The translations under genes and the position numbers were made by a program. The notes beneath the pieces are model-generated. The model did no database searches. It saw only the letters and a program-made list of their open reading frames with translations, and was not told the origin of the DNA. Below are positions 1-64,000 of a stretch of 64,000 nucleotides of DNA, piece after piece (the stretch's first letter is position 1; every line of letters begins with the position of its first letter). The stretch comes from Thiotrichaceae bacterium (lineage in GTDB: Bacteria; Pseudomonadota; Gammaproteobacteria; Thiotrichales; Thiotrichaceae). Location: NCBI GenBank assembly GCA_026989335.1, contig JALSJN010000022.1:1-64000 (forward strand), read 5' to 3'.

Positions 1-4
1 CCCC

Positions 5-1189
5 TCAGTTAGAAATCTTTGATCCTTTTGAAAACCTCAATATGAGGTAACCCAGTAATCCAGACAAAAAGGAGCCTAACAAAATAGCCAGCTTATCCGT
101 GTAATGAAAAATTTCAGTATCATTGTAAGCCAAAGAATCTACAAAAAGGCTCATCGTAAAACCGATGCCCGTTAAAATGGACACTCCGTATAGTTGTGTC
201 CAAGTCGCCCCTTCAGGCATCTTCGCCAAACCTAACTTAATCGCCGCCCAACTAAAGCCAAAAACACCAATTTGCTTACCTAAAAATAAACCTAACATGA
301 TTCCCATAGGTACAGGGTTGAACATCTCATCCAATGATATCCCTCTTAAATCTACGCCTGCATTCACAAAAGCAAACAAGGGCAAAATCATAAAAGCGAC
401 CCAATAATGCAAACCATGCTCCATTTCTTTACTCATGGAAAAAGTCTTTCCTGCAGCATCTTTTGAGTAAAGTGGAATCATAAATGCTAGTGCGACACCG
501 GCTAATGTCGCATGCACACCTGACTTAAGAACACTCACCCAAAGAATAATACCAAGCACAATGTAAGGCGCCTTCGTAGCCACACCAAACCTATTTAATA
601 AAAGTAAGACTGCCAATGCCGCTGATGCAACAATAATCGAAATGGTCGATAAGTCTGTCGTGTAAAATAGCGCAATAATGATAATTGCCCCTAAATCATC
701 AATAATAGCCAGTGCTAGTAAGAAAATCTTCAAGGATAAAGGAGCTCTCTTCCCTAAAAGGGATAAAACACCTAAAGCAAATGCAATATCAGTGGCCGTG
801 GGTATCGCCCAACCCTGCATTGCAAAAGGCTCGCCTTGATTGAAAGCAACAAAAACCAGCGCAGGAACTACCATTCCTCCGATCGCCGCTATACCAGGCA
901 AAGCGATTTGACTTAAGGATGAAAGCTGCCCTTCCAAAACTTCTCTTTTTACTTCTAAACCAATTAGAAAAAAGAACACGGCCATCAAACCATCATTAAC
1001 CCAAAGCAGCAATGGCTTTGCGATTTGTAGCTTTCCAAAACGGATCTCTACATGAGTATGTAAAAAACTATTGTAAATATCTGATAAACCACTGTTCTGC
1101 AAAATAAGTGCAAATAATGTGATGAATATTAATAATATGCCTGCTGATGACTCTCTTTGTAAGAAGGTGTGAATAGTGCTTATTTTCAT
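5..1189 (-). CDS. nhaA: Na+/H+ antiporter NhaA
   Basis: Inner-membrane antiporter that expels Na+ in exchange for protons and supports pH and salt homeostasis. The 394-residue product matches the usual NhaA length of about 390. It is hydrophobic throughout with about a dozen membrane segments. Family hallmarks are visible: GLEVKREVLEG near residues 77-87, TATDIAFALG with an Asp near 134, and the paired aspartates of the ion site in AIIDDLGAI near 164-165. A Lys-containing FLGKQIG segment lies in the C-terminal half. The gene runs toward the left edge and its stop is inside the window. It stands alone on the minus strand, with a secreted protein gene just upstream. Confidence 0.95.
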   Translation of the reverse strand: MKISTIHTFLQRESSAGILLIFITLFALILQNSGLSDIYNSFLHTHVEIRFGKLQIAKPLLLWVNDGLMAVFFFLIGLEVKREVLEGQLSSLSQIALPGIAAIGGMVVPALVFVAFNQGEPFAMQGWAIPTATDIAFALGVLSLLGKRAPLSLKIFLLALAIIDDLGAIIIIALFYTTDLSTISIIVASAALAVLLLLNRFGVATKAPYIVLGIILWVSVLKSGVHATLAGVALAFMIPLYSKDAAGKTFSMSKEMEHGLHYWVAFMILPLFAFVNAGVDLRGISLDEMFNPVPMGIMLGLFLGKQIGVFGFSWAAIKLGLAKMPEGATWTQLYGVSILTGIGFTMSLFVDSLAYNDTEIFHYTDKLAILLGSFLSGLLGYLILRFSKGSKISN

Positions 1190-1211
1190 TGATCAAACAT
1201 TTAACTCTCAA

Positions 1212-1685
1212 TTATTTTTGTTTGGTAGAACAAGGATATTCATTACGTAAAATTGTATAGACAGCATCACGTGCTGGAACAGTTTTAGAATTATACTTAC
1301 GCTGGCTAAAGCGAGTGATTATTTTTTCTACTACTGTTTTTAAGGAAACACCAGTTCCTAAGCAAAACTCAGCATAGTAGGTAGGATTACTTGAAACACG
1401 ACGTGCCTTTCTAAGGCGTATGGCGCGCTCAGAAAATGTTTCTACGCTGTTTACATTAGTTAATGCATTCTCAAGAACCTTATCATCTGTCGCTACAGCA
1501 CCATCTATAAACCCCTGAATATACCTAACACAAAAAACCGCATCGACACCCTTTGGGTCTTTTGCATAAAAAGAACAATGTGATGCAAGCTCTTCTGTTG
1601 ATAAAGGCTCAATCGCATAGGTTTTATTAACAGAAAACAATAAACTTAAAGCAATCAAATAAAGAATTTTACTTTTATTAAACAT
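1212..1685 (-). CDS. Rap1a/Tai-like secreted protein
   Basis: Product of about 157 residues with a signal peptide (hydrophobic ILYLIALSLLFSV, cleavage near YA-IEP). The mature part has the spaced pattern of the Rap1a/Tai immunity family: an early Cys, C-V-R-Y-I-Q-G-F-I-D-G-A, then FCLGTGVSLKTVV, then a C-terminal A-V-Y-T-I-L-R-N-E-Y-P-C. Known members bind and neutralise type VI secreted amidases in the periplasm, but many relatives have no known partner and none is visible here. I chose the ATG at 1685 because AGGAGG sits five bases upstream; a longer TTG start would read through that ribosome binding site. Assignment rests on motif pattern only. Confidence 0.55.
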   Translation of the reverse strand: MFNKSKILYLIALSLLFSVNKTYAIEPLSTEELASHCSFYAKDPKGVDAVFCVRYIQGFIDGAVATDDKVLENALTNVNSVETFSERAIRLRKARRVSSNPTYYAEFCLGTGVSLKTVVEKIITRFSQRKYNSKTVPARDAVYTILRNEYPCSTKQK

Positions 1686-1760
1686 AATGCCTCCTAGCAA
1701 CTTATTAGTTAAAATACCACGTTAGCCCACAACTTTATATTAAATAATAAATGATATTTA

Positions 1761-1919
1761 GAGACCTTTGCACGACTCAGATGACGAGCAAAAATGGCTG
1801 AAATCCCACTGCTTTTCGTTGAAAAACTTGCTAATAACTCGTTATTAGCTTCATTTTTCGCCTCAATCAGTGAAATTTCACCCGATTTTTCTTTCGCCAC
1901 CGAGTCGTGCAAAGGTCTC
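1761..1919. mobile_element. MITE with IS5-like ends, copy 1
   Basis: A 159-bp element with perfect 18-bp terminal inverted repeats beginning GAGACCTTTGCACGACTC, flanked on both sides by the 5-bp direct repeat ATTTA (1756-1760 and 1920-1924). It encodes no transposase. The ends resemble IS5/IS1106-type termini (GAGACCTTTGCA), so it is probably mobilised in trans by such a transposase. A second copy in opposite orientation lies at 42103-42260, and a shortened degenerate relative at 28661-28740. A 70-codon minus-strand reading frame crosses the element but is the element's own sequence and not a gene. Confidence 0.85.
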
Positions 1920-2071
1920 ATTTAATTACGACAAACCTGACTATTCCTAGTTCAATACTAACTACAATCTCACAGCTACCGCCCATCTGATGACATTGCG
2001 CTTAAGTTTCAAATACTTTAAAGTTGATCCTGTAACAACACAATAATAAAAACTAACCCCGTTATAACCCC

Positions 2072-2629
2072 ATGAAATTTAAAATTAAAACCTATCAAAT
2101 AGGTTTACTAGCTTGCATCATACTACTTAGCAGTAATAAAGCATTTGCAAAAAAAACACAACATAAAAGTAGTACGCTTCAAAAAGCCTATTATCAGTTA
2201 ATACAAAAACCAGCTAAAAAACACAGTCAAAAGTACAAGGCTTCGCGCCTTGCTGACGCCTCGCGTTACCGCGCAGTACAGGTCGCAAAACAACAGTTAC
2301 GAAAAAAGTACCGCTGGGGAGGAAAATCTCCTCGTACTGGGTTCGACTGTAGCGGCTTAATGCAGTATGCTTATCAAAAAGCCAATATAAAAATCCCCCG
2401 AACAGCCGCTGAACAATACAAGAGCACTAAACGTGTCCATCTAGCTAATCTACGCGTAGGTGATCTTATCTTTTTTAAAACACGTCGCACCCGTCAAAGA
2501 GTTAACCATGTAGGCATTTATATGGGGGCAGGAAATTTTATTCATGCGCCTAGGCCGGGTAAACATGTAACCGTTGCAAAACTTAATAAATATTGGAATC
2601 GCAAGGTTGTTGGGGCTGGTAGAATCTAA
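2072..2629 (+). CDS. NlpC/P60 family cell-wall hydrolase
   Basis: Secreted 185-residue cysteine peptidase of the C40 family, expected to cleave peptide cross-links of peptidoglycan in the periplasm. An N-terminal signal peptide (hydrophobic GLLACIILLSS, cleavage after KAFA) is followed by a Lys-rich linker. The catalytic domain shows the nucleophile in GFDCSGLMQYAY (Cys near 93), the histidine in NHVGIYMGAG (near 146) and a third polar site in FIHAPRPGKH (near 158). The length is typical of single-domain Spr/MepS-type enzymes. It is monocistronic, transcribed away from the MITE. The lysine-rich linker may help bind the anionic wall. Confidence 0.9.
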   Translation: MKFKIKTYQIGLLACIILLSSNKAFAKKTQHKSSTLQKAYYQLIQKPAKKHSQKYKASRLADASRYRAVQVAKQQLRKKYRWGGKSPRTGFDCSGLMQYAYQKANIKIPRTAAEQYKSTKRVHLANLRVGDLIFFKTRRTRQRVNHVGIYMGAGNFIHAPRPGKHVTVAKLNKYWNRKVVGAGRI

Positions 2630-2670
2630 CCTAACCACATAAACCAAGAGTCCATAATTGCTTCTAGCTG

Positions 2671-2874
2671 TTAAAAAAACCTTGCAAAATAGGGAATAAA
2701 AATCAGCAAAACGCCCACAGCCACTAAAAGTGTTGTATTAGCAATAAAATAAGGAAAAAAAAGTGCGATGCCTGTTAACAGCGGAATAATCGCCTTTTGT
2801 TTACGTCCATAGCTAAAAAAACCCACACCAACACCACCGAATAAGACGCTCCATAGCAATGTAGCTTCATTCAT
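2671..2874 (-). CDS. small conserved membrane protein
   Basis: A 67-residue protein made almost entirely of two or three hydrophobic segments, with a short basic loop (GRKQK). It resembles a conserved gammaproteobacterial family of tiny membrane proteins of unknown role, sometimes loosely labelled as amino-acid transport proteins. I place the start at 2874 because AGGGG precedes it at good spacing; a longer reading (MRKGK...) passes through that site. Its first codons overlap the last codons of the ABC-F gene by 8 bp, so translation is probably coupled. I cannot assign a function. Confidence 0.65.
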   Translation of the reverse strand: MNEATLLWSVLFGGVGVGFFSYGRKQKAIIPLLTGIALFFPYFIANTTLLVAVGVLLIFIPYFARFF

Positions 2875-4774
2875 TATTTTCCCCTTTCTCATACATTTCG
2901 CTCAATTCCATCCACTCAGTTTCAACCCCTGCTAACACTTTGTCTACCGCACTTTTACCTAGCAAAACTTGCTTTAACTTATCCTTATTTTCAGATAAAT
3001 AAAGTTCGGAATCAGCTAAGCTAGACTCAAAGGTTATTTGTTCTTCAGTAAGCTGGTCTAGTTGTTTTTCTAATTTATTCAGTTTATTACGCAAAGGTTG
3101 TAACTTTTTTCTACGTTCGGCCTCTATTTGTCGCTGTGCTTTTTTAGATATTTTTTCAGAAGCAGCAGCCTCATCAGCAGGCATACTTTGCTTTACTTCA
3201 TCTCTTATAAAGTCCGAAATATATTTAGCATAATCATCCAAATCCCCTTCAAAGACTTCGGCTTTACCATCATGCACAATGACTAACTCATCCGTTACAG
3301 TTTTTAATAAATGACGGTCATGCGAAACTATCACCATAGCGCCAGAAAAACCTTGCAAAGCCACACTCAGCGCATGACGCATCTGTAAATCTAAATGATT
3401 GGTCGGCTCATCCAGTAAGAGTAAATTAGGCTTTTGATAAACCAGAAGTGCTAATACCAAACGGGCTTTTTCCCCCCCTGAAAAAGGAGCAATAGGCTCA
3501 TCAACGCGTTCACCTTGAAAACCAAAACTGCCTAAATAGTTACGTAAGTCCTGTTCTCTCGATTTAGCCTCTTGTTGGTTATCTAGCTCACGTAATTGCT
3601 CTAAGGCCGTAAGCTCTGGGTTTAATTGCTCTAACTGATGTTGCGCAAAATAGCCTATTTTTAAATCTTGCGCCTGCCATGATTCACCTGACTTTGCATC
3701 AAGCTCCCCTGCTAAGAACCTGATTAAAGTCGATTTACCCGCGCCATTTGGCCCTATTAAACCAATCCGCTGCCCCGGCATCAGTTGCATTTTTAAGTCT
3801 TCAACAATCATCGTTTCGCCATAACCAATACTAGCATCGACAATATTGAGTAATCGCTCGGGTATTTTTTCTGGCTCAAAAAATTTGAAGTTAAAGGGTG
3901 AATCAATCTGCGCGGCTGAGATTTCTTCCATTCTCCCCAAGGCTTTTAAACGACTTTGCGCTTGTTTGGCTTTGGTAGCTTGCGCCCTAAAACGATCCAC
4001 ATACGCCTGCATATGGGCGCGCTCTCGCTGTTGTTTTTCAAAAGCACTTTGTTGCTGCGCTAAACGCTCAGCTCGGACTTTTTCAAAGGATGAGTAATTA
4101 CCCGAATATAACGTAAGCTTGGCATTCTCAATGTGAGCGATATGGCGCACCACGGCATCTAAAAACTCGCGGTCGTGTGAAATTAAAATCAACGTTCCAG
4201 AGTATTTAATTAACCAATCTTGTAACCAAATAACGGCATCCAAGTCTAAGTGGTTGGTTGGCTCATCCAGCAATAATAAATCTGATCGACACATCAACGC
4301 TTGCGCCAGATTTAACCGCATGCGCCAGCCTCCTGAAAAGCTATTGACGGGGTTATTAATCTGCTCATTACTATAACCCAAGCCATGCAATAAGGTTGCT
4401 GCCCTGCTCTCTGTAGTATAGCCATCAATGGCATCCAGTTGTGCGTGCAACTCACCTAATACAGCACCCTCAGCAGTTGCTAGTTTTTTATGCAGCTCAA
4501 TATATTCAGTATCACCTTGTAAAACATAGTCTAAAGCACTGATTTCTGAAGAAGGCGTCTCCTGTGCTACATGCGCTACAACCCAGTTTGGCGGAATACT
4601 TAAATTCCCCTCATCCTGACCTAGCAAGCCCAATAACATTGCAAACAAACTCGACTTACCCGTTCCATTAGCACCCGTTAAACCAACTTTATATCCCGGA
4701 TGAATACTAATATTGACACCGGATAAGAGCTTTTGTATACCACGACTCAACGTGACATCAGAAAGAACAATCAT
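2867..4774 (-). CDS. yheS: ABC-F ATPase, YheS type
   Basis: Soluble twin-ATPase of the ABC-F family, whose members act on the ribosome and not in membrane transport. The 635 residues align over their whole length with E. coli YheS. The first ATPase domain has Walker A GANGTGKSS, signature FSGGWRMRL and Walker B LLLLDEPTNHLD. An interdomain linker rich in Ala, Gln and Arg follows. The second domain has GPNGAGKST, FSGGEKARL and LLLLDEPTNHLD. A charged coiled-coil tail (about residues 540-630) contains KKAQRQIEAERRKK. There are no membrane segments. The downstream membrane-protein gene overlaps its stop codon. Confidence 0.95.
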   Translation of the reverse strand: MIVLSDVTLSRGIQKLLSGVNISIHPGYKVGLTGANGTGKSSLFAMLLGLLGQDEGNLSIPPNWVVAHVAQETPSSEISALDYVLQGDTEYIELHKKLATAEGAVLGELHAQLDAIDGYTTESRAATLLHGLGYSNEQINNPVNSFSGGWRMRLNLAQALMCRSDLLLLDEPTNHLDLDAVIWLQDWLIKYSGTLILISHDREFLDAVVRHIAHIENAKLTLYSGNYSSFEKVRAERLAQQQSAFEKQQRERAHMQAYVDRFRAQATKAKQAQSRLKALGRMEEISAAQIDSPFNFKFFEPEKIPERLLNIVDASIGYGETMIVEDLKMQLMPGQRIGLIGPNGAGKSTLIRFLAGELDAKSGESWQAQDLKIGYFAQHQLEQLNPELTALEQLRELDNQQEAKSREQDLRNYLGSFGFQGERVDEPIAPFSGGEKARLVLALLVYQKPNLLLLDEPTNHLDLQMRHALSVALQGFSGAMVIVSHDRHLLKTVTDELVIVHDGKAEVFEGDLDDYAKYISDFIRDEVKQSMPADEAAASEKISKKAQRQIEAERRKKLQPLRNKLNKLEKQLDQLTEEQITFESSLADSELYLSENKDKLKQVLLGKSAVDKVLAGVETEWMELSEMYEKGENNE

Positions 4775-4891
4775 GGGTAAGATCTATTAATTATCTGCTG
4801 GGGTGTTTATAAAAACATACCCAATCACTATTGGCAATAAGACAGTTAGTCATTACATTAGCATTGGCTAACATATATCTATTCTATGCTG

Positions 4892-4905
4892 GTGATAAAA
4901 ATCAC
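4892..4905. promoter_or_regulatory. CRP-like palindrome
   Basis: The palindrome GTGATAAAAATCAC fits the CRP core GTGA-N6-TCAC, with a full TCACA right half. It also differs by only one base per half from an FNR box. It lies just upstream of a possible -10 TACTAT (4912-4917) in front of the CBS-domain gene. That placement would overlap the -35 region and suggests repression. No experimental support. Confidence 0.4.
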
Positions 4906-4967
4906 AATGTGTACTATTTGCGCGAAAGAGTATGATAAAAATTCAACCGTTATCGAGGACAATCAAT

Positions 4968-5540
4968 ATGAGTATCAATCTAACACCTGAAATTATTAGT
5001 GGCGATGTAAGCATATCAATTGGCAATAGTAATGAAAAAATATCAGAAGATTCACCTGCCGTTATGGTAATGACTGACTTTAGCCGTGTTAAACCCTTTC
5101 AAATTGGCGCAAGCGCAAGTTTAGAAGAAATACACGAGAAAATGGTTTCCGCTGGTGTGCGCTTATTATTCGTTCAGGATGATAGCCAAAAAATGCTGGG
5201 GCTATTGACTTCATTTGACCTGTTAGGTGAGAAGCCTTTACTACATATTCAAACTCATGGTGGCACTCGTAATGATATTGAAGCCAGAGATATCATGACC
5301 CAAATCGGTAAGTTAGAGGGTATAGAGCTTTCAAAAATCCAAGCCGTTACAGTGGGTGATATTATAGAAGTCTGCCGCAACTCCCATCGCCATCATATGC
5401 TAGTTATCGAGAAAAATGGCAATAATACAAATATCCGAGGCCTCATTTCATCTTCGCAGGTGTCTCGTTCACTTGGTGTAGAAATATCTGCCAGCCAACG
5501 TGCCGAAAGCTTTGCGCAACTGAATAAAGCTTTATCATAA
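4968..5540 (+). CDS. CBS-domain protein
   Basis: A cytoplasmic protein of about 190 residues made of two tandem CBS motifs, the adenosine-nucleotide-sensing module. The first spans VKPFQIGASASLEEI to LLTSFDLLG. The second spans IMTQIGKLEG to GLISSSQVSRSLG. No catalytic domain is attached, so it likely acts as a stand-alone energy or ligand sensor for an unknown partner. The start is placed at ATG 4968, preceded by GAGGA; an in-frame ATG at 4932 would add 12 residues. A CRP-like palindrome lies upstream. It is followed at 50 bp by a DUF167 gene on the same strand. Confidence 0.8.
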   Translation: MSINLTPEIISGDVSISIGNSNEKISEDSPAVMVMTDFSRVKPFQIGASASLEEIHEKMVSAGVRLLFVQDDSQKMLGLLTSFDLLGEKPLLHIQTHGGTRNDIEARDIMTQIGKLEGIELSKIQAVTVGDIIEVCRNSHRHHMLVIEKNGNNTNIRGLISSSQVSRSLGVEISASQRAESFAQLNKALS

Positions 5541-5589
5541 AAACCTATACTATGGTGTGCCCTATTAATTAAGGCACACTATCTATCTC

Positions 5590-5913
5590 ATGAACACCAA
5601 TAAAAGCCCTTCCTTTTGTCACTGGGAGCAAGACACACTTGTATTAAACATATTAGGTACACCCTCAGCAAAACAAGACAAAATTCTCAAGCCCCGAGGC
5701 AGCCAACTTAAAGTTAGTGTTACAGCATCCCCCGAAGGCGGCAAGGCTACTGACTACATGGTGAAGTTCTTAAGCAAAGAATTTGGCGTAAAAAAATCGG
5801 CCATCATTGTCGTATTTGGGCAAACCAGCATTCACAAACAAATCCGTATCCACTCCCCACAAAAACTTCCACTTATTATCAAACAACATTTAGGCCAACT
5901 CAATCAATCATAG
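5590..5913 (+). CDS. DUF167 family protein (YggU type)
   Basis: Small basic 107-residue protein of the DUF167/YggU family, whose fold is known but whose role is not. The family core is clear: LNILGTPSAKQDKI at the first strand, LKVSVTASPEGGKATDYMVKFLSKEFGVKKS in pieces across the middle, then VVFGQTSIHKQIRI. In many gammaproteobacteria it follows yggT, but here it follows a CBS-domain gene 50 bp upstream and may share its transcript. No signal peptide or membrane segment. Confidence 0.85.
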   Translation: MNTNKSPSFCHWEQDTLVLNILGTPSAKQDKILKPRGSQLKVSVTASPEGGKATDYMVKFLSKEFGVKKSAIIVVFGQTSIHKQIRIHSPQKLPLIIKQHLGQLNQS

Positions 5914-6003
5914 TTAACCTAAATCAAGTTCTTACAACTTTTACTTTCTATTCTTAATCAGCATCCGCATAATTCAGACACTTGTTTATTACAGAATTCT
6001 TCT

Positions 6004-7371
6004 ATGAGTGCTTTTAAACCGCCTTATCCTAAACGCCACACGAAAAAGCTTAACCCCTTTCAAGCGTTATATTACGCACAAAAAGACTTACTTTCAATTT
6101 GGGAAGAGTCAGCATTTAAATTTGAGCTTATGTCTCAAAAGATTTTCAAAAAGCACGTTTTTATCGTCAATGCGCCCGACATTATTCGTTATGTCATGGT
6201 TGAAAACAAAGACAATTACGAGCGCAAAAGCAAACAAATGATACGTGCGCTAGAGCCTTTACTCGGTGACGGCTTATTCATTAGCGATGGTAAAACGTGG
6301 GCATCACGCCGCCGCATCCAAACCCCAATGTTTGATAGTCAACATATTAAAATGTATAGCAACGTCATGGTAAATACCATTATGGAAATGACGGACAGTT
6401 GGAAAAAACAAGGCGAAAACAGCACCCTTGATGTGCATACTGAAATGGGCAAACTAGCTGCCGAAATTATTGCACGCACTTTGTTTGGTGAAAAATTGGG
6501 CGCTCAAAACAGTGAAAAGGTCGTTAGCGCATTTGCCGATTATCAATCAGTAGTAAAACAAATGGCGATCTTTAGTTTTTTAGGCTTGCCCGACTGGCTA
6601 CCCAATGTAAATGCAAAAGTAGGTAAAGCCAGAAAAGCCGCAAAAGCCATCCACCAAACCGTTGATACCATCATCGCGATTGCGGAAGAAGAAGGCCATC
6701 AAGGCACTATGGTTGCCGATCTCATTAACGCCAATAAGTCAGAAAGCGGCACAGACTTAATGACTCGCAAACAAATTCGTAATGAAATTATCGTGTTATT
6801 TATGGCTGGCCATGAAACTACGGCTAATGTATTAGCTTGGGTGTGGTACTTAATCTCGCAATCGCCTGAAGTAGAAAAAAAGCTTCATAAAGAACTAGCC
6901 ACGGTACTTGGCGATCGCCCACCAGAGTTTGATGATATTGAAAACTTGCCCTACACGCGCGCAATTTTAGATGAAACAATGCGTTTATACCCACCCGTAC
7001 CAGTACTCTCACGCCAAGCACAAAAAGATGATGAAATCCGTGGTAGAAAAGTACCGGCAGGCTCACTAATGTTAATTGTACCGTGGTTGTTGCATCGTCA
7101 TAAAAAGCTTTGGAAAGACCCCGATCACTTCATCCCCGAACGTTTTATGCCAGATGCAGTAAAACCCAAAAAGTTTAGTTACATTCCTTTTAGCATCGGC
7201 CCCAGAGTCTGTATCGCAAAGAATTTTGGCGTAACAGAATCGGTACTTGCGATTGCAATTATTGCGCAAAAATTTCGTTTATCTTTACCGCCAGAAACGA
7301 ATGTAGACCATGAATGTCGTTTAACGTTACGACCAAAAGGTAAATTACCGATGACTTTAAAACTTAGGTGA
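6004..7371 (+). CDS. cytochrome P450
   Basis: Heme-thiolate monooxygenase of 455 residues, the normal bacterial length. The oxygen-binding I-helix is AGHETT (about 268-273), the ExxR motif is ETMR (324-327), followed by the PERF region (PERFMPDA). The heme loop FSIGPRVCIAKNF carries the Cys ligand near 403. The loop has Ala where most P450s have Gly two residues after the Cys. There is no fused reductase domain and no ferredoxin gene nearby, so redox partners must be encoded elsewhere. No N-terminal membrane anchor is evident. Substrate unknown; the general look is closer to CYP4/CYP102-type fatty-acid or alkane hydroxylases than to class I camphor-type enzymes, which is an impression only. 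Confidence 0.93.
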   Translation: MSAFKPPYPKRHTKKLNPFQALYYAQKDLLSIWEESAFKFELMSQKIFKKHVFIVNAPDIIRYVMVENKDNYERKSKQMIRALEPLLGDGLFISDGKTWASRRRIQTPMFDSQHIKMYSNVMVNTIMEMTDSWKKQGENSTLDVHTEMGKLAAEIIARTLFGEKLGAQNSEKVVSAFADYQSVVKQMAIFSFLGLPDWLPNVNAKVGKARKAAKAIHQTVDTIIAIAEEEGHQGTMVADLINANKSESGTDLMTRKQIRNEIIVLFMAGHETTANVLAWVWYLISQSPEVEKKLHKELATVLGDRPPEFDDIENLPYTRAILDETMRLYPPVPVLSRQAQKDDEIRGRKVPAGSLMLIVPWLLHRHKKLWKDPDHFIPERFMPDAVKPKKFSYIPFSIGPRVCIAKNFGVTESVLAIAIIAQKFRLSLPPETNVDHECRLTLRPKGKLPMTLKLR

Positions 7372-7428
7372 ACTAAAGTAGTATTAAAAGAATACAAATT
7401 TTATTAAGGTTAAGGACTCATTAAACGC

Positions 7429-9289
7429 ATGAAGGCAATGATTGCAATTCTTTTTTTTTTTTGCATTATCTCCAGCTTTTGCACTTGATGAGTTAACGAT
7501 AGGAGTTCTTGCGTACAATGGAAAGCAGCAAACAATCAACCGTTGGCAACCCACGGCTAACTATCTTGAAAATCATATCAAAGGTTATCGTTTTAAGATC
7601 GAACCACTAACTCATGAAGAATTCAAACATAAAATAAACAAAGGGAAGCTTGATTTCATATTAACCAATCCTGGTCATTATGTCCGTCTTGAGGTAGCTT
7701 TTGGCGTAACACGTATCGCGACTTTTAAGTCCAAGTTTAATAATCAAACCTTCACCCAATTTAGTTCTGTTATTTTCACCAAGAAAGACAGCGACATAAA
7801 CACCCTTGAAGATTTAGCAGGACATTCCTTTGCAGCAGTAAGTAAAGAGGCTTTTGGCGGCTTTCAATTAGCTCAAAAAGCAGTAAAGGATAAAGGAATT
7901 GATGCATTAAGAGAGATGGACTTACTTTGGCTAGGTTTTCCTCATAGGGATGTTGTAAAAGCTGTTATTGCAGGTAAGGCAGACGCAGGGACGGTACGTA
8001 GTGGTATTTTAGAAAGGATGGCTGATAACGGTAGTATTAAATTATCGGATGTGAAAATTATCGCTAATAAAAATGATTCAAGGTTCTCAATTCTACATAG
8101 TGTAGGCTTATATCCAGAATGGCCTTTTTCTAAACTTCCTCATACTGATTCTACCGTTGCTAAAAAAGTAGCTATTGCATTATTCAATATGAAAGAAAAT
8201 GAAGTAGCCGCACAGAAGTCCTTAGGTGCAGGTTGGACAATTCCCCTAGAATACACTTCTGTACACGACCTATTTAGATCATTGCAAATTGAGCCTTATC
8301 CACCATCCCCCTTAAGTTTAAAAAAGTTCTGGCAAGCTTATTATCTCTGGATTATTGTGGTTAGCCTCTTATTTTTGAGTAGTCTTTTAATGTTGCTTAG
8401 ATTTATTCGTACCAATACCCAACTTAAATCTACACAGCAAACCTTGTTTAATCATCAAAGCCAATTAGAAGAAAAAGTGAAGCAACGCACTGAAGAACTG
8501 TATCAATCAAATGAAGCCTTACAAGAAGATATTTCATCACGAATCAAATCAGAACAAACATTGAGCGAAGGTTGTGATGCATTACAAACGTTGTACAGTA
8601 TTGCTCTTCGAAATGACTTATCACGAGAACAACGTTTGCAATCACTCATTGATATGGTGCGTCATTATTTAGGCTCTGAATATGCTTCGCTTTCAAGCTT
8701 TGAATCTGAACAGTTTAAAGCTTGTACGGTTAGCCCTGCTAATCAAGAGTTAGTAGTGCCCTTAAGCCAAAGCTACTCAATGCAAGCGGTTCATGATCAG
8801 CAGATTATTCATCGTACAGATAATGAAGATTGGAAAGATTACATTGCTTGCCCCGTTTATTTTGATGGAAAATTACATTGTTTGCTGGAGCTTGCGACAA
8901 CACATCACTATGACGCTGAAAGCAATAGTGAAAAAGCTGGGTTCTCATCTGAGCTTAGCCGAAGAATTCTCAACCTTGTTTCACAGTGGATAGGTAATGA
9001 AGTCATAATGCATGAGAATGAAAAGAGCGTAGAAGATGAATATAAAGATTTTATAGAACGCTCAGCTAATATCACGCCACGAGAATGGCAGGTTTTAGCA
9101 TTGTTAGTACAAGGCGAACCAACTAAATCAATCGCAAAATTATTAACTTTGAGCACTAAGACTATTGAGCTTCACCGTTCTAATTTACTACGGAAAACCG
9201 TAACTAAATCTTCTATCGAACTTGTGAAACTAACCGTTCTATCAGGTGTTCTCAAAAAATCCAATCTGAAATTATTACAAAGCCCCTAG
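7429..9289 (+). CDS. PhnD-TM-GAF-LuxR membrane regulator, T12 tract at start
   Basis: One polypeptide appears to combine sensing and DNA binding across the inner membrane. After the signal peptide comes a PhnD-like periplasmic binding domain (TIGVLAYNG, LTNPGHYVR, TVRSGILERM), a membrane segment near FWQAYYLWIIVVSLLFLSS (about residues 295-320), a coiled coil beginning KQRTEELYQSNEALQ, a GAF-like region, and a C-terminal LuxR-type helix-turn-helix (NITPREWQVLALLVQ, STKTIELHRSNLL). The sensor-plus-linker resembles TtrS-type histidine kinases, but no kinase domain is present. From the ATG at 7429 the frame breaks after a run of 12 T (7451-7462). With 11 T it would give MKAMIAILFFFALSPAFA, a good signal peptide. 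The uninterrupted frame begins at a TTG at 7442. Confidence 0.8.
7451..7462 (+). repeat. poly-T tract in signal-peptide coding region
   Basis: Twelve consecutive T residues lie inside the signal-peptide codons of the PhnD-LuxR regulator. Loss of one T joins the ATG at 7429 to the long reading frame. As written, the ATG frame stops shortly downstream, at a TGA following TTTTGCACT. Candidates are slipped-strand phase variation, transcriptional slippage, or a sequencing error in a homopolymer. Confidence 0.85.
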
Positions 9290-9387
9290 TAGAAACCCTA
9301 GGTTATTTCTAGTAATCAGACTCATTGTTCACCGCTAATTTTCCTCACATACTTCAGGCTCAATTAAACCAAGAAAAGGAGAAGGAA

Positions 9388-10353
9388 ATGAGGATGAACA
9401 AAGTCAGTAAAAGATTAGCACTTATTACAAGCATATTATTATCGAGCCCCAGCTTTGCAAAAAAAGATGATTCAGGCTTAGGCCATGATTACCGAACATT
9501 TAACAGTGGTGGAGAAATTGAATACGGTAAAATTGGTGATTCTTATACCTCAGATTTAACAGTCTATGTAGCTGGCAATCAATTTATGGCGATGGAAAAG
9601 CTAATGACTGATTTTCAAAGTAAACATCCAAAAATTAAAAAAATCTACTTAGAGACAATTCCGCCAGGTCAGATATTAAAAGGGCAAATCCTAAAGCAAG
9701 GCGAAATAAATGGTCAGAAAACGGCGCAAAACCCTGATTTATTTGCCAGTGTAAACCTTGGACATTTAAAAAAACTAAAAAAGAAAGGAGTGATGAATGA
9801 ATATAAAGTCTACGTACATAATAAGCTTGAATTAATGGTTGCAAAAGGTAATCCAAAAAACATCAAAGGTGCTAAAGACTTAGGGCGTGATGATCTCGTT
9901 CAATCTCATCCTAACCCTAAAACAGAAGGTATTTTCAAGTTTTATGGCTCACAAATGCTCAAAGACCTTGGTTTACATGACAAAGTAACGGGCGGAAAAA
10001 TTTGTAGAAGTTGTTGGGCGATAGAAGGTAAAACATGGTTCACTTCGCGTCATCATCGTGAAACACCACGACGCATCGAAAAAGGTGAAGCTGATGTAGG
10101 TATTGTTTGGGCAACAGAAGTACAACATGCAAAAGCAGAAGGCAGACCTATTGAAGGTGTAAAAATAGCGGCCCCTTACAATATGCAAGATAAGGTCAGT
10201 TATGCGATAGGAAAACTAACAACGGGAAGAAACCCTGCCAATGCGGATACTTTTTTAGCTTATCTGAGTACTGATACAGCACAAAACATATATGCGAGTT
10301 ATGGCTTTGGCAAGGCATCTGCTGATGAGTTGAAGATAAAAACAATTCCATAG
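9388..10353 (+). CDS. orphan periplasmic substrate-binding protein
   Basis: Exported protein of about 321 residues with a signal peptide (RLALITSILLSSPSFA) and a ModA-like type II binding-protein fold. Visible segments are DLTVYVAGNQFMAMEKLM, NPDLFASVNLGHL, GRDDLVQSHPNPKTEGIF, ADVGIVWATEVQHA and TFLAYLSTDTAQNIY. Unusual features are a CxxC (KICRSCWA) and the following histidine-arginine stretch SRHHRETPRR, which could bind a metal or oxyanion. The start at 9388 has AAGGAG at good spacing. No permease or ATPase gene is adjacent. It lies 98 bp after the PhnD-LuxR regulator on the same strand, suggesting a ligand-delivery or sensing role. Ligand unknown. Confidence 0.75.
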   Translation: MRMNKVSKRLALITSILLSSPSFAKKDDSGLGHDYRTFNSGGEIEYGKIGDSYTSDLTVYVAGNQFMAMEKLMTDFQSKHPKIKKIYLETIPPGQILKGQILKQGEINGQKTAQNPDLFASVNLGHLKKLKKKGVMNEYKVYVHNKLELMVAKGNPKNIKGAKDLGRDDLVQSHPNPKTEGIFKFYGSQMLKDLGLHDKVTGGKICRSCWAIEGKTWFTSRHHRETPRRIEKGEADVGIVWATEVQHAKAEGRPIEGVKIAAPYNMQDKVSYAIGKLTTGRNPANADTFLAYLSTDTAQNIYASYGFGKASADELKIKTIP

Positions 10354-10364
10354 TTCAGACTAGA

Positions 10365-10398
10365 AGATGAATAACAGTTGCATAATTGTTATTCATCT
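10365..10398. terminator. 12-bp hairpin after binding-protein gene
   Basis: Perfect inverted repeat AGATGAATAACA / TGTTATTCATCT with a 10-nt loop, 12 bp beyond the stop of the binding-protein gene and ahead of the convergent orn gene. There is no strong T-run, so it may be a weak or RNA-stabilising 3' hairpin and not a classical terminator. Confidence 0.5.
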
Positions 10399-10448
10399 CT
10401 TCGATAATCAATCGCAAACCTTATCGAAAACAAATTTAGTAGGGTTGA

Positions 10449-10994
10449 CTAAATACTCATCATAACCTTACGATAATACTGCAACTCTTCAATCGACTCT
10501 AAAATATCATCCATCGCTAAATGCACATTCTTTTTAGTATATCCGTCTAGTAGCTCGGGTTTCCAACGACTTGCAAGCTCCTTTAGCGTACTCACGTCTA
10601 AGTTTCGATAGTGGAAAAAATCTTCTAAAACGGGCATTTCACGTGCCATAAAACGGCGATCTTGACAGATGCTGTTGCCGCACATGGGTGATGCGCCTTT
10701 AGGGACGTATTGTTCCAAAAACTCGATGGTTTCAGCTTCCGCCTGCTGCATGCTGTATTGGCTTTCTTGGACACGTTTAATTAAACCAGAGCTTCCATGG
10801 TGGCTTTGATTCCACTCATCCATTCCATCCAATAGACTTTGTGGCTGGCGAATCGCAATCACTGGACCTTCGGCTAATTTGTTTAAATCCTTATCGGTAA
10901 CCACCGTGGCGATTTCAATTATTACGTCATTGACGGTATCTAAACCCGTCATTTCCAGATCAATCCAAATGAGATTATTCTTGTCTTGGCTCAT
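10449..10994 (-). CDS. orn: oligoribonuclease
   Basis: 3'-5' exonuclease of the DEDDh class that degrades di- to pentanucleotides, including pGpG, to mononucleotides in the cytosol. The 181-residue length equals E. coli Orn. Acidic residues are visible in [11 protein letters not shown] (first D and E), in [11 protein letters not shown] (third D) and in the C-terminal [14 protein letters not shown] with the preceding His. It starts with [10 protein letters not shown] and is divergent from the Ste24-type protease gene 51 bp away, so the two share a short promoter region. Orn is essential in many gammaproteobacteria. Confidence 0.97.
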
Positions 10995-11045
10995 GGGTTA
11001 TAATTAAACCTTTATAATTAAAAATTAGTCCTCATTTTACCTCAT

Positions 11046-12290
11046 ATGAATACATTTACTTTACTATTTATTTTAATGGTGTTCGTCACTTTAGGCGTAC
11101 AAATATGGCTGTCGTTACGCCAAGCGAAACATGTCAGTAAACATCGCGTTAACGTGCCCGAGGAGTTTGCGGACAAAATCACCCTTGAAGAACACCAAAA
11201 AGCGGCCGATTACACTTTAACCAAAGGTAAGTTTGGTCGGTTACAGTTATTCATTGGTACTACTGTTTTATTCATCTGGACTTTACTCGGCGGATTAGAA
11301 TGGTTAGATCAGTTATGGCGTACAGCTAACTGGGGACCATTAACTACAGGTGTAGCAGTACTTTTGAGTTTTACCTTAATCTCTAGCCTTATCGACATCC
11401 CTGCATCGCTTTACAGCACCTTTGTGATCGAAGAAAAATTTGGCTTTAACAAAACCAGCTTAAAGACATTTTTTGTGGACATGTTTAAAGGCACCGCTTT
11501 ATCCTTAGTCATCGGCGTACCGTTAATCATGTTGATTTTATGGCTAATGGAATCAGCGGGTGAACTTTGGTGGTTATACGCTTGGCTAGCGTTAACCGCA
11601 TTTTCTATCCTTATGATGTGGGCCTACCCCAAGTTTATCGCACCATTATTTAATAAGTTTAAGCCTTTAGAAGAAGGCGAAGTGTTGGATCGTTTAACCA
11701 GCTTATTAAAGCGTACAGGGTTTAATTCAGATGGTGTATTTATTATGGATGGCTCAAAACGCTCTAGTCACGGCAACGCTTATTTCACAGGGTTTGGTAA
11801 AACCAAGCGAATTGTTTTCTTTGATACCTTATTAAAACATCTTAGCCCAACGCAGGTTGAAGCCGTTCTCGCGCATGAGTTAGGTCATTTTAAACGCAAA
11901 CATGTCTTTAAAGGGATGATTGCTTCCATTACAATGACCTTTATCGGTTTTGCGATACTTGCATGGTTAATGAAACAAGCTTGGTTTTATACCGCTTTTG
12001 GGGTTTCAGAATCTTCAACCTATATGGCTTTAATCATTTTCATGCTCGTATCACCCGCCTTTACCTTCTTCATTGGCCCAATAATGGCGCGCTGGTCACG
12101 CAAACATGAATTTGAGGCAGATGAATTTGCAGCCCAACAGTCAGATGCTGGGGAACTTATTACCGCACTGGTTAGTCTATATAAAAAGAACGCAGGAACA
12201 TTAACGCCAGACCCATTATATTCGGCATTTTATGATTCCCACCCTCCCGCCTCGATACGCATAGCGCATTTGAGATCGGTAGGAAACTAG
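11046..12290 (+). CDS. M48 family Ste24-type metalloprotease
   Basis: Integral membrane zinc protease of 414 residues resembling the CAAX prenyl protease Ste24/HtpX group. It has a membrane segment at the N terminus, several more in the first half, the zinc motif HELGH (about 277-281) and a further glutamate in EFEADEFAA. The N-terminal region has the conserved YSTFVIEEKFGFNK segment typical of Ste24 relatives. Bacteria lack classical prenylated CAAX substrates, so its likely role is membrane-protein quality control. It is followed closely by a small cytochrome c gene on the same strand. Confidence 0.92.
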   Translation: MNTFTLLFILMVFVTLGVQIWLSLRQAKHVSKHRVNVPEEFADKITLEEHQKAADYTLTKGKFGRLQLFIGTTVLFIWTLLGGLEWLDQLWRTANWGPLTTGVAVLLSFTLISSLIDIPASLYSTFVIEEKFGFNKTSLKTFFVDMFKGTALSLVIGVPLIMLILWLMESAGELWWLYAWLALTAFSILMMWAYPKFIAPLFNKFKPLEEGEVLDRLTSLLKRTGFNSDGVFIMDGSKRSSHGNAYFTGFGKTKRIVFFDTLLKHLSPTQVEAVLAHELGHFKRKHVFKGMIASITMTFIGFAILAWLMKQAWFYTAFGVSESSTYMALIIFMLVSPAFTFFIGPIMARWSRKHEFEADEFAAQQSDAGELITALVSLYKKNAGTLTPDPLYSAFYDSHPPASIRIAHLRSVGN

Positions 12291-12318
12291 ATTTACAGAG
12301 TCACAGGAGACTTAAACA

Positions 12319-12615
12319 ATGAAACTTTTAAATAAAATATTACTAACACTTACAACAACAGCGGGCTTGCTGGTTTCAGGTGCTTCAATGGCTGCAGGAA
12401 ACGCAGGCAATGGTCAAAAGCTTTTTTCTGGCTCTAAATGTGATAAGTGTCACGGTACTGAGGTTTTTACTCGTACCGACCGTAAAGTCAAAGATTTAAA
12501 AGGATTAGAGGCACAGGTTCGTCGTTGTGATTCAAACCTTAATACTAATTGGTTTGATGATGAAATTTTAGATGTGACGGCGCATCTAAACCAAAAATTC
12601 TACAAATTCAAGTAG
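12319..12615 (+). CDS. small monoheme cytochrome c without Met ligand
   Basis: Exported 98-residue cytochrome. A signal peptide (LLTLTTTAGLLVSGASMA) precedes a mature domain of about 73 residues with a single heme site CDKCH. The rest matches a small family with the pattern V-K-D-L-K-G-L-E-A-Q-V-R-R-C and NWFDDEILDVTAHLNQKFY. The mature part contains no methionine, so the sixth heme ligand cannot be the usual Met; the His of DVTAHLN or the extra Cys are possible. It has good spacing from a GGAGA ribosome binding site and lies 28 bp after the M48 protease gene, so the two may be cotranscribed. Confidence 0.88.
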   Translation: MKLLNKILLTLTTTAGLLVSGASMAAGNAGNGQKLFSGSKCDKCHGTEVFTRTDRKVKDLKGLEAQVRRCDSNLNTNWFDDEILDVTAHLNQKFYKFK

Positions 12616-12645
12616 AACACCCATATTTTACTCCATTACCGCGTT

Positions 12646-12706
12646 GCGCACCGTACTCGAATGACCACATACTCATTGTATGCTCAACATTCTCCGTGCG
12701 GTGCGC
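12646..12706. repeat. REP-like nested hairpin
   Basis: Outer arms GCGCACCG (12646-12653) and CGGTGCGC (12699-12706) enclose an inner stem CATAC-TCATT-GTATG (12668-12682). It lies in the gap between the cytochrome and rsgA genes and lacks a T-run. The look is that of an intergenic palindromic repeat. I could not find a second full copy in this window. Confidence 0.5.
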
Positions 12707-12761
12707 GCCTTGTACTGAAGCAAAACCTAAGTATTCTACGCCTATCTTCTATGGCTAATTC

Positions 12762-13676
12762 TTGAATCAAAAAATCAACACTGGACGCGTGATTATTCGC
12801 TTTGGTGCTGAACTTCTCGTCGAAAACCCTGATAAACCCTCTCTCCCCCCTGTTCGATGTACGGCAAAACGTAAATTCGACAGCATTGTTTGTGGTGATG
12901 TGATTACTTGGCATAGCAATGAGCACGGCAATGCTACGGTTGATGATTTACTACCACGCAAAAACGCCTTAACACGCCCTGGTTATCGGGGTCGCCCGCG
13001 TACAATTGCGGCTAATATTGATCAACTTGTAGTGGTTAATTCATGGCTTCCTGAAACATCATGGGACTTGGTTGATCGCTATTTAATTGCCGCACACCAG
13101 CTTAATGCCAACGCCATTATTGTCATGAATAAAAGCGACTTGGCTGATGATCATGCAACAGATGAAGACTGGCAAGCGATGAAAACCTATCAAAAAATTG
13201 GTTATGACGTTTTACAAATGAATGCACTAACAGGTGAAGGGGTTGACCAACTCAAAGCCTTAATGCGCGATAAAACCAGTATATTTAGTGGTCGCTCTGG
13301 TGTGGGAAAATCATCTATTGCCAATGTTTTATTGCCCGATACAGACGATATTACTGTCGGTATTATTTCTGATTCAGGCGAAGGAAAACACACAACGACT
13401 ACCGCGATGCTTTACCCCTTAAACGCTGAAAACAAAAAAGGTGGCTACCTCATTGACTCACCCGGAGTGCGCGATTATGCCGTTAGCGATATGACCGAAG
13501 AACAGCTCAGCAATGGCTATATCGAATTCGCACCTTACAAAGAGCTTTGCCGTTTTAACAACTGCAGCCACAACCATGAGCCTAAATGCGCTGTTAGAGA
13601 TGCCGTTGAAAAAGGTAAAATTACACAGGAACGCTACCAGCGTTATATTCAAGCCCTTCAGAGTCTAGAAACATAG
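12762..13676 (+). CDS. rsgA: ribosome small subunit GTPase RsgA
   Basis: Circularly permuted GTPase that checks late 30S subunit maturation. An OB-fold N terminus is followed by the permuted GTPase motifs in the expected order: NKSD (G4), GRSGVGKSS (G1), GKHTTTTAMLY (G2) and DSPGVRDY (G3). The C-terminal zinc knuckle is CRFNNCSHNHEPKC. The reading frame is closed by a stop at 12756, so the start is the TTG at 12762 or a GTG about 27 bp later; no strong ribosome binding site marks either. At 304 residues it lacks the basic N-terminal tail of about 35 residues seen in E. coli. Confidence 0.95.
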   Translation: MNQKINTGRVIIRFGAELLVENPDKPSLPPVRCTAKRKFDSIVCGDVITWHSNEHGNATVDDLLPRKNALTRPGYRGRPRTIAANIDQLVVVNSWLPETSWDLVDRYLIAAHQLNANAIIVMNKSDLADDHATDEDWQAMKTYQKIGYDVLQMNALTGEGVDQLKALMRDKTSIFSGRSGVGKSSIANVLLPDTDDITVGIISDSGEGKHTTTTAMLYPLNAENKKGGYLIDSPGVRDYAVSDMTEEQLSNGYIEFAPYKELCRFNNCSHNHEPKCAVRDAVEKGKITQERYQRYIQALQSLET

Positions 13677-13751
13677 GCCAATTACTCACATTTATAGATC
13701 AATTTTGTTATAGTTCATACTGCTTGGGCTTTCTAACAAATTAATATTACT

Positions 13752-15674
13752 GTGATCAATCAACTTCTTTTCATCTTCGTGTTTTTACTCGTATTAACGC
13801 CACTAACAAGCTTTGCAAAAAGCCTTGATAGCCAACGCAAAGATTTTCTTGAAGCTTACGATATTTTACACAAAGGCGGCGCTTATTCTGGCTCGCATCT
13901 TAAAGACTACGTGCTTGCAAGTTACCTCGACTATGAACGAATTAACCAACATTTAAAAACAACCTCTGAACAAGCCTTAGAAGAATTTATCAATGCAAAC
14001 CCTAAATCATACCTAGCAAATAAATTAAGGGTGGAACGCTTAGCGCGTTTATCAAAGCAGCAAAAGTGGCAAGATATCTTGACCCTTGCCGATAACATTG
14101 AAGGTGGTGGAAGCAAAGCTAAATGCCCTATTCTTAATGCACAAATTAATACCTTAGAGGGCAAATCAAAACAGGTCGCGTTATTAGCGGCAAAGCGCTA
14201 TTGGCTAAAGGGGAAAGCTGCTTCAAAAACCTGCAATGCCTTAATTGACTTGCTGCATAAAAACCAATTAATTGATGATGATGATCTCTGGCAACGCATC
14301 TCAAAAGCAATGAATAAAGGTAAAACTCGCCTTGCAAAAACCTTAGCTAAAAAAAGTAAGCATCAAAAGTTAGTTTCTTTATGGGTAAAGTTACGAAAAA
14401 AACCTTCTAAACATCTCAGCCATAAGCTATTAAAAAAGAGCAACCCAAAAACACGCCACTTAATGGCCTATGCGATTAAGCGTATTGCACGAAAAGATAC
14501 CGATAAAGCCAAAACAAAATGGATAACATTACAACAATCCCACGGCTTTACTCGTGACGAAAAAGCCGATATAGATAGCTATATCGCCACTAGAGATGCT
14601 GTCGATCATAAAGCTGATGCATTAGAGCAGTTGATGAGAATCCCAAGTGAAAAACGCAGCAAGGAAGCAAATATTTGGATGGCTCGGAGTGCAATTCGCA
14701 GAGGTCGATGGCAGGAAGTTATTAATGCCATTAAACCCATGAGCCACGATGACAAGAAACAAGATGTATGGACCTACTGGCGCACATACGCAAAACATCG
14801 TTTAGGTAAGAAAATAACGCCTGAGGATTATTATGAGTTATCGAAAAATGCTTCTTTTTATGGTTTTTTGGCGGCAGACCAACTAAAACGACCTTACGAA
14901 AGGCTGGAGCAAGAAGAGCCTGACTGGAATCAGTTTATTCCGAAAATAAAAGAGATTGCAGGTTTCCAGCGCGCCGTTGAACTTTATGCAATAGGATTAA
15001 CCAAACTAGCACGCAAAGAATGGATGTGGGAACTCAAACAGTTAAATCACCATGATAAATTAGTCGCTGCAGCTTATGCACTTCAAATTAACCAACCGTT
15101 TTTAGCCATTATCAGCATTTCACAAACTAAAGATTGGAACCAAGTCGGTTTACGCTTTCCACTTAAGTATAAAGACCTCGTTTTAAATAGTGCCAAAGCT
15201 CAGAACGTTCACCCCGCGTGGGTCTACGGTGTTATGCGCCGAGAAAGTGCCTTTGATTCACAAATTAGCTCTAGCGCTAATGCTAGAGGTTTAATGCAAA
15301 TACTACCGCGCACGGCTAGAGAGGTTGCGCGCAAGCTTGGCATCAAAGGGCATAAAACCTCTGACCTACTAATTCCAGAAAAAAATGCTCGTTTAGGCTC
15401 CGCTTACCTCAGCCAAATGCTAAAAAAGTTTAACGGGAATTTTGCTAAAGCAACGGCTAGTTATAATGCAGGGCCGCACCGTATCCCAAAATGGACACCT
15501 AAATTTCCGATTGTTGCACCACGCTGGATTGAGAGTATTCCCTTTGATGAAACGCGTAACTATGTTCGTGCGGTACTCTCATACACGACGATTTATGATT
15601 ATAAATTAAACCATAAAACAGGTAAAAACTTGCGCTTATCAGAACGCTTACACCCCATTGGAGGAAACCTCTAA
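13752..15674 (+). CDS. slt: soluble lytic transglycosylase Slt70-type
   Basis: Periplasmic muramidase that cleaves glycan strands with formation of 1,6-anhydro ends. The 640-residue product begins (GTG) with a signal peptide, IFVFLLVLTPLTSFA, followed by a long helical superhelix domain rich in Lys and then the C-terminal SLT domain. In it the catalytic Glu lies in RRESAFD, followed by ANARGLMQILPRTA and TASYNAGPHRIPKW. Size and order match E. coli Slt70. The stop overlaps the gspK start by one base (TAATG), so it heads the type II secretion gene run, where local wall opening would make sense. Confidence 0.94.
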   Translation: MINQLLFIFVFLLVLTPLTSFAKSLDSQRKDFLEAYDILHKGGAYSGSHLKDYVLASYLDYERINQHLKTTSEQALEEFINANPKSYLANKLRVERLARLSKQQKWQDILTLADNIEGGGSKAKCPILNAQINTLEGKSKQVALLAAKRYWLKGKAASKTCNALIDLLHKNQLIDDDDLWQRISKAMNKGKTRLAKTLAKKSKHQKLVSLWVKLRKKPSKHLSHKLLKKSNPKTRHLMAYAIKRIARKDTDKAKTKWITLQQSHGFTRDEKADIDSYIATRDAVDHKADALEQLMRIPSEKRSKEANIWMARSAIRRGRWQEVINAIKPMSHDDKKQDVWTYWRTYAKHRLGKKITPEDYYELSKNASFYGFLAADQLKRPYERLEQEEPDWNQFIPKIKEIAGFQRAVELYAIGLTKLARKEWMWELKQLNHHDKLVAAAYALQINQPFLAIISISQTKDWNQVGLRFPLKYKDLVLNSAKAQNVHPAWVYGVMRRESAFDSQISSSANARGLMQILPRTAREVARKLGIKGHKTSDLLIPEKNARLGSAYLSQMLKKFNGNFAKATASYNAGPHRIPKWTPKFPIVAPRWIESIPFDETRNYVRAVLSYTTIYDYKLNHKTGKNLRLSERLHPIGGNL

Positions 15675-16840
15675 TGAAAGTACCCAACACAAGATCACAA
15701 CAAAAAGGAATCGCCTTAATCACGGCATTAATAATAACCTCTATTGCTATTTCAATAGCTGCAACAGTGATGTATCGCCAGCAAATTCATATTCGATTCT
15801 CAGGCAATATCGCACATGTGGAACAGGCTTATTTATATGCCAACGGCATGGAAGATTGGGCAGGTACATTTTTAGAAAAGTCCTATAAAAAACATCCCGA
15901 ATATGATTCATTAAAGGATGATTGGGCGGTACTACTGCCACCAATTCCTATCCCTGGTGGCGTCATGAATGGGCAACTGTTTGATTTGCAGGCACGCATT
16001 AACTTAAATTCATTGAACCGAAAACCCACTAGGGTTCGCCAGCAAAATAATAACCAAAATAATCAAAACAACAATCAAGGCACTAATCGGTCAAATAATC
16101 CCAACAGACAGCCGAGCCCTAATCAACGGCGTAATCAGCCACAAACGATTGATATTGCTAAAATAACTCGAGATAGAATTACTAGCTTAATGAGAACCAC
16201 GGTTGACCCTGATGAAGAAATGGGCCCTGCTGAAAACTTTGCTGATATTGTTAAAGACTGGATTGATAAAGACCAAACCAACGGCAATCTAAAGCCTAAG
16301 GGAGCTGGCAGCGGCTTTGGCGCAGAAAGCCCGTTTTATCAATCACTCGATAAACCTTATTTTAGTGCGGATACAGCATTAGTTAGCCCAACTGAATTAC
16401 GGCTTTTAAAAGACATGACCAAGAAAGTCTATAAAAAATTACTTGATAATCAACTCATTACCACCTTGCCCATTATCAAAAATAAAACACCCATTAATGT
16501 CAATACCGCTAAGGAAGAAGTATTAAAAGCCATTGGCTTTGATGATCAAACCGTTTCTAATATTATAAAAAAACGTGAAGAAGACCCTTTTCAAACATTA
16601 AAGTCATTTTTAGACTTTGATGATGTACGTCTAGCCTTAACCCCTAGCCAATTGACAGGGCATTTAAACAAAGAAGATCTGGATGTGAAAAGTAGTTATT
16701 TTTTGCTTCAAGGCATGGTACGTATTAACCATGCGCGATTATTTGTAAATTCAATTTTACAGCGGAAAAATGGTAAAGTATCTGTCATAATGCGCGACTT
16801 TAGTAATCCGCAAAAAATTAAAACATCTAAAAAGAACTAA
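15674..16840 (+). CDS. gspK: type II secretion minor pseudopilin GspK
   Basis: Tip pseudopilin of the type II secretion system. The prepilin peptidase site QQKG-IALITALI is followed by a hydrophobic helix; position 5 of the mature form lacks Glu, a known feature of GspK. The body has the conserved LQARINLNSLN start and the helix-hairpin region NVNTAKEEVLKAIGF. The 388 residues are long for the family because of an Asn/Gln-rich low-complexity insertion at about residues 120-155. It is coupled to slt upstream and gspL 3 bp downstream. Confidence 0.92.
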   Translation: MKVPNTRSQQKGIALITALIITSIAISIAATVMYRQQIHIRFSGNIAHVEQAYLYANGMEDWAGTFLEKSYKKHPEYDSLKDDWAVLLPPIPIPGGVMNGQLFDLQARINLNSLNRKPTRVRQQNNNQNNQNNNQGTNRSNNPNRQPSPNQRRNQPQTIDIAKITRDRITSLMRTTVDPDEEMGPAENFADIVKDWIDKDQTNGNLKPKGAGSGFGAESPFYQSLDKPYFSADTALVSPTELRLLKDMTKKVYKKLLDNQLITTLPIIKNKTPINVNTAKEEVLKAIGFDDQTVSNIIKKREEDPFQTLKSFLDFDDVRLALTPSQLTGHLNKEDLDVKSSYFLLQGMVRINHARLFVNSILQRKNGKVSVIMRDFSNPQKIKTSKKN

Positions 16841-16843
16841 AAC

Positions 16844-18163
16844 ATGCAACTTCTTGTTATAAAACTTAATTCAATTCAGGCAATACCTGAATATGCCTTG
16901 CTCGGTAAAGGCCAAGCAGAGGATCGCTTTACACCTTCGAACTGGAAAAAAATAAGTTCTCTCACGCGTGGTAGACGGGTGATGTTACTGATTCCTAATA
17001 ACGATGTTATGTTAAGTACCTTAAGCATTCCTAGTAGTAATAAAAAACAGTTATTACGGGCTGTACCCTTTGCCATGGAAGACGCTCTAGCCGAGGACTT
17101 AGACAATCTACACTTCGCCATTCATAAACAAAGCAATACCTATGAAACAAGTGTTGCAGTTATTAATCATCAGCGTTTGGGGGGGTATACAGCGTTGTTA
17201 CGCGAACACAAAATAACGCCCTATTATGTGTTACCACAACTTTTGGCACAGCATCACCAAAAGGACTCTTGGTCAATCCTGCAAAAAGAAACACCCCAAC
17301 CGCTGGCTAGTGAAAGAGTTGCTAATGCAATCAACTCAGATAAACAATCTACCGAAGATAAAGTCATTGCCTTGGATGAGAGTGAAAATAACATCAGCGT
17401 AAGAACTAGCGCCTACACAGGGTTTAGCAGTCATAAAAGTTTACTAAATTCATTTTTAGTCGAGCAGTTTGAAGCGCATCCCACTCAACATATTTTTACA
17501 AATATTGAACAAGCACAATTTCCTACTGAACTGCAAGAGTGCGAATTCACGCAACAAGACGCCAATGTCATAAACTATAAAAGTGCAACCGAAGGGCTAG
17601 CCCTTAATCTACTAACAGGCTACCTACAAAAAGGTGGTGCAAGTAGCTCAATCAATTGGAAAGCATGGCGCCCTGCCATGGTAATCGGCGGGTTATTAGC
17701 AACAGCTTGGATCGGCATTTTAGGTATGCAGAATAACCAGTTAAAGCAACAGCGAAAACAACTCGACACTGCCATCAATAATGTCTTTTTAGAGCGCTTC
17801 CCAAATAGCCGTGTTGTTGATGCACCACAACAAATGAAAAGTAAACTGGCGGCTTTTCAACAACAAACAGGTAAAACAACAGATTCTGCTATCCCCTTAA
17901 TTGCTGATATTGCACCTTTATTAAAAAAACATAAAGACATTACCTTAAACGAATTACGCTACCAAGATGGCGAATTACTATTAAAACTAAACACCCCTAG
18001 TTTATCGCTCTTAGACGCCTTTAAAAAGGAAGCTAAAGACAGCGCTGGGTTAAATGTAAAGATTAAGGACTCAAGCACAACCGCAAATAAAGTTGAAGCT
18101 AACGTGATTATTAGCCCGCTTTCTTCTAGTGACAAACAAAGTATAATGGAGAATAAAGCATGA
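16844..18163 (+). CDS. gspL: type II secretion protein GspL
   Basis: Inner-membrane platform component that links the cytoplasmic ATPase GspE to GspM. The 439-residue product has a cytoplasmic actin-like N-terminal half (PNNDVMLSTLSIPS, LRAVPFAMEDALAED are typical), a single membrane helix near AMVIGGLLATAWIGILGM (about residue 280) and a periplasmic ferredoxin-like end with the segment DITLNELRYQDGELLLKL. It starts 3 bp after gspK. The stop overlaps the gspM start (ATGA), showing tight translational coupling. Confidence 0.92.
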   Translation: MQLLVIKLNSIQAIPEYALLGKGQAEDRFTPSNWKKISSLTRGRRVMLLIPNNDVMLSTLSIPSSNKKQLLRAVPFAMEDALAEDLDNLHFAIHKQSNTYETSVAVINHQRLGGYTALLREHKITPYYVLPQLLAQHHQKDSWSILQKETPQPLASERVANAINSDKQSTEDKVIALDESENNISVRTSAYTGFSSHKSLLNSFLVEQFEAHPTQHIFTNIEQAQFPTELQECEFTQQDANVINYKSATEGLALNLLTGYLQKGGASSSINWKAWRPAMVIGGLLATAWIGILGMQNNQLKQQRKQLDTAINNVFLERFPNSRVVDAPQQMKSKLAAFQQQTGKTTDSAIPLIADIAPLLKKHKDITLNELRYQDGELLLKLNTPSLSLLDAFKKEAKDSAGLNVKIKDSSTTANKVEANVIISPLSSSDKQSIMENKA

Positions 18164-18645
18164 AGGACTGGTTTAATACACTCAACCCACGAGAACGAAA
18201 TCTTGTTACTTACGGCTCATTGATTGCAGGGTTATTAATACTCGGCTTGTTTATTGTTCAACCGTTGCTCGATAATAATAAAAAGCTGACTAAAATTATC
18301 GACAGTAAAAACACTTCGTTAAAAATCATGCAAAAACAAAGTGCGCAGGTTAAACAGCTACAGCAGCAAGCCACTAAGCCCGAACAAACCAATAACCAGA
18401 ACCCGCAACAAATTATAGAAAAGGCATTACAAACATTGCGTTTAAAGCCCGCTTTAGAACGCATGCAATCCCAAGGTGCTAACGGTGTTAACGTGGTTTT
18501 AAAAAATGCTAATGCTGATCGAACCATGCGACTAATAGCTAACTTAGAAAATAAATTCGGTCTTATCATCAGCAACCTAACCATCAATACACATAAAAAA
18601 GAAGCAGGACTCATCGACGTTCGCTTAACCGTCAAAGCTGATTAA
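18160..18645 (+). CDS. gspM: type II secretion protein GspM
   Basis: Bitopic inner-membrane protein that pairs with GspL. The 161 residues are usual: short N terminus with FNTLNPRERNLV, one membrane helix (GSLIAGLLILGLFIVQPL), a coiled coil with KQLQQQATKPEQ, and a ferredoxin-like periplasmic domain (GVNVVLKNANADRTMRLIAN). The start overlaps the end of gspL. GspN follows at 36 bp. Confidence 0.9.
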   Translation: MKDWFNTLNPRERNLVTYGSLIAGLLILGLFIVQPLLDNNKKLTKIIDSKNTSLKIMQKQSAQVKQLQQQATKPEQTNNQNPQQIIEKALQTLRLKPALERMQSQGANGVNVVLKNANADRTMRLIANLENKFGLIISNLTINTHKKEAGLIDVRLTVKAD

Positions 18646-18681
18646 AGTCTTACAACACTTATACGTGGTAATTACAAAACA

Positions 18682-19431
18682 ATGAAAAAAATACTTTTTT
18701 TAGGATTATTATCCTTCTTGTTGGCAGCAGTTTGGCAACTTCCTTTATCTTACGCCAAACCACATATTGAAAAGCTAGCAAGTGGTGAGGTTAAACTCGG
18801 TCAAGTTAGTGGCACGCTATGGCAAGGAACAGCAAAAAACCTCACCCTAAAAAACATCCCCTTAGGTCAGTTGGATTGGCAGATTCAACCGCTTAAAAGC
18901 CTACTGGCTTTATCCTTAAAGTCTGACTTTCAGCTTAGTGGTGACGAGATCAAAGTAACAGGAAATGTTGCAATTTCAGCCAATAAAAAAATCATCTTAA
19001 ACAATACTGACTTTGAAATTGATGCGCTTTTCATTAATGCGTTGCAGAACAAGGCAAAGTTAAGTGGAGAAATTCAGGGCAAGCTAAAATATGCTGAGAT
19101 TCATAATAAAAATCTACCCATTATTGATGGCGTAATTGATTGGAAAGAAGGCGCGTTAAAGTCCCCGATCAAACTACCCGCAGGTAACTATAATGCCGTC
19201 ATCACCCCAGAGTCAGATGACCTGAAAATCAAATTAACTTCAACAGATGCGCCTGCTGAACTTAATGGTGATATTAAACTCAAAAAAGACTGGAAATATA
19301 ATTCCAATGTCATTGTAAAAGCAACCGATAAAGGCTTAAATTCAATGCTTAAGTTCACTGGAAAACAACAAGCTGACGGTAGCTTTGCTTTTAAAAACTC
19401 AGGTGATTTATCCCCTTTTATTACGAAATAA
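18682..19431 (+). CDS. gspN: type II secretion protein GspN
   Basis: Accessory type II secretion component with one N-terminal membrane helix or signal anchor (KILFLGLLSFLLAAVW) and a periplasmic beta-rich domain. The family-typical start of the mature part, VKLGQVSGTLWQGTAKNL then LGQLDWQIQPL, is clear. The length of 249 residues is normal. GspN is present only in some systems. It is the last gsp gene of this run; gspC to gspJ are not adjacent and must lie elsewhere. Confidence 0.9.
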   Translation: MKKILFLGLLSFLLAAVWQLPLSYAKPHIEKLASGEVKLGQVSGTLWQGTAKNLTLKNIPLGQLDWQIQPLKSLLALSLKSDFQLSGDEIKVTGNVAISANKKIILNNTDFEIDALFINALQNKAKLSGEIQGKLKYAEIHNKNLPIIDGVIDWKEGALKSPIKLPAGNYNAVITPESDDLKIKLTSTDAPAELNGDIKLKKDWKYNSNVIVKATDKGLNSMLKFTGKQQADGSFAFKNSGDLSPFITK

Positions 19432-19468
19432 ATTGGGCAATAAGTCACTCAAATACGGACAAATAGAG

Positions 19469-19711
19469 ATGGATAAGAATACTCAAATTGATGATTTAGC
19501 AAAGAAGTTAGCGGGGTTTCTTCCCCCTTCTTTAAAAAACTTGCAAGATGATATCGAAAAAAATATGCGTGGTGGTTTAGAAAGTGGATTACGCAAAATG
19601 AATGTAGTCACTCGCGAGGAATTTGATATTCAAACAGCCGTACTTTTACGTACCCGCGAAAAACTTGAAGCCTTGGAAAAAATTGTAGCTGACTTAGAGA
19701 CTAAAAAATGA
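19469..19711 (+). CDS. ubiK: ubiquinone biosynthesis accessory factor UbiK
   Basis: An 80-residue protein of the YqiC/BMFP family, which assembles aerobic ubiquinone biosynthesis enzymes on a lipid-binding scaffold with UbiJ. Features: amphipathic N-terminal part with IDDLAKKLAGFLPPSLKNLQDD, then NVVTREEFDIQTAVLLRTREKLEALE, ending in a coiled coil that trimerises. I set the start at ATG 19469; the longer open frame runs back into gspN. Its stop overlaps the next gene's start (ATGA). Coq7, another ubiquinone enzyme, lies convergent 1.6 kb away. Confidence 0.88.
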   Translation: MDKNTQIDDLAKKLAGFLPPSLKNLQDDIEKNMRGGLESGLRKMNVVTREEFDIQTAVLLRTREKLEALEKIVADLETKK

Positions 19712-21315
19712 GTTTAAAACCAGTTTATATCTTCGGGTTAATCACGCTTGCGTACAGCTCACTCTCATCTGCAGAAACTTTTGTTTTTAAAAATGTTGAT
19801 AAAACAACTATCCAAAAACCAGCTGCTCCCAGCTCATCATCGACCCACAAAGATGCATTTAGCTTTGACTTAGCGCCTGAGCCCGTTAAAAGAAGGGGCC
19901 AACAAAATACCAGAAGAAGTACTCCAAATAGACAACCGGTAGCTACCGCTAAAAGAAATTTAGTAAGAGCACCTGCTCAAGGAAACCAGCATTCACATGC
20001 CGGTCGTGTTCATAGCCACCCTCTTCCACCTTTAAAAGGGGTACAACACAAACATGGTAACGGAGCGATAGGACAAGGTGTTGGAAATATTGCCAACAAA
20101 CGCTCGATAAATCCTGCTATCGCCAAAACCCAGCAGAAATCATCATCACTACAACCTCGCACTAGAACAACACAACCACCACGCGGCGCCGTTACCAATA
20201 ACAATGACAATAAAGCACTGCAACAAGCCTATAAACGAAAAGATTATGCGGCGGTTTATAAAATTGCTTCACCCTACGCAAAAAAGGGTGACCCTGCAGC
20301 GCAATATGTTTTAGGCCAACTTTATTTACTAGGCCAAGGGCTGCCTAAAAGCGAGCAGCAAGCTTTCAAATGGTTTAGTAAAGCGGCTGCCAAAAAACAC
20401 CCTGGCGCGCAATTTCTACTGGGTTCTTTATACGCCTCGGGTAAAGGCACTAAAAAGAGCATGAGCCAAGCCGCTAAGTATTACAAATTAGCGGCTAAAA
20501 GCGGCATCCCCGATGCACTTCGTAGCTTAGGCATCATGTACGAAAGCGGCCAAGGTGTTACTAAAAGCATGTCGAGCGCTATGCGCTATTATGAACAAGC
20601 CGCTAACAAAGGTATGACCGATGTGCAGTTAATGCTGGGCGAGCGTTATTTAAAAGGGATAGGTGTTAAGAAGAACCCTAGCAAAGCTTTCAAATATATT
20701 AAACTCGCTTCACGCTCTGGCAGCCCTACAGCGAGCCATCTTCTGGGCGTGCTTTATGCTAACGGTATTGGCACCAAAAAAGATTCTGCTAAGGCCTTTA
20801 GCTTGATTAAAAAAGCAGCAAAACGAAAAAACCCGGATGCCTATTACGACCTTGCGTCAATGTATAGTCAAGGTATTGGCACAAAGAAAAATCAAAAAAC
20901 TGCATTAAAATGGTTTAAGAAATCAGCCAATAAAGGCAACCCTCTGGCGCAACACAACTTAGGGCTTACTTATTTACAAGGCCTTGGGGTTACAAAAAGC
21001 CCAGAGAAAGCCTTTAAATGGTTTAACAAAGCAGCTAAAAAAGGCTTCCCTCTTTCACAATACTTTTTAGGTGACTTATATGTTGATGGTATCGGTATTG
21101 CGAAAAGCCATTCAAAAGCACTCAAATGGTATAAGAAAGCGGCGGCTCAAAACCTACCGGCCGCACAGTATAGTGTCGGTGCAATGATTGCTAATGGGTA
21201 TGGTAGCAAGGCTGATATGAAAGAAGCTAAAAAGTGGTTTAAAAAGGCGGCCAAGAACGGTAGTCAAAAAGGTAAAGCGGCTTTGGAGGTTTTGAAAAAA
21301 CAAGAAAGTAAGTGA
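19708..21315 (+). CDS. secreted Sel1-repeat protein
   Basis: Exported protein of 535 residues. After a signal peptide (FGLITLAYSSLSSA) there is a long low-complexity region rich in Ser, Pro, Asn and His (about residues 25-165; contains HSHAGRVHSHPLPP). Nine tandem Sel1 repeats of 36 residues each follow, of the form AQ-LG-LY-G-G-K-A-KW-KAA. Sel1 arrays form solenoid scaffolds for protein binding. The repeats are strikingly Lys-rich. It overlaps ubiK by 4 bp and ends the run that begins with slt. A partner in wall or secretion processes is plausible but unproven. Confidence 0.9.
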   Translation: MSLKPVYIFGLITLAYSSLSSAETFVFKNVDKTTIQKPAAPSSSSTHKDAFSFDLAPEPVKRRGQQNTRRSTPNRQPVATAKRNLVRAPAQGNQHSHAGRVHSHPLPPLKGVQHKHGNGAIGQGVGNIANKRSINPAIAKTQQKSSSLQPRTRTTQPPRGAVTNNNDNKALQQAYKRKDYAAVYKIASPYAKKGDPAAQYVLGQLYLLGQGLPKSEQQAFKWFSKAAAKKHPGAQFLLGSLYASGKGTKKSMSQAAKYYKLAAKSGIPDALRSLGIMYESGQGVTKSMSSAMRYYEQAANKGMTDVQLMLGERYLKGIGVKKNPSKAFKYIKLASRSGSPTASHLLGVLYANGIGTKKDSAKAFSLIKKAAKRKNPDAYYDLASMYSQGIGTKKNQKTALKWFKKSANKGNPLAQHNLGLTYLQGLGVTKSPEKAFKWFNKAAKKGFPLSQYFLGDLYVDGIGIAKSHSKALKWYKKAAAQNLPAAQYSVGAMIANGYGSKADMKEAKKWFKKAAKNGSQKGKAALEVLKKQESK

Positions 21316-21341
21316 TATTACCTCAGAAGGTCTATACCTTT

Positions 21342-21980
21342 TTATATCTTCCCAGAAACAGTCGTCATGATTTTTGACATTAAAGGCATCATAAACTTAC
21401 GTATAGGTAGGGGTAGTTCTGCCGCTCCTGCCTCAACAGCCACATCGGCATGATGTGCCTCGTCAATTTTCATCTGCTCTAAAATGGTACGACTCGTATT
21501 ATCGTTGGCAGGAAGATTTTTTAAATGCTCATCCAAATGCTTGACAACTTGGTCTTCGGTATCTTTAACAAAACCTAAACTCCACTTATCTCCCACTAAA
21601 CCTGCCACGGCACCGAGCCCAAATGAGCCGAGATACCATAGTGGGCTTAGGTAGCTTTTATGGTCATCAAGTTCATTTAAACGCGTTTCACACCAATTCA
21701 GGTGATCATTCTCCTCCATTGCAGAACGCCTCATTTGCTCGCGAATATCTTCGTGTTTAGCGGTCAATGCCTGACCACGATACAATCCTTGCGCAGAAAC
21801 TTCCCCTGCGTGGTTGATACGCATCAGTGAGGCTGATTGCTTCTTCTCGGAATCTGTTAATTTGGAAGTAATCTTTACTGAGGGGTTGGTACGCTCGGTG
21901 GTTGGGGCGAGTGTATGCACTGTTCGTAAAGCCTGGTCGACTTCCGTTATTAAAGCATCAATAAGACTCAACTTACGCAT
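21342..21980 (-). CDS. coq7: ubiquinone hydroxylase Coq7
   Basis: Membrane-associated di-iron monooxygenase that carries out the last ring hydroxylation in ubiquinone synthesis (2-polyprenyl-3-methyl-6-methoxy-1,4-benzoquinone to the 5-hydroxy form). The ferritin-like ligands are visible: RINHAGEVSAQGLYRGQ, EENDHLNWCETRL and the C-terminal MKIDEAHHADVAVEAGA. About 212 residues, normal length. I use the ATG at 21980; a TTG two codons earlier is possible. It faces the Sel1 gene tail to tail and follows dsbA with a short gap, so dsbA and coq7 may be cotranscribed. Confidence 0.95.
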   Translation of the reverse strand: MRKLSLIDALITEVDQALRTVHTLAPTTERTNPSVKITSKLTDSEKKQSASLMRINHAGEVSAQGLYRGQALTAKHEDIREQMRRSAMEENDHLNWCETRLNELDDHKSYLSPLWYLGSFGLGAVAGLVGDKWSLGFVKDTEDQVVKHLDEHLKNLPANDNTSRTILEQMKIDEAHHADVAVEAGAAELPLPIRKFMMPLMSKIMTTVSGKI

Positions 21981-22003
21981 AGCCAAACCCTGTTTAGAAA
22001 AAA

Positions 22004-22789
22004 CTATTTACGCTCTTTTTTGGCCAACATGTCAATGATCGCCATCAAGTCTGCCTCGCTGCCAGCAATATAGGGACTGGTTCTATACTTACCATTGATA
22101 ATTAGTGTAGGTACAGATTGAGCTTGAGAGCTTGCGCTGATTTCTTGCGCACGTTTAATTTTAGCTTTAAACGCCATAGAGTTTTTCACATTATCTACTT
22201 GCTCAGCAGTATAACCTTGCTCGATAAAAAAACGTTTTGCGGCATCAGGACGATTTAAGCGTCTCTTTTGCTCATGAATAGCTTGAAAAATTTTAGTGAT
22301 AAGTTCTGCCTCACCTTTAGGGTCTAAGATTTCAGCAATATAATAGGTTTCACCATCTTTAGCCCAGCTTGGGTTTAACATTGCAGGTACTTGCTTAAAC
22401 TCAACATACTTTGGGTGATTCTTTTTGTACTTTAGCATGGTCGGCTCGAGTGTATAACAATGAGGACACCCCAACCACATCATTTCAATCACTTCTACTT
22501 TTCCTGCTGTTGCATCTGTCTGCATCTCAGGGAATATTTCGACGTAATGCTTTCCCTCTACATACTTTGAGGTGTTTGTGGCGGCAGCCGCTTTTGCCTC
22601 TGGAACTGTTTCTGTTTCTGCTTTTGCAATGAGATTAGCAGGAATCACTTTTGTAGCCTTATCAACAATAGCTGAAGGAGTAGCCGGGGTAACATCCACT
22701 CTTTTTGCATCAGAGGATGCAGAGTCACAAGCTGATAATGCAACAACCGTTGAAATGACTAATGAAATTCTTTTTAATTTTTTCTTCAT
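22004..22789 (-). CDS. dsbA: DsbA-like thiol:disulfide oxidoreductase lipoprotein
   Basis: Periplasmic disulfide-forming oxidoreductase. The active site CPHC lies in MMWLGCPHCYTLEP (about residues 108-111), and the cis-Pro loop is SVPTLIING. An N-terminal signal ends in the lipobox LSAC (Cys near 21), so the protein should be anchored as a lipoprotein, unlike soluble E. coli DsbA. A linker of about 55 residues rich in Ala, Thr and Pro separates the lipid anchor from the thioredoxin fold. It sits in the Pseudomonas-like order dsbA, cytochrome c, cytochrome c, engB. Confidence 0.9.
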   Translation of the reverse strand: MKKKLKRISLVISTVVALSACDSASSDAKRVDVTPATPSAIVDKATKVIPANLIAKAETETVPEAKAAAATNTSKYVEGKHYVEIFPEMQTDATAGKVEVIEMMWLGCPHCYTLEPTMLKYKKNHPKYVEFKQVPAMLNPSWAKDGETYYIAEILDPKGEAELITKIFQAIHEQKRRLNRPDAAKRFFIEQGYTAEQVDNVKNSMAFKAKIKRAQEISASSQAQSVPTLIINGKYRTSPYIAGSEADLMAIIDMLAKKERK

Positions 22790-22917
22790 TTTCTAATTAA
22801 CCTTTTAATAAACCCTATAAATTAGTATTCTAAGTGTGACATCCTGAGTATAACAAAGTTCTTTTGTTGCTTGAACTATGAATCAGTAATCTTCGCCACA
22901 CGGATGTGGTAATGATC

Positions 22918-23592
22918 CTACTTCTTTACCTCTTCAGAGTCAAAAGTTGCTACGTAAGCCATCACGGACTCTATATCTTCATCATCCATCATTAAGGCAA
23001 TATTTCTCATCATAGCAGGTGAGTCATTACTACGTAATAACGCTCTAAATAGTTTCAATTGTTTTATTGAGTATGACTTATGCTGATTGGTTAGCCGTGG
23101 GTAGATATAACCACGCTTCCTATCCAAGCCACCTTGCCCTTTATCACCATGACAACTCGCACAAGCTGGTATGCCATACTTAATCCGTTTACCTGTATAA
23201 ATATCTTCACCTAAACTTAGATCAATATTGTCATTTTTCGCAAATAACTTTGTGGGTTTAACGAATGACCTGATTTTTTGTTGCGAGAAAAAATAAGATA
23301 AGGCCGTTAAATCCTTTAATGATAAAGATTTAGTGATGCGCTCCATATCTTTGTTAACACGTACACTATTTTTAAAATCTTTTAATTGTTTTAAAAGATA
23401 GACTTGATTTAAACCTGCGATATTTGGCCAGAGACTATTTTGACTATTTCCATCAGCGGAATGACACGCTGCGCATTGGCTCACCGCCAGTGTTTTTACC
23501 GTGCTTGTACTTCTATTGCTAGCGCTATAAGCTACAACCATAAAACAAAAGAATACCGATAACATCACAAAACTCTTACCCACAACAACCAA
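22918..23592 (-). CDS. diheme c-type cytochrome
   Basis: Exported cytochrome with two heme sites, CAACH and CASCH, each in a cytochrome c4/c553-type domain (ADGNSQNSLWPNIAGLNQVY and GDKGQGGLDRKRGYIYPRLTNQ in parts). Candidate axial Met ligands are in DMERI of the first half and SPAMMRNIALMMDD of the second. About 220 residues. The open frame begins at a TTG (23592); a GTG at 23583 with AAGGG upstream gives a better signal peptide (MGKSFVMLSVFFCFM). It is paralogous to the adjacent cytochrome gene but more divergent, and probably shuttles electrons to a terminal oxidase. Confidence 0.88.
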   Translation of the reverse strand: MVVVGKSFVMLSVFFCFMVVAYSASNRSTSTVKTLAVSQCAACHSADGNSQNSLWPNIAGLNQVYLLKQLKDFKNSVRVNKDMERITKSLSLKDLTALSYFFSQQKIRSFVKPTKLFAKNDNIDLSLGEDIYTGKRIKYGIPACASCHGDKGQGGLDRKRGYIYPRLTNQHKSYSIKQLKLFRALLRSNDSPAMMRNIALMMDDEDIESVMAYVATFDSEEVKK

Positions 23593-23638
23593 CCCTTAAA
23601 ATGAGTAAATAAAACCATTACTGTACAAAAAATTAACC

Positions 23639-23671
23639 AAAAAAAAAGGATAGCATTTAATGCTACCCTTT
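23639..23671 (-). terminator. intrinsic terminator of cytochrome gene
   Basis: Stem AAAGG-A-TAGCA with TGCTA-C-CCTTT (one internal mismatch), directly followed on the minus strand by a run of T (A-run at 23639-23647). It lies about 20 bp past the stop of the upstream minus-strand cytochrome gene and separates it from the next cytochrome. Confidence 0.7.
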
Positions 23672-23689
23672 GAAAATCATATGCTTTGA

Positions 23690-24316
23690 CTACTTTTGTA
23701 GGCCTGACATATATTCAGCTACTGCTTCCATTTCAGCATCCGTCATTTTAAGCGCTATGTTTCTCATAATCTTACCGACGTCATTACTTCTTGAGCCTGA
23801 TTTAAAGTTTTTAAGCTGCGTCACTATATATTTAGCGTGTTGACCAGAGACTTTAGGGTATTTAGCCGGCCCATTGCCTATGCCAGTAGGACCATGACAT
23901 GCTGAACAGGCTGCAACACCCGTATCCATTACCCCACCTTTATAAATAGCTTCACCAAGGGCAACCTTATCTTTACTAGCAGTACCTGACTTTGTTTTTT
24001 GACTTGCGAAAAATGCAGCCAAATGGAGTACATCTTCATCAGAAGCAATACCTTTCGCCATAGGTGTCATCGTTGCTTCAGCACGCTTGTCAGTTCTAAA
24101 TTCTTTGATCTGCTTAATTAAATAAGCTTCACCTTGGCCTGCAATCTTAGGCCAATCTGGATTCACACTATTACCATCAGCACCATGACAAGCTGCACAA
24201 ACTGCACTTAAAGCTTTACCTTTTGCTGCATCCCCTATTACAGGTTTTGCTTCATTAGCAAACACCGCTGACTGTGTGAAACACGCTACAAGCGTAAATA
24301 ATATTGCTTTTCTCAT
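23690..24316 (-). CDS. cytochrome c4
   Basis: Diheme periplasmic cytochrome of 208 residues with a signal peptide (AILFTLVACFTQSAVFA). Heme sites are CAACHGADGNS and CSACHGPTGIG, each followed by the P-K-I-A-G-Q or P-K-V-S-G-Q motif and a Met ligand region (ATMTPMAKG; VGKIMRNIALKM). This two-domain duplication is the standard cytochrome c4 design, an electron donor to cbb3-type and other oxidases. In Pseudomonas the same gene sits between dsbA and engB. A perfect FNR-type box lies in the divergent region upstream. Confidence 0.93.
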   Translation of the reverse strand: MRKAILFTLVACFTQSAVFANEAKPVIGDAAKGKALSAVCAACHGADGNSVNPDWPKIAGQGEAYLIKQIKEFRTDKRAEATMTPMAKGIASDEDVLHLAAFFASQKTKSGTASKDKVALGEAIYKGGVMDTGVAACSACHGPTGIGNGPAKYPKVSGQHAKYIVTQLKNFKSGSRSNDVGKIMRNIALKMTDAEMEAVAEYMSGLQK

Positions 24317-24496
24317 TTCAAAGTACTCCTAAAATACTTTCTTAACTGTATACTTCTGCTATTTAAAAGAACAAAATAGAAGAAACTCTACGATTAAACT
24401 ACTATCAATTTAGCCGCGTTTTATACCACATACCTAATGAGTTTGTCCAAGAAATGAAGCTATTTACTAAGAACTATTTTTTTTGCGCTTAGGGAG

Positions 24497-24510
24497 TTGA
24501 TCCATATCAA
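24497..24510. promoter_or_regulatory. FNR/ANR box
   Basis: TTGATCCATATCAA is a perfect match to the FNR/ANR consensus TTGAT-N4-ATCAA. It lies in the 231-bp gap between the cytochrome c4 gene (minus) and engB (plus), 38 bp from the engB start and about 180 bp from the cytochrome start. A possible -10 TATATT just downstream on the plus strand would place it in a repressing position for engB. Which gene it serves is not decided by sequence. Confidence 0.55.
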
Positions 24511-24547
24511 TTTTTCATTTTATATTTCCACCATAGAGTAACAAATC

Positions 24548-25177
24548 ATGAGCGCTTTTTACCAGCAAGCACGTTTTTTACAAAGTGCCACAACGACCAA
24601 AACCTTACCACCTGAAATGGGTTTTGAGGTTGCCTTTTCAGGCCGCTCAAACTCAGGAAAATCCAGCACCTTAAACCGCTTGTGCCAACAAAAAAGCTTA
24701 GCGCGAACCAGTAAAACACCAGGAAGAACACAACTGATTAATTTTTTCGGCCTGCCTGATGATAAATTCTTAGTTGATTTGCCGGGCTACGGTTATGCAA
24801 AAGTCCCTAATAAGGTTAAGTTTGAGTGGCAACGCTTTATTGAATCCTACTTAAGGGATCGCATTACATTACAAGGTTTAGTGATTGTTATGGATATTCG
24901 ACGCCCTATGCTGGACTATGATATCAATATGCTGAAGTGGGCTGAGGCTCACCAACTCCCCGTTCATGTTGTCTTAAATAAGCATGACAAGTTGAAGCAT
25001 GGTCAAGCTAAGTCGGCCTTACTTAAAACTAAACAACAATTAAATGACTACTCCAATAAGTGCAGTGTGCAAATGTTTTCAGCACTAAAAGGGCTAGGTG
25101 TTGAAGATCTTAGCAATCACTTGAACAAATGGCACCAACCGTCTGAGAAATATCTAAAAACATCCAAGACAAAGTAA
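24548..25177 (+). CDS. engB: GTP-binding protein EngB (YihA)
   Basis: Essential small GTPase linked to 50S ribosome assembly and division. The 209-residue product shows G1 GRSNSGKSS, G2 around SKTPGRTQ, G3 DLPGYGYAKV and G4 NKHDKLKHG, with the EngB-specific F-S-G-R-S-N start. The length is normal. It is divergent from the cytochrome c4 gene. In many gammaproteobacteria polA is the next neighbour, often with a small RNA between; here polA is absent and a non-coding region follows. Confidence 0.96.
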   Translation: MSAFYQQARFLQSATTTKTLPPEMGFEVAFSGRSNSGKSSTLNRLCQQKSLARTSKTPGRTQLINFFGLPDDKFLVDLPGYGYAKVPNKVKFEWQRFIESYLRDRITLQGLVIVMDIRRPMLDYDINMLKWAEAHQLPVHVVLNKHDKLKHGQAKSALLKTKQQLNDYSNKCSVQMFSALKGLGVEDLSNHLNKWHQPSEKYLKTSKTK

Positions 25178-25184
25178 ATAAGTA

Positions 25185-25212
25185 TAAAAAAACCCCGCTC
25201 AAAGGCGGGGTT
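25185..25212 (-). terminator. strong intrinsic terminator facing minus strand
   Basis: Stem AACCCCGC (25191-25198) and GCGGGGTT (25205-25212), loop TCAAAG. The T-run exists only on the minus strand (A-run at 25185-25192), so it ends a leftward transcript. The nearest minus-strand gene upstream is the DegS/DegQ-like protease, whose stop is 525 bp away. A separate minus-strand RNA is therefore possible. Confidence 0.75.
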
Positions 25213-25737
25213 AAAAGAACAGGTCTGGATTGGGGACACCAAACCTGTGTCCGCAAGGAAAATAAAGAGCACCGGGCTTAAGTGCTCATAAGTTTTATCT
25301 TCCCATGCTGCGGATGGCCAACAAATGGAACAAGTACCATCTGCTGATAACGCTATAAGACTACAATCCTTCAGTAGTTTCGAGCTAGTACTGATAAAGT
25401 CTTCAGTTGCTAGGATAACTGGCAAATGAATAATCTGCAAGGGAAAAGTACATCAGAGTTTATCCAAAGTAATACTAATGGGTTGAGTAATATTAAAGAG
25501 AGTGTGGATAAGCCTATTGGTTTACTAGAAATCCAATGTTGCCAGAGCGATGAAAACCAAATTACTCCTTCCGTTTAAAGTGCAGAACTCAAACGCACAA
25601 CGCCGACAAAAACACGCCGACACAATCGGAGTAGCCTGTTTGGAAAGACCAAACGATAAGTTCGCTAACGACTCCCTACACTCGCTCTAATAACCGGCTT
25701 ATCCCTTTCAGAAAAAGACCTGAAAGGGATAAGCCCG
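25213..25737 (-). other. non-coding region with several hairpins, candidate sRNA locus
   Basis: No convincing gene lies between engB and the protease. The stretch holds several inverted repeats: GGACAC-N7-GTGTCC near 25234, an ACAGGT/ACCTGT pair enclosing it, GAGCAC-N9-GTGCTC near 25267, GTTTGG-N5-CCAAAC near 25638, and the 16-bp hairpin at 25696-25735. It ends, on the minus strand, in the strong terminator at 25185-25212. Two short overlapping plus-strand frames (34 and 50 codons) exist but are not supported otherwise. In Pseudomonas and E. coli the engB-polA gap carries a small RNA (ErsA, Spot 42), which makes a small RNA here plausible. No similarity to 6S, tmRNA or RNase P RNA was recognised. 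Confidence 0.4.
25696..25735. repeat. perfect 16-bp hairpin at protease 3' end
   Basis: GGCTTATCCCTTTCAG and its exact complement flank an 8-nt loop AAAAAGAC, two bases after the protease stop codon. There is no T-run on either side. It may protect the 3' end of the mRNA or terminate weakly. Confidence 0.6.
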
Positions 25738-26919
25738 CTAAAAGTTCCAAGGATCCTGATAATACTTTTTAGGTGGCTTTGGTTTCATCCGTGTTGGCTC
25801 TATAACTTCCTGCCCTTTGGTATATGATGCAGCATTAACCTCACCAACAGTGGCCACACTTTTTAGCACCAAACCATCCCTCACGTATTCCATATCAACC
25901 TTTGCGCCCATACGCATATTGGCAATCATACTTTTTAAATTTGCACTATTTCTAACCGTTATGCCATTAATGCGTGTAATGACATCACCTTCTTTTATTC
26001 CTGCAAGCTCTGCAGGGGAGCGCATTGCGACACCTGAAATCAATGCTCCTTGACCGTCTTTTAACTTAAATGCTTTAACTAATGCGGGCCTTACATCTTG
26101 AATTTCTATACCCAGTTGACCTCTTTTAACCTCACCATTTTGTACAATTTGGTCTTTAATATTAACCACCATTGATACAGGTATAGCAAAACCGATTCCT
26201 ACGTTACCGCCATTGCTATTACCTAAAATTGCGGTATTTATACCGATTAACTCACCCTTTAAGTTAACTAATGCGCCACCTGAATTCCCTGGATTAATCG
26301 GCGCATCGGTTTGAATAAAATCTTCGTAATGCTCTATGCCTAAGCCTGTTCTACCAAGCGCACTGACAATGCCTGATGACACTGACTGCCCCAAACCATA
26401 GGGATTCCCAATGGCAACCACAAAATCACCGACTCTGACTTTTTTACTATCGGCCATCGGCATTGCCGTCAGGCGCTCGGGTAAGATACGAATCACTGCT
26501 ATATCTGCGCTCGTGTCTATTCCTGTAATCTCTGCATAAAATTGGCGTTGATCGGTCAGCGTTACAATTATTTTACCCGCACCTTCAATAACATGTGCAT
26601 TGGTAACGATATAGCCTATGTCAGCATCAACAACAATCCCCGAGCCAGTGCCTCGTGTTCTTTTTTTCTTTGCTGGAAGCTTTTTGCCAAAAAAATGACG
26701 ATAGACGGGATCTTTTAGATTTGTTCCCTGCAATGCAGCCTCTGTTGTAATATTAACCACGGCTGGCGTTATCTTTTCTAGCATATCTGCTAACGATGGC
26801 AATGGCTTTCCATCCACTGTAAAAGGCAGCTTTGCTTGTGCAGTATTGCCAACGGTGCTAATGCTCACCAGCAAAAGTATCAAAAAGGGGATAAATTTCA
26901 TTTTAAAAAAACTGCTCAT
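25738..26919 (-). CDS. trypsin-like periplasmic serine protease, DegS/DegQ type
   Basis: Envelope protease or stress sensor of the HtrA family. The 393-residue product has a signal sequence (IPFLILLLVSISTVGNTAQA), a trypsin-like domain with His in IVTNAHVIEG, Asp in DTSADIAVIRI and Ser in NPGNSGGALVN, and a single PDZ domain (GALISGVAMRSPAELAG, GDVITRINGITV). One PDZ and this length are DegS-like, while the cleavable-looking signal is more DegQ-like. The tail is unusual, basic and Pro-rich: RMKPKPPKKYYQDPWNF. It is preceded by cbpA on the same strand. Confidence 0.92.
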   Translation of the reverse strand: MSSFFKMKFIPFLILLLVSISTVGNTAQAKLPFTVDGKPLPSLADMLEKITPAVVNITTEAALQGTNLKDPVYRHFFGKKLPAKKKRTRGTGSGIVVDADIGYIVTNAHVIEGAGKIIVTLTDQRQFYAEITGIDTSADIAVIRILPERLTAMPMADSKKVRVGDFVVAIGNPYGLGQSVSSGIVSALGRTGLGIEHYEDFIQTDAPINPGNSGGALVNLKGELIGINTAILGNSNGGNVGIGFAIPVSMVVNIKDQIVQNGEVKRGQLGIEIQDVRPALVKAFKLKDGQGALISGVAMRSPAELAGIKEGDVITRINGITVRNSANLKSMIANMRMGAKVDMEYVRDGLVLKSVATVGEVNAASYTKGQEVIEPTRMKPKPPKKYYQDPWNF

Positions 26920-26985
26920 TTTTTAACCTTGACATCTTTGGGCTTGTGCAAATAGAGGGTTGCAAACTAGTAACCTTTTATAAGC

Positions 26986-27894
26986 CTAACGAGGGCTCCA
27001 GTCAAACTTCTTCTGCATATCTTGATAAAAGGATTTATCTTCATCCGTAGTGGCAGGTGGCGTCGCTATTTGTATTAATACATATTGATCACCTGTTAAT
27101 GATGTCGAGTTACTGGGTAAACCCCTGCCTTTCAACCGCATTTTCCTTCCTGACTCCGCTCCTTCTGGAATTTTTAATTTGATTTTCCCTGCTAAGGTAT
27201 CAATATTTAGACTAGTGCCTAATGCTGCCTCCCAAGGTGCTATTAATAAACTCAATGCTACATTCTTCCCATCTACCTTATAAAGAGGATGCTTTTTAAA
27301 CTGAATTTTCAAATGTATATCAGCCCCGTTGGATCCTTTACCCAAAAGGCGTATTTTTTTTCCTTCCTCAAATCCTTTGGGTATTTTAACTTCAATGGTT
27401 GAACCGCTAGGTAATCGAACTTTCTTTTTACCTCCTGCAAAAATATCTTCTAGGTCAACCCAAAGAATCATGGTTTCAGCAGGCGGTTTACGACGTCGCT
27501 GCTGCTCAAAGCCTCCTTGCTGAAAACCTGCACCGCCGGCTGATCCACCAAACATAGTTTCAAAAAAATCACTAAATCCAGCCCCTCCCCCCGGTTGAGC
27601 TTTCCCACCTTGGGTGAACTGATTAAAGTCAAAGCCACCCTCCCAACCGGGGGGAGGGTTAAAGTTTTGACCATTTTGGTAATTACTTCCTAAGGTATTG
27701 TACTGCGACCTTTTATCCTCGTCACCCAACACTTCATAGGCTTCATTCGCCTCTTTAAAACGCTCTTCTGCATTCGATTCTTTACTAACATCAGGGTGGT
27801 ATTTACGCGCCATTTTACGGTAAGCCTTTTTCAACTCTGATTGGCTGGCATCCCGTTCAACACCTAATATTTTATAGTAATCTTTATAGTCCAT
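26986..27894 (-). CDS. cbpA: DnaJ-family co-chaperone CbpA
   Basis: Hsp40 co-chaperone of 302 residues that stimulates DnaK. The J domain begins [20 protein letters not shown] and has the HPD tripeptide in [10 protein letters not shown] Gly/Phe-rich linker follows (residues about 75-130), then two beta-barrel substrate-binding domains without the zinc-finger Cys repeats, which makes it CbpA-like and not DnaJ. Typical elements [15 protein letters not shown] and [18 protein letters not shown] are present. It stands 67 bp upstream of the DegS/DegQ-like gene and may be cotranscribed with it as an envelope or heat stress unit. Confidence 0.92.
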
Positions 27895-27984
27895 AGCGTT
27901 TTAAAAAATTTCGTTAACAAGTCATGCTAAGATGGTATCGTTCGCATAAAAATCAAGCAGATAACCTAACATTTGAGCGTAAAT

Positions 27985-28359
27985 ATGAATTATTTTTTAA
28001 GTATTGGTTCTCTCTTTGGACTACTTGCCGTCGTCATTGGAGCTTTTGGCGCTCATGGACTTGAAGATAAACTAACAGCACATGCTCTAACACGTTATCA
28101 AACAGGGGTTGAGTACCAATTTTATCATGTGGGTGCACTGCTTATTGTCGGTTTATTAGTTAACCAGTTTACATCAAAAAAATTACTCCTCTCTGGCATG
28201 TTTTTCACTTTAGGAATCATTCTTTTCTCAGGCAGCCTTTATGCTTACGCTTTAACGGGTCTCAAAGCTTTTGGAATGATAACGCCTATTGGGGGGCTTT
28301 TTCTCATGGCAGGGTGGGTGCTGCTTTTAATGTTTGCCATCAGAGAACAGCCAAAATAA
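27985..28359 (+). CDS. DUF423 membrane protein (YgdD type)
   Basis: A 124-residue inner-membrane protein with four hydrophobic segments. The family pattern is clear: AVVIGAFGAHGLEDKLTAHA near the N terminus, RYQTGVEYQFYHVGALL, FSGSLYAYALTG and TPIGGLFLMAGWVLL. Function unknown, although the family is widespread. I use the ATG at 27985; an upstream TTG extends the frame by four codons. It is divergent from cbpA. Confidence 0.9.
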   Translation: MNYFLSIGSLFGLLAVVIGAFGAHGLEDKLTAHALTRYQTGVEYQFYHVGALLIVGLLVNQFTSKKLLLSGMFFTLGIILFSGSLYAYALTGLKAFGMITPIGGLFLMAGWVLLLMFAIREQPK

Positions 28360-28447
28360 AAGAGAAAAAATAGTCCTTTACATAAACATTCTTAATTTTT
28401 TTGAACGAGCATTACACAAATCATTGATTATTAAATATATTATCTAT

Positions 28448-28473
28448 TTGACATAATCATCAGAAACAATTTA
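28448..28473 (+). promoter_or_regulatory. possible promoter with perfect -35
   Basis: TTGACA at 28448-28453 is a perfect -35 hexamer, followed after 16 bp by TTTAAA (4 of 6 to the -10 consensus). It lies in a long intergenic gap, just ahead of a 44-codon hydrophobic reading frame. Confidence 0.35.
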
Positions 28474-28483
28474 AAGTAAACAT

Positions 28484-28618
28484 ATGCTTTCAATTTCTTA
28501 CAAATATATAATTTTTCTTATATTAATTTCCGCTTTTTTCATTACCTTAGAGTTCTTTGAACAGCACAGAACAACTAAGATAATAACGATTCACTATAAG
28601 GAGACAATTTTACGTTAA
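28484..28618 (+). CDS. possible small membrane peptide
   Basis: A 44-codon frame that encodes a single hydrophobic segment (YKYIIFLILISAFFITLEFF) followed by a charged tail (EQHRTTKIITIHYKETILR). It follows a candidate promoter with TTGACA. The ribosome binding site is weak (AAAG). Immediately after it there is a perfect AAGGAG with no standard start codon at the right distance, so the downstream reading may be lost. I am not sure this is a gene; the region is AT-rich and short hydrophobic frames arise easily. Confidence 0.25.
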   Translation: MLSISYKYIIFLILISAFFITLEFFEQHRTTKIITIHYKETILR

Positions 28619-28660
28619 AACCTTATCGACTGATAACTTTAATAATTTTTTTGTAATAAA

Positions 28661-28740
28661 AGACATTGCACGAATCGATGACGAAAGAATATAGCAGTCA
28701 TTTCAGCCATGTTACTCGTCATCCAGGCCGTGCAAGCTCT
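28661..28740. mobile_element. degenerate short MITE relative
   Basis: An 80-bp relic with imperfect ends (AGACATTGCACG and AGAGCTTGCACG on the opposite strand). Internal stretches GATGACGAAAGAA and ATTTCAGCCAT...ACTCGTCA are shared with the full-size MITEs at 1761-1919 and 42103-42260. The middle is deleted and no target duplication is clear. It lies in the 438-bp gap between the DUF423 and hemerythrin-like genes, which otherwise holds only the possible small peptide. Confidence 0.65.
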
Positions 28741-28797
28741 CATTAAATAGATCAGCCAATCAACTATACCCATTCTCTGTTTAGAGCTTTATTTTAT

Positions 28798-29235
28798 CTA
28801 CGCGGCAACTTTCTCATCCAAAGCATCTTCTATCATTGGGTATAATATCGTTGTCTCTGCATTCACTCGGTTCAGCACTAACTCAAAAATATCTTTAGAG
28901 TCTTGCAAGAATTCTTGATGTTTAATTACCCGTAGTTTCTTATTTCTGCACCAACGTCCCAAATATTCATTAAATACTCGTTTGATTTCAATTGAGCCAG
29001 AAAAAAAGTCATTACTTGTATTTCTAATTTGACTATCGTGGTGATTCAATAAATGACCGTAAACATCCTTCTCTTCTAAATACAAATGATGGGTTACTTG
29101 CTCAGCGTAATCCAAAAAAAGATCACAGGTTACCTGAGTATTACACATTTCTTTGTTTGAAATTAAATACTCAAGCACCCTTGACAGTTCTTTAATTTTC
29201 AAATTTTGGGTCTTTAATTCTGGAATTTTAGTCAT
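28798..29235 (-). CDS. hemerythrin-like (HHE) protein
   Basis: A 145-residue helical protein with part of the hemerythrin/HHE metal-ligand pattern: QVTHHLYLEEKDVY (His 49-50, Glu 54-55), KHQEFLQD (His 106) and NAETTILYPMIE (Glu 127). The usual first histidine near residue 15 is not seen, so the di-iron site may be incomplete or differently built. Members bind oxygen, nitric oxide or sense redox state. No signal peptide. It is expressed alone, with the terminator at 29393-29424 upstream separating it from the metallopeptidase gene. Confidence 0.6.
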   Translation of the reverse strand: MTKIPELKTQNLKIKELSRVLEYLISNKEMCNTQVTCDLFLDYAEQVTHHLYLEEKDVYGHLLNHHDSQIRNTSNDFFSGSIEIKRVFNEYLGRWCRNKKLRVIKHQEFLQDSKDIFELVLNRVNAETTILYPMIEDALDEKVAA

Positions 29236-29392
29236 TGGAATCGCCTCTGTAAGTTATTTTTATAGGATTTTTAGCAAGCAGGTTGCACAAAGCTGAATAC
29301 TTTATTTTTTTCGTGCATTGCTCTTTATCTATACTCTTAGCTTAGTTTGTATTGATCAACAGTCAAGGCTATCAAAATATTTTCTGATAATA

Positions 29393-29424
29393 AAAAAAGC
29401 CTATTCAAATAAATAGGCTTTTTT
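29393..29424. terminator. bidirectional intrinsic terminator
   Basis: AAAAAAGCCTATT and AATAGGCTTTTTT form a 13-bp stem with a 6-nt loop, giving T-runs on both strands. On the minus strand it lies 24 bp past the stop of the metallopeptidase gene, so it mainly ends that transcript. Confidence 0.9.
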
Positions 29425-29447
29425 ATTGGTACCAAACGGGTAGAAAG

Positions 29448-30329
29448 CTAATTAAACGTATTACAATCTTTCAGCAAGCCACTTTTAACACCTCGAGAGA
29501 ACCACTCAACACGTTGCTTCGAGCTACCATGAGTAAAAGTATGTGGTATCGCAAAGCCTTGTGCTTGCTTTTGCAAACGATCATCGCCGATTGAGGCAGC
29601 TGCGGTTAATGCCTCCTCTAAGTCACCTGCTTCTAATATTTTAAACTTCTTTTGCGCATGATTGGTCCATACACCCGCATAACAATCTGCCTGTAACTCA
29701 ACCATCACCTGCAACTTATTATCATCATTTCCGCGAACTTGTTGTTTAGCACGTTGCACTTTATCCAATGTACCTTCCATGTTCTGAATATGATGACCTA
29801 CTTCATGTGCTAAAACATAGGCTTGAGCGAAATCACCACCGGCACCATGCTTTCTTTTCAACTCATCAAAGAAGCTTAAATCCACATACACTTTTTGATC
29901 AGATGGGCAATAAAACGGCCCCATTCCTGCGCTCGCTGGACCACAACCGCTTCGCGTTCCGCCTCTATAAAGTACCAGCTTAGCTTCTGGGTAGCGCTCA
30001 CCCGCTTGGGCAAACACATTACCCCAAACAGTCTCAGTATCGGCCATCACAGTTTTAATAAAAGCCGCTTGCTCGTCATCAGCCGCTTCACTCACAGGCT
30101 TTGAGCTACCCCCGCCACCCATTAATGATGGCATAAAGAAATACGCCGCAGCGCCGACACCGACGACCGCCATGCCTAATTTAGAGCGTAATAAAGGTTT
30201 TACTAAGGGCCATAAAAACATCAAAGTACCGATAGAGGGTAAACCACGTCCACCACCACCGCCTAACCTGCCGCTGCTTGATCGTCTATCTTCAACATTC
30301 CTACTTTGCTTTCTATCACGCCACTTCAT
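29448..30329 (-). CDS. neutral zinc metallopeptidase, YpfJ/KPN_02809 family
   Basis: Membrane-anchored putative zinc peptidase of about 293 residues. A basic, Gly-rich N terminus (MKWRDRKQSRNVEDRRSS, then GRLGGGGGRGLP) precedes one membrane segment (LGMAVVGVGAAAYFFMPSL). The peptidase part has GCGPASAGMGPFYCPSDQKV and the zinc motif in AHEVGHHIQ. I place the start at 30329 because AAGGAAG precedes it; the open frame extends 30 codons further upstream into miaB. The substrate is unknown. It follows miaB closely on the same strand. Confidence 0.88.
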   Translation of the reverse strand: MKWRDRKQSRNVEDRRSSSGRLGGGGGRGLPSIGTLMFLWPLVKPLLRSKLGMAVVGVGAAAYFFMPSLMGGGGSSKPVSEAADDEQAAFIKTVMADTETVWGNVFAQAGERYPEAKLVLYRGGTRSGCGPASAGMGPFYCPSDQKVYVDLSFFDELKRKHGAGGDFAQAYVLAHEVGHHIQNMEGTLDKVQRAKQQVRGNDDNKLQVMVELQADCYAGVWTNHAQKKFKILEAGDLEEALTAAASIGDDRLQKQAQGFAIPHTFTHGSSKQRVEWFSRGVKSGLLKDCNTFN

Positions 30330-30348
30330 AGTTTTCTTCCTTATGTTG

Positions 30349-31674
30349 CTATTTAACCATTTTACCACGTAAAGAATTGGGTTGCGCCTCGCTAATTTCA
30401 ACCTTTGCAAAATCCCCAATCAGTGATGGATCACCATCAAAGTTTACAATACGGTTATTTTCGGTGCGACCTGCCATTTGCTTAGGGTCTTTCTTTGAGG
30501 CTCGCTCCACTAAAACAGTGACTTCCGTACCCACCATCTTTTGACTGATTTCTTGCTCCATTTCGGTGATACGTTGTTGCAGACGAAATAAGCGAGTTTT
30601 CTTTATTGCCATTGGCACATCGTCTTCAAATGATGCGGCGGGTGTACCCGGCCTAGCACTGTAAATAAAACTAAAGCTTTTATCAAAGCCAATTTCTTCA
30701 ATTAAGTTCATGGTGTCTTCGTAGTCTTTATCCGTCTCCCCTGGGAAACCAATAATAAAATCGGACGACAAACTAATATCAGGGCGAATTTCACGTAGTT
30801 TACGAATTTTTTGTTTATATTCAATCGCCATATGACCGCGTTTCATAGCAGCTAAAATACGATCCGAACCACTTTGCACAGGTAGATGCAGGTGATTAAC
30901 TAACTCTGGCACCTCAGCATAAGCTTGAATTAAACTATCACTAAATTCAACAGGGTGTGAGGTGGTATAACGAATACGGTCAATACCATCAACTGCTGCC
31001 ACATAATGAATCAACATCGCTAAATCTGCAATATCACCATTGTGCATCTCGCCACGAAAGGCATTAACATTTTGTCCTAGCAAATTAATTTCACGCACGC
31101 CCTGCTCGGCTAACTTAGCCACCTCTGCAATCACATCATCAAAAGGGCGCGAAATTTCAGTGCCACGGGTGTATGGCACTACACAAAAGGTACAATACTT
31201 ACTACAACCCTCCATGATGGATACGAACGCACTCACCCCTTCTGCAACAGGTTCTGGTAGGCGATCAAACTTCTCGATTTCAGGGAATGACGTATCGATA
31301 ACAAATTTCTTAGTTTGTTTTGCCTCTGCAACCAACTCAGGCAAGCGATGTAAGGTTTGTGGCCCAAAAATCACATCAACCACGGGTGCTCGTTTCTGTA
31401 GTGCCTCTCCTTCTTGGCTCGCTACGCAACCACCTACGCCAATAATCACATTGGGGTTTTTCTCTTTAATCTTGCGCCAGCGCCCCAGTTGATGAAAAAC
31501 TTTCTCTTGCGCCTTTTCACGTATTGAACAGGTATTGAGCAACAACACATCAGCTTCATCCGCATTATCCGTTAATTCAAGACCATCAGATTCTTTTAGC
31601 ACATCCAGCATTTTAGCTGAATCATACTCATTCATTTGGCAACCGTGGGTTTGTATAAAAATCTTTCCAGACAT
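30349..31674 (-). CDS. miaB: tRNA methylthiotransferase MiaB
   Basis: Radical SAM enzyme that adds a methylthio group to i6A at position 37 of tRNAs reading U-starting codons. The 441-residue product contains the N-terminal UPF0004 domain ([27 protein letters not shown] with the auxiliary cluster cysteines), the radical SAM triad in [17 protein letters not shown], and a C-terminal TRAM domain ([16 protein letters not shown]). Length and order match E. coli MiaB. In many gammaproteobacteria miaB precedes phoH-like and ybeY genes; here it precedes a metallopeptidase gene. Confidence 0.97.
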
Positions 31675-31925
31675 AAACAGTTATCTTAAGGGTTAAAATA
31701 GTAAGTTCATTATCCGCGATGTTACACTTGTTGTCATTAAAACCTTATGAAGTTGATTGAACCTGCGACTTAGGATCCTGCTCTTTATCTTATTAATAGC
31801 ATTTTTGTACGCTGAGTGCACAGAGGTTACGCGAAGACCACAAAGATTTTTTTTCATTCATACTCCATAGCCTCTCATGGTAATTGTTTTTCTTTCATCA
31901 ACCTACCAGCAAAACTTGAACTTAT

Positions 31926-31954
31926 TTGATAGCCGATCTAAGTTAGGCTACAAT
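31926..31954 (+). promoter_or_regulatory. sigma-70 type promoter with inverted repeat
   Basis: TTGATA (31926-31931), a 17-bp spacer and TACAAT (31949-31954) form a strong sigma-70 match, 59 bp ahead of the SH3 gene. TAGCC and GGCTA flank the spacer as an inverted repeat that could be an operator. A leader hairpin (CACTC...GAGTG, about 31962-31981) follows. The remaining part of the 338-bp gap after miaB contains a decayed CACGAAG-type repeat near 31808-31850 and nothing else I recognise. Confidence 0.65.
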
Positions 31955-32012
31955 GTCAATACACTCTCTTAAAAGTGAGTGATTTTCATACAAATAATCA
32001 TGGGGGATTATT

Positions 32013-32840
32013 ATGAGAAAAACACTAATAACAACATTCTCAGTTTTAGCACTACTGCTTAGTACGACTGCATTAACAACGGCTTATGCAGACAAAAAAA
32101 TAACAATTTTTAAAGTCAACCATCTTACAAAGAAACAAAAGCTAAAGCTTCGTGCTTACCCAAGCCCTAAATCTCGCATTAAAGTTTCTTTGCCTTACAA
32201 TGCTAAAGATATTGTTGAAACAGGTAAAAAGAAAAAAGTAGGACGAACCATTTGGCGACAAGTTAACTGGAATAAGCAACAAGGATGGGTAGAATCTCAA
32301 TACTTAAAAAAGACAGGTGTGCTAGTTAAGAAAAGCAATCCTCCTACTAGTAGGACTACTAGCTCTAGCTCCTCACGCAACGTTATAAAACGAGCAAAAG
32401 TCATTAACATGCCCGTTACACGCCCAGAAGATAAACCACTGCAATTTGGCGGAGATCGCTATGATCAACCCGTAAAAATGAGTGCTTCAGATATTAAAGT
32501 CGCCTATTCCGAGCGAGGTACTAAAGCAAAAAGAATATATAAATGCGAAGGTAATAAACCAAAAACCTGGAATATCACGATGGATGTAACTAACGGCAAT
32601 ATGCGTTTAGACTTACCCAACCGCTCTTCTTTTTATATGCCCATTAATTACCACGAATGGGAAAGCAAAAGTAAATTGAGAATGAATCTAGGTGGTGATA
32701 AAGGCCGTAACATGGTAGATGTAAACTTAGAAAAAACCAATAGTTGCCGCAATGATGGTTCATCAAAAACCTTTGCTTATGAAGTTAATGCGACGATCAA
32801 TAAGAACTTCTTCTTTGGCTGTTGCAATCTCGCTAAATAA
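32013..32840 (+). CDS. secreted SH3-domain protein
   Basis: Exported 275-residue protein: signal peptide (LITTFSVLALLLSTTALTTAYA), a bacterial SH3 domain (KLKLRAYPSPKSRIKVSLPY to QQGWVESQYLKK), a Ser/Thr-rich linker (TSRTTSSSSSRN) and a C-terminal domain of about 150 residues that I do not recognise. That domain has four Cys (YKCEGNK, NSCRND, FGCCNL), possibly two disulfides, and a beta-rich look. SH3b domains often bind peptidoglycan, so a periplasmic wall-associated role is plausible. A good promoter and GGGGATTATT ribosome binding region precede it. Confidence 0.75.
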   Translation: MRKTLITTFSVLALLLSTTALTTAYADKKITIFKVNHLTKKQKLKLRAYPSPKSRIKVSLPYNAKDIVETGKKKKVGRTIWRQVNWNKQQGWVESQYLKKTGVLVKKSNPPTSRTTSSSSSRNVIKRAKVINMPVTRPEDKPLQFGGDRYDQPVKMSASDIKVAYSERGTKAKRIYKCEGNKPKTWNITMDVTNGNMRLDLPNRSSFYMPINYHEWESKSKLRMNLGGDKGRNMVDVNLEKTNSCRNDGSSKTFAYEVNATINKNFFFGCCNLAK

Positions 32841-32843
32841 TTT

Positions 32844-32874
32844 AACAACCTCAAAATCTCACTCTGAGGTTGTT
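32844..32874. terminator. hairpin between convergent genes
   Basis: AACAACCTCA and TGAGGTTGTT form a 10-bp stem with an 11-nt loop in the 48-bp gap between the SH3 gene and tamB. There is no clear T-run. It could serve both transcripts. Confidence 0.55.
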
Positions 32875-32888
32875 AGTAGAAACGCCTA

Positions 32889-35800
32889 TTAATCTCTCTC
32901 AATCTCATAGATTAAATCCAACCCATAATTTTCGATATTCGTTTCTACTTCAAGCGATAGCATTTTATTGATTTTATATTCAACAATCACTTTTTGTGTT
33001 TGATCAAAAAGCCCTACTAAATAACGTACATAAAGGCTTGATCCTAGGCGCTTACCCAGTTGTATCTGGCTTTTATCCAAATCTTCTCCTGCAACAAAAT
33101 TAACATCATCTAAGCCCAAGGATGAACCAAGTTTTTGCATAATACTGTCATTACCGGTTATTCCTAAGCCTCGCACTGCTGACATTAGCAAGGCGCTTTC
33201 CTTACCTGATGCTGTCGACAAACTGTGACCTGTTAACAAGTAAGCAAGCGCATCACTATCTGAAATCGCAGGTTCTGAGAATATTTTTGATTTAGGACTA
33301 AGTAGCGTGCCACCTAGGTGTACTCCCACTGTTTGAGAGTTAATTTTTCGGGTTGCACGAATATCCATACCAATCAACTTAGGCGAACCGTTAAAGATAA
33401 GACGACCATTATTAATCTCTAGCAATTGACCATAGGCTTCATATTTTCCATCAGTTACCCGCAAAGAACCGGTGCTCAAAATATCTCTACGGTTATGCGA
33501 CACATTTACCTTGCCAGATAATTTTGCGCGCAAACCAAAGGCATTTAAACGTACCTTTTCACCCAGTTCTATTAAAACATTAGGCTGAATTTTAATCGCT
33601 GATACTTGCTCACCGGTTTTTTTCTCACCAATAACAATCACATCATCCGATTCATCTATGCTCGTTTCAGGTAACTCTTTCAGGTTTATTTCACCTTCAG
33701 GAATTGTTATTTTGCCTTTTATGGCAACCACTTTTGGGGTGATATCTAAGGTTAAATCAGGAGTCATAAAGGCGCGCACTTCATTGGTATCCATAAAGCG
33801 TAGATTTTTGCCAGCCAGCTTTAAATGAACTTTCCAATTGGCTATTTCACGGATATCCATATTACCCGTGACATTAATTTTACCTTTACCCATTAACATT
33901 TGACCTGTGATATCAACCACACCCGGCTTATTAGCCGTCATATTAATACCAATATCAGTGATTTCTGTACCAGCCTCGGGTAAACGTAAATAGCCCTTTT
34001 TCAAAGTAGCCACGCCGGTGATTTTGGGTTTTTCTAACAGCCCTGAAAAGGATATTTTCGAATTAAACTGCCCGCGTAAACCTCGACTGCGTGGTACAAA
34101 TTCTTGCGCCCAGTTAATATTTGGCACATCAAAATTCGCCTTGCCTTTTATCGTGTGCTTGCCATTTTCAGGTGAGAGTTTTATCTCCATATCCGCATTA
34201 AGCTGACCACGGTTAACAATGCTCATGGTGACTTTAGCATTAATCGTTTTATCATTAATCGTAGCATCGACCTTGGCAGCTTCGTATGAGAAGGTCTGTC
34301 GCTCACCATCTTCCCCTTTAAAAGAAAAACTATTATCGGGGAAGGTGAGTTTTACAAAACCTTTCGGCTTACCGTTGTTTTGCTTAATATCATACCGTCC
34401 ACTGACCAAGCCGTTAAGCTCCATACCTTCTGGCAAAAAGGGTTTAAACATCGCAAGCGGTGTCTTATTAAGATTGCCTTTGGCTTTTAAACCCGCAACA
34501 TCCGACCAACTGGCCGTCGAACAAAACTGGGTTTTATTATCCGTTAAACAGAGCTCTGAACTACTAAAGCCTTTTTCTGAAACACTCACTCGAATCGGCT
34601 TTTGTAAACGCCAATTTCCATAGTCTTTACCTTGTAGAGCAAACTTTTGTACGTTCCCACTCCACTGTTGGCTTTTCCAGCCGCCATTGGCAGTCATTTT
34701 AACGGCCGCTAACTCATGATTAAACGAGAGTTTGACGGTATGATTTTCTATTCGACCATTCAAATCAAATTGTGCCTGAGAGATTTTTTGATCATCTGAT
34801 TGTAAATTTTTCAAATCCGCATTAATGGCGTAATTGCCATTCTTGGTTTTAGCTGAGAAATTAGCAGAACCGAGTTTAAAGGTTTGAAAAATTATATTCT
34901 TCGCCTGCCCTTTTGCATTAATAATCGGCTTTTCAATGGTGCCTTGAAGCTTGCCTTTTGCCACAAGATGCCCTGATAAACCCGTCATTAATTGTTTCAG
35001 GTTTTTGCTATCTACATCCCAATCTAAATCAAAGGGACTGCTTGCTCTACCAGATATTTTAATGCGGTTTTTACCTGCCTGAGTGGTTAGTGTTTTAATA
35101 ATGGGCACGCCATCAACAAGCTGCACTTCACCGCTGGCTTTCAAGGCTGATTTTGCAAATTCGAAATCTTTATAACGTACTTTCGAGGCTGTAATGTCGG
35201 CTTTAATGACCGGTGATTTATAACTACCTGTAAGCGACCCCTCACCCGTTAAACGCCCGCCCAAATCGGGGGATATTTTATTTATTTTAGGTGCATCAAT
35301 TTTAAAATTAATAGCAACAGGCTCACTCACTTGCCCGCTTACGGTGACTTTATTACCGGCACTTTGCAGCAACATATTGTTAAGCTGGACAACATCCTTA
35401 CCTGCTATTTTATTAATACTGACATCACCTTCTAAGTTTATCGGCGCTTTACCCTGTTTAAAGCTATCGAAGGCCAGCCTATTTGCGCTAAGCTTTAGAT
35501 TAATCTGTGGTTTTTCTACAGTTCCTTTAAAAAAGCCTTTACCCACCACACTGCCTGATAATTGGGGTGAGAATTGTTTTAAGTCAACGGCCTTAATATC
35601 CCATGTAATCGCATAGGGCTCAGTGGCTCGACCGCTGGCGACGATTTGATTTTCCCCGCTTTTAGCCTGTAATTTTTTAAGCTCAAACAAGCCTGCTTCT
35701 GACACTTCTAAATCAGCATCAACGACCAATGCCTCCTTACCTTGCTTAAAATCGTTATAAACAAGGTGTTTAGCAGTGAGCTTAGCTTTAAGTTCTGGGC

Positions 35801-37094
35801 GCTTTAAAGTGCCTTTTAAAACGCCACCGCCTTTGATACTTCCGCCTATTATAGGTTTTTCAGTTAACTGAAGTGCGCTAGCCAAACTCGGTGAAATTTG
35901 TTTTAGTTTGGGTGCATCAACACTCCATTTAAGATTAAAAGGTTCGCTAATTGCACCGCTGGCTTTAACAATATTATCACCTAACAACGCCACTACATCT
36001 TGGGTACGAATCAAACCTTCACGTTCATTAATTTTTCCTGAGACCGAAACAGGCAAACCATGTAATGTGCCTTTAAGTGAAACAATACTGAGGTCATTTT
36101 CTAAAATACCATCAATATAACTACCGCTGTAGCTTAGCTGGGCTGTAGCTTCAATCGGCCAATCTGGTAAGTATTTTTGAGTGTTTACTTTGTTGGCATT
36201 CATGTCAAAATCCCAACGCACATCCGGATCCCACACCGCGTAACCATTACCGATAATACTGTCAGTTTCGTTATCAAGGCTTATATTATCTAAAGTTACC
36301 TGCTTATAGTCGCCCTTCCCCTGTAAGCTGATTGATTGTTGACCCGCTAGTTTGTGCTGATGATTGATATACCCTTCAAATTCGTAATTGGTGAGTGTTC
36401 CCGCTAGGTCGATGGTGCCTGTCATGCTACCTAAGTCAGGGTGATCGTATGAAATATCACCACTAGTTTTAAGGTCATGCGGCTGATTCATATTCAGATT
36501 GCCTTCCCGAACATTTATTTTTAGCGGCTGATCCATAATAATAGGCGCGCCGAGTAACTGTCTAAAACGTAAATGACCATCATTAATAGTGACTTTTCTA
36601 AGTTCTAAATCTTTAATTTGAAAGAGTAAGGTTTGGCTCTCTTCATCGCCTTTAACCGGTTCAGTAATACGCAAAGAACCCAGTTTGATAACATGCGCAT
36701 TAATATTTAGCGGTAAACCGAAGTCAGGTAAGGAGGTTGTATCTTCACCACTACTTGGTGTCGCTATATTGATACTCAGGTAATCTGCTGTTATCAAATC
36801 AGCAACTAAGCGTTCTCTATTGGTATCAAAATGGCGTAATTTAACATCAACATTTTTTAATAAAATACTATCCCCATCCGACCAGCTTACTTCATCAACA
36901 TGCAAGCCTGTGAGTAATGTGCCTTTTATGCCTTTTATGGTTAATGCATCCAAGGATGAGTCAGCTAGATGAGCGACGCTTTTCGTCCCTAACGGGGTAA
37001 GAAATAACAACACTAAAACCAGAAGAAGCATGATCAATAGGGTTAATAACCACGCCAAAGGCGAAAATATATAGGTGTTGATATGCTTTCTCAC
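32889..37094 (-). CDS. tamB: translocation and assembly module protein TamB
   Basis: Very large inner-membrane-anchored periplasmic protein (1401 residues) that bridges to TamA and is involved in moving phospholipids and some outer-membrane proteins across the periplasm. One N-terminal membrane helix (LAWLLTLLIMLLLVLVLLFL) is followed by a long beta-taco region and the conserved C-terminal DUF490/TamB domain (VGVHLGGTLLSPKSKIFSEP, DALAYLLTGHSLS). The middle contains at least four degenerate modules of about 110 residues with the pattern S-G-x-x-S-x-P...W-D...K-Q..P-x-L-x-G...G-x-G. It overlaps tamA by 4 bp, as expected for a tamAB operon. Confidence 0.95.
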   Translation of the reverse strand: MRKHINTYIFSPLAWLLTLLIMLLLVLVLLFLTPLGTKSVAHLADSSLDALTIKGIKGTLLTGLHVDEVSWSDGDSILLKNVDVKLRHFDTNRERLVADLITADYLSINIATPSSGEDTTSLPDFGLPLNINAHVIKLGSLRITEPVKGDEESQTLLFQIKDLELRKVTINDGHLRFRQLLGAPIIMDQPLKINVREGNLNMNQPHDLKTSGDISYDHPDLGSMTGTIDLAGTLTNYEFEGYINHQHKLAGQQSISLQGKGDYKQVTLDNISLDNETDSIIGNGYAVWDPDVRWDFDMNANKVNTQKYLPDWPIEATAQLSYSGSYIDGILENDLSIVSLKGTLHGLPVSVSGKINEREGLIRTQDVVALLGDNIVKASGAISEPFNLKWSVDAPKLKQISPSLASALQLTEKPIIGGSIKGGGVLKGTLKRPELKAKLTAKHLVYNDFKQGKEALVVDADLEVSEAGLFELKKLQAKSGENQIVASGRATEPYAITWDIKAVDLKQFSPQLSGSVVGKGFFKGTVEKPQINLKLSANRLAFDSFKQGKAPINLEGDVSINKIAGKDVVQLNNMLLQSAGNKVTVSGQVSEPVAINFKIDAPKINKISPDLGGRLTGEGSLTGSYKSPVIKADITASKVRYKDFEFAKSALKASGEVQLVDGVPIIKTLTTQAGKNRIKISGRASSPFDLDWDVDSKNLKQLMTGLSGHLVAKGKLQGTIEKPIINAKGQAKNIIFQTFKLGSANFSAKTKNGNYAINADLKNLQSDDQKISQAQFDLNGRIENHTVKLSFNHELAAVKMTANGGWKSQQWSGNVQKFALQGKDYGNWRLQKPIRVSVSEKGFSSSELCLTDNKTQFCSTASWSDVAGLKAKGNLNKTPLAMFKPFLPEGMELNGLVSGRYDIKQNNGKPKGFVKLTFPDNSFSFKGEDGERQTFSYEAAKVDATINDKTINAKVTMSIVNRGQLNADMEIKLSPENGKHTIKGKANFDVPNINWAQEFVPRSRGLRGQFNSKISFSGLLEKPKITGVATLKKGYLRLPEAGTEITDIGINMTANKPGVVDITGQMLMGKGKINVTGNMDIREIANWKVHLKLAGKNLRFMDTNEVRAFMTPDLTLDITPKVVAIKGKITIPEGEINLKELPETSIDESDDVIVIGEKKTGEQVSAIKIQPNVLIELGEKVRLNAFGLRAKLSGKVNVSHNRRDILSTGSLRVTDGKYEAYGQLLEINNGRLIFNGSPKLIGMDIRATRKINSQTVGVHLGGTLLSPKSKIFSEPAISDSDALAYLLTGHSLSTASGKESALLMSAVRGLGITGNDSIMQKLGSSLGLDDVNFVAGEDLDKSQIQLGKRLGSSLYVRYLVGLFDQTQKVIVEYKINKMLSLEVETNIENYGLDLIYEIERD

Positions 37095-39056
37095 AGGTCA
37101 GACCCTATGCCTAAATAAAGTCTAGGCTTTTTATAATTATCTTCCGGGTTATCTTCTGGGCTATCGGTGGGGAAACCTAAATCAATACGTACAGGACCAA
37201 TGGGAGATTTCCAACGCGCACCAAAACCAACACCAACTTTTAGTTCATAATCAGACCAGTCATCAAACGCATTTCCAATATCGGTAAATGCAGCAACGCT
37301 CCACTCCTTATTAATCGGATATTGATATTCAAAACTCAGATTTAATAAGTTTCGTCCCCCAATATTAACTGTTTTAATTTCACCATCCACCAGCCGATCA
37401 ACTTTATCCCCCAAGCTGGAGAACTTATAGCCACGCACACTGTTTTGTCCGCCAGAGTAATAACGCAAACCCTGTGGTAAATCATCATAGTTACTCACCA
37501 AGGTACTAGCTAGATCAAAACGACCCAAAAACCGACCTTCCCCCAGTTGCTTGATACGTTTAGCCGATAGTTTTGCTTGAATAATATCTTGATCACTCAA
37601 TAATGCTTTTGAAGCAACGTTCGCGGAGTACTTAATCCGCCATCCATCTAGCGGAAATAATAAGTTATCAGCTTTCGTTTTTTCTAAACCGACACCAAAC
37701 AAAATATACTTTGAAAACTGATCATCTTCGCCCGTAGGTGTTGTTATATCCAACAATAAACCAAGAGAAGCCGTTTGTACCCAGCCACTGTCACCCTTAC
37801 GGTTGAACTTACCTCCCACATTTATATTTTTACTTACCGAATCTGGTTTTGTTTCTCTTTTGAAATCAATATTATAAACAAGCGTATCATCCTCTGGCTT
37901 TTTCTGCGGATTCAATAAAAACAATGATATAACCTGATCATTTTTTGATACTCGAGTAACGGCTTTTAAAGCTTTTCCATGGTCTCCAGTCCAACGACGG
38001 TTCATTTCAACCGCTATACGAGGGCCCGTTTCAGAACCATAACCCAGTTTTAATTTGTAAGCATTACGTTTTTTACGGGTTAACTTAATGCTTATAGGTA
38101 CTCGCCCATTATTAGTTTTTTCATGTTCCACAGTGATATTAATGACATTAAAATAACCACTACGTTGAAGTAATTGTTGCTGCTTTATCAAATTTTCCGC
38201 ACTAAAAGGTTTGCCCGTTTTTAATAACATGTAGTTGTTGATGGTTGTATCGTCCAGCACATCTTGCTCAATTGTCACCACACCGTAACGATATCGCGTA
38301 CCGGTATTAAACTTTAAATTTAAAGTAGCCTTATGAGCCAACGCATCAACCCGAATACTATGCGTTTCAAACTCTGCATCAAAAAAACCTAAAGCTTGTG
38401 CCGCATCCGTCATACGCGTTTTATAATCCGTATATAATTTATGGTTCAGCACATCTCCATTATCATAGGGTTTTTCAGCCAGAATTTTCCTAAAAATTGG
38501 AAGCTTAGCACCCTCACCCACGATGCTTATTTTTTGTGAAATGATTTTAGTCGGCTTTCCTTGATTTATTTTAAGCTTTAATTGCCAACAACCTTTTTCA
38601 ATTTTACCGCCCGATCTAAACTCTGTATCGTAATAACCTAGCGCACGAGATGCTTTGCGCAGTTGCTTTTTAACCGTGGTAAAAAACTGCTTAACTTCGC
38701 CTCGATCGGCATTACATTCTGGGACTGTCACAGGCATATGCAAATTAATATTCTTGTCTAACTCTTCATCAGCACCGGTAACTTCAATATTAGCTAAGTT
38801 AAGTTTTTTTGATTTTTTAACGGCTGCTTTCTTTAGCTTTGATTTTTTTGTTTGCTGCTTTTTAATATTTATGGCATCTTTTTTTGCAACGTTCGCATCA
38901 TCTTCACCCTTCTTAGTGGCTTTTATCACGAGGTTAGGTGTGCTTGCATTTACAGCAGACTCTGTAAATTCTTCTGTGGGTGTTGTCTCTTCTGCCACCA
39001 CCGCAAACGACAAACAAACTAAGCCAAGCCCTGTAAGCATTATTTTTAACATCATT
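37091..39056 (-). CDS. tamA: translocation and assembly module protein TamA
   Basis: Outer-membrane Omp85-family barrel partner of TamB. After a signal peptide (LTGLGLVCLSFAVVA) there is an unusual Lys-rich segment of about 50 residues (KKQQTKKSKLKKAAVKKSKK), then POTRA domains (DTEFRSGGKIEKGCWQLKL; LNLKFNTGTRYRYGVVTI), and a 16-strand barrel with the Omp85 GLRYYSGGQNSVRGYKF and GFGARWKSPIGPVRIDLGFP motifs. The start is set at 39056, overlapping the dacB stop (TAATG); the open frame begins six codons earlier. The Lys-rich stretch before the POTRAs is not usual for TamA. Confidence 0.95.
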
Positions 39057-40650
39057 ATTGCTCGAAGCTCCACCTTAAGAGTGCATTCTGTATTTTTTTA
39101 GCACGCCCGCCACCTGTTCTTTTGCCATTATGCTGTATCACTATGACTAAACGTTTACCCTTTCGGTTCAACATATAGCCTACAATACTTGAAACAAAAT
39201 TAAGTGTACCTGTTTTAAAATGACTTCGCCCACGTAAATCATCTTTACGAAAACGATTCACCATAGTGCCATCAATACCAGGCAGAGCGAGTGATGACAT
39301 AAATTCTGGCATCAAAGCATCGCGGTAGGCGGTTTCTAGCAAGGTTGCCATTTGTTTAGCGTTAATCTTCGAATTGCGTGATAAGCCCGAGCCATTTTCC
39401 AAAATAATATTATTCTGATCCTCCGTATTTCCAATATCGATGCCATTCTCTTGCAGTAATTCAAGTACTGCTTTTGTGCCCTTTTCCAAGGTAGCGGGCG
39501 AACCAAACTTCCTCGCACCCAACGTTAGTAATACTTGTCGCGTCATAACGTTATTGCTCCACTTGTTAATCAACCGAATTTGCTCACTCAATGTTTTTGA
39601 ACTATAGGTATGAAAACGTTTATCCCCTGATTTTACCCGCCCTAGCTTTAACTCGCCTTTAAACCGTCCTTGTAAATCTGACCAAAACTCTCGAAAAGCA
39701 TTGTAAGCATGTTCTTCTGGCGGTGATACCGCACGCAAAATAAACCGTTGTCCACAACGTTTTGCGTAATTTCCTTTAATAACGAGCTCACCTTCATCTG
39801 TTTTTGAAAATTTGGGTCGTAAATGTGAACGCCGACATTTACCTGAAATAAGTTTCAGTTGGTTGTCTATTTTTAAAGTTGATAATGCCGGGTACGGAAC
39901 AATATCAACCATACCCAGTGGGTTTTTAGTTGTTTTTATTAATTTATTTTTACTGGTAACTTTAATCTGCTTCTCTCTTTCAAGCTCTGACAACTTTGGT
40001 TGTAACAAAAATCGAGTCGCCTGAAAGTTAAACATCAGCGGTGAACTTTGGGCGTTATAAACCCGAAAAGGCTTTCCATCAAACGCCGCTGCATCGTGCT
40101 CGGGCAATTCAAAATAACTATTATCAATAATCAGGTTTCCAGTAATTTCTTTTAAGCCTTTAACCTGTAACGTTTTTACAAACTTCCAAAAATTCTCATA
40201 CACCATAAAAGGATCACCGTAGCCTTTTAAAATCAGGTCTCCATTCAACACACCCTTATCATCAATTTCACCCCGCAGCCAAGCCTCTGTTCGCCAAGAG
40301 TAATTAGGCCCCAAGCCTTTTAAGCCCGCATAGGTTGTTAATAACTTCATCGTGGATGCGGGGTTTCGCATTACGTCTACATTATGTTCCAACAGTGGTT
40401 TATCCGCATTAAGATCTCGAATATAAATGCTTATATTATCGGAAGATATTTTATATTTTTTAAGTAGCTTGATAACTGAGTTAGGCAATTCTTGCTTTTC
40501 TTGTATCGCGTTATAATGTGTCGCCGCTAAACTGGGGGTTGGTTTAGTATTACTAGAATCGTATTTTTGGGCGTGTACAACGCTTATAGCCATAAAAAAA
40601 ACGGCCACGCAACAAGATATTTGTCGTACTTTATCGCTAATCCCTTTCAT
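39055..40650 (-). CDS. dacB: D-Ala-D-Ala carboxypeptidase/endopeptidase PBP4
   Basis: Periplasmic class C penicillin-binding protein (family S13) that trims and opens peptide cross-links. The 531 residues include a signal peptide ending in VVHA, the active-site SxxK in NPASTMKLLTTYAGL, SxN in KWSNNVMTRQ and KTG in SHFKTGTLNFVSS. The large insert between SxxK and SxN typical of PBP4 is present. It ends by overlapping the tamA start (TAATG), so dacB, tamA and tamB form one minus-strand unit. Confidence 0.95.
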   Translation of the reverse strand: MKGISDKVRQISCCVAVFFMAISVVHAQKYDSSNTKPTPSLAATHYNAIQEKQELPNSVIKLLKKYKISSDNISIYIRDLNADKPLLEHNVDVMRNPASTMKLLTTYAGLKGLGPNYSWRTEAWLRGEIDDKGVLNGDLILKGYGDPFMVYENFWKFVKTLQVKGLKEITGNLIIDNSYFELPEHDAAAFDGKPFRVYNAQSSPLMFNFQATRFLLQPKLSELEREKQIKVTSKNKLIKTTKNPLGMVDIVPYPALSTLKIDNQLKLISGKCRRSHLRPKFSKTDEGELVIKGNYAKRCGQRFILRAVSPPEEHAYNAFREFWSDLQGRFKGELKLGRVKSGDKRFHTYSSKTLSEQIRLINKWSNNVMTRQVLLTLGARKFGSPATLEKGTKAVLELLQENGIDIGNTEDQNNIILENGSGLSRNSKINAKQMATLLETAYRDALMPEFMSSLALPGIDGTMVNRFRKDDLRGRSHFKTGTLNFVSSIVGYMLNRKGKRLVIVIQHNGKRTGGGRAKKIQNALLRWSFEQ

Positions 40651-40752
40651 GATTCCCCAATCAAACTGCCTACTGGCTTTATTTATTATTTTAAGCAGAT
40701 AAATAATACCTTAAATCTAAAGTGTTTTGAACAGTTTCAGACCAACTGCAGC

Positions 40753-41460
40753 TTACAAAACCAACGCTAAGACTTTGATTTTATTGTTATCTAGATAAAC
40801 CCATTTAAGGTCAAAATCATATAATTTCATTGCGTAAATGCGTTCTGTTTCTTTTCCTTGCTTATAAGAAGGCCTTGGGTCAAGCACTAGAATTTGCTGA
40901 ATCACTGTTTCGATGTCAGCGGAAAGCCTTATTTTAGCTCGCTGACAATCACTTTTAGCTTGATCCGAAAACTCTACTTGTATATCAGTCTTTGGTGCTA
41001 GCTCAGCAAAACCACTCTGAGCCTGAGGAAGTGCGTCAGCGTATGATAAATAAGGCTTTATATCTACAATGGGTGTTTGATCTAATAAATCACAACCACG
41101 TAAATGTAAAATTACCCCTGTAGGCGATGCCTCAATATTCTCTAATTCGACCACAGATAAACCCAAAGGATTGGGTCGAAACGTAGAACGTGTCGCAAAC
41201 ACGCCCACTTTTTTATTGCCACCTAAACGTGGTGGGCGCACCATAGGCTTCCAACCTTGTGCCTGTGTCGCATGAAAAATAAAGCTAAGCCAAACATGAG
41301 AAAAACCATCAAGACCACGCACGCTTTCTTCGCTAAACTCTTGATTAAGATACAACTGCGCCTCAGCCGACTGAACTAAATTAGGCTGACGTGGAATACC
41401 AAACTTTTCCTTATAACAAGAAGAGATAGTACCGATAGGATTAAAACTGAATGTCTGCAT
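40753..41460 (-). CDS. trmO: tRNA N6-threonylcarbamoyladenosine methyltransferase TrmO
   Basis: SAM-dependent enzyme that methylates t6A at position 37 in certain tRNAs. About 235 residues. The family's beta-barrel motifs are visible: NPIGTISSCYKEKFGIPRQP, HVWLSFIFHATQ, RPPRLGGNKKVGVFATR, RSTFRPNPLGLSVVEL, and the C-terminal DPRPSYKQG. I start at ATG 41460; the open frame runs 44 codons further upstream, into apaG on the other strand, which is unlikely. Divergent from apaG with only 21 bp between the starts, so each promoter must lie inside the other gene. Confidence 0.92.
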   Translation of the reverse strand: MQTFSFNPIGTISSCYKEKFGIPRQPNLVQSAEAQLYLNQEFSEESVRGLDGFSHVWLSFIFHATQAQGWKPMVRPPRLGGNKKVGVFATRSTFRPNPLGLSVVELENIEASPTGVILHLRGCDLLDQTPIVDIKPYLSYADALPQAQSGFAELAPKTDIQVEFSDQAKSDCQRAKIRLSADIETVIQQILVLDPRPSYKQGKETERIYAMKLYDFDLKWVYLDNNKIKVLALVL

Positions 41461-41481
41461 CGTTTCTATTATACTCACCCT

Positions 41482-41856
41482 ATGAAAAAATATGACATCC
41501 GCGTAACCGTAAGCACCCAATATATCGAAACAGAGTCCAATCCTGATGCGAATCGCTTTATTTTCTCCTACACGATTAATATAGAAAATCATGGAGAAAT
41601 CGCGGCTAAATTACTCAGTAGACACTGGATAATCACCGATGCAAACAACCGTATTCAAGAAGTAAAAGGTAAAGGTGTAATTGGTGAGCAACCTTATTTA
41701 ATGCAAGCCAATGCCTTTACTTACACCAGTGGGACGATGTTAGAAACGCCTGTGGGATCAATGCAAGGAACGTATCAAATGGTAGCTGATGACGGTCATC
41801 ATTTTGATGCGGTAATAGAACCGTTTACCCTCGCAATGCCTAGAGTGCTAAATTAG
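41482..41856 (+). CDS. apaG: ApaG protein
   Basis: A 124-residue single fibronectin-III-like domain of the ApaG family, of uncertain role (linked to Mg2+ or Co2+ handling and diadenosine phosphate metabolism). Family landmarks: YDIRVTVSTQYIETESNP, YTINIENHGEIAAKLLSRHW, EVKGKGVIGEQPYLMQANAF and TPVGSMQGTYQM. The length matches E. coli ApaG (125). In many genomes it follows rsmA/ksgA; here it is next to trmO only. Confidence 0.95.
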   Translation: MKKYDIRVTVSTQYIETESNPDANRFIFSYTINIENHGEIAAKLLSRHWIITDANNRIQEVKGKGVIGEQPYLMQANAFTYTSGTMLETPVGSMQGTYQMVADDGHHFDAVIEPFTLAMPRVLN

Positions 41857-41945
41857 CACTCTTAAAAACAACGCTTAATCACTAAAAAACAACCAGTTTT
41901 CGGCTTATTCTATTCACCCCCATTAAATATAACTATTCTCTACCC

Positions 41946-41976
41946 ATGTGTTAATTTCCCCCTTTAATTAACACAT
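41946..41976 (+). ncRNA. candidate small RNA hairpin with C-rich loop
   Basis: ATGTGTTAATT and its exact complement form an 11-bp stem around a 9-nt loop TCCCCCTTT. A terminator follows at 42022-42045, and a TATAAC at 41925-41930 could be a -10. Together they would give a transcript of about 110 nt. C-rich loops of this type can pair with Shine-Dalgarno sequences (known for several bacterial small RNAs). No gene is present in this gap (41857-42464). Confidence 0.35.
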
Positions 41977-42021
41977 ACATTGGTTGTAGATACTCATACG
42001 GATTTGATATCTGCACATTTT

Positions 42022-42045
42022 AGCCACCTTCGAGGTGGCTTTTTT
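42022..42045 (+). terminator. intrinsic terminator
   Basis: AGCCACCT (42022-42029) and AGGTGGCT (42033-42040) form a tight stem followed by a run of T to 42045. It faces the plus strand. The nearest gene is apaG, 166 bp upstream, so it either ends a long apaG 3' region or a separate small RNA. Confidence 0.85.
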
Positions 42046-42102
42046 ACGTTCTAAAACGCCCATGGCGCTAGCGGTTACACTTGAATAATTGAGTTATTCA
42101 TT

Positions 42103-42260
42103 GAGATCTTTGCACGAGTCGGTGACGAAAGAAAAACCGGATGAAATTCACTGATTGAGGCAGAAAATGAAGCTAATAACGAGTTATTAGCAAGTTTTTC
42201 AACGAAAAGCAGTGGAATTTCAGCCATTTTTACTCGTCACCCGATTCGGGTAAAGGTCTC
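42103..42260. mobile_element. MITE with IS5-like ends, copy 2
   Basis: A 158-bp copy of the element at 1761-1919, in reverse orientation, flanked by the 5-bp direct repeat TCATT (42098-42102 and 42261-42265). The ends have drifted (GAGATCTTTGCACGAG on the left; GAGACCTTTACCCGAATC read inward from the right), while the middle with the GCTAATAACGAGTTATTAGC palindrome is intact. It sits between apaG and a transglycosylase gene. Confidence 0.85.
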
Positions 42261-42464
42261 TCATTATATTATTCGTAAAGCAATAAGAATTCAGCCGTAC
42301 GATTAAAAAAATCATCAATATTCTTCATCACCAAAACCATTCATCTTAATCTAAATGACATCCCCCCTATAATCACTTAATATTAATGTAAATAACGAAT
42401 GATTCCCCCGTTCCACCGAACCATTCAGCAATAAAAAATAATAAAAATAAAACAAACCCTAACT

Positions 42465-43340
42465 ATGAAAAAAATCAGCCCCCTGAGTTTTTATAAAAAC
42501 CCATTATTTGCAACGCTTATCTGTTGTGTTTCGCTGTTTAGCACTGCAACACTGAATGCAGATATGTATAAATACATTACTAAGGATGGTCGAACCGTTT
42601 TAACCAGCAAACGTTTAAACGGTAGCGGCAATAAACTGGTAAAAATTTACCGCATTAAAAAAGCAGGTGCTTATAAGTCCAGCTTTAGAAAACCAACAGG
42701 GAAAGCTTCTATTAGCAACAATGATAAAACTTTAGTCAAGAAATCGAAGTCTAAAAAAGCTACATCAAAAAAACGTCGCTATTCAAAAAAGAGTAAGAAG
42801 TGGCGCACTCGAAGAATTCGTTCAGAAAAAGCACTCAAAAATATGGTACATGCGAATGGTAGAGACAACGGCATAATCGTGGGTTGTCACAGTAATAAAC
42901 ATCTAGCAAAAAAAGCAAATATTTATAAAAAAACCATCCAAATTTATTCACGAATCTACAATGTTGACCCTGAACTAATCCACGCGATTGTACGCCAAGA
43001 GTCATGCTTTAATGAAGGTGCTAAATCTCGTGTTGGTGCAATAGGCTTGATGCAATTAATGCCTCAGACAGCATTAGGTTTACGCATTTCAGATCCTTGG
43101 AACCCGGAACACAATATTCAAGGTGGCATTAAATACATCGCTCAAATGCTTAAAATGTTTAACGGCAAACCCAAACTTGCAATTGCTGCTTATAACGCTG
43201 GCCCTGGAAATGTTAATAAATATCGCGGCATCCCTCCTTTTAAAGAAACACGTCATTATGTTAAGCGCGTTTATGCTGAATACAAGCGCTTAAAGGCTGA
43301 TGGAATTGGTTACCCTAGTCGCCGTGTTGCGTCACGCTAA
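42465..43340 (+). CDS. lytic transglycosylase with DUF4124 domain
   Basis: Exported 291-residue wall hydrolase. The N-terminal signal (YKNPLFATLICCVSLFSTA) is followed by a DUF4124-type strand pair (ADMYKYITKDGRTVLTSKRL), a highly basic linker (KKSKSKKATSKKRRYSKKS) and a C-terminal SLT domain. The catalytic Glu lies in AIVRQESCFNEGAKS, followed by GAIGLMQLMPQTALGL and AIAAYNAGPGNVNKY. The basic linker could hold the protein on peptidoglycan or LPS. Monocistronic. Confidence 0.92.
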   Translation: MKKISPLSFYKNPLFATLICCVSLFSTATLNADMYKYITKDGRTVLTSKRLNGSGNKLVKIYRIKKAGAYKSSFRKPTGKASISNNDKTLVKKSKSKKATSKKRRYSKKSKKWRTRRIRSEKALKNMVHANGRDNGIIVGCHSNKHLAKKANIYKKTIQIYSRIYNVDPELIHAIVRQESCFNEGAKSRVGAIGLMQLMPQTALGLRISDPWNPEHNIQGGIKYIAQMLKMFNGKPKLAIAAYNAGPGNVNKYRGIPPFKETRHYVKRVYAEYKRLKADGIGYPSRRVASR

Positions 43341-43460
43341 AAAACCACCTTACTAACACAGCGCTTCTAAATCACCTATTAAAAGTTAACGACAAGGTAG
43401 TTGAAACCATACGCTTGTAGTATCCTTCGCCTAACGTTAATTTAAGTGCAAGGAGAATGA

Positions 43461-44390
43461 ATGATGTCGATGTCTGATCGTGATGGGGTAATTTGGTTTG
43501 ATGGTGAAATGGTGCCTTGGCGCGATGCTAACATTCATGTTTTAACCCATACGCTACATTATGGCATGGGTGTTTTTGAAGGCGTTCGCGCTTATAAAAC
43601 CGACAAAGGCCCCGCTATTTTTCGCCTTGATGATCATACCCGCCGCTTGCTTGATTCTGCCAAGATCATGAATATGGATATTCCGTATTCTCATGAAACT
43701 TTAAATGAAGCACAAAAATCAGCAGTGCGTGACAATAATCTTGATTCAGCCTACCTTCGCCCTATGAGTTTTTATGGCTCTGAAGGCATGGGTTTACGCG
43801 CAGATAATTTAAAAACACATACGATTGTTGCCGCATGGGAGTGGGGTTCATACCTTGGTGCTGACAATATGGAAAAAGGCATCCGCATTAAAACCTCCTC
43901 TTTTACTCGGCATCATGTCAATATCAGCATGTGCAAGGCTAAAGCCAACGGCCATTACATCAACTCGATGCTGGCTCTACAAGAAGCGATTACCGATGGC
44001 TACGACGAGGCACTCTTATTAGATGTCGATGGTTTTGTCGCGGAAGGCAGTGGTGAGAATATTTTCGTTATTCGTGATGGTATCATTTACACACCTGACT
44101 TAACCTCTGCACTAAACGGCATTACTCGTAACACCATTATGGAGATAGCTAAAGATGCGGGGTATGAGTTGGTTGAAAAACGCATTACCCGTGATGAGGT
44201 TTACATAGCAGATGAAGCCTTTTTTAGTGGTACTGCCGCTGAAGTAACACCGATTCGCGAGTTAGATAATCGCCCTATTGGCAAAGGTACGCGTGGTCCG
44301 ATTACCGAAAAACTACAATCACTTTATTTTGATATTGTGCAAGGTAAGGTAGAAAAGTACAAGCACTGGCTGACTTATATAAACGAATAA
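43461..44390 (+). CDS. ilvE: branched-chain amino acid aminotransferase
   Basis: PLP-dependent transaminase that makes valine, leucine and isoleucine from their keto acids. The 309-residue product matches E. coli IlvE in length. Motifs: GMGVFEGVRAYKT near the N terminus, the catalytic Lys in CKAKANGHYINSMLAL, and EGSGENIFVIRDG with the phosphate-binding loop. A strong AAGGAG precedes the start. It begins a plus-strand run that continues with a zinc-ribbon gene, lpxL, lptF and lptG. Confidence 0.96.
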   Translation: MMSMSDRDGVIWFDGEMVPWRDANIHVLTHTLHYGMGVFEGVRAYKTDKGPAIFRLDDHTRRLLDSAKIMNMDIPYSHETLNEAQKSAVRDNNLDSAYLRPMSFYGSEGMGLRADNLKTHTIVAAWEWGSYLGADNMEKGIRIKTSSFTRHHVNISMCKAKANGHYINSMLALQEAITDGYDEALLLDVDGFVAEGSGENIFVIRDGIIYTPDLTSALNGITRNTIMEIAKDAGYELVEKRITRDEVYIADEAFFSGTAAEVTPIRELDNRPIGKGTRGPITEKLQSLYFDIVQGKVEKYKHWLTYINE

Positions 44391-44494
44391 ATTAGTGCGC
44401 CACTTCATGGAAAATATCGGCAGTTTTAGCAAGCTAAAAATAATTGAACGTGACCAGAGACCCTTAACCACGTGATGACTAAAAGGATTTAAGC

Positions 44495-44707
44495 ATGACA
44501 CACAGCACGGACAGAGAAGCTGATTACAAAAAGCTCAACTTAACCAACGAAGTAACCGTCACCCAAAGTGACTTGCCCCTGCACTGCCCAATGAACGAGT
44601 CAGCATTGTGGTGTTCCCACCCTAAGGTGTCTCTAGCGATTGAAAAAACTAAAGATGGCACATCCCGCTGCCCATACTGTGGCACTTTGTACCGTTTACA
44701 AAAGTAA
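44495..44707 (+). CDS. zinc-finger (CHCC type) protein
   Basis: A 70-residue protein with a CHCC zinc ribbon: ligands in LHCPMNESALWCSHP and GTSRCPYCGTLYRL. It belongs to the family related to the mitochondrial complex I subunit NDUFS6; bacterial members are small and poorly understood. In many beta- and gammaproteobacteria this gene lies next to ilvE and LPS genes, as here. Starts with a GGATTT-spaced ATG 104 bp after ilvE. Confidence 0.85.
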   Translation: MTHSTDREADYKKLNLTNEVTVTQSDLPLHCPMNESALWCSHPKVSLAIEKTKDGTSRCPYCGTLYRLQK

Positions 44708-44728
44708 ATAAAACTCACTAAACGCCCT

Positions 44729-45682
44729 ATGCCCACTAAATTTTACCATCCACGTTATTGGCTTGTTTGGATAGGCCTTGGCCTACTATGGCTAATAACG
44801 CGACTACCGTGGTTATACCAAATGCGCATTGGTGCAGTTATAGGAAATCTCCTTTACCATGCCATCCCGTCACGGCGCAAAGTTAGTTGTATCAATCTTA
44901 AAATTGCGTTTCCTGAATTAAGCAACCAAGCATTAAACAAACTTAACAAAAAACATTTTATTTCAATGGCACAAGGCCTGCTTGATGCCGCGCAAAGCTG
45001 GTGGGGAAGCACCAAACGCTTAGAGAAACTCACCCATATTGAAGGCATCGAACATATAAAAACCGCGCAAGACGCTGGCGAGAATATATTATTAGTCGGC
45101 GCTCACTTTACCTCACTCGAAGTCGGTGGACGTATTATTGCAGCACATACCCCAGTGGATGCCGTTTACCGACCCCACCACAATGATTTGTTAGAATACT
45201 TAGTGGCTAAAGAGCGTAATAAACACTTTAGAAAAACCATTTCAAAACGTAATATTCGGCAGATGATAAAAGGCCTTAAAGACGGTCATGTCTCTTGGTA
45301 TGCCACCGACCAAAACTACCGATTAAAAGGCAGTATATTGATTCCTTTTTTTGGTGTAGAAGCACCCACCAATCCCAGCACTGCTCGCATTGCTAAGATG
45401 ACTAAAGCTACCGTTATTCCAATTTTTACGTACCGCCTGCTTGGTTCACATTCAGATCAAAGACAAGGCTACCTACTGCGTATTTTACCACCCGTTGAAC
45501 ACTTCCCAAGTGGGGATGATTATCATGATGTTTCACACTTAAATCACATCATCGAAGAACAAATAAAAGAATTTCCTGAGCAATATCTTTGGTCACATGA
45601 GCGCTATAAGCACTATCAGAAAGAGAATAAAGACTTCTACAAAAATTATCTGCGCAAAAACCCTGAAGTAAATTGCCAATGA
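44729..45682 (+). CDS. LpxL/HtrB-type lipid A acyltransferase
   Basis: Inner-membrane acyltransferase of 317 residues that adds a secondary acyl chain (usually laurate or myristate) to lipid A. An N-terminal hydrophobic anchor (YWLVWIGLGLLWLITRLPWL) precedes the acyltransferase domain with the HX4E catalytic motif in GAHFTSLEVGG, then PVDAVYRPHHNDLLEYLV and the later DQNYRLKGSILIPFFGVEA. It overlaps the lptF start (ATGA) and so is coupled to LPS export genes, a sensible grouping. Confidence 0.9.
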   Translation: MPTKFYHPRYWLVWIGLGLLWLITRLPWLYQMRIGAVIGNLLYHAIPSRRKVSCINLKIAFPELSNQALNKLNKKHFISMAQGLLDAAQSWWGSTKRLEKLTHIEGIEHIKTAQDAGENILLVGAHFTSLEVGGRIIAAHTPVDAVYRPHHNDLLEYLVAKERNKHFRKTISKRNIRQMIKGLKDGHVSWYATDQNYRLKGSILIPFFGVEAPTNPSTARIAKMTKATVIPIFTYRLLGSHSDQRQGYLLRILPPVEHFPSGDDYHDVSHLNHIIEEQIKEFPEQYLWSHERYKHYQKENKDFYKNYLRKNPEVNCQ

Positions 45683-46794
45683 TCATTCAACGCTATTTAG
45701 TTAAAGAGATTATGTTGGGTTTTTTGGCTACCCTATCTATTTTGCTATTAATCATTCTCGGCAATACATTTGTGCGCCTGCTCGGTGATGTCAGTGGCGG
45801 CAGTATTCCTGTCGATGCCCTCGGAAAATTAGTTTTATTACAATCGGTCGGTGGAATTATAAAATTAGTTCCCATTGCATTATTGATTGGTATGATGTTC
45901 GCCTTTGGGCGGCTTTATAGTGACCATGAGATTGCTGCGTTACATGCATCAGGGGTCGGCCCGAAACAGTTTTACACCGGTATATTTTTATTTGTCGGGC
46001 CACTCACACTATTGATTGCAGGCTTAGTTTTGTTTGCCACACCTGCCATTGAAAAGACCAGCCAAGATATTAAAAACGAGATAAAACAACGACCAGAAGC
46101 GGCAGGAATTCCTGTAGGGGAATTTATGCACGCCAATGCTGGCAACAAAAAAATTACACTTTTTGTAGAAGATATTGATAAGGACAACGTTGTTATGAAA
46201 CGTTTTTTTCTGCATATCGAAGATAAATCAGAAACGACTCATGAAACTGGCAACCAAACTGATAAAAAAGTCACCAATAATGAAAAAATTATTTCAGCTG
46301 AAAAAGCATTACTTTATATCGACCCTGAAAGTGGCGACAGGGTGTTTAAAATAGAAACTGGCAGCAGTTACGACCATGACAAAATCAGCGAAGAATTTAC
46401 TATTTTTAACTTTCAAGAGCATGGCATACATATACCTGCGCTAACGATTTCCAGCAGTAATGACTTAGAAGCAGAGTCATTTTTTAACCTGTTAAAAAAT
46501 GATGATAATGAAAGCCACGCTGAAATTCACTGGCGTATTGCTCTGATCTTACAAGCACCGATTATGGCACTACTTGCCTTTCCGTTAAGCTACACTACGC
46601 CGCGTGAGGGTCGCTTTGGTAAAATTGCCATCGGTATCTTACTGTATGCCATCTACGCCAACCTCATCATCACCGGTCAATCAATGATTGAAGATGGAAA
46701 AATCCCCCATTGGCTCGGTTTGTGGTGGGTTCATATGGCGTTTATTGTTCTCGCGCTTTGGCTAGTACGCAGGCGTTACGGTAAACAATCATGA
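45679..46794 (+). CDS. lptF: LPS export permease LptF
   Basis: Inner-membrane half of the LptB2FGC ABC transporter that lifts LPS from the inner membrane. About 371 residues with the family layout: three membrane helices (LGFLATLSILLLIILGNTF; LVPIALLIGMMFAFGRLY; TLLIAGLVLFATPAIEKTS), a periplasmic jellyroll domain with an unusually acidic stretch, then three more helices (LQAPIMALLAFPLSYTTP). The start at 45679 overlaps the end of the LpxL gene, and the stop overlaps lptG. Confidence 0.95.
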   Translation: MIIQRYLVKEIMLGFLATLSILLLIILGNTFVRLLGDVSGGSIPVDALGKLVLLQSVGGIIKLVPIALLIGMMFAFGRLYSDHEIAALHASGVGPKQFYTGIFLFVGPLTLLIAGLVLFATPAIEKTSQDIKNEIKQRPEAAGIPVGEFMHANAGNKKITLFVEDIDKDNVVMKRFFLHIEDKSETTHETGNQTDKKVTNNEKIISAEKALLYIDPESGDRVFKIETGSSYDHDKISEEFTIFNFQEHGIHIPALTISSSNDLEAESFFNLLKNDDNESHAEIHWRIALILQAPIMALLAFPLSYTTPREGRFGKIAIGILLYAIYANLIITGQSMIEDGKIPHWLGLWWVHMAFIVLALWLVRRRYGKQS

Positions 46795-47855
46795 AAACGA
46801 TTAATTACTACCTCTGGGGAGCAACTCTTCAAGGTATTTTAATTACCAGCTTTGCACTCGTCACCTTGTTGACGTTTTTTGCTTTTATTGATGAAGCAGG
46901 TAAAACCGATGCAATTTATACCAATCTACATGCCGCTATTTATTTAGTATTTAAACTACCCAGCATCTTTTATGAATACTTCCCTGTTATGACCTTAATT
47001 GGCGCACTACTGGGGCTAGGCGCTTTATCCGCCAACTCTGAATTTACCGCGATGCGCGCGGCAGGCTTATCCGTTAAACAACTTATTTTCTCGGTACTTA
47101 AACTGGGTTTTTTACTGGCGCTGGGTATTTTTATTGTTGGTGAATGGTTGGTGCCACTATCTGACCTACATGCACGAAACTTTAAAGCACAACTAAAATC
47201 AAAGAATATTGTATTGGTGGGTGGTGCTGGGCTGTGGGTAAAAGAACGTAATAGCATCATTCATATTGGTAAAGTGAACAGTGAGACGGAACTTTCAGAC
47301 ATTTCAATCTATACATTTAAAGCAGGGCATAAAGGTTTAAAAACACTTTTAACCAGTACCAAAGCAACAGCGAAATCCAACGGATGGCTACTCAAAAACA
47401 CCAAAGAAACCACCTTTGAAGACTCTCGTCTTATTAAAAATAATCAGTCCGAGCGCTTGTACCCCAACTTAATTGACCCAGAAATACTAGGCGTTGCAAC
47501 GGTTGAACCTAGCCAGCTCTCCTCAAAGTCACTCAATCAAATTATTGAGCACCAAAAACAAAACAACTTAAACACTGACAAGTATGAGTTAATTTATTGG
47601 AAACGCTACTCCGTTCCCCTATCCGCTTTAGTCATGCTGCTATTAGCCATGCCATTTCTATTTGGATCAAATCGCAGCGGCGGCGCAGGTACACGGTTAT
47701 TTATTGGAATTGTAGTGGGAATTGTTTTTTCTTTAGTGAACCGTTCCATCAACGAACTCGGCATTGTTTATGGCTTCTCGCCCATTGTGAGTGCCTTTTT
47801 ACCGTTACTTATTTTTCTTATTATTGGCTTGTTTGCGATTAGCCGAATTCGTTAA
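46791..47855 (+). CDS. lptG: LPS export permease LptG
   Basis: Partner permease of LptF. The 354-residue product has the same topology: N-terminal helices (YYLWGATLQGILITSFALVT; YFPVMTLIGALLGLGALS), the coupling loop AMRAAGLSVKQLIFSVLK, a periplasmic domain (GLWVKERNSIIHIGKV) and C-terminal helices (LSALVMLLLAMPFLFGS). It overlaps lptF by 4 bp, giving equal translation of the two subunits. Ends the plus-strand operon. Confidence 0.95.
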   Translation: MKTINYYLWGATLQGILITSFALVTLLTFFAFIDEAGKTDAIYTNLHAAIYLVFKLPSIFYEYFPVMTLIGALLGLGALSANSEFTAMRAAGLSVKQLIFSVLKLGFLLALGIFIVGEWLVPLSDLHARNFKAQLKSKNIVLVGGAGLWVKERNSIIHIGKVNSETELSDISIYTFKAGHKGLKTLLTSTKATAKSNGWLLKNTKETTFEDSRLIKNNQSERLYPNLIDPEILGVATVEPSQLSSKSLNQIIEHQKQNNLNTDKYELIYWKRYSVPLSALVMLLLAMPFLFGSNRSGGAGTRLFIGIVVGIVFSLVNRSINELGIVYGFSPIVSAFLPLLIFLIIGLFAISRIR

Positions 47856-47877
47856 TTTCCCTCTAAAATAGGTTCAA

Positions 47878-48747
47878 TTAAAAACGGTAATTAAAGCCTA
47901 AAGATACAACGGGGAAAAGCTTAAATTTCTTCAAGTTATCACCGCCATTAAGGTTATCTTCTTCTTTTTGTAGTTCCCTTTGAAACTCTAGAGCTGCATC
48001 ACTAGACCCTGCTAGATCAATCGCAGGTCCGGTATGAATACCACTTTTAGGAATAACATTTCCAGAAGCAGTTAGCTTCGCAACGGGAGCACCTTGAAAT
48101 AACACCCCCAAGTCCGTAGTCATACTAAACTTTGAAGCTTTATCGACCGCATTTCCCCAGCCGATACCCAAATAAGGTGCTGTACTTTTAAAAGATACCT
48201 TAGTATTAAGCTTTGCATCACTAATGTCATACGTAATGTCGCCAATTTCTGCATCTTGATTTGCGCCCGTTGCATCAAGGTCTATTTCATTTCCATTATT
48301 GTAAATACCTGCAGAAAGCCTAAAGCCACCACCTGTTGGGTGAAAATCTAAAATACCACCAAAAGACTGTAACTTAAGAGTTCCGTCGTAGTTGATGCCA
48401 TCATTTTCGCCATCAGCATTTAAGCTTCCACCATTAATACTAAAACGTGCATTTAACTTGTCCATTAGACCGTACGTTAAATCAGCTCCCAGCCCTAATG
48501 TACTGACTTTTCCTGTAATTCCAAAGCCACCAGCATTACCTTTATCAACTGACATTTTATTAGCGTTAGTTTTTTTGTTTATTTTAGTGTTTAGCACTTT
48601 CGTCGTTTTTGTTTGAGTCAGTTTTGTAACCTTCTTAGCAACGCTTTTTTTCTGAGGTGTCGGTGCAACAGGGGTTAGCGCAGAAGTGCTCGTCATAATT
48701 AATAGAGAAGAAGAAACAACGCCGATTGATAGGAAAGTTTTAAACAT
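47878..48747 (-). CDS. outer-membrane beta-barrel protein
   Basis: Exported protein of about 289 residues. The signal peptide (FLSIGVVSSSLLIMTSTSA) is followed by a Lys/Thr-rich segment (KKVTKLTQTKTTKVLNTK) and a beta-barrel with alternating hydrophobic strands (KVSTLGLGADLTYGLMDKLN; GGFRLSAGIYNN; PYLGIGWGNAVDK), closing in the outer-membrane C-terminal signature LGFNYRF. I set the start at 48747 (AAAGGCAC upstream); the open frame extends 30 codons beyond. The family is common in gammaproteobacteria with no known function. Confidence 0.85.
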   Translation of the reverse strand: MFKTFLSIGVVSSSLLIMTSTSALTPVAPTPQKKSVAKKVTKLTQTKTTKVLNTKINKKTNANKMSVDKGNAGGFGITGKVSTLGLGADLTYGLMDKLNARFSINGGSLNADGENDGINYDGTLKLQSFGGILDFHPTGGGFRLSAGIYNNGNEIDLDATGANQDAEIGDITYDISDAKLNTKVSFKSTAPYLGIGWGNAVDKASKFSMTTDLGVLFQGAPVAKLTASGNVIPKSGIHTGPAIDLAGSSDAALEFQRELQKEEDNLNGGDNLKKFKLFPVVSLGFNYRF

Positions 48748-48878
48748 AATAAGTGCCTTTGTAGTTGTTAGTATTAAAGAATTGCACACCATTAAAGCAT
48801 TAATTAACTGAATCGAGCATGAATTACTCATTTTCAAGAAACCGTCTGGTACTCCATTAAACCTGATTTGTAGGAGTA

Positions 48879-49616
48879 CTAACGTCCACGTAATTTATTT
48901 TTCAACTTACGTTTACGCATAAAGTCATCCCGAAAGGCAGTAGCTACGGAAAGTAGCTCATTAACGGGTTTACCCATCAACTCTGCATACCGTCCAAAAA
49001 TCACTAACATCGCCTCATCATCCGCAGATAAGCGCGCAAAATTTTCGAGGCGATCATTTAAACTAAGCTGTTTAAATTGCATACGATTGACATCAATTAT
49101 ATTAAAATCAAAGTTATTTTTTTGATATTTAATGAGAATATTTCCATACGAATAATCTCTATGTAATATACCTTTTTCATGCAAGGAAAAAGTGAAGCCT
49201 GCAAAGGCAGTTAATACATTCTCCCTCAGCTTTTTATCAAAACTTTTATCTAATAAAACAGGACGTATGGTTAAATCATAATGATACTGCTTAGAGATAT
49301 AGTAACTCTTACCCAGTAACCCTCCCGCCCTTTTTTCTATGTATGCAATGGGCTCTGGACAAAGTACCTCGCCTATTCTCAATGAATAATCATAAGAGCG
49401 TTTTGCTTTTGAAGGACGAAAGTATCGATAAACAATACGGTTTACAACATTGGGGACTTTAAACCTTTTAACCACATAATCCTGGCCCTCAAATGAAATA
49501 GCTTTTATTAAATTACGCTGGTCGTATAAAACATTTTCTGAGATCTCAAAATACTCCTCTATATTTTCAATAAAGGACTTTAACGCCTGATACTTAGGGT
49601 TAATAACAAGCTTCAC
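48879..49616 (-). CDS. LPS-core kinase-like protein (WaaP/InaA type)
   Basis: A 245-residue protein kinase-fold enzyme of the lipopolysaccharide kinase family, expected to phosphorylate a sugar of the LPS core or another envelope glycan on the cytoplasmic face. The catalytic loop HRDYSYGNIL, the metal-binding IIDVNRMQF and a Lys in DYVVKRFKVPN are visible. It overlaps the gene upstream by 4 bp and is the last of a four-gene unit (glycosyltransferase, LtaS-like enzyme, glycosidase-like protein, kinase). Confidence 0.82.
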   Translation of the reverse strand: MKLVINPKYQALKSFIENIEEYFEISENVLYDQRNLIKAISFEGQDYVVKRFKVPNVVNRIVYRYFRPSKAKRSYDYSLRIGEVLCPEPIAYIEKRAGGLLGKSYYISKQYHYDLTIRPVLLDKSFDKKLRENVLTAFAGFTFSLHEKGILHRDYSYGNILIKYQKNNFDFNIIDVNRMQFKQLSLNDRLENFARLSADDEAMLVIFGRYAELMGKPVNELLSVATAFRDDFMRKRKLKNKLRGR

Positions 49617-50893
49617 TCTAATTCCCCCAAGACATAAACCGGTGAACCTTTAAGCATAATATCATCAGCCTTCGCATAATTTATTTTATTGCCTTCCTTA
49701 GAAAAAACGGCGTTACTTTTAATACTGATTACACTTTGAAGACTAATGGGTGATAGAGACCAAAGCACTTCAATGGTTTGTTTCCCCTTCACAAAAGACA
49801 GTTGATACACGCCCTCTCTCTCCTGCATTCCTTTGTAGTCAGTACCTTGCAAGACGCTTAACATAAATTTAAAGCTATAGTAGGCAGGGTACTTTATAAG
49901 CTTGCCCCCTCTGTTATCAATCAAACCATAACCGGGCGCAATTAGCTGATGCCAATAAACCTGCTTAACTACACCCGATGACAAGGCTAGTAAATAATAT
50001 CGGACTAAAAAATTGGCGTGATCTTCCAAGCTAACACAATCATCTTCACTGGTTGGGGCATAGGGTGCAGTTTGCGTAATCGGCCAGTTAGTTTCTGTGA
50101 TAACAATATCGTTACCGGTTTTTCGGCTTAACCGTAATATGGCATATAACAACCTTAGCTTATTAGGTAAATCCAAGCCCATTTGGGTATTTTCTGGGGC
50201 GCCACGCCTATCTACATACAGTAAGCTACTACACTCATCAAAGTGAATTTTATAGCCGTTAAATAATGTGCGAAAAGTAAAATAGTATTCAAAGTCTATA
50301 ACGGATGAGCCGAGCAAAGTAAGCTGAGGGAAGTGTATTTTTTTTAGCTCAAAAGCAACTTGATAAAATTGCAAATATTCACCCATAGAAAAAAATGCCC
50401 ACTTTTTTCGGTTAATAGCATTGCCTATTTGGAAACGTTGAGTTAAATGAGCGAAACCTTTAAAAATACGCGTCAATGCTTGCCTTGTAAGTGCTAAATC
50501 TTCGATATGACGACGATCTTGTAAAATATTTATAAGTAAATTTCTATCACAAAATCGTTCAGCAAAGGATACGTATTGATCAAGGTTTTCAATATCATGC
50601 AACGGCATCCGAATCAGTAAATTATCTACTTGTAAATCATCTATCAATGCTTTTGTTTTATCTGGATTTTTATCTAAGTTAATACTTAAACCAAAAAAGT
50701 ATTTTTTTTCGAAAACCTCATTAACGCTTAGTGGCATTAGCTTATAGTAGGCATAGGCTACTGGAAAAATAGCTAAGTTGGTTAACACTAATTTAACTGA
50801 ATCCCATCGTGCCTTTTTATACAGTTGCTTTTTTAAATCCCTATCACGTATAACATGGGGTTGGTCTGAATACTCATCCCAAGGAAACTTCAT
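49613..50893 (-). CDS. glycosidase-fold protein lacking the usual acid/base Glu
   Basis: Protein of about 426 residues that looks like a (beta/alpha)8 clan-A glycoside hydrolase. Strand ends include LLIRMPLHDIENL, QIGNAINRKKWAF, LLGSSVIDFEYYF and DIVITETNWPITQT. In clan-A enzymes the fourth strand ends in Asn-Glu, the acid/base; here the equivalent IGNAIN has Ala. The nucleophile Glu in ITETNWP is present. A hydrophobic segment near residue 40 (LTNLAIFPVAYAYYKLMPLS) may anchor it. The start overlaps the LtaS-like stop (ATGA). I would not claim hydrolase activity; a binding or transglycosylating role in envelope glycan synthesis is possible. Confidence 0.65.
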   Translation of the reverse strand: MKFPWDEYSDQPHVIRDRDLKKQLYKKARWDSVKLVLTNLAIFPVAYAYYKLMPLSVNEVFEKKYFFGLSINLDKNPDKTKALIDDLQVDNLLIRMPLHDIENLDQYVSFAERFCDRNLLINILQDRRHIEDLALTRQALTRIFKGFAHLTQRFQIGNAINRKKWAFFSMGEYLQFYQVAFELKKIHFPQLTLLGSSVIDFEYYFTFRTLFNGYKIHFDECSSLLYVDRRGAPENTQMGLDLPNKLRLLYAILRLSRKTGNDIVITETNWPITQTAPYAPTSEDDCVSLEDHANFLVRYYLLALSSGVVKQVYWHQLIAPGYGLIDNRGGKLIKYPAYYSFKFMLSVLQGTDYKGMQEREGVYQLSFVKGKQTIEVLWSLSPISLQSVISIKSNAVFSKEGNKINYAKADDIMLKGSPVYVLGELE

Positions 50894-52848
50894 TGACAAT
50901 CGCTAGCGGTTATCGGTTTGTAAAGTTGTTTTTGATAAAGTTCGTTTAAGCCAACGACAAAAGCAAGTACGTCTTTCTCTAGTTCTTGATTATGATCGGC
51001 ATTCACTAAGCGACCATTCTTTATTTTCATCGTTACAGGCTCTTCTTGAGGCTGAATAATAGCAATTTCATCTCCAACTCGAAGCCCATACATTTGATGA
51101 AACTGCAGTAAAGACATATCTTTTTTATGATTTTCAAAGATGCTATGGCCAAGAATGGGGTAATGAAGTTTCTCTACACCGATCAGATCAAGTGCTGTAG
51201 CCAATAAATCTGCCTGTGTACTTAGGCGTTCAACTTTTCTAGCTTTCACACCCTCACCAAAAATAAAACCAGGAATACGAAACATTGCATATGGCAATAG
51301 ATCATCACCATACACACGAACATTATGATCCGCCGCTATAACAAAAATAGTATCTTTATAATAATCTTCTTTTTTTGCCTGATTGATAAACTTACCCATT
51401 GCATAATCTGCAAACTTAATTGCATTTTTAACCGAGTAAGGCTCAACTCCTTTTATGAGTTCAATACGCCCTTCAGGAAAATCAAACGGTGTATGATTCG
51501 TGGTGGAAAACATTACGGATACAAAAGGTTGTTGTTTTTTATACAATTGTTTAAATTCTTGATTGGCTCGCTCAACTAAATCCTCATCACTTACTCCCCA
51601 AACACCATGAAACTTAGGATTAATAAACATATTTTCATCAATGATTTCATCAAACCCATTACCGTAAAACCACGACGCCATATTATCAAAGCGTTTCTCA
51701 CCACCATAAATAAAAATACTGTGATAGCCATGACGCTTAAGTAACTGGGCTACAGTAAAAAAATCTTTTTGAGATTTATTGCGTTTTAAAACACCTTTGC
51801 CGGGTACTGATAAAAAGCCAGCAACCAAGCCTGCCAAACCACGAATACTGCGAGTACCATTTGAGTAAAGTTGATTAAACGTAATACTTTGTTTAGATAA
51901 TTTATCTAGGTTTGGAGTAATACCCTTTTCACCTTGCGCGCCATTAAGTGCCCCTACAAACTGGGCTCCTAAGCTTTCTTGAATAAAAATGACTAAGTTT
52001 TTTGGTGTCTTCTGTTTAAAGTGCGAAATAACTGGCCGTGAAAATGGGGTAAGACAACGGCCTACACTCAAATCAAGGTGTTTTCCCATACGTTCAAAAG
52101 CTTCTTTGACAGGCATTTTTCCATATATTTTTGTTACATCAACATCTGTTTTCTTTTGTGAATAATAAGCATAACCAATCGCATACAGTGAGTTCTTAGT
52201 CACTTCATTTACCAAGTGGCTTTTTGTATAAGTTGCATCTGAGATATTGGCAGGTCGGTGCCCAAAGGAAGAACGAATTCCAATGAATAGAATGAATAAT
52301 ACCGGCATCAATAAAGCAGCTCTTTTCCAATATGCAACGTCAAAAATAGTTTCAAAGAACAGTCTACTCTTTGCCCAATACCAAACTGAGAACAAGACCA
52401 ACATTAAACTACTAATAAAAATCTCAAGTTTATAGGTCGCCCATATATTACCGAGAACCTCTTTAGGGTACTCTAAATAATTAATAAACAGTTCATTCGG
52501 ACGAACATCAAACTCTGCAAAGAAAGGAAAAGTGGCATTCTCAATATAAATAGCCAATATAAAAACTAATAAAAAGTAAACTCTTAAAAAGAGATTACCT
52601 AACCGGCTCAAAAATTTAGGTAATAACAACATTATAATAGCTGGAACAACCAATAACATTGCTGCCACCATGGTATCCATTTTCAAGCCATAAAGAAAAC
52701 TCCACCCATATTCCGTACCGCTTTGACTAATACGATCAAAATACTGATAAAATAAGCCGAGACGACCAATAAAAAAAATTCCAATTAGGCCAAGGTAAAG
52801 AATAAATAGCTTTTTAATAGGGAGCCAAAATGTGTTTTGTTGATTCAT
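50890..52848 (-). CDS. LtaS-like membrane sulfatase-fold transferase
   Basis: Membrane enzyme of about 652 residues of the LTA synthase/phosphoglycerol transferase family. Five N-terminal membrane helices (LFILYLGLIGIFFIGRLGLF to AALLMPVLFILFIGI) precede a periplasmic sulfatase-fold domain. It contains VIFIQESLGAQFVG (metal site Glu), the nucleophilic Thr in YSNGTRSIRGL, SIFIYGGEKRFDN, STTNHTPFDFP and VIAADHNVRVYG. In Gram-negatives such proteins transfer phosphoglycerol or phosphoethanolamine to glycans such as periplasmic glucans or LPS. It is coupled to the glycosyltransferase gene upstream (TAATG) and to the glycosidase-like gene downstream. Confidence 0.88.
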   Translation of the reverse strand: MNQQNTFWLPIKKLFILYLGLIGIFFIGRLGLFYQYFDRISQSGTEYGWSFLYGLKMDTMVAAMLLVVPAIIMLLLPKFLSRLGNLFLRVYFLLVFILAIYIENATFPFFAEFDVRPNELFINYLEYPKEVLGNIWATYKLEIFISSLMLVLFSVWYWAKSRLFFETIFDVAYWKRAALLMPVLFILFIGIRSSFGHRPANISDATYTKSHLVNEVTKNSLYAIGYAYYSQKKTDVDVTKIYGKMPVKEAFERMGKHLDLSVGRCLTPFSRPVISHFKQKTPKNLVIFIQESLGAQFVGALNGAQGEKGITPNLDKLSKQSITFNQLYSNGTRSIRGLAGLVAGFLSVPGKGVLKRNKSQKDFFTVAQLLKRHGYHSIFIYGGEKRFDNMASWFYGNGFDEIIDENMFINPKFHGVWGVSDEDLVERANQEFKQLYKKQQPFVSVMFSTTNHTPFDFPEGRIELIKGVEPYSVKNAIKFADYAMGKFINQAKKEDYYKDTIFVIAADHNVRVYGDDLLPYAMFRIPGFIFGEGVKARKVERLSTQADLLATALDLIGVEKLHYPILGHSIFENHKKDMSLLQFHQMYGLRVGDEIAIIQPQEEPVTMKIKNGRLVNADHNQELEKDVLAFVVGLNELYQKQLYKPITASDCQ

Positions 52849-53600
52849 TAAACTTTCCAATAATCCTTAATCCAGCTAGCTGGACGTAAATAACGATACC
52901 ATTTACCACTGACACCCTGAATAGCATCAACAGGCTCTGGCTTGCCATGAAATAAAATTATTTTTGCCCCTTTTGGTATAAAAGGAGAACGCCAGAAGTT
53001 TTGCGGGAATTTTGGTACACAATGGTATTTAAAGCTTGGTGTCCACTCCTTTGGCCAAAATTTTAATACATTCTTTGCATGCATTTGATGCGATAAATAG
53101 GCCTGCTCATTACGATGCTTTGCTTTAATTGAATCGAAATTTTCAAGAAAAAAAGCCAACACTTCAGCATGCTGCCCTATTTTAAAACGATATACCGATG
53201 AATTTCCAATAAATTGTGTTTTTTTCTTTTCATCAAAACACAAAGCGAACTCCGCTTCAAACTCAAAAAAAGCATCAATGTTATCGACAATCAACACATC
53301 AAGGTCTAAAAAAAGAGCGGTTCCCTTAAGGTCCTCTAAGGGCTTTTGAAAGGTTGCTAACTTTAACCAACCACGCTCTGGTATGTCATCTGGCAAGCCT
53401 AAGCTCGGTAAGGGGTAAGTTTTAACGGCTGGTTGAATATCAGAATTATTATCCGTAAAACACACAAACTGAAACGGAACCGTGATATTTCGAGATACCA
53501 TGGCATAAAGCTTATTAACATATTCAGCACCATACTTATCACCCCACTTCATGCAGATGATATTTACAGCTTTCTTCTCTTCCATTGTGTAAAATCCCAT
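52848..53600 (-). CDS. glycosyltransferase with DxD motif
   Basis: Soluble 250-residue glycosyltransferase with a GT8-like look. It has N-terminal strands (VNIICMKWGDKYGAEYV; FQFVCFTDNN), the metal-binding DLD in TALFLDLDVLIVDN, and the conserved C-terminal pieces FWPKEWTPSFKYHC, KIILFHGKPEP and RPASWIKDYW. Relatives occur in LPS and capsule clusters. Alternative start at 53585 (MEEKKAV). It begins the four-gene minus-strand glycan unit and is divergent from a GT2 gene 78 bp away. Confidence 0.82.
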   Translation of the reverse strand: MGFYTMEEKKAVNIICMKWGDKYGAEYVNKLYAMVSRNITVPFQFVCFTDNNSDIQPAVKTYPLPSLGLPDDIPERGWLKLATFQKPLEDLKGTALFLDLDVLIVDNIDAFFEFEAEFALCFDEKKKTQFIGNSSVYRFKIGQHAEVLAFFLENFDSIKAKHRNEQAYLSHQMHAKNVLKFWPKEWTPSFKYHCVPKFPQNFWRSPFIPKGAKIILFHGKPEPVDAIQGVSGKWYRYLRPASWIKDYWKV

Positions 53601-53678
53601 TTAAACAAGTCATTCATACCTCACGTAATAATACTAAAACTGGCTTAACATTGGCGATTTAATTTCGAGTATCTATAA

Positions 53679-54488
53679 ATGAAGTTTGGCGTAATCATCA
53701 CCACTTACAACTCACCCGCTTGGTTAGAAAAAGTATTGTGGGGGTACGAAAACCAAACCGATAAAGACTTTACTGTAGTTATTGCTGATGATGGCTCGGG
53801 AAAAGAGACTAAAACATTAATTGAATCCTTTAAACAAAGGAATAAGCTTAATATTGTTCATGTCTGGCATGAAGACGATGGTTTTCAAAAAACTGTTATT
53901 CTTAACAAGGCCATTCAACAGACTGACTGTGATTATCTTTTATTCACTGATGGTGATTGCATCCCACGTGGTGACACCATCGCCGTACATAAGAAAGAAT
54001 CTCAAAAAGGTTTCTACTGCTCAGCAGCCTATTTTAAGTTATCAATGAACGTTAGCCACAAAATCACTGAAAGCGACATCAAGTCAGGCAAAGCCTTTGA
54101 CTACAAATGGCTACAACAAAATGGTTTACCTAAAACCAACAAAGCATTGAAATTAACAGTAAAAAGTTTTCTACAAAGACTATTGAACACAGTAACCCCT
54201 GCAAAAACCACCTGGAATGGCGCAAATAGCTCCGCCTTTAAAGAAGATATTTTATCGGTAAACGGCTTTGATGAACGCATGCAATACGGTGGCCTAGACC
54301 GTGAGCTTGGTGAGCGAATGAATAACAAAGGCATCAAAGGCAAACAAATACGCTATAGTACTATCTGCCTGCACCTTGATCATAAACGAGGTTATGAATC
54401 ACCTGAAATATGGGCAAAAAATAAAGCCATTCGGGACTTAGTAAAATTGCAGAAATTGACTTGGAGCCATTACGGGATTAAAAAATAG
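53679..54488 (+). CDS. family 2 glycosyltransferase
   Basis: A 269-residue inverting GT-A enzyme. The start FGVIITTYNSPAWLEKVL is typical, with the nucleotide site in VVIADDGSGKET and the metal DxD in FTDGDCIPRGD. A C-terminal acceptor part has WNGANSSAFKEDIL and GGLDRELGERM, as in galactosyl- or glucosyltransferases of LPS core synthesis. It is divergent from the four-gene glycan unit and probably works with it. No membrane helix. Confidence 0.9.
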   Translation: MKFGVIITTYNSPAWLEKVLWGYENQTDKDFTVVIADDGSGKETKTLIESFKQRNKLNIVHVWHEDDGFQKTVILNKAIQQTDCDYLLFTDGDCIPRGDTIAVHKKESQKGFYCSAAYFKLSMNVSHKITESDIKSGKAFDYKWLQQNGLPKTNKALKLTVKSFLQRLLNTVTPAKTTWNGANSSAFKEDILSVNGFDERMQYGGLDRELGERMNNKGIKGKQIRYSTICLHLDHKRGYESPEIWAKNKAIRDLVKLQKLTWSHYGIKK

Positions 54489-54753
54489 CCATCTAATCAC
54501 AGACCCTTCCCAAAGGTTACCCAACACCTATAAGCTGTCAGATTTATCTCTTTGGTGCTTTGCAATATCGATGGTAGGTAACGATAATAAACGACGAAAA
54601 GTTATCCAGGACATAATGGCAGATTAGACCTTTAAAAGTCAGCCATCATATTGCGGAATAACAAACCACAAAAAAGTCCTTTATTTCTTCTTCGTGTTGC
54701 TTTGTGCCTTTCGTAGTCAGACTTTATAAGACTTATGAAAGGCCTATAAATGA
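54489..54753. other. intergenic stretch, no gene seen
   Basis: I see no supported gene here. It carries a decayed CACGAAG-type repeat near 54690-54720 (readable on the minus strand as ACGAAAGGCACAAAGC followed by ACACGAAGAAG), similar to one near 31808-31850. Such repeats occur widely in bacterial intergenic DNA. Confidence 0.4.
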
Positions 54754-54951
54754 ACCTTTAACAATGAATCAAACATTAATATTGTCACTAAAATCCAGAA
54801 TATTCAAGGTTTCAAAATAACAGAGCATGAAGAAAAACTAAAACTGATAAAAGAAAGAATTAAAGAACTTTGGAATTATAAATCAGAGATAAAAGGACTT
54901 ATTTCATTTGAAGCTGGCATTAGAATTATAAGAAAAAAAAGGGACGAATAA
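54754..54951 (+). pseudogene. fragment of a Dabb-domain protein
   Basis: An open stretch of 65 codons without any ATG, GTG or TTG start. Its second half, KLKLIKERIKELWNYKSEIKG and LISFEAGIRII in separate parts, matches the core of the stress-responsive dimeric alpha/beta barrel (Dabb) family, where an amphipathic helix is followed by I-x-G-L-x-S-x-E-x-G. The N-terminal strand and the C-terminal half of a normal Dabb domain are missing, and the stop lies inside a terminator stem. It reads as a truncated gene relic. Confidence 0.45.
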
Positions 54952-54965
54952 TTCGTCCCTTTTTT
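54935..54965. terminator. bidirectional intrinsic terminator after ftsZ
   Basis: AAAAAAGGGACGAA and TTCGTCCCTTTTTT form a 14-bp stem around TAA, giving T-runs on both strands. On the minus strand it lies about 160 bp past the ftsZ stop and probably ends the dcw transcript. On the plus strand it ends whatever reads the Dabb fragment. Confidence 0.9.
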
Positions 54966-55122
54966 AAAATCACAAAATGTAATCCACCCAAAACAAAGAA
55001 TGCTTCAGGTCGTACTTAATTTGTTCCAGAACAAGGCGGAAAGTGTGAACTTAGCCTTTGAAAGGGTAGCAAGTGATCATTTACCCACGCAGGTCTGGTA
55101 AAAATAGGCATGAACTGACGTA

Positions 55123-56265
55123 TTAATCAGCTTGGTTGCGGAGAAAAGCGGGTATATCTAGGTAACTATTATCCGTAGCCGCCGCTGTACGCGCTGGCTC
55201 ATAACTTGGCTGTGCATAGCCGCCATTTGCCGCCATACGGGGTTGTTCTAATTCTACTGGACGTAAACCTGCATTACCTTGTGTTGGTACGGCCTTAAGT
55301 TCTGCGCCTTGTTGATCAAGGCCTGTTGCTACCAGCGTTACACGAATCTCATCACTCATATCTGGGTCAATTACCGTTCCTACTACCACGGTTGCATCTT
55401 CATGGGCAAACTCACGTACCGCCGCACCGACTTCTTCAAACTCATGGATACCCATATCCAAACCTGCTGTAATATTAACTAAGATACCTTTTGCACCGTG
55501 TAGGTTGATATCATCAAGTAGCGGGCTTGAGATGGCTGCGTTTGCGGCTTTTGTTGCACGCTCATCACCGCTGGCGATGCCTGTACCCATCATTGATAAA
55601 CCCATTTCGCTCATAACGGTACGCACATCCGCGAAATCCACGTTGATTAAACCGGGGCGAGTAATTAGCTCTGAGATACCTTGAACCGCGCCAAGCAATA
55701 CATCATTGGCTGCTTTAAATGCGTCCAGTAATGAAGTGTTTTTACCCAGTGAAGTTAATAACTTAGCATTTGGAATAGTGATGATTGAATCAACATGCTT
55801 GCTTAGTTCTGCGATTCCTTCTTCAGCCATTTTCATGCGCTTTGGGCCTTCGAATGGAAATGGTTTGGTGACTACGGCTACGGTTAATACGCCCAGTTCT
55901 TTCGCCATTTCAGCCACTACAGGTGCTGCACCTGTTCCTGTTCCACCACCCATGCCTGCGGTGATAAATAACATATCAGTTCCACCGATAAGCTCTTTGA
56001 TTGCTTCACGATCCTCTAACGCGGCTTCACGCCCTACTTCTGGGTTTGCTCCTGCTCCTAGACCTTTGGTTAATGCATTACCGAGTTGAATCAGATTTTT
56101 AACATCTGATTTATCGAGTGCTTGTGAATCGGTATTTGCACAGATGAAGTCGACTCCTTCAACCCCTGCTTCTACCATATTTTGTACTGCGTTTCCGCCG
56201 CCACCGCCTACTCCAATAACTTTGATACTTGCGTTTTGTCCTTCTGTGTCCATTAATTCAAACAT
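55123..56265 (-). CDS. ftsZ: cell division protein FtsZ
   Basis: Bacterial tubulin that forms the division ring. The 380-residue product starts with [17 protein letters not shown], has the tubulin signature [17 protein letters not shown], the T7 catalytic loop [11 protein letters not shown], a short variable linker with Gln and Ala, and the conserved C-terminal peptide [13 protein letters not shown] that binds FtsA and ZipA. It is the last dcw gene here. The usual next gene, lpxC, is not found after it. Confidence 0.98.
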
Positions 56266-56393
56266 AGCCCTAAACTCCCTTTTATTAACTTCAAATTATG
56301 TAGATTTCTCTACGTTATTTAGGCTTTCCTTCGAAAAAAGCCTGTCCCTTTTTTATTGCTTAACACTTCTTATTTCTACTTTTAAAACTAAAC

Positions 56394-57629
56394 TTACAAA
56401 TTATTATTGAACCAGCTTTTCATTTTATCCCAAACATTTTCTTCTGTGATTGTTGAAAAACTGCTCCCGCCGATAAAGGCATTTTGTGCAGCACCGTACT
56501 TTAATAAACCAACACCTGTGGCATGTATTGGGTCTTCAACTTCACCTTTTAAGCCACCAATGTTAATCGGTACACCGATACGAACAGGCATGTGGAAAAT
56601 CTCTTCTGCCAATTCTACTGCACCTTTAATCTTTGAGGTACCACCGGTTAAAACAATGCCCGCCGCAACTAATTTATCAAATCCAGAGCGCTTTAACTCA
56701 TTATTAATTAGTACAAATAGTTCTTCATAACGTGGCTCAATAACTGATGCCAAGGTTTGTGTTGAAAGCCCACGCGATTCACGATCTCCAATTCCTGGCA
56801 CTTCGATAATCTCATCGTCTGTCACCAACTGACGCAACGCTGAACCATGTTTGATTTTTAGCTCTTCCGCAAACTGTGTAGTAGTACGTACCGCTACAGC
56901 AATATCATTAGTGACTTGATCACCCGCAACAGGAATTACCGCTGTATGGCGAATCGCACCGTTTAAGAAAACCGCAATATCAGTAGTACCACCACCAATA
57001 TCAACCATGCAAACGCCAAGCTCTTTTTCATCTTCTTCAAGTACTGCGTAGCTTGAAGCGACTTGCTCAAGAATAATATCGTCAACATCTAAGCCACAAC
57101 GATCAACGCATTTAACAATGTTTTGCGCCGCACTGTGCGCGCCTGTAATTAAGTGAACCCGTGCCTCTAAACGCACGCCTGACATTCCAACGGGATCTCT
57201 CACACCTTCTTGCTGGTCGATCACATAATCTTGTGGTAACACATGCAAGATACGCTGATCAGCAGGGATAGCTACGGCACGTGCAGCATCCATAACGCGC
57301 TCAAGATCAGCTTCGGTAACTTCCTTATCTTTAATCGCCACAATGCCGTGTGAGTTTAAGCTTTGGATATGGCTACCTGCTATACCTGCAAAAGCCGAAT
57401 TAATATTAACCCCTGCCATAAGCTCCGCCTCTTCAACGGCACTTTGGATAGCATCTATTGTTTTATCTATATTAACCACCACGCCTTTTTTCATACCGTT
57501 CGATTTGTTTTTACCGATACCGATAATACTAATTTGACCGTCATCAGCCACTTCACCGATTAAGGCAACGATTTTTGATGTGCCGATATCCAGCGCAACA
57601 ACCATATTACCTTCAGCACCAACCGACAT
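56394..57629 (-). CDS. ftsA: cell division protein FtsA
   Basis: Actin-like protein that tethers FtsZ to the membrane. About 411 residues. Actin-family motifs are visible: ALDIGTSKIVALIGEV (phosphate 1), VDIGGGTTDIAVF (phosphate 2) and VLTGGTSKIKGAVELA (adenosine). The C-terminal amphipathic membrane-targeting helix is NVWDKMKSWFNNNL. I use the ATG at 57629 with AAAGGAA upstream; the open frame begins nine codons earlier. It lies between ftsQ and ftsZ, with gaps of 148 and 128 bp that may hold extra ftsZ or ftsA promoters. Confidence 0.97.
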   Translation of the reverse strand: MSVGAEGNMVVALDIGTSKIVALIGEVADDGQISIIGIGKNKSNGMKKGVVVNIDKTIDAIQSAVEEAELMAGVNINSAFAGIAGSHIQSLNSHGIVAIKDKEVTEADLERVMDAARAVAIPADQRILHVLPQDYVIDQQEGVRDPVGMSGVRLEARVHLITGAHSAAQNIVKCVDRCGLDVDDIILEQVASSYAVLEEDEKELGVCMVDIGGGTTDIAVFLNGAIRHTAVIPVAGDQVTNDIAVAVRTTTQFAEELKIKHGSALRQLVTDDEIIEVPGIGDRESRGLSTQTLASVIEPRYEELFVLINNELKRSGFDKLVAAGIVLTGGTSKIKGAVELAEEIFHMPVRIGVPINIGGLKGEVEDPIHATGVGLLKYGAAQNAFIGGSSFSTITEENVWDKMKSWFNNNL

Positions 57630-57777
57630 TGTTATTTCCTTTAATGGTTTACCCATAACATTCCCCTTCCCTTTACTTCCCTAAACTTAAAATACTGTTG
57701 TGTTCTATTAGTAGTTTTTATTAGCAATTTTGTTCATATGTTGCCCATAATATATTTGCTTGCAACTTAACTTTAGA

Positions 57778-58593
57778 CTAACTACGGTTACGCGACAGGC
57801 CTTTTTTCCATTTAACTGCAAAGCCGTTGGTATAACGCAAATCAACCACTTTGATTGTATTAATAATATTTTTTAAACTCTCTTGATAGCCCACCATAAA
57901 ACGTCTTAAACGTTTTTGATGATGCTCGCGGCCGATTTTTAACACCATACCGTTCTCTAAAGTTACCTGCCAAGAGCCACGCATGTCTTCTTTAAATCCA
58001 ACCACTTTTAGTGGAAAACCTTTCATCCACTGGCGAATTTCTAAAAAACCAGCTGCCATATTACGGCCTTTATCATTTGGGCTAAATAGCGTTGGCAATG
58101 ACGCTCTACCTGCTGGCATTTTATGAAGAGGCAATCTAGCATTAATAATCGTGCCGTTCTCTGCCAGCATCGCATCCTCACCCCACAGAGCGACTGGTTT
58201 TTGCTCATGCACTTTTACTATCAATTTCTCCGGCCAGATGTGCGTCATTGAAACGGAGTGAACCCAAGGGTTTTTTTGTAACTCTTTTTCTAAGGCTTTC
58301 GTATCCAGTAGGTATAAATTTGTTTTGGTGTACTTTTCAATCGCTGGTTGTAATTGTGCTTTATCTAACAGCTTTAATTCGCCAATGACTTCTACTGACT
58401 TAATGGTTAAATTTTCAGGATTTTTAAGCCACTGATAGCTACCTATTACGCCCAATAATGGTAGCCCAATAAATGTCACTAAGCCTATGGTTTTCCATGG
58501 TAAAGATCGACCACCGCTTAATGAGCGTTTTGTCGCCTTAGCATTTTTACGCGTGGCTTGTGGTCGCTTTGCTTTTTGTTTTTTAAACGCCAT
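57778..58593 (-). CDS. ftsQ: cell division protein FtsQ
   Basis: Bitopic division protein that links early and late divisome parts through FtsB and FtsL. The 271 residues have a very basic cytoplasmic N terminus (KKQKAKRPQATRKNAKATKR), a single membrane helix (TIGLVTFIGLPLLGVIGSYQWL), a POTRA domain starting LTIKSVEVIGELKLLDKAQL and a beta domain (NPWVHSVSMTHIWPEKLIVKV in parts). It overlaps ddl by 11 bp. Confidence 0.95.
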   Translation of the reverse strand: MAFKKQKAKRPQATRKNAKATKRSLSGGRSLPWKTIGLVTFIGLPLLGVIGSYQWLKNPENLTIKSVEVIGELKLLDKAQLQPAIEKYTKTNLYLLDTKALEKELQKNPWVHSVSMTHIWPEKLIVKVHEQKPVALWGEDAMLAENGTIINARLPLHKMPAGRASLPTLFSPNDKGRNMAAGFLEIRQWMKGFPLKVVGFKEDMRGSWQVTLENGMVLKIGREHHQKRLRRFMVGYQESLKNIINTIKVVDLRYTNGFAVKWKKGLSRNRS

Positions 58594-59539
58594 TACTTGC
58601 CTCCAAGGGCTTATTTGTTAATGATGTTTCTAATACTTTGAGAGTTAAATCAGCAAAACTTAAACCTGCTTGTTTTGCCGCCATTGGCACTAAGGAATGA
58701 TCCGTCATACCAGGAACCGTATTCACTTCAATCAACCAAAACGTTCCTACATGATCCTGCATTACATCAACCCTTCCCCAACCTGTGCCGCCGAGCACTT
58801 CAAATGCATTTTGACTCAGTAACTTCAAGGTCCCCTCTGAAAGCTTATCCAAGCCACAAGGACAATGATACTGCGTATGATTTGAAGCATACTTTGCATC
58901 AAAATCATAAAAATCCGCTTGAACTTCGACCCGAATCGGCGGTAAAACGTCCTCACCGACAATCGCTACCGTATATTCATCGCCCGTTACCCATTGTTCT
59001 GCAAATACCACATCATCAAATTCAGCCGCTTTTATATAAGCTGCTTCTAATTGGCTCGCATCACTCACTTTGCTCATACCAATGCTCGACCCTTCTTGTG
59101 CAGGTTTAATGATTAATGGCAAACCCAATTTATCAGCAACGGTATTAAAGTCAGAGTTAGCTGTTAATATTTCAAAGGCAGGAGTTGCTAAGCCTGCTCC
59201 TGTCCAGATACGCTTAGTCATGAGCTTATCCATACTAATCGATGATGCCATCACGCCACAACCTGTGTAGGGAATCTGTAAAACTTCTAAGCCTCCTTGT
59301 AGCTCGCCATCTTCACCACCACGCCCATGAAGAATATTAAACACGCGGTCAAAGCTTTCATTACGCAACACATCAAACACATCACGATTAGCATCTACCT
59401 TATGTGCATCAACACCTTTTTCTAACAAACCAGTCAATACTGCTGCCCCACTTTTTAGTGACACTTCGCGTTCCGCCGCCCAGCCGCCCATTAGCACGGC
59501 AACTTTACCAAAACGGGGATTGTTAGAAAGCGTACTCAT
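58583..59539 (-). CDS. ddlB: D-alanine--D-alanine ligase
   Basis: ATP-grasp enzyme that joins two D-Ala for the peptidoglycan stem peptide. 318 residues. Typical segments: VLMGGWAAEREVSLKSG, the HGRGGEDGELQGGLE loop, KPAQEGSSIGMSKV, and GWGRVDVMQDHVGTFWLIEVNTVPGMTDHS with the metal-binding Glu and Asn, in parts. It lies directly after murC (stop/start overlap at 59539) with no murB between, as in E. coli. Confidence 0.97.
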   Translation of the reverse strand: MSTLSNNPRFGKVAVLMGGWAAEREVSLKSGAAVLTGLLEKGVDAHKVDANRDVFDVLRNESFDRVFNILHGRGGEDGELQGGLEVLQIPYTGCGVMASSISMDKLMTKRIWTGAGLATPAFEILTANSDFNTVADKLGLPLIIKPAQEGSSIGMSKVSDASQLEAAYIKAAEFDDVVFAEQWVTGDEYTVAIVGEDVLPPIRVEVQADFYDFDAKYASNHTQYHCPCGLDKLSEGTLKLLSQNAFEVLGGTGWGRVDVMQDHVGTFWLIEVNTVPGMTDHSLVPMAAKQAGLSFADLTLKVLETSLTNKPLEASNGV

Positions 59540-60960
59540 TATACTAACGCACCTCCTGATAGCTGCGCGGGTAAACCTGCTGAAATCGTGCCGACACTAC
59601 CCGCACCAAGGGTTAATAACACATCACCATCTTTTAATTGGTTTTGTAATACCTCCGTTATATCTGCAGTATTTGCCACAAAAATAGGATCAACAATGCC
59701 GCGGTTACGAATAGCACCCGCTAACGCGCGACCATCAGAACCCACAATAGGTTCTTCATTGGCAGAATAGATATCCAATAACACTAAAACATCTGGCTCA
59801 GATAGCACTTGCGTGAAATCCTCAAATAAATCACGTGTGCGGGTATACCGGTGGGGTTGGAACATAACCACCATACGACGGTCTGGCCATGCGCTACGGA
59901 CTGCTTTCATGGTGGCTTCCATTTCCGTAGGGTGATGCCCGTAATCATCCACCAACATCACCGAACCTTGCGGCATTTTAATCTCGCCGTAACATTGGAA
60001 ACGTCTGCCAACACCTTGGAACTTATCCAAGCCGCTTAAGATATGTTCATCGCTAACACCTAGCTCAGTCGCAATTGCAATCGCTGCTAGGGCATTGTGT
60101 ATATTGTGCTCACCTGGCATGTTTAAGGTAACGTCCAAGGTGCTTTTATCAGTACGCTCTACGGTAAAGAAACTTTGAGTTCCTGCATAACGTACATTCT
60201 TGGCACGAATATCTGCATCAAAATGGATTCCGTAAGTCACAATGGTACGGGTGACTTTAGGCAAAATATCACAAACGTTTTCATCATCGACACAAAGCAC
60301 GGCTAAACCGTAAAAGGGTAAGTGATGTAAAAACTCAACAAAAGTATCTTTGAGCTTTTCAAAGTCATTGTCGTAAGTGCTTAAATGATCAGCATCAATA
60401 TTAGTAACCACCGAAATCATCGGTTGTAATAATAAGAATGAGGCATCACTTTCATCCGCTTCAGCAACCAGATACTCGCCCGTACCCAAGCGAGAATTAC
60501 TGCCCGAACTATTTAAGCGACCCCCGATAACATAAGTAGGATCAAGCCCACCTTCGGCCAATAAGCTCGTCACTAAACTAGTCGTGGTAGTCTTACCATG
60601 CGTACCTGCAACTGCGATGCCGTTACTAAAACGCATGATTTCCGCAAGCATTTCCGCACGTCTTATAACCGGAATATTTTGCTCTTTTGCGGCAACCACT
60701 TCGGGGTTATTTTTACTCACAGCAGTTGATGTAACCACCACATTGGCACCTTCGATATTGCTTGCCGCGTGGCCTTTAAATATTTTTACACCTAATGACC
60801 CTAAACGTTCTGTCATCGCATTTTCTGCTAAATCAGAGCCAGTAATATCATAGCCGATATTCGCGAGCACCTCTGCAATGCCACTCATACCTGAACCACC
60901 GATACCCACAAAATGGACTTGTTTGATGCGACGGCGCGCTAGGTCATTAGGCTGCTTCAT
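59539..60960 (-). CDS. murC: UDP-N-acetylmuramate--L-alanine ligase
   Basis: Cytoplasmic ligase that adds L-Ala to UDP-MurNAc. 473 residues. The N-terminal nucleotide fold has [17 protein letters not shown]-like sequence ([17 protein letters not shown]), the ATP loop is [13 protein letters not shown], the central domain has [10 protein letters not shown], and the C-terminal domain contains [16 protein letters not shown]. The start codon lies 14 bp inside the 3' end of murG, so the two are translationally coupled. Confidence 0.97.
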
Positions 60961-62212
60961 AATTTACTCCCTTCTCTTTATCACGGCTGGCAGGCTGACT
61001 GCTTTGCTTACTGTCACTAACATTGCCGCTTTGAAGCTTACCGTTTTCATCTAAGGTCAACACCATGTCAAAGCTACTTTCTGACTTCTCTTTATCTTGG
61101 TTGTTAAGCGAAAATTCATAACCTGCCATTTCAGCACAAATTGCGGCAACTTCTTCAGTTGCGTTTGGCTTGGCGAGTTCATACGCTTTAAACGCCATTT
61201 CAATTAACTTATTACGATCTGAACATAACGATTCTAGCAAACCTGCCAGCGACTCTTTGGTCAAATCATTTTGCTGAATCAATACCGTCGCCTCAGCATC
61301 TGCCAAATACTTAGCGTTAGCAGTTTGGTGATCATCAACTGCATGCGGGTATGGCACCATAATCGAAGCTAAACCGGCTGCCGAAATTTCGGCAACCGTG
61401 AGTGCGCCTGAGCGACAAATTACCAAGTCTGCCCATGCGTAAGCTTCTGCCATATCTTCTACAAATGGGGTAACTTCGGCATCAACAGCATACTTTCCAT
61501 ACAACTTCTTGGTGCTAACATCTTTATTTTTGCCCGCTTGATGACGTACCACAGGACGTTTATCTAAAGGCAGTTCTGCCAGTGCCATCGGTACGACTTC
61601 ATTCAAGGCTTGTGCACCTAAACTGCCACCGATGATTAACACATGCACATGCCCCCAGCGATCACCCAAACGATAAATTGGGTGTTGTAAGCTGGCAATA
61701 TCTTGACGTACTGGGTTGCCAATACCCTGAGAATTCTTCTTGCCTTTGAAGGTTCCGGGAAAGCCTTCTAAAACACGCTTACTGACAAAGCTTAATAATT
61801 TATTAGTTAGCCCTGGGATTGCATTTTGCTCGTGAATAACAACCGGAATCCCCACTAATGAGGCAACTAGCCCGCCCGGCCCTGCAACAAAACCACCCAT
61901 ACCCAGCACGGCTTTAGGTTTTATTTTGCGCATAATCATAATTGACTGAAACAGGGCTTTAGCTAATTGAATCGGCGCACCAACTAAGGTCAAAATACTT
62001 TTGCCCCGTAAACCATTCACCGATAGGTACACCATTTCAATACCAGCTTCAGGAATAACTCGTGCTTCTAAACCTTTTTTAGTCCCCATCCAAACCACAG
62101 GAATATCTTGCGCTTGTAGTGCGCGCGCTACGGCAAGCCCAGGAAACACATGCCCCCCCGTACCGCCTGCAGTAATTAATATAGGACGTTTATTCGTGGC
62201 GCTACTTGGCAT
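60947..62212 (-). CDS. murG: lipid II synthase MurG
   Basis: Membrane-associated GT28 enzyme that adds GlcNAc to lipid I. Motifs: [44 protein letters not shown] and the UDP-GlcNAc site [17 protein letters not shown] start at ATG 62212 (GGAG upstream); a longer frame runs into ftsW. At about 421 residues it carries a C-terminal extension of about 60 polar residues (after [14 protein letters not shown]) not found in E. coli MurG; it includes the part overlapping the murC start. Confidence 0.96.
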
Positions 62213-63461
62213 AACTGACTCCACCGCGTGCCGTTGTTGCACGTCTTCTTTTGGGTGCTTGTCTAAGCATTTTTTGCTGCGCTTTTCTGGCTTCGCTATC
62301 GGATAACCCAAACAATGCAATTTGTGTATCGCGGTGGACTCGCATTAACAAGGCAATCGCCATCATGGTGATTAATAAACTGCTGCCACCATAACTAATT
62401 AATGGCAAAGTCAGACCTTTAGGCGGGAGTAATGCAAGGTTTACACCAATATGAAACAATACTTGGAAGCCTATCCAAAAGCCGATACCGTAAGCAAGAT
62501 AAGCTGCATAATGTAACTTTGCGCGATCTGCTCTAAAACCAATCACAAACGCACGTTGCACCAGCCACGCATATAAAAACAACGTAATCACGATGCCAAC
62601 AAAACCAAATTCTTCTGCTAATACAGCAAAAATAAAATCGTTATGTGCCTCTGGGAGATAAAAAAGTTTTTGCACACTTGCACCCAAACCCGCGCCAAAC
62701 CAACCGCCATCACCTACCGCCATCAATGCGTGAACCGTTTGATATGCCTTACCAGATGCATGTGCCCAAGGATCCATAAACGCGGTAACGCGTGCTCCAC
62801 GATAGCCCATTAGCACCAATGGAATCATTAGGGAAATCGCCCCAACAAAGAGAATGAGTAAACGAGAAATTTTAACCCCACCAAGGAATAGCAGTGATAT
62901 TCCTGTTGCGGTAAGCACCACTACTGAACCAAAGTCTGGCTCTAACATAAGCAACACATCGGTCACAAAAATTACCACCAAAGGTATCGCCAAGGGCTTA
63001 TAAGATGCAGACTGAGAAAGATCTTTACCGTGGCGAACTAAATACCCCGCTAGGTACATAATCATGATCAGCTTTGCCATTTCAGACACTTGTAATGAAA
63101 GTGGCCCGAGGTTAATCCAACGGTGACTGCCGTTAACTTCTTTACCAATACCCGGCAACAACACGGCGATTAACAACAGTAATACAACGGGCAATAATTT
63201 TGCTCCAAAGCTTTGCCATAATGCCGTTTTAATGCGGTAAACAAACAACGCAGCTACAATACCGATACCCACAAAAATGAGTTGTCGATTAAAAAAGTGA
63301 TAAATATCACCATAATTTTTTTCTGCCACTGCAACCGATGCAGACATCATTATCACAAGACCTAAACCCATTAGTAACACGACGCTCACGAGTAAACTTC
63401 GGTCAACATAACGTTGCCATTCGGGTTGAAAATCAAAAAGTGCTTTTAGTGTGGAGGTCAT
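62202..63461 (-). CDS. ftsW: peptidoglycan glycosyltransferase FtsW
   Basis: SEDS-family polymerase of the divisome. 419 residues with about ten membrane helices. Family landmarks: NGSHRWINLGPLSLQVSEMAK in parts, the acidic LMLEPDFGSVVVL, FYLPEAHNDFIFAVLAEEFG and the C-terminal LPLISYGGSSLL. A basic C-terminal tail (KMLRQAPKRRRATTARGG) lies in the cytoplasm. It overlaps murD by 4 bp and murG by 11 bp. Confidence 0.96.
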   Translation of the reverse strand: MTSTLKALFDFQPEWQRYVDRSLLVSVVLLMGLGLVIMMSASVAVAEKNYGDIYHFFNRQLIFVGIGIVAALFVYRIKTALWQSFGAKLLPVVLLLLIAVLLPGIGKEVNGSHRWINLGPLSLQVSEMAKLIMIMYLAGYLVRHGKDLSQSASYKPLAIPLVVIFVTDVLLMLEPDFGSVVVLTATGISLLFLGGVKISRLLILFVGAISLMIPLVLMGYRGARVTAFMDPWAHASGKAYQTVHALMAVGDGGWFGAGLGASVQKLFYLPEAHNDFIFAVLAEEFGFVGIVITLFLYAWLVQRAFVIGFRADRAKLHYAAYLAYGIGFWIGFQVLFHIGVNLALLPPKGLTLPLISYGGSSLLITMMAIALLMRVHRDTQIALFGLSDSEARKAQQKMLRQAPKRRRATTARGGVSYAK

Positions 63462-64000
63462 ACAAGCTCCTTTTTTAAGGCTAGTTCTAAGTTCGTAACG
63501 TGTTGGATAAACTGCTCACCACGATCCATATAATTTTTAAACATATCAAAACTGGCGCAAGCAGGAGATAACAAAACATTGATTTCAGCTTCGCCCTGCG
63601 ACTGTCCTAGTTGTGCGAATTTGGCAGCTTCTAAAACTGCCGCTTGCATACTCTCGACTTTAATCAGAGGAATTGAGTCATCAATAATCGTGGCGATTTT
63701 ATCCGCATCTTCGCCCATCAAGACAACAGCTTGCGCATACTCACTGATGGCTTTTGTAAGTGGTGAAAAATCAGCACCCTTGCCTTGCCCACCTACAATT
63801 AATACTGTTTTTCCGCTCAAACCCGTCAAGGCTGCCAACGTTGCACCAACGTTTGTGCCTTTAGAATCGTTATACCAATCAACCCCTTGAATAGTGGCGA
63901 CCCACTGGGTGCGATGCTCTAAACCTGCGTAGTCACGTAGCACTTCCAACATTCCGCTGGTCCTTAAACCTGCAAACGCACCTAATGCCAGTGCCGCTAA
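63458..64000 (-). CDS. murD: UDP-MurNAc-Ala--D-Glu ligase MurD, 3' part
   Basis: C-terminal part of the ligase that adds D-Glu in peptidoglycan precursor synthesis. The frame stays open to the right window edge (about 180 residues seen of the usual 440-450), so the 5' part lies outside. Visible are the C-terminal domain segments WYNDSKGTNVGATLAALTGL, VLIVGGQGKGADFSPL and LLSPACASFDMFKNYMDRGE, all characteristic of MurD. The stop overlaps the ftsW start. Confidence 0.95.
   Translation of the reverse strand, partial: LAALALGAFAGLRTSGMLEVLRDYAGLEHRTQWVATIQGVDWYNDSKGTNVGATLAALTGLSGKTVLIVGGQGKGADFSPLTKAISEYAQAVVLMGEDADKIATIIDDSIPLIKVESMQAAVLEAAKFAQLGQSQGEAEINVLLSPACASFDMFKNYMDRGEQFIQHVTNLELALKKELV

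Follow-up and report, generated by a model that had tools for sequence, protein, structure and literature searches.

The four-gene unit and its protein families

The window, a 64,000-nucleotide stretch of a Thiotrichaceae genome (G000; 2.46 Mb in 86 contigs) whose nearest named relative is a Thiotrichaceae MAG (JALSJU010000074.1), contains a unit of four minus-strand genes. In reading order these encode a GT8-like GT-A glycosyltransferase (52848..53600, 250 aa); SULF, a putative membrane-anchored phospho-group transferase of the sulfatase superfamily, similar to VP1736, LtaS and OpgB (50890..52848, 652 aa); GHX, a protein with a predicted GH39/PslG fold that has no acid/base Glu (49613..50893, 426 aa); and KIN, a putative LPS-core sugar kinase of the Kdo/WaaP type (48879..49616, 245 aa). 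The likely starts, as read from the sequence, are ATG 52848 for SULF, ATG 50893 for GHX and GTG 49616 for KIN; residue numbers of GHX are counted from an upstream TTG at 50899. Together with the list of open reading frames, these starts give an overlap of 1 base between the GT8-like gene and SULF and of 4 bases each for SULF/GHX and GHX/KIN, just as the initial annotation of this DNA had claimed.

A GT2 glycosyltransferase gene (PF00535; 53679..54488, plus strand) was also correctly described as diverging from the unit. It lies 78 bp from the GT8-like gene, and a copy 85.5% identical is divergent in genome G005 as well (loci L018/L025). Two neighboring features are given for context only: convergent with the unit are genes for LptF and LptG of LPS export (45673..47855, plus strand), named from a reading of the sequence without a family scan, and beyond them is an LpxL-type lipid A acyltransferase gene (44729..45682, plus strand; TIGR02207 over cut-off). 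LptF and LptG adjoin the unit in G005, and in G007 LptG alone is near. Directly 3' of KIN, an outer-membrane-like protein with a weak CarO porin match (32.4 bits, cut-off 300) is encoded at 47878-48837 on the minus strand, and this CarO-like gene is kept downstream of KIN in G005.

The family labels first given to the unit stand for KIN and SULF, and for GHX and the GT8-like protein they hold at the level of fold only. KIN passes the cut-off of PF06293 (Kdo/WaaP; 27.6 bits against 21.3) and remains far below the NCBIfam equivalog cut-offs, the best match being a weak one to Kdo kinase (24.5 bits against 142), followed by RfaP (19.9 against 170). Its residues Lys50, His152, Asp154, Asn159 and Asp175 are kept in 40/40 homologues, counted among those above 120 bits. 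SULF matches Pfam Sulfatase (PF00884) at 141.5 bits, carries six hydrophobic segments, and has VP1736 (3lxq, E 4e-101) as its closest solved relative, with LtaS-type chains at E 1e-15 and weaker; it too is below equivalog cut-offs (LtaS 69/970 bits, OpgB 54.7/574). The SULF motif GTRSIRG corresponds to GTRSVRG of VP1736, and its Thr may be the nucleophile.

The GT8-like gene product in the window has no Pfam match, and 12 relatives gave two chance matches and none to the GT8 family. A DxD motif (D99-x-D101) is invariant in two sets of relatives (12/12 and 10/10), and a low-confidence model (pLDDT 61.4) resembles LARGE1, glycogenin and LgtC at Z 12-14. Tandem GT8-like copies are also present on IMG/VR viral contigs (L212:2343-6007, L213-L216); where they align with the window gene, they share about 30-36% identity with it.

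Conservation of the pair and of the set

All four genes are found at one locus in two of 63 family genomes, G000 and G005. The four-gene set is nearly private to these two genomes, and the conserved part is the GHX+KIN pair, to which lineage-specific additions have been made. Within the family, GHX was detected in 14/63 genomes and KIN in 17/63; all 14 genomes with GHX have KIN (Fisher 1.8e-11, relatedness uncorrected), which directly follows GHX on the same strand in every one of them (in G025 as judged from coordinates). Among 298 Campylobacteria genomes, 54 have GHX, 53 have a strong KIN match and 52 have both (Fisher 1.5e-54, relatedness uncorrected), with the weak KIN matches in G481 (E 5e-4) and G581 (E 9e-5) kept out of the count. 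In 48 of these 52 genomes the pair shares one contig, always on the same strand and with a gap of 925-8667 bp. GHX and KIN are also fused in one frame in the gammaproteobacterial genomes G134, G221 and G424, and by coordinates only in G064, giving proteins of about 740-810 residues. One locus with a fused gene (L058:8947-16088) also encodes a protein of 745 residues that contains three kinase stretches of the Kdo/WaaP type, in surroundings of SIS-domain, sulfotransferase and epimerase genes.

The other two genes behave differently from the pair. The GT8-like gene is a lineage-specific part of the unit, present in 15/63 family genomes, three of which have GHX, and independent of GHX (p 1.0, relatedness uncorrected). 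SULF, at a threshold of at least 67% identity, is present in 12/63 family genomes and co-occurs with GHX in 8/12 (p 2.5e-4) and with KIN in 10/12 (p 7.8e-6; neither value corrected for relatedness); at the same threshold it was not found in 6/14 GHX genomes, and in several it is on a separate contig. The overlapping frames had been taken to mean that all four proteins are made together. This view is supported for GHX and KIN, and there is no support for the four genes as one conserved pathway: in the co-occurrence search that had been proposed as a check, GT8 tracks neither GHX nor KIN, and SULF tracks in part (8/12).

Each member of the pair is also found by itself. In a sample of 369 gammaproteobacterial genomes, 7/12 of those with GHX lack a KIN match, and so GHX can act without KIN. 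Conversely, three family genomes have KIN with no trace of GHX nearby, in pieces of 5.7-6.0 kb, which argues against contig edges as the cause; with a completeness of 58-84%, they may have GHX elsewhere. In a sequence tree, the 13 Thiotrichaceae rows form one group inside the Campylobacterota rows (100/98), and this nesting suggests that Thiotrichaceae acquired the pair from sulfur-oxidizing Campylobacterota, with long branches that warn against interpreting deep forks. A search for GHX in plasmids and phages found none.

Predicted fold, pocket and probable location of GHX

GHX has no Pfam match up to E 10, hence none to Glyco_hydro_39 (PF01229), and searching PDB sequences with a GHX profile gave no result. 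Its fold was read from an AlphaFold model built from 8 sequences (pLDDT 75.6, pTM 0.79), which is weak at the active-site loops (pLDDT <50 at 162-170, 200-210, 232-238 and 278-285). A clan GH-A barrel and a C-terminal beta domain are found in this model, and it matches GH39/PslG structures (5jvk, 9g17, 5bx9) at Z 28.6-30.3 and rmsd 3.3-3.4 over 339-346 aligned residues; the values are Z 30.3 over 339 residues for the GH39 structure 5jvk and Z 28.9 over 344 for PslG, both at rmsd 3.3. Beta-Klotho is also among the fold matches. Elsewhere in the window genome (G000:C49, L209:1396-3272), two neighboring ORFs look like secreted glycosidases, one of them with a GH39 match, and appear short or split.

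The catalytic positions of such a fold are only partly retained in GHX. A weak hhalign register (probability 0.7%, P 0.079) aligns A161 with the Glu of WNEPN and E269 with that of Asn-Thr-Glu-Ser in a GH39 protein. At the acid/base position 161 (strand 4, Asn-Glu-Pro), 66 sequences have Ala in 33, Thr in 31, Val in one and a gap in one, so that Glu occurs in 0/65; loci L018, L019 and L020, which duplicate L025, L033 and L036, do not enter these counts. The nucleophile-position E269 (strand 7) is Glu in 63/66 and is lost only in three fusions, and N163, R164, W167, D202, F203, E204 and R231 are invariant in all 65 GHX with residues there. Because position 161 is never Glu while the pocket residues are invariant, the conserved pocket without the usual acid is a trait of the family and no local mutation. 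The three fused GHX-KIN proteins that were read have lost E269 and kept the rest of the pocket.

The N-terminus of GHX consists of a W-D-x-x-S-D-Q-P motif and a hydrophobic helix in which Pro46 is near-invariant (63/66). No hydrophobic segment was found in the three fused proteins; given that KIN needs ATP, GHX would be cytoplasmic in these fusions. The initial annotation had allowed for a periplasmic glycan as an alternative target to the LPS core; that the glycosidase-fold protein acts on such a glycan is not supported, because fused homologues join it to an ATP-using kinase and have no membrane segment. We read the N-terminal helix as a membrane-dipping anchor that would leave the barrel inside. 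Against this, the segment is hydrophobic enough for a membrane span in 53/65 GHX, and positive charge flanks the helix, so that a plain positive-inside reading puts the barrel in the periplasm; both observations count against GHX as a kinase partner. Pro46 and L056 speak for the anchor: in L056 the helix is barely hydrophobic and the upstream Trp-Asp...Gln-Pro motif is retained; this divergent GHX (L056:5992-8915) has a longer N-terminus, no membrane helix, and a position after an O-antigen ligase-like gene (PF04932).

Inner-core context, proposed mode of action and known systems

The surroundings of homologues link the pair to the LPS core. In 38 Campylobacterota regions, hand-picked from 54 Campylobacteria genomes with GHX mostly for their long contigs, a gene of the heptosyltransferase family GT9 (PF01075) is near GHX in all 38 and directly downstream of it (<=150 bp, often overlapping) in 26; the MAG loci L021-L024, of which L023 (G431) was viewed separately, are outside this count. 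HldE, HldD or GmhA matches occur in 29/38, where the HldD-like ones may include other epimerases. One such locus (L157) reads KIN, polysaccharide deacetylase, GT2, GT9, GHX, GT9, GmhA, HldE, HldD and a GmhB-like gene. Within the window's own family, KIN is followed by GmhA, HldE and HldD in L167, and the GHX-KIN pair by GmhB in L019. Because GT9 and Hld/Gmh genes surround its homologues, the GHX+KIN pair is assigned, from gene neighborhood, to LPS inner-core assembly. The LPS-core link that had been proposed is well supported by this context. Homologous clusters in a known LPS-core pathway had been named as grounds for abandoning a new pathway, and this applies by half: the Campylobacterota homologues do lie in heptose/inner-core loci, but we found no account of the GH39-like protein there.

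The sugar that would be phosphorylated may differ between lineages. Heptose was considered as a necessary target and rejected: a GT9 (PF01075) match was not found in 6/14 family genomes with GHX+KIN, namely the window genome, G005 and four others, and KIN co-occurs with GT9 in 11/17 (p 0.41). Since no GT9 was detected in the window genome, the acceptor there is more likely to be Kdo, or a different core sugar, than heptose. At a further locus (L165:750-4471, G024), KIN has as neighbors genes for a CDP-glycerol:glycerophosphotransferase (PF04464), a cytidylyltransferase-like protein and a metallophosphoesterase, which hints at cytoplasmic synthesis of a glycerol-phosphate decoration.

We hypothesize, with our confidence about evenly balanced, that GHX and KIN form a two-protein module at the cytoplasmic face, a kinase acting on an inner-core sugar together with a probably non-hydrolytic, glycan-presenting partner, to which lineages add SULF and GT8. 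The basis of the module is co-inheritance, adjacency, fusion, residue loss and LPS-core gene context. In it, KIN, as a WaaP/KdkA-type enzyme, would transfer phosphate from ATP to an inner-core sugar while the LPS is being built. GHX, tethered by its N-terminal helix to the inner membrane on the cytoplasmic side, would most likely bind and present the lipid A-core glycan through its Arg/Lys-rich pocket without hydrolysis; alternatively, it may stabilize or steer the kinase. After flipping, SULF would add a phospho-group (e.g. phosphoglycerol or phosphoethanolamine) in the periplasm, and in the window's genus a GT8-like transferase would be added to the scheme. In four Campylobacterota MAGs SULF adjoins GHX; a YejM-like and an LpxL-like gene accompany them, as does DgkA in 3/4. 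DgkA would recycle the diacylglycerol released in a transfer of the phosphoglycerol or phosphoethanolamine type.

Against the module count the genomes that have one member of the pair only, the 6/14 family genomes without a GT9 match and the low model confidence at the active-site loops. E269, kept in 63/66, is more than a pure binding protein needs. GHX might instead be an atypical retaining transglycosidase or glycosyltransferase, with E269 as nucleophile, a nucleotide- or lipid-phosphate sugar as a donor needing no acid, and the phosphate placed by KIN as a possible acceptor. We regard this as doubtful, if worth keeping in sight. The conservation of E269 and of E204 and D202 (65/65), the place of GHX in LPS-core operons, with glycosyltransferases on one or both sides, and its occurrence without KIN in 7 genomes all fit such an enzyme, and retaining glycosidases without the acid exist, e.g. 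myrosinase. However, the fusions have dispensed with E269 while keeping the rest of the pocket, there is no known donor, and we know of no GH39 that builds LPS. A variant that we think unlikely accommodates the fusions: GHX would be a cytoplasmic, acid-less GH39-fold enzyme whose nucleophile, with the phosphate placed by KIN, builds a core linkage (e.g. a glycosyl-phosphate diester), and the fused lineage would have decayed to a pure substrate-binding subunit; GHX would then be the first of a new class of LPS-assembly enzymes.

The initial annotation envisaged one dedicated pathway in which four enzymes put sugar, phosphoglycerol or phosphoethanolamine, and phosphate onto one envelope glycan. 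The overlapping frames, the association of SULF with GHX (8/12) and KIN (10/12) in the family, and its place near GHX in the four Campylobacterota MAGs too are consistent with this, but the independence of GT8 from GHX (p 1.0), the restriction of the full set at one locus to G000 and G005, and the several GHX genomes in which SULF is on another contig or (6/14, at least 67% identity) was not found make it, in our judgment, more unlikely still. Least probable is that GHX works in the periplasm as a conventional PslG-like glycosidase, trimming or proof-reading a glycan of the envelope. Here GH39 and PslG as best structural matches and the positive charge before a membrane-capable helix are set against an acid/base Glu missing in 65/65, kinase fusions without membrane segments, and no match to PF01229 or any other Pfam family.

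Returning to the two-protein module, GHX is probably a functional but so far unrecognized component in the assembly of outer-membrane sugars. The stability of the outer membrane and the entry of drugs depend on LPS-core kinases, whose sugar recognition is poorly known. If the module is real, its glycosidase-fold partner would represent either a novel type of kinase subunit or a novel core enzyme in Campylobacterota and sulfur-oxidizing gammaproteobacteria, and a family without a Pfam entry, found in Campylobacterota inner-core loci, would gain a function. In the accessible portions of open-licence papers no pairing of an LPS kinase with a GH39-like protein is described, and in those of the Arcobacter butzleri and A. 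thereius genome papers the LOS locus is described and a GH39-like protein is not mentioned. Among the components, kinase, transferase and LPS locus belong to known kinds; it is the acid-less GH39-like kinase partner that we did not find described.

Among known systems, GHX shares with PslG and GH39 the barrel and beta domain, the Glu at the nucleophile position and a neighborhood of polysaccharide genes, but it has neither the acid/base Glu nor a Pfam GH39 match, is tied to an LPS kinase, and is soluble in its fused forms; PslG, by contrast, has a signal peptide and E165 and E276 as key residues (available text of PMC7237758). An Acinetobacter baumannii LOS-core gene, 2898 (ghy/orf1), is called a 'glycosyl hydrolase' in a locus that includes a deacetylase, and its deletion truncates the core, with its role given as 'unclear' (PMC10936431, in the part available). 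It first had a Pfam GH43 assignment, which was later dropped with no other Pfam family in its place (PMC4172580), and with that history we treat it as a parallel only and not as a homologue of GHX. SULF resembles VP1736, LtaS and OpgB in its sulfatase domain and N-terminal hydrophobic segments and is close to VP1736, but it falls below the equivalog cut-offs of both LtaS and OpgB. KIN is like WaaP and KdkA in passing the PF06293 cut-off with its kinase residues intact, and unlike them in scoring far below their equivalog cut-offs and in having GHX as its proposed partner where WaaP has acyl-ACP. According to the available text of PMC6147952, P. aeruginosa WaaP needs bound acyl-ACP for solubility and function, and this dependence provides a precedent for a partner-dependent kinase of KIN's family. 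Klotho, too, is a pseudoglycosidase that acts as a kinase partner, a resemblance in logic only, as it is GH1-like, extracellular and animal.
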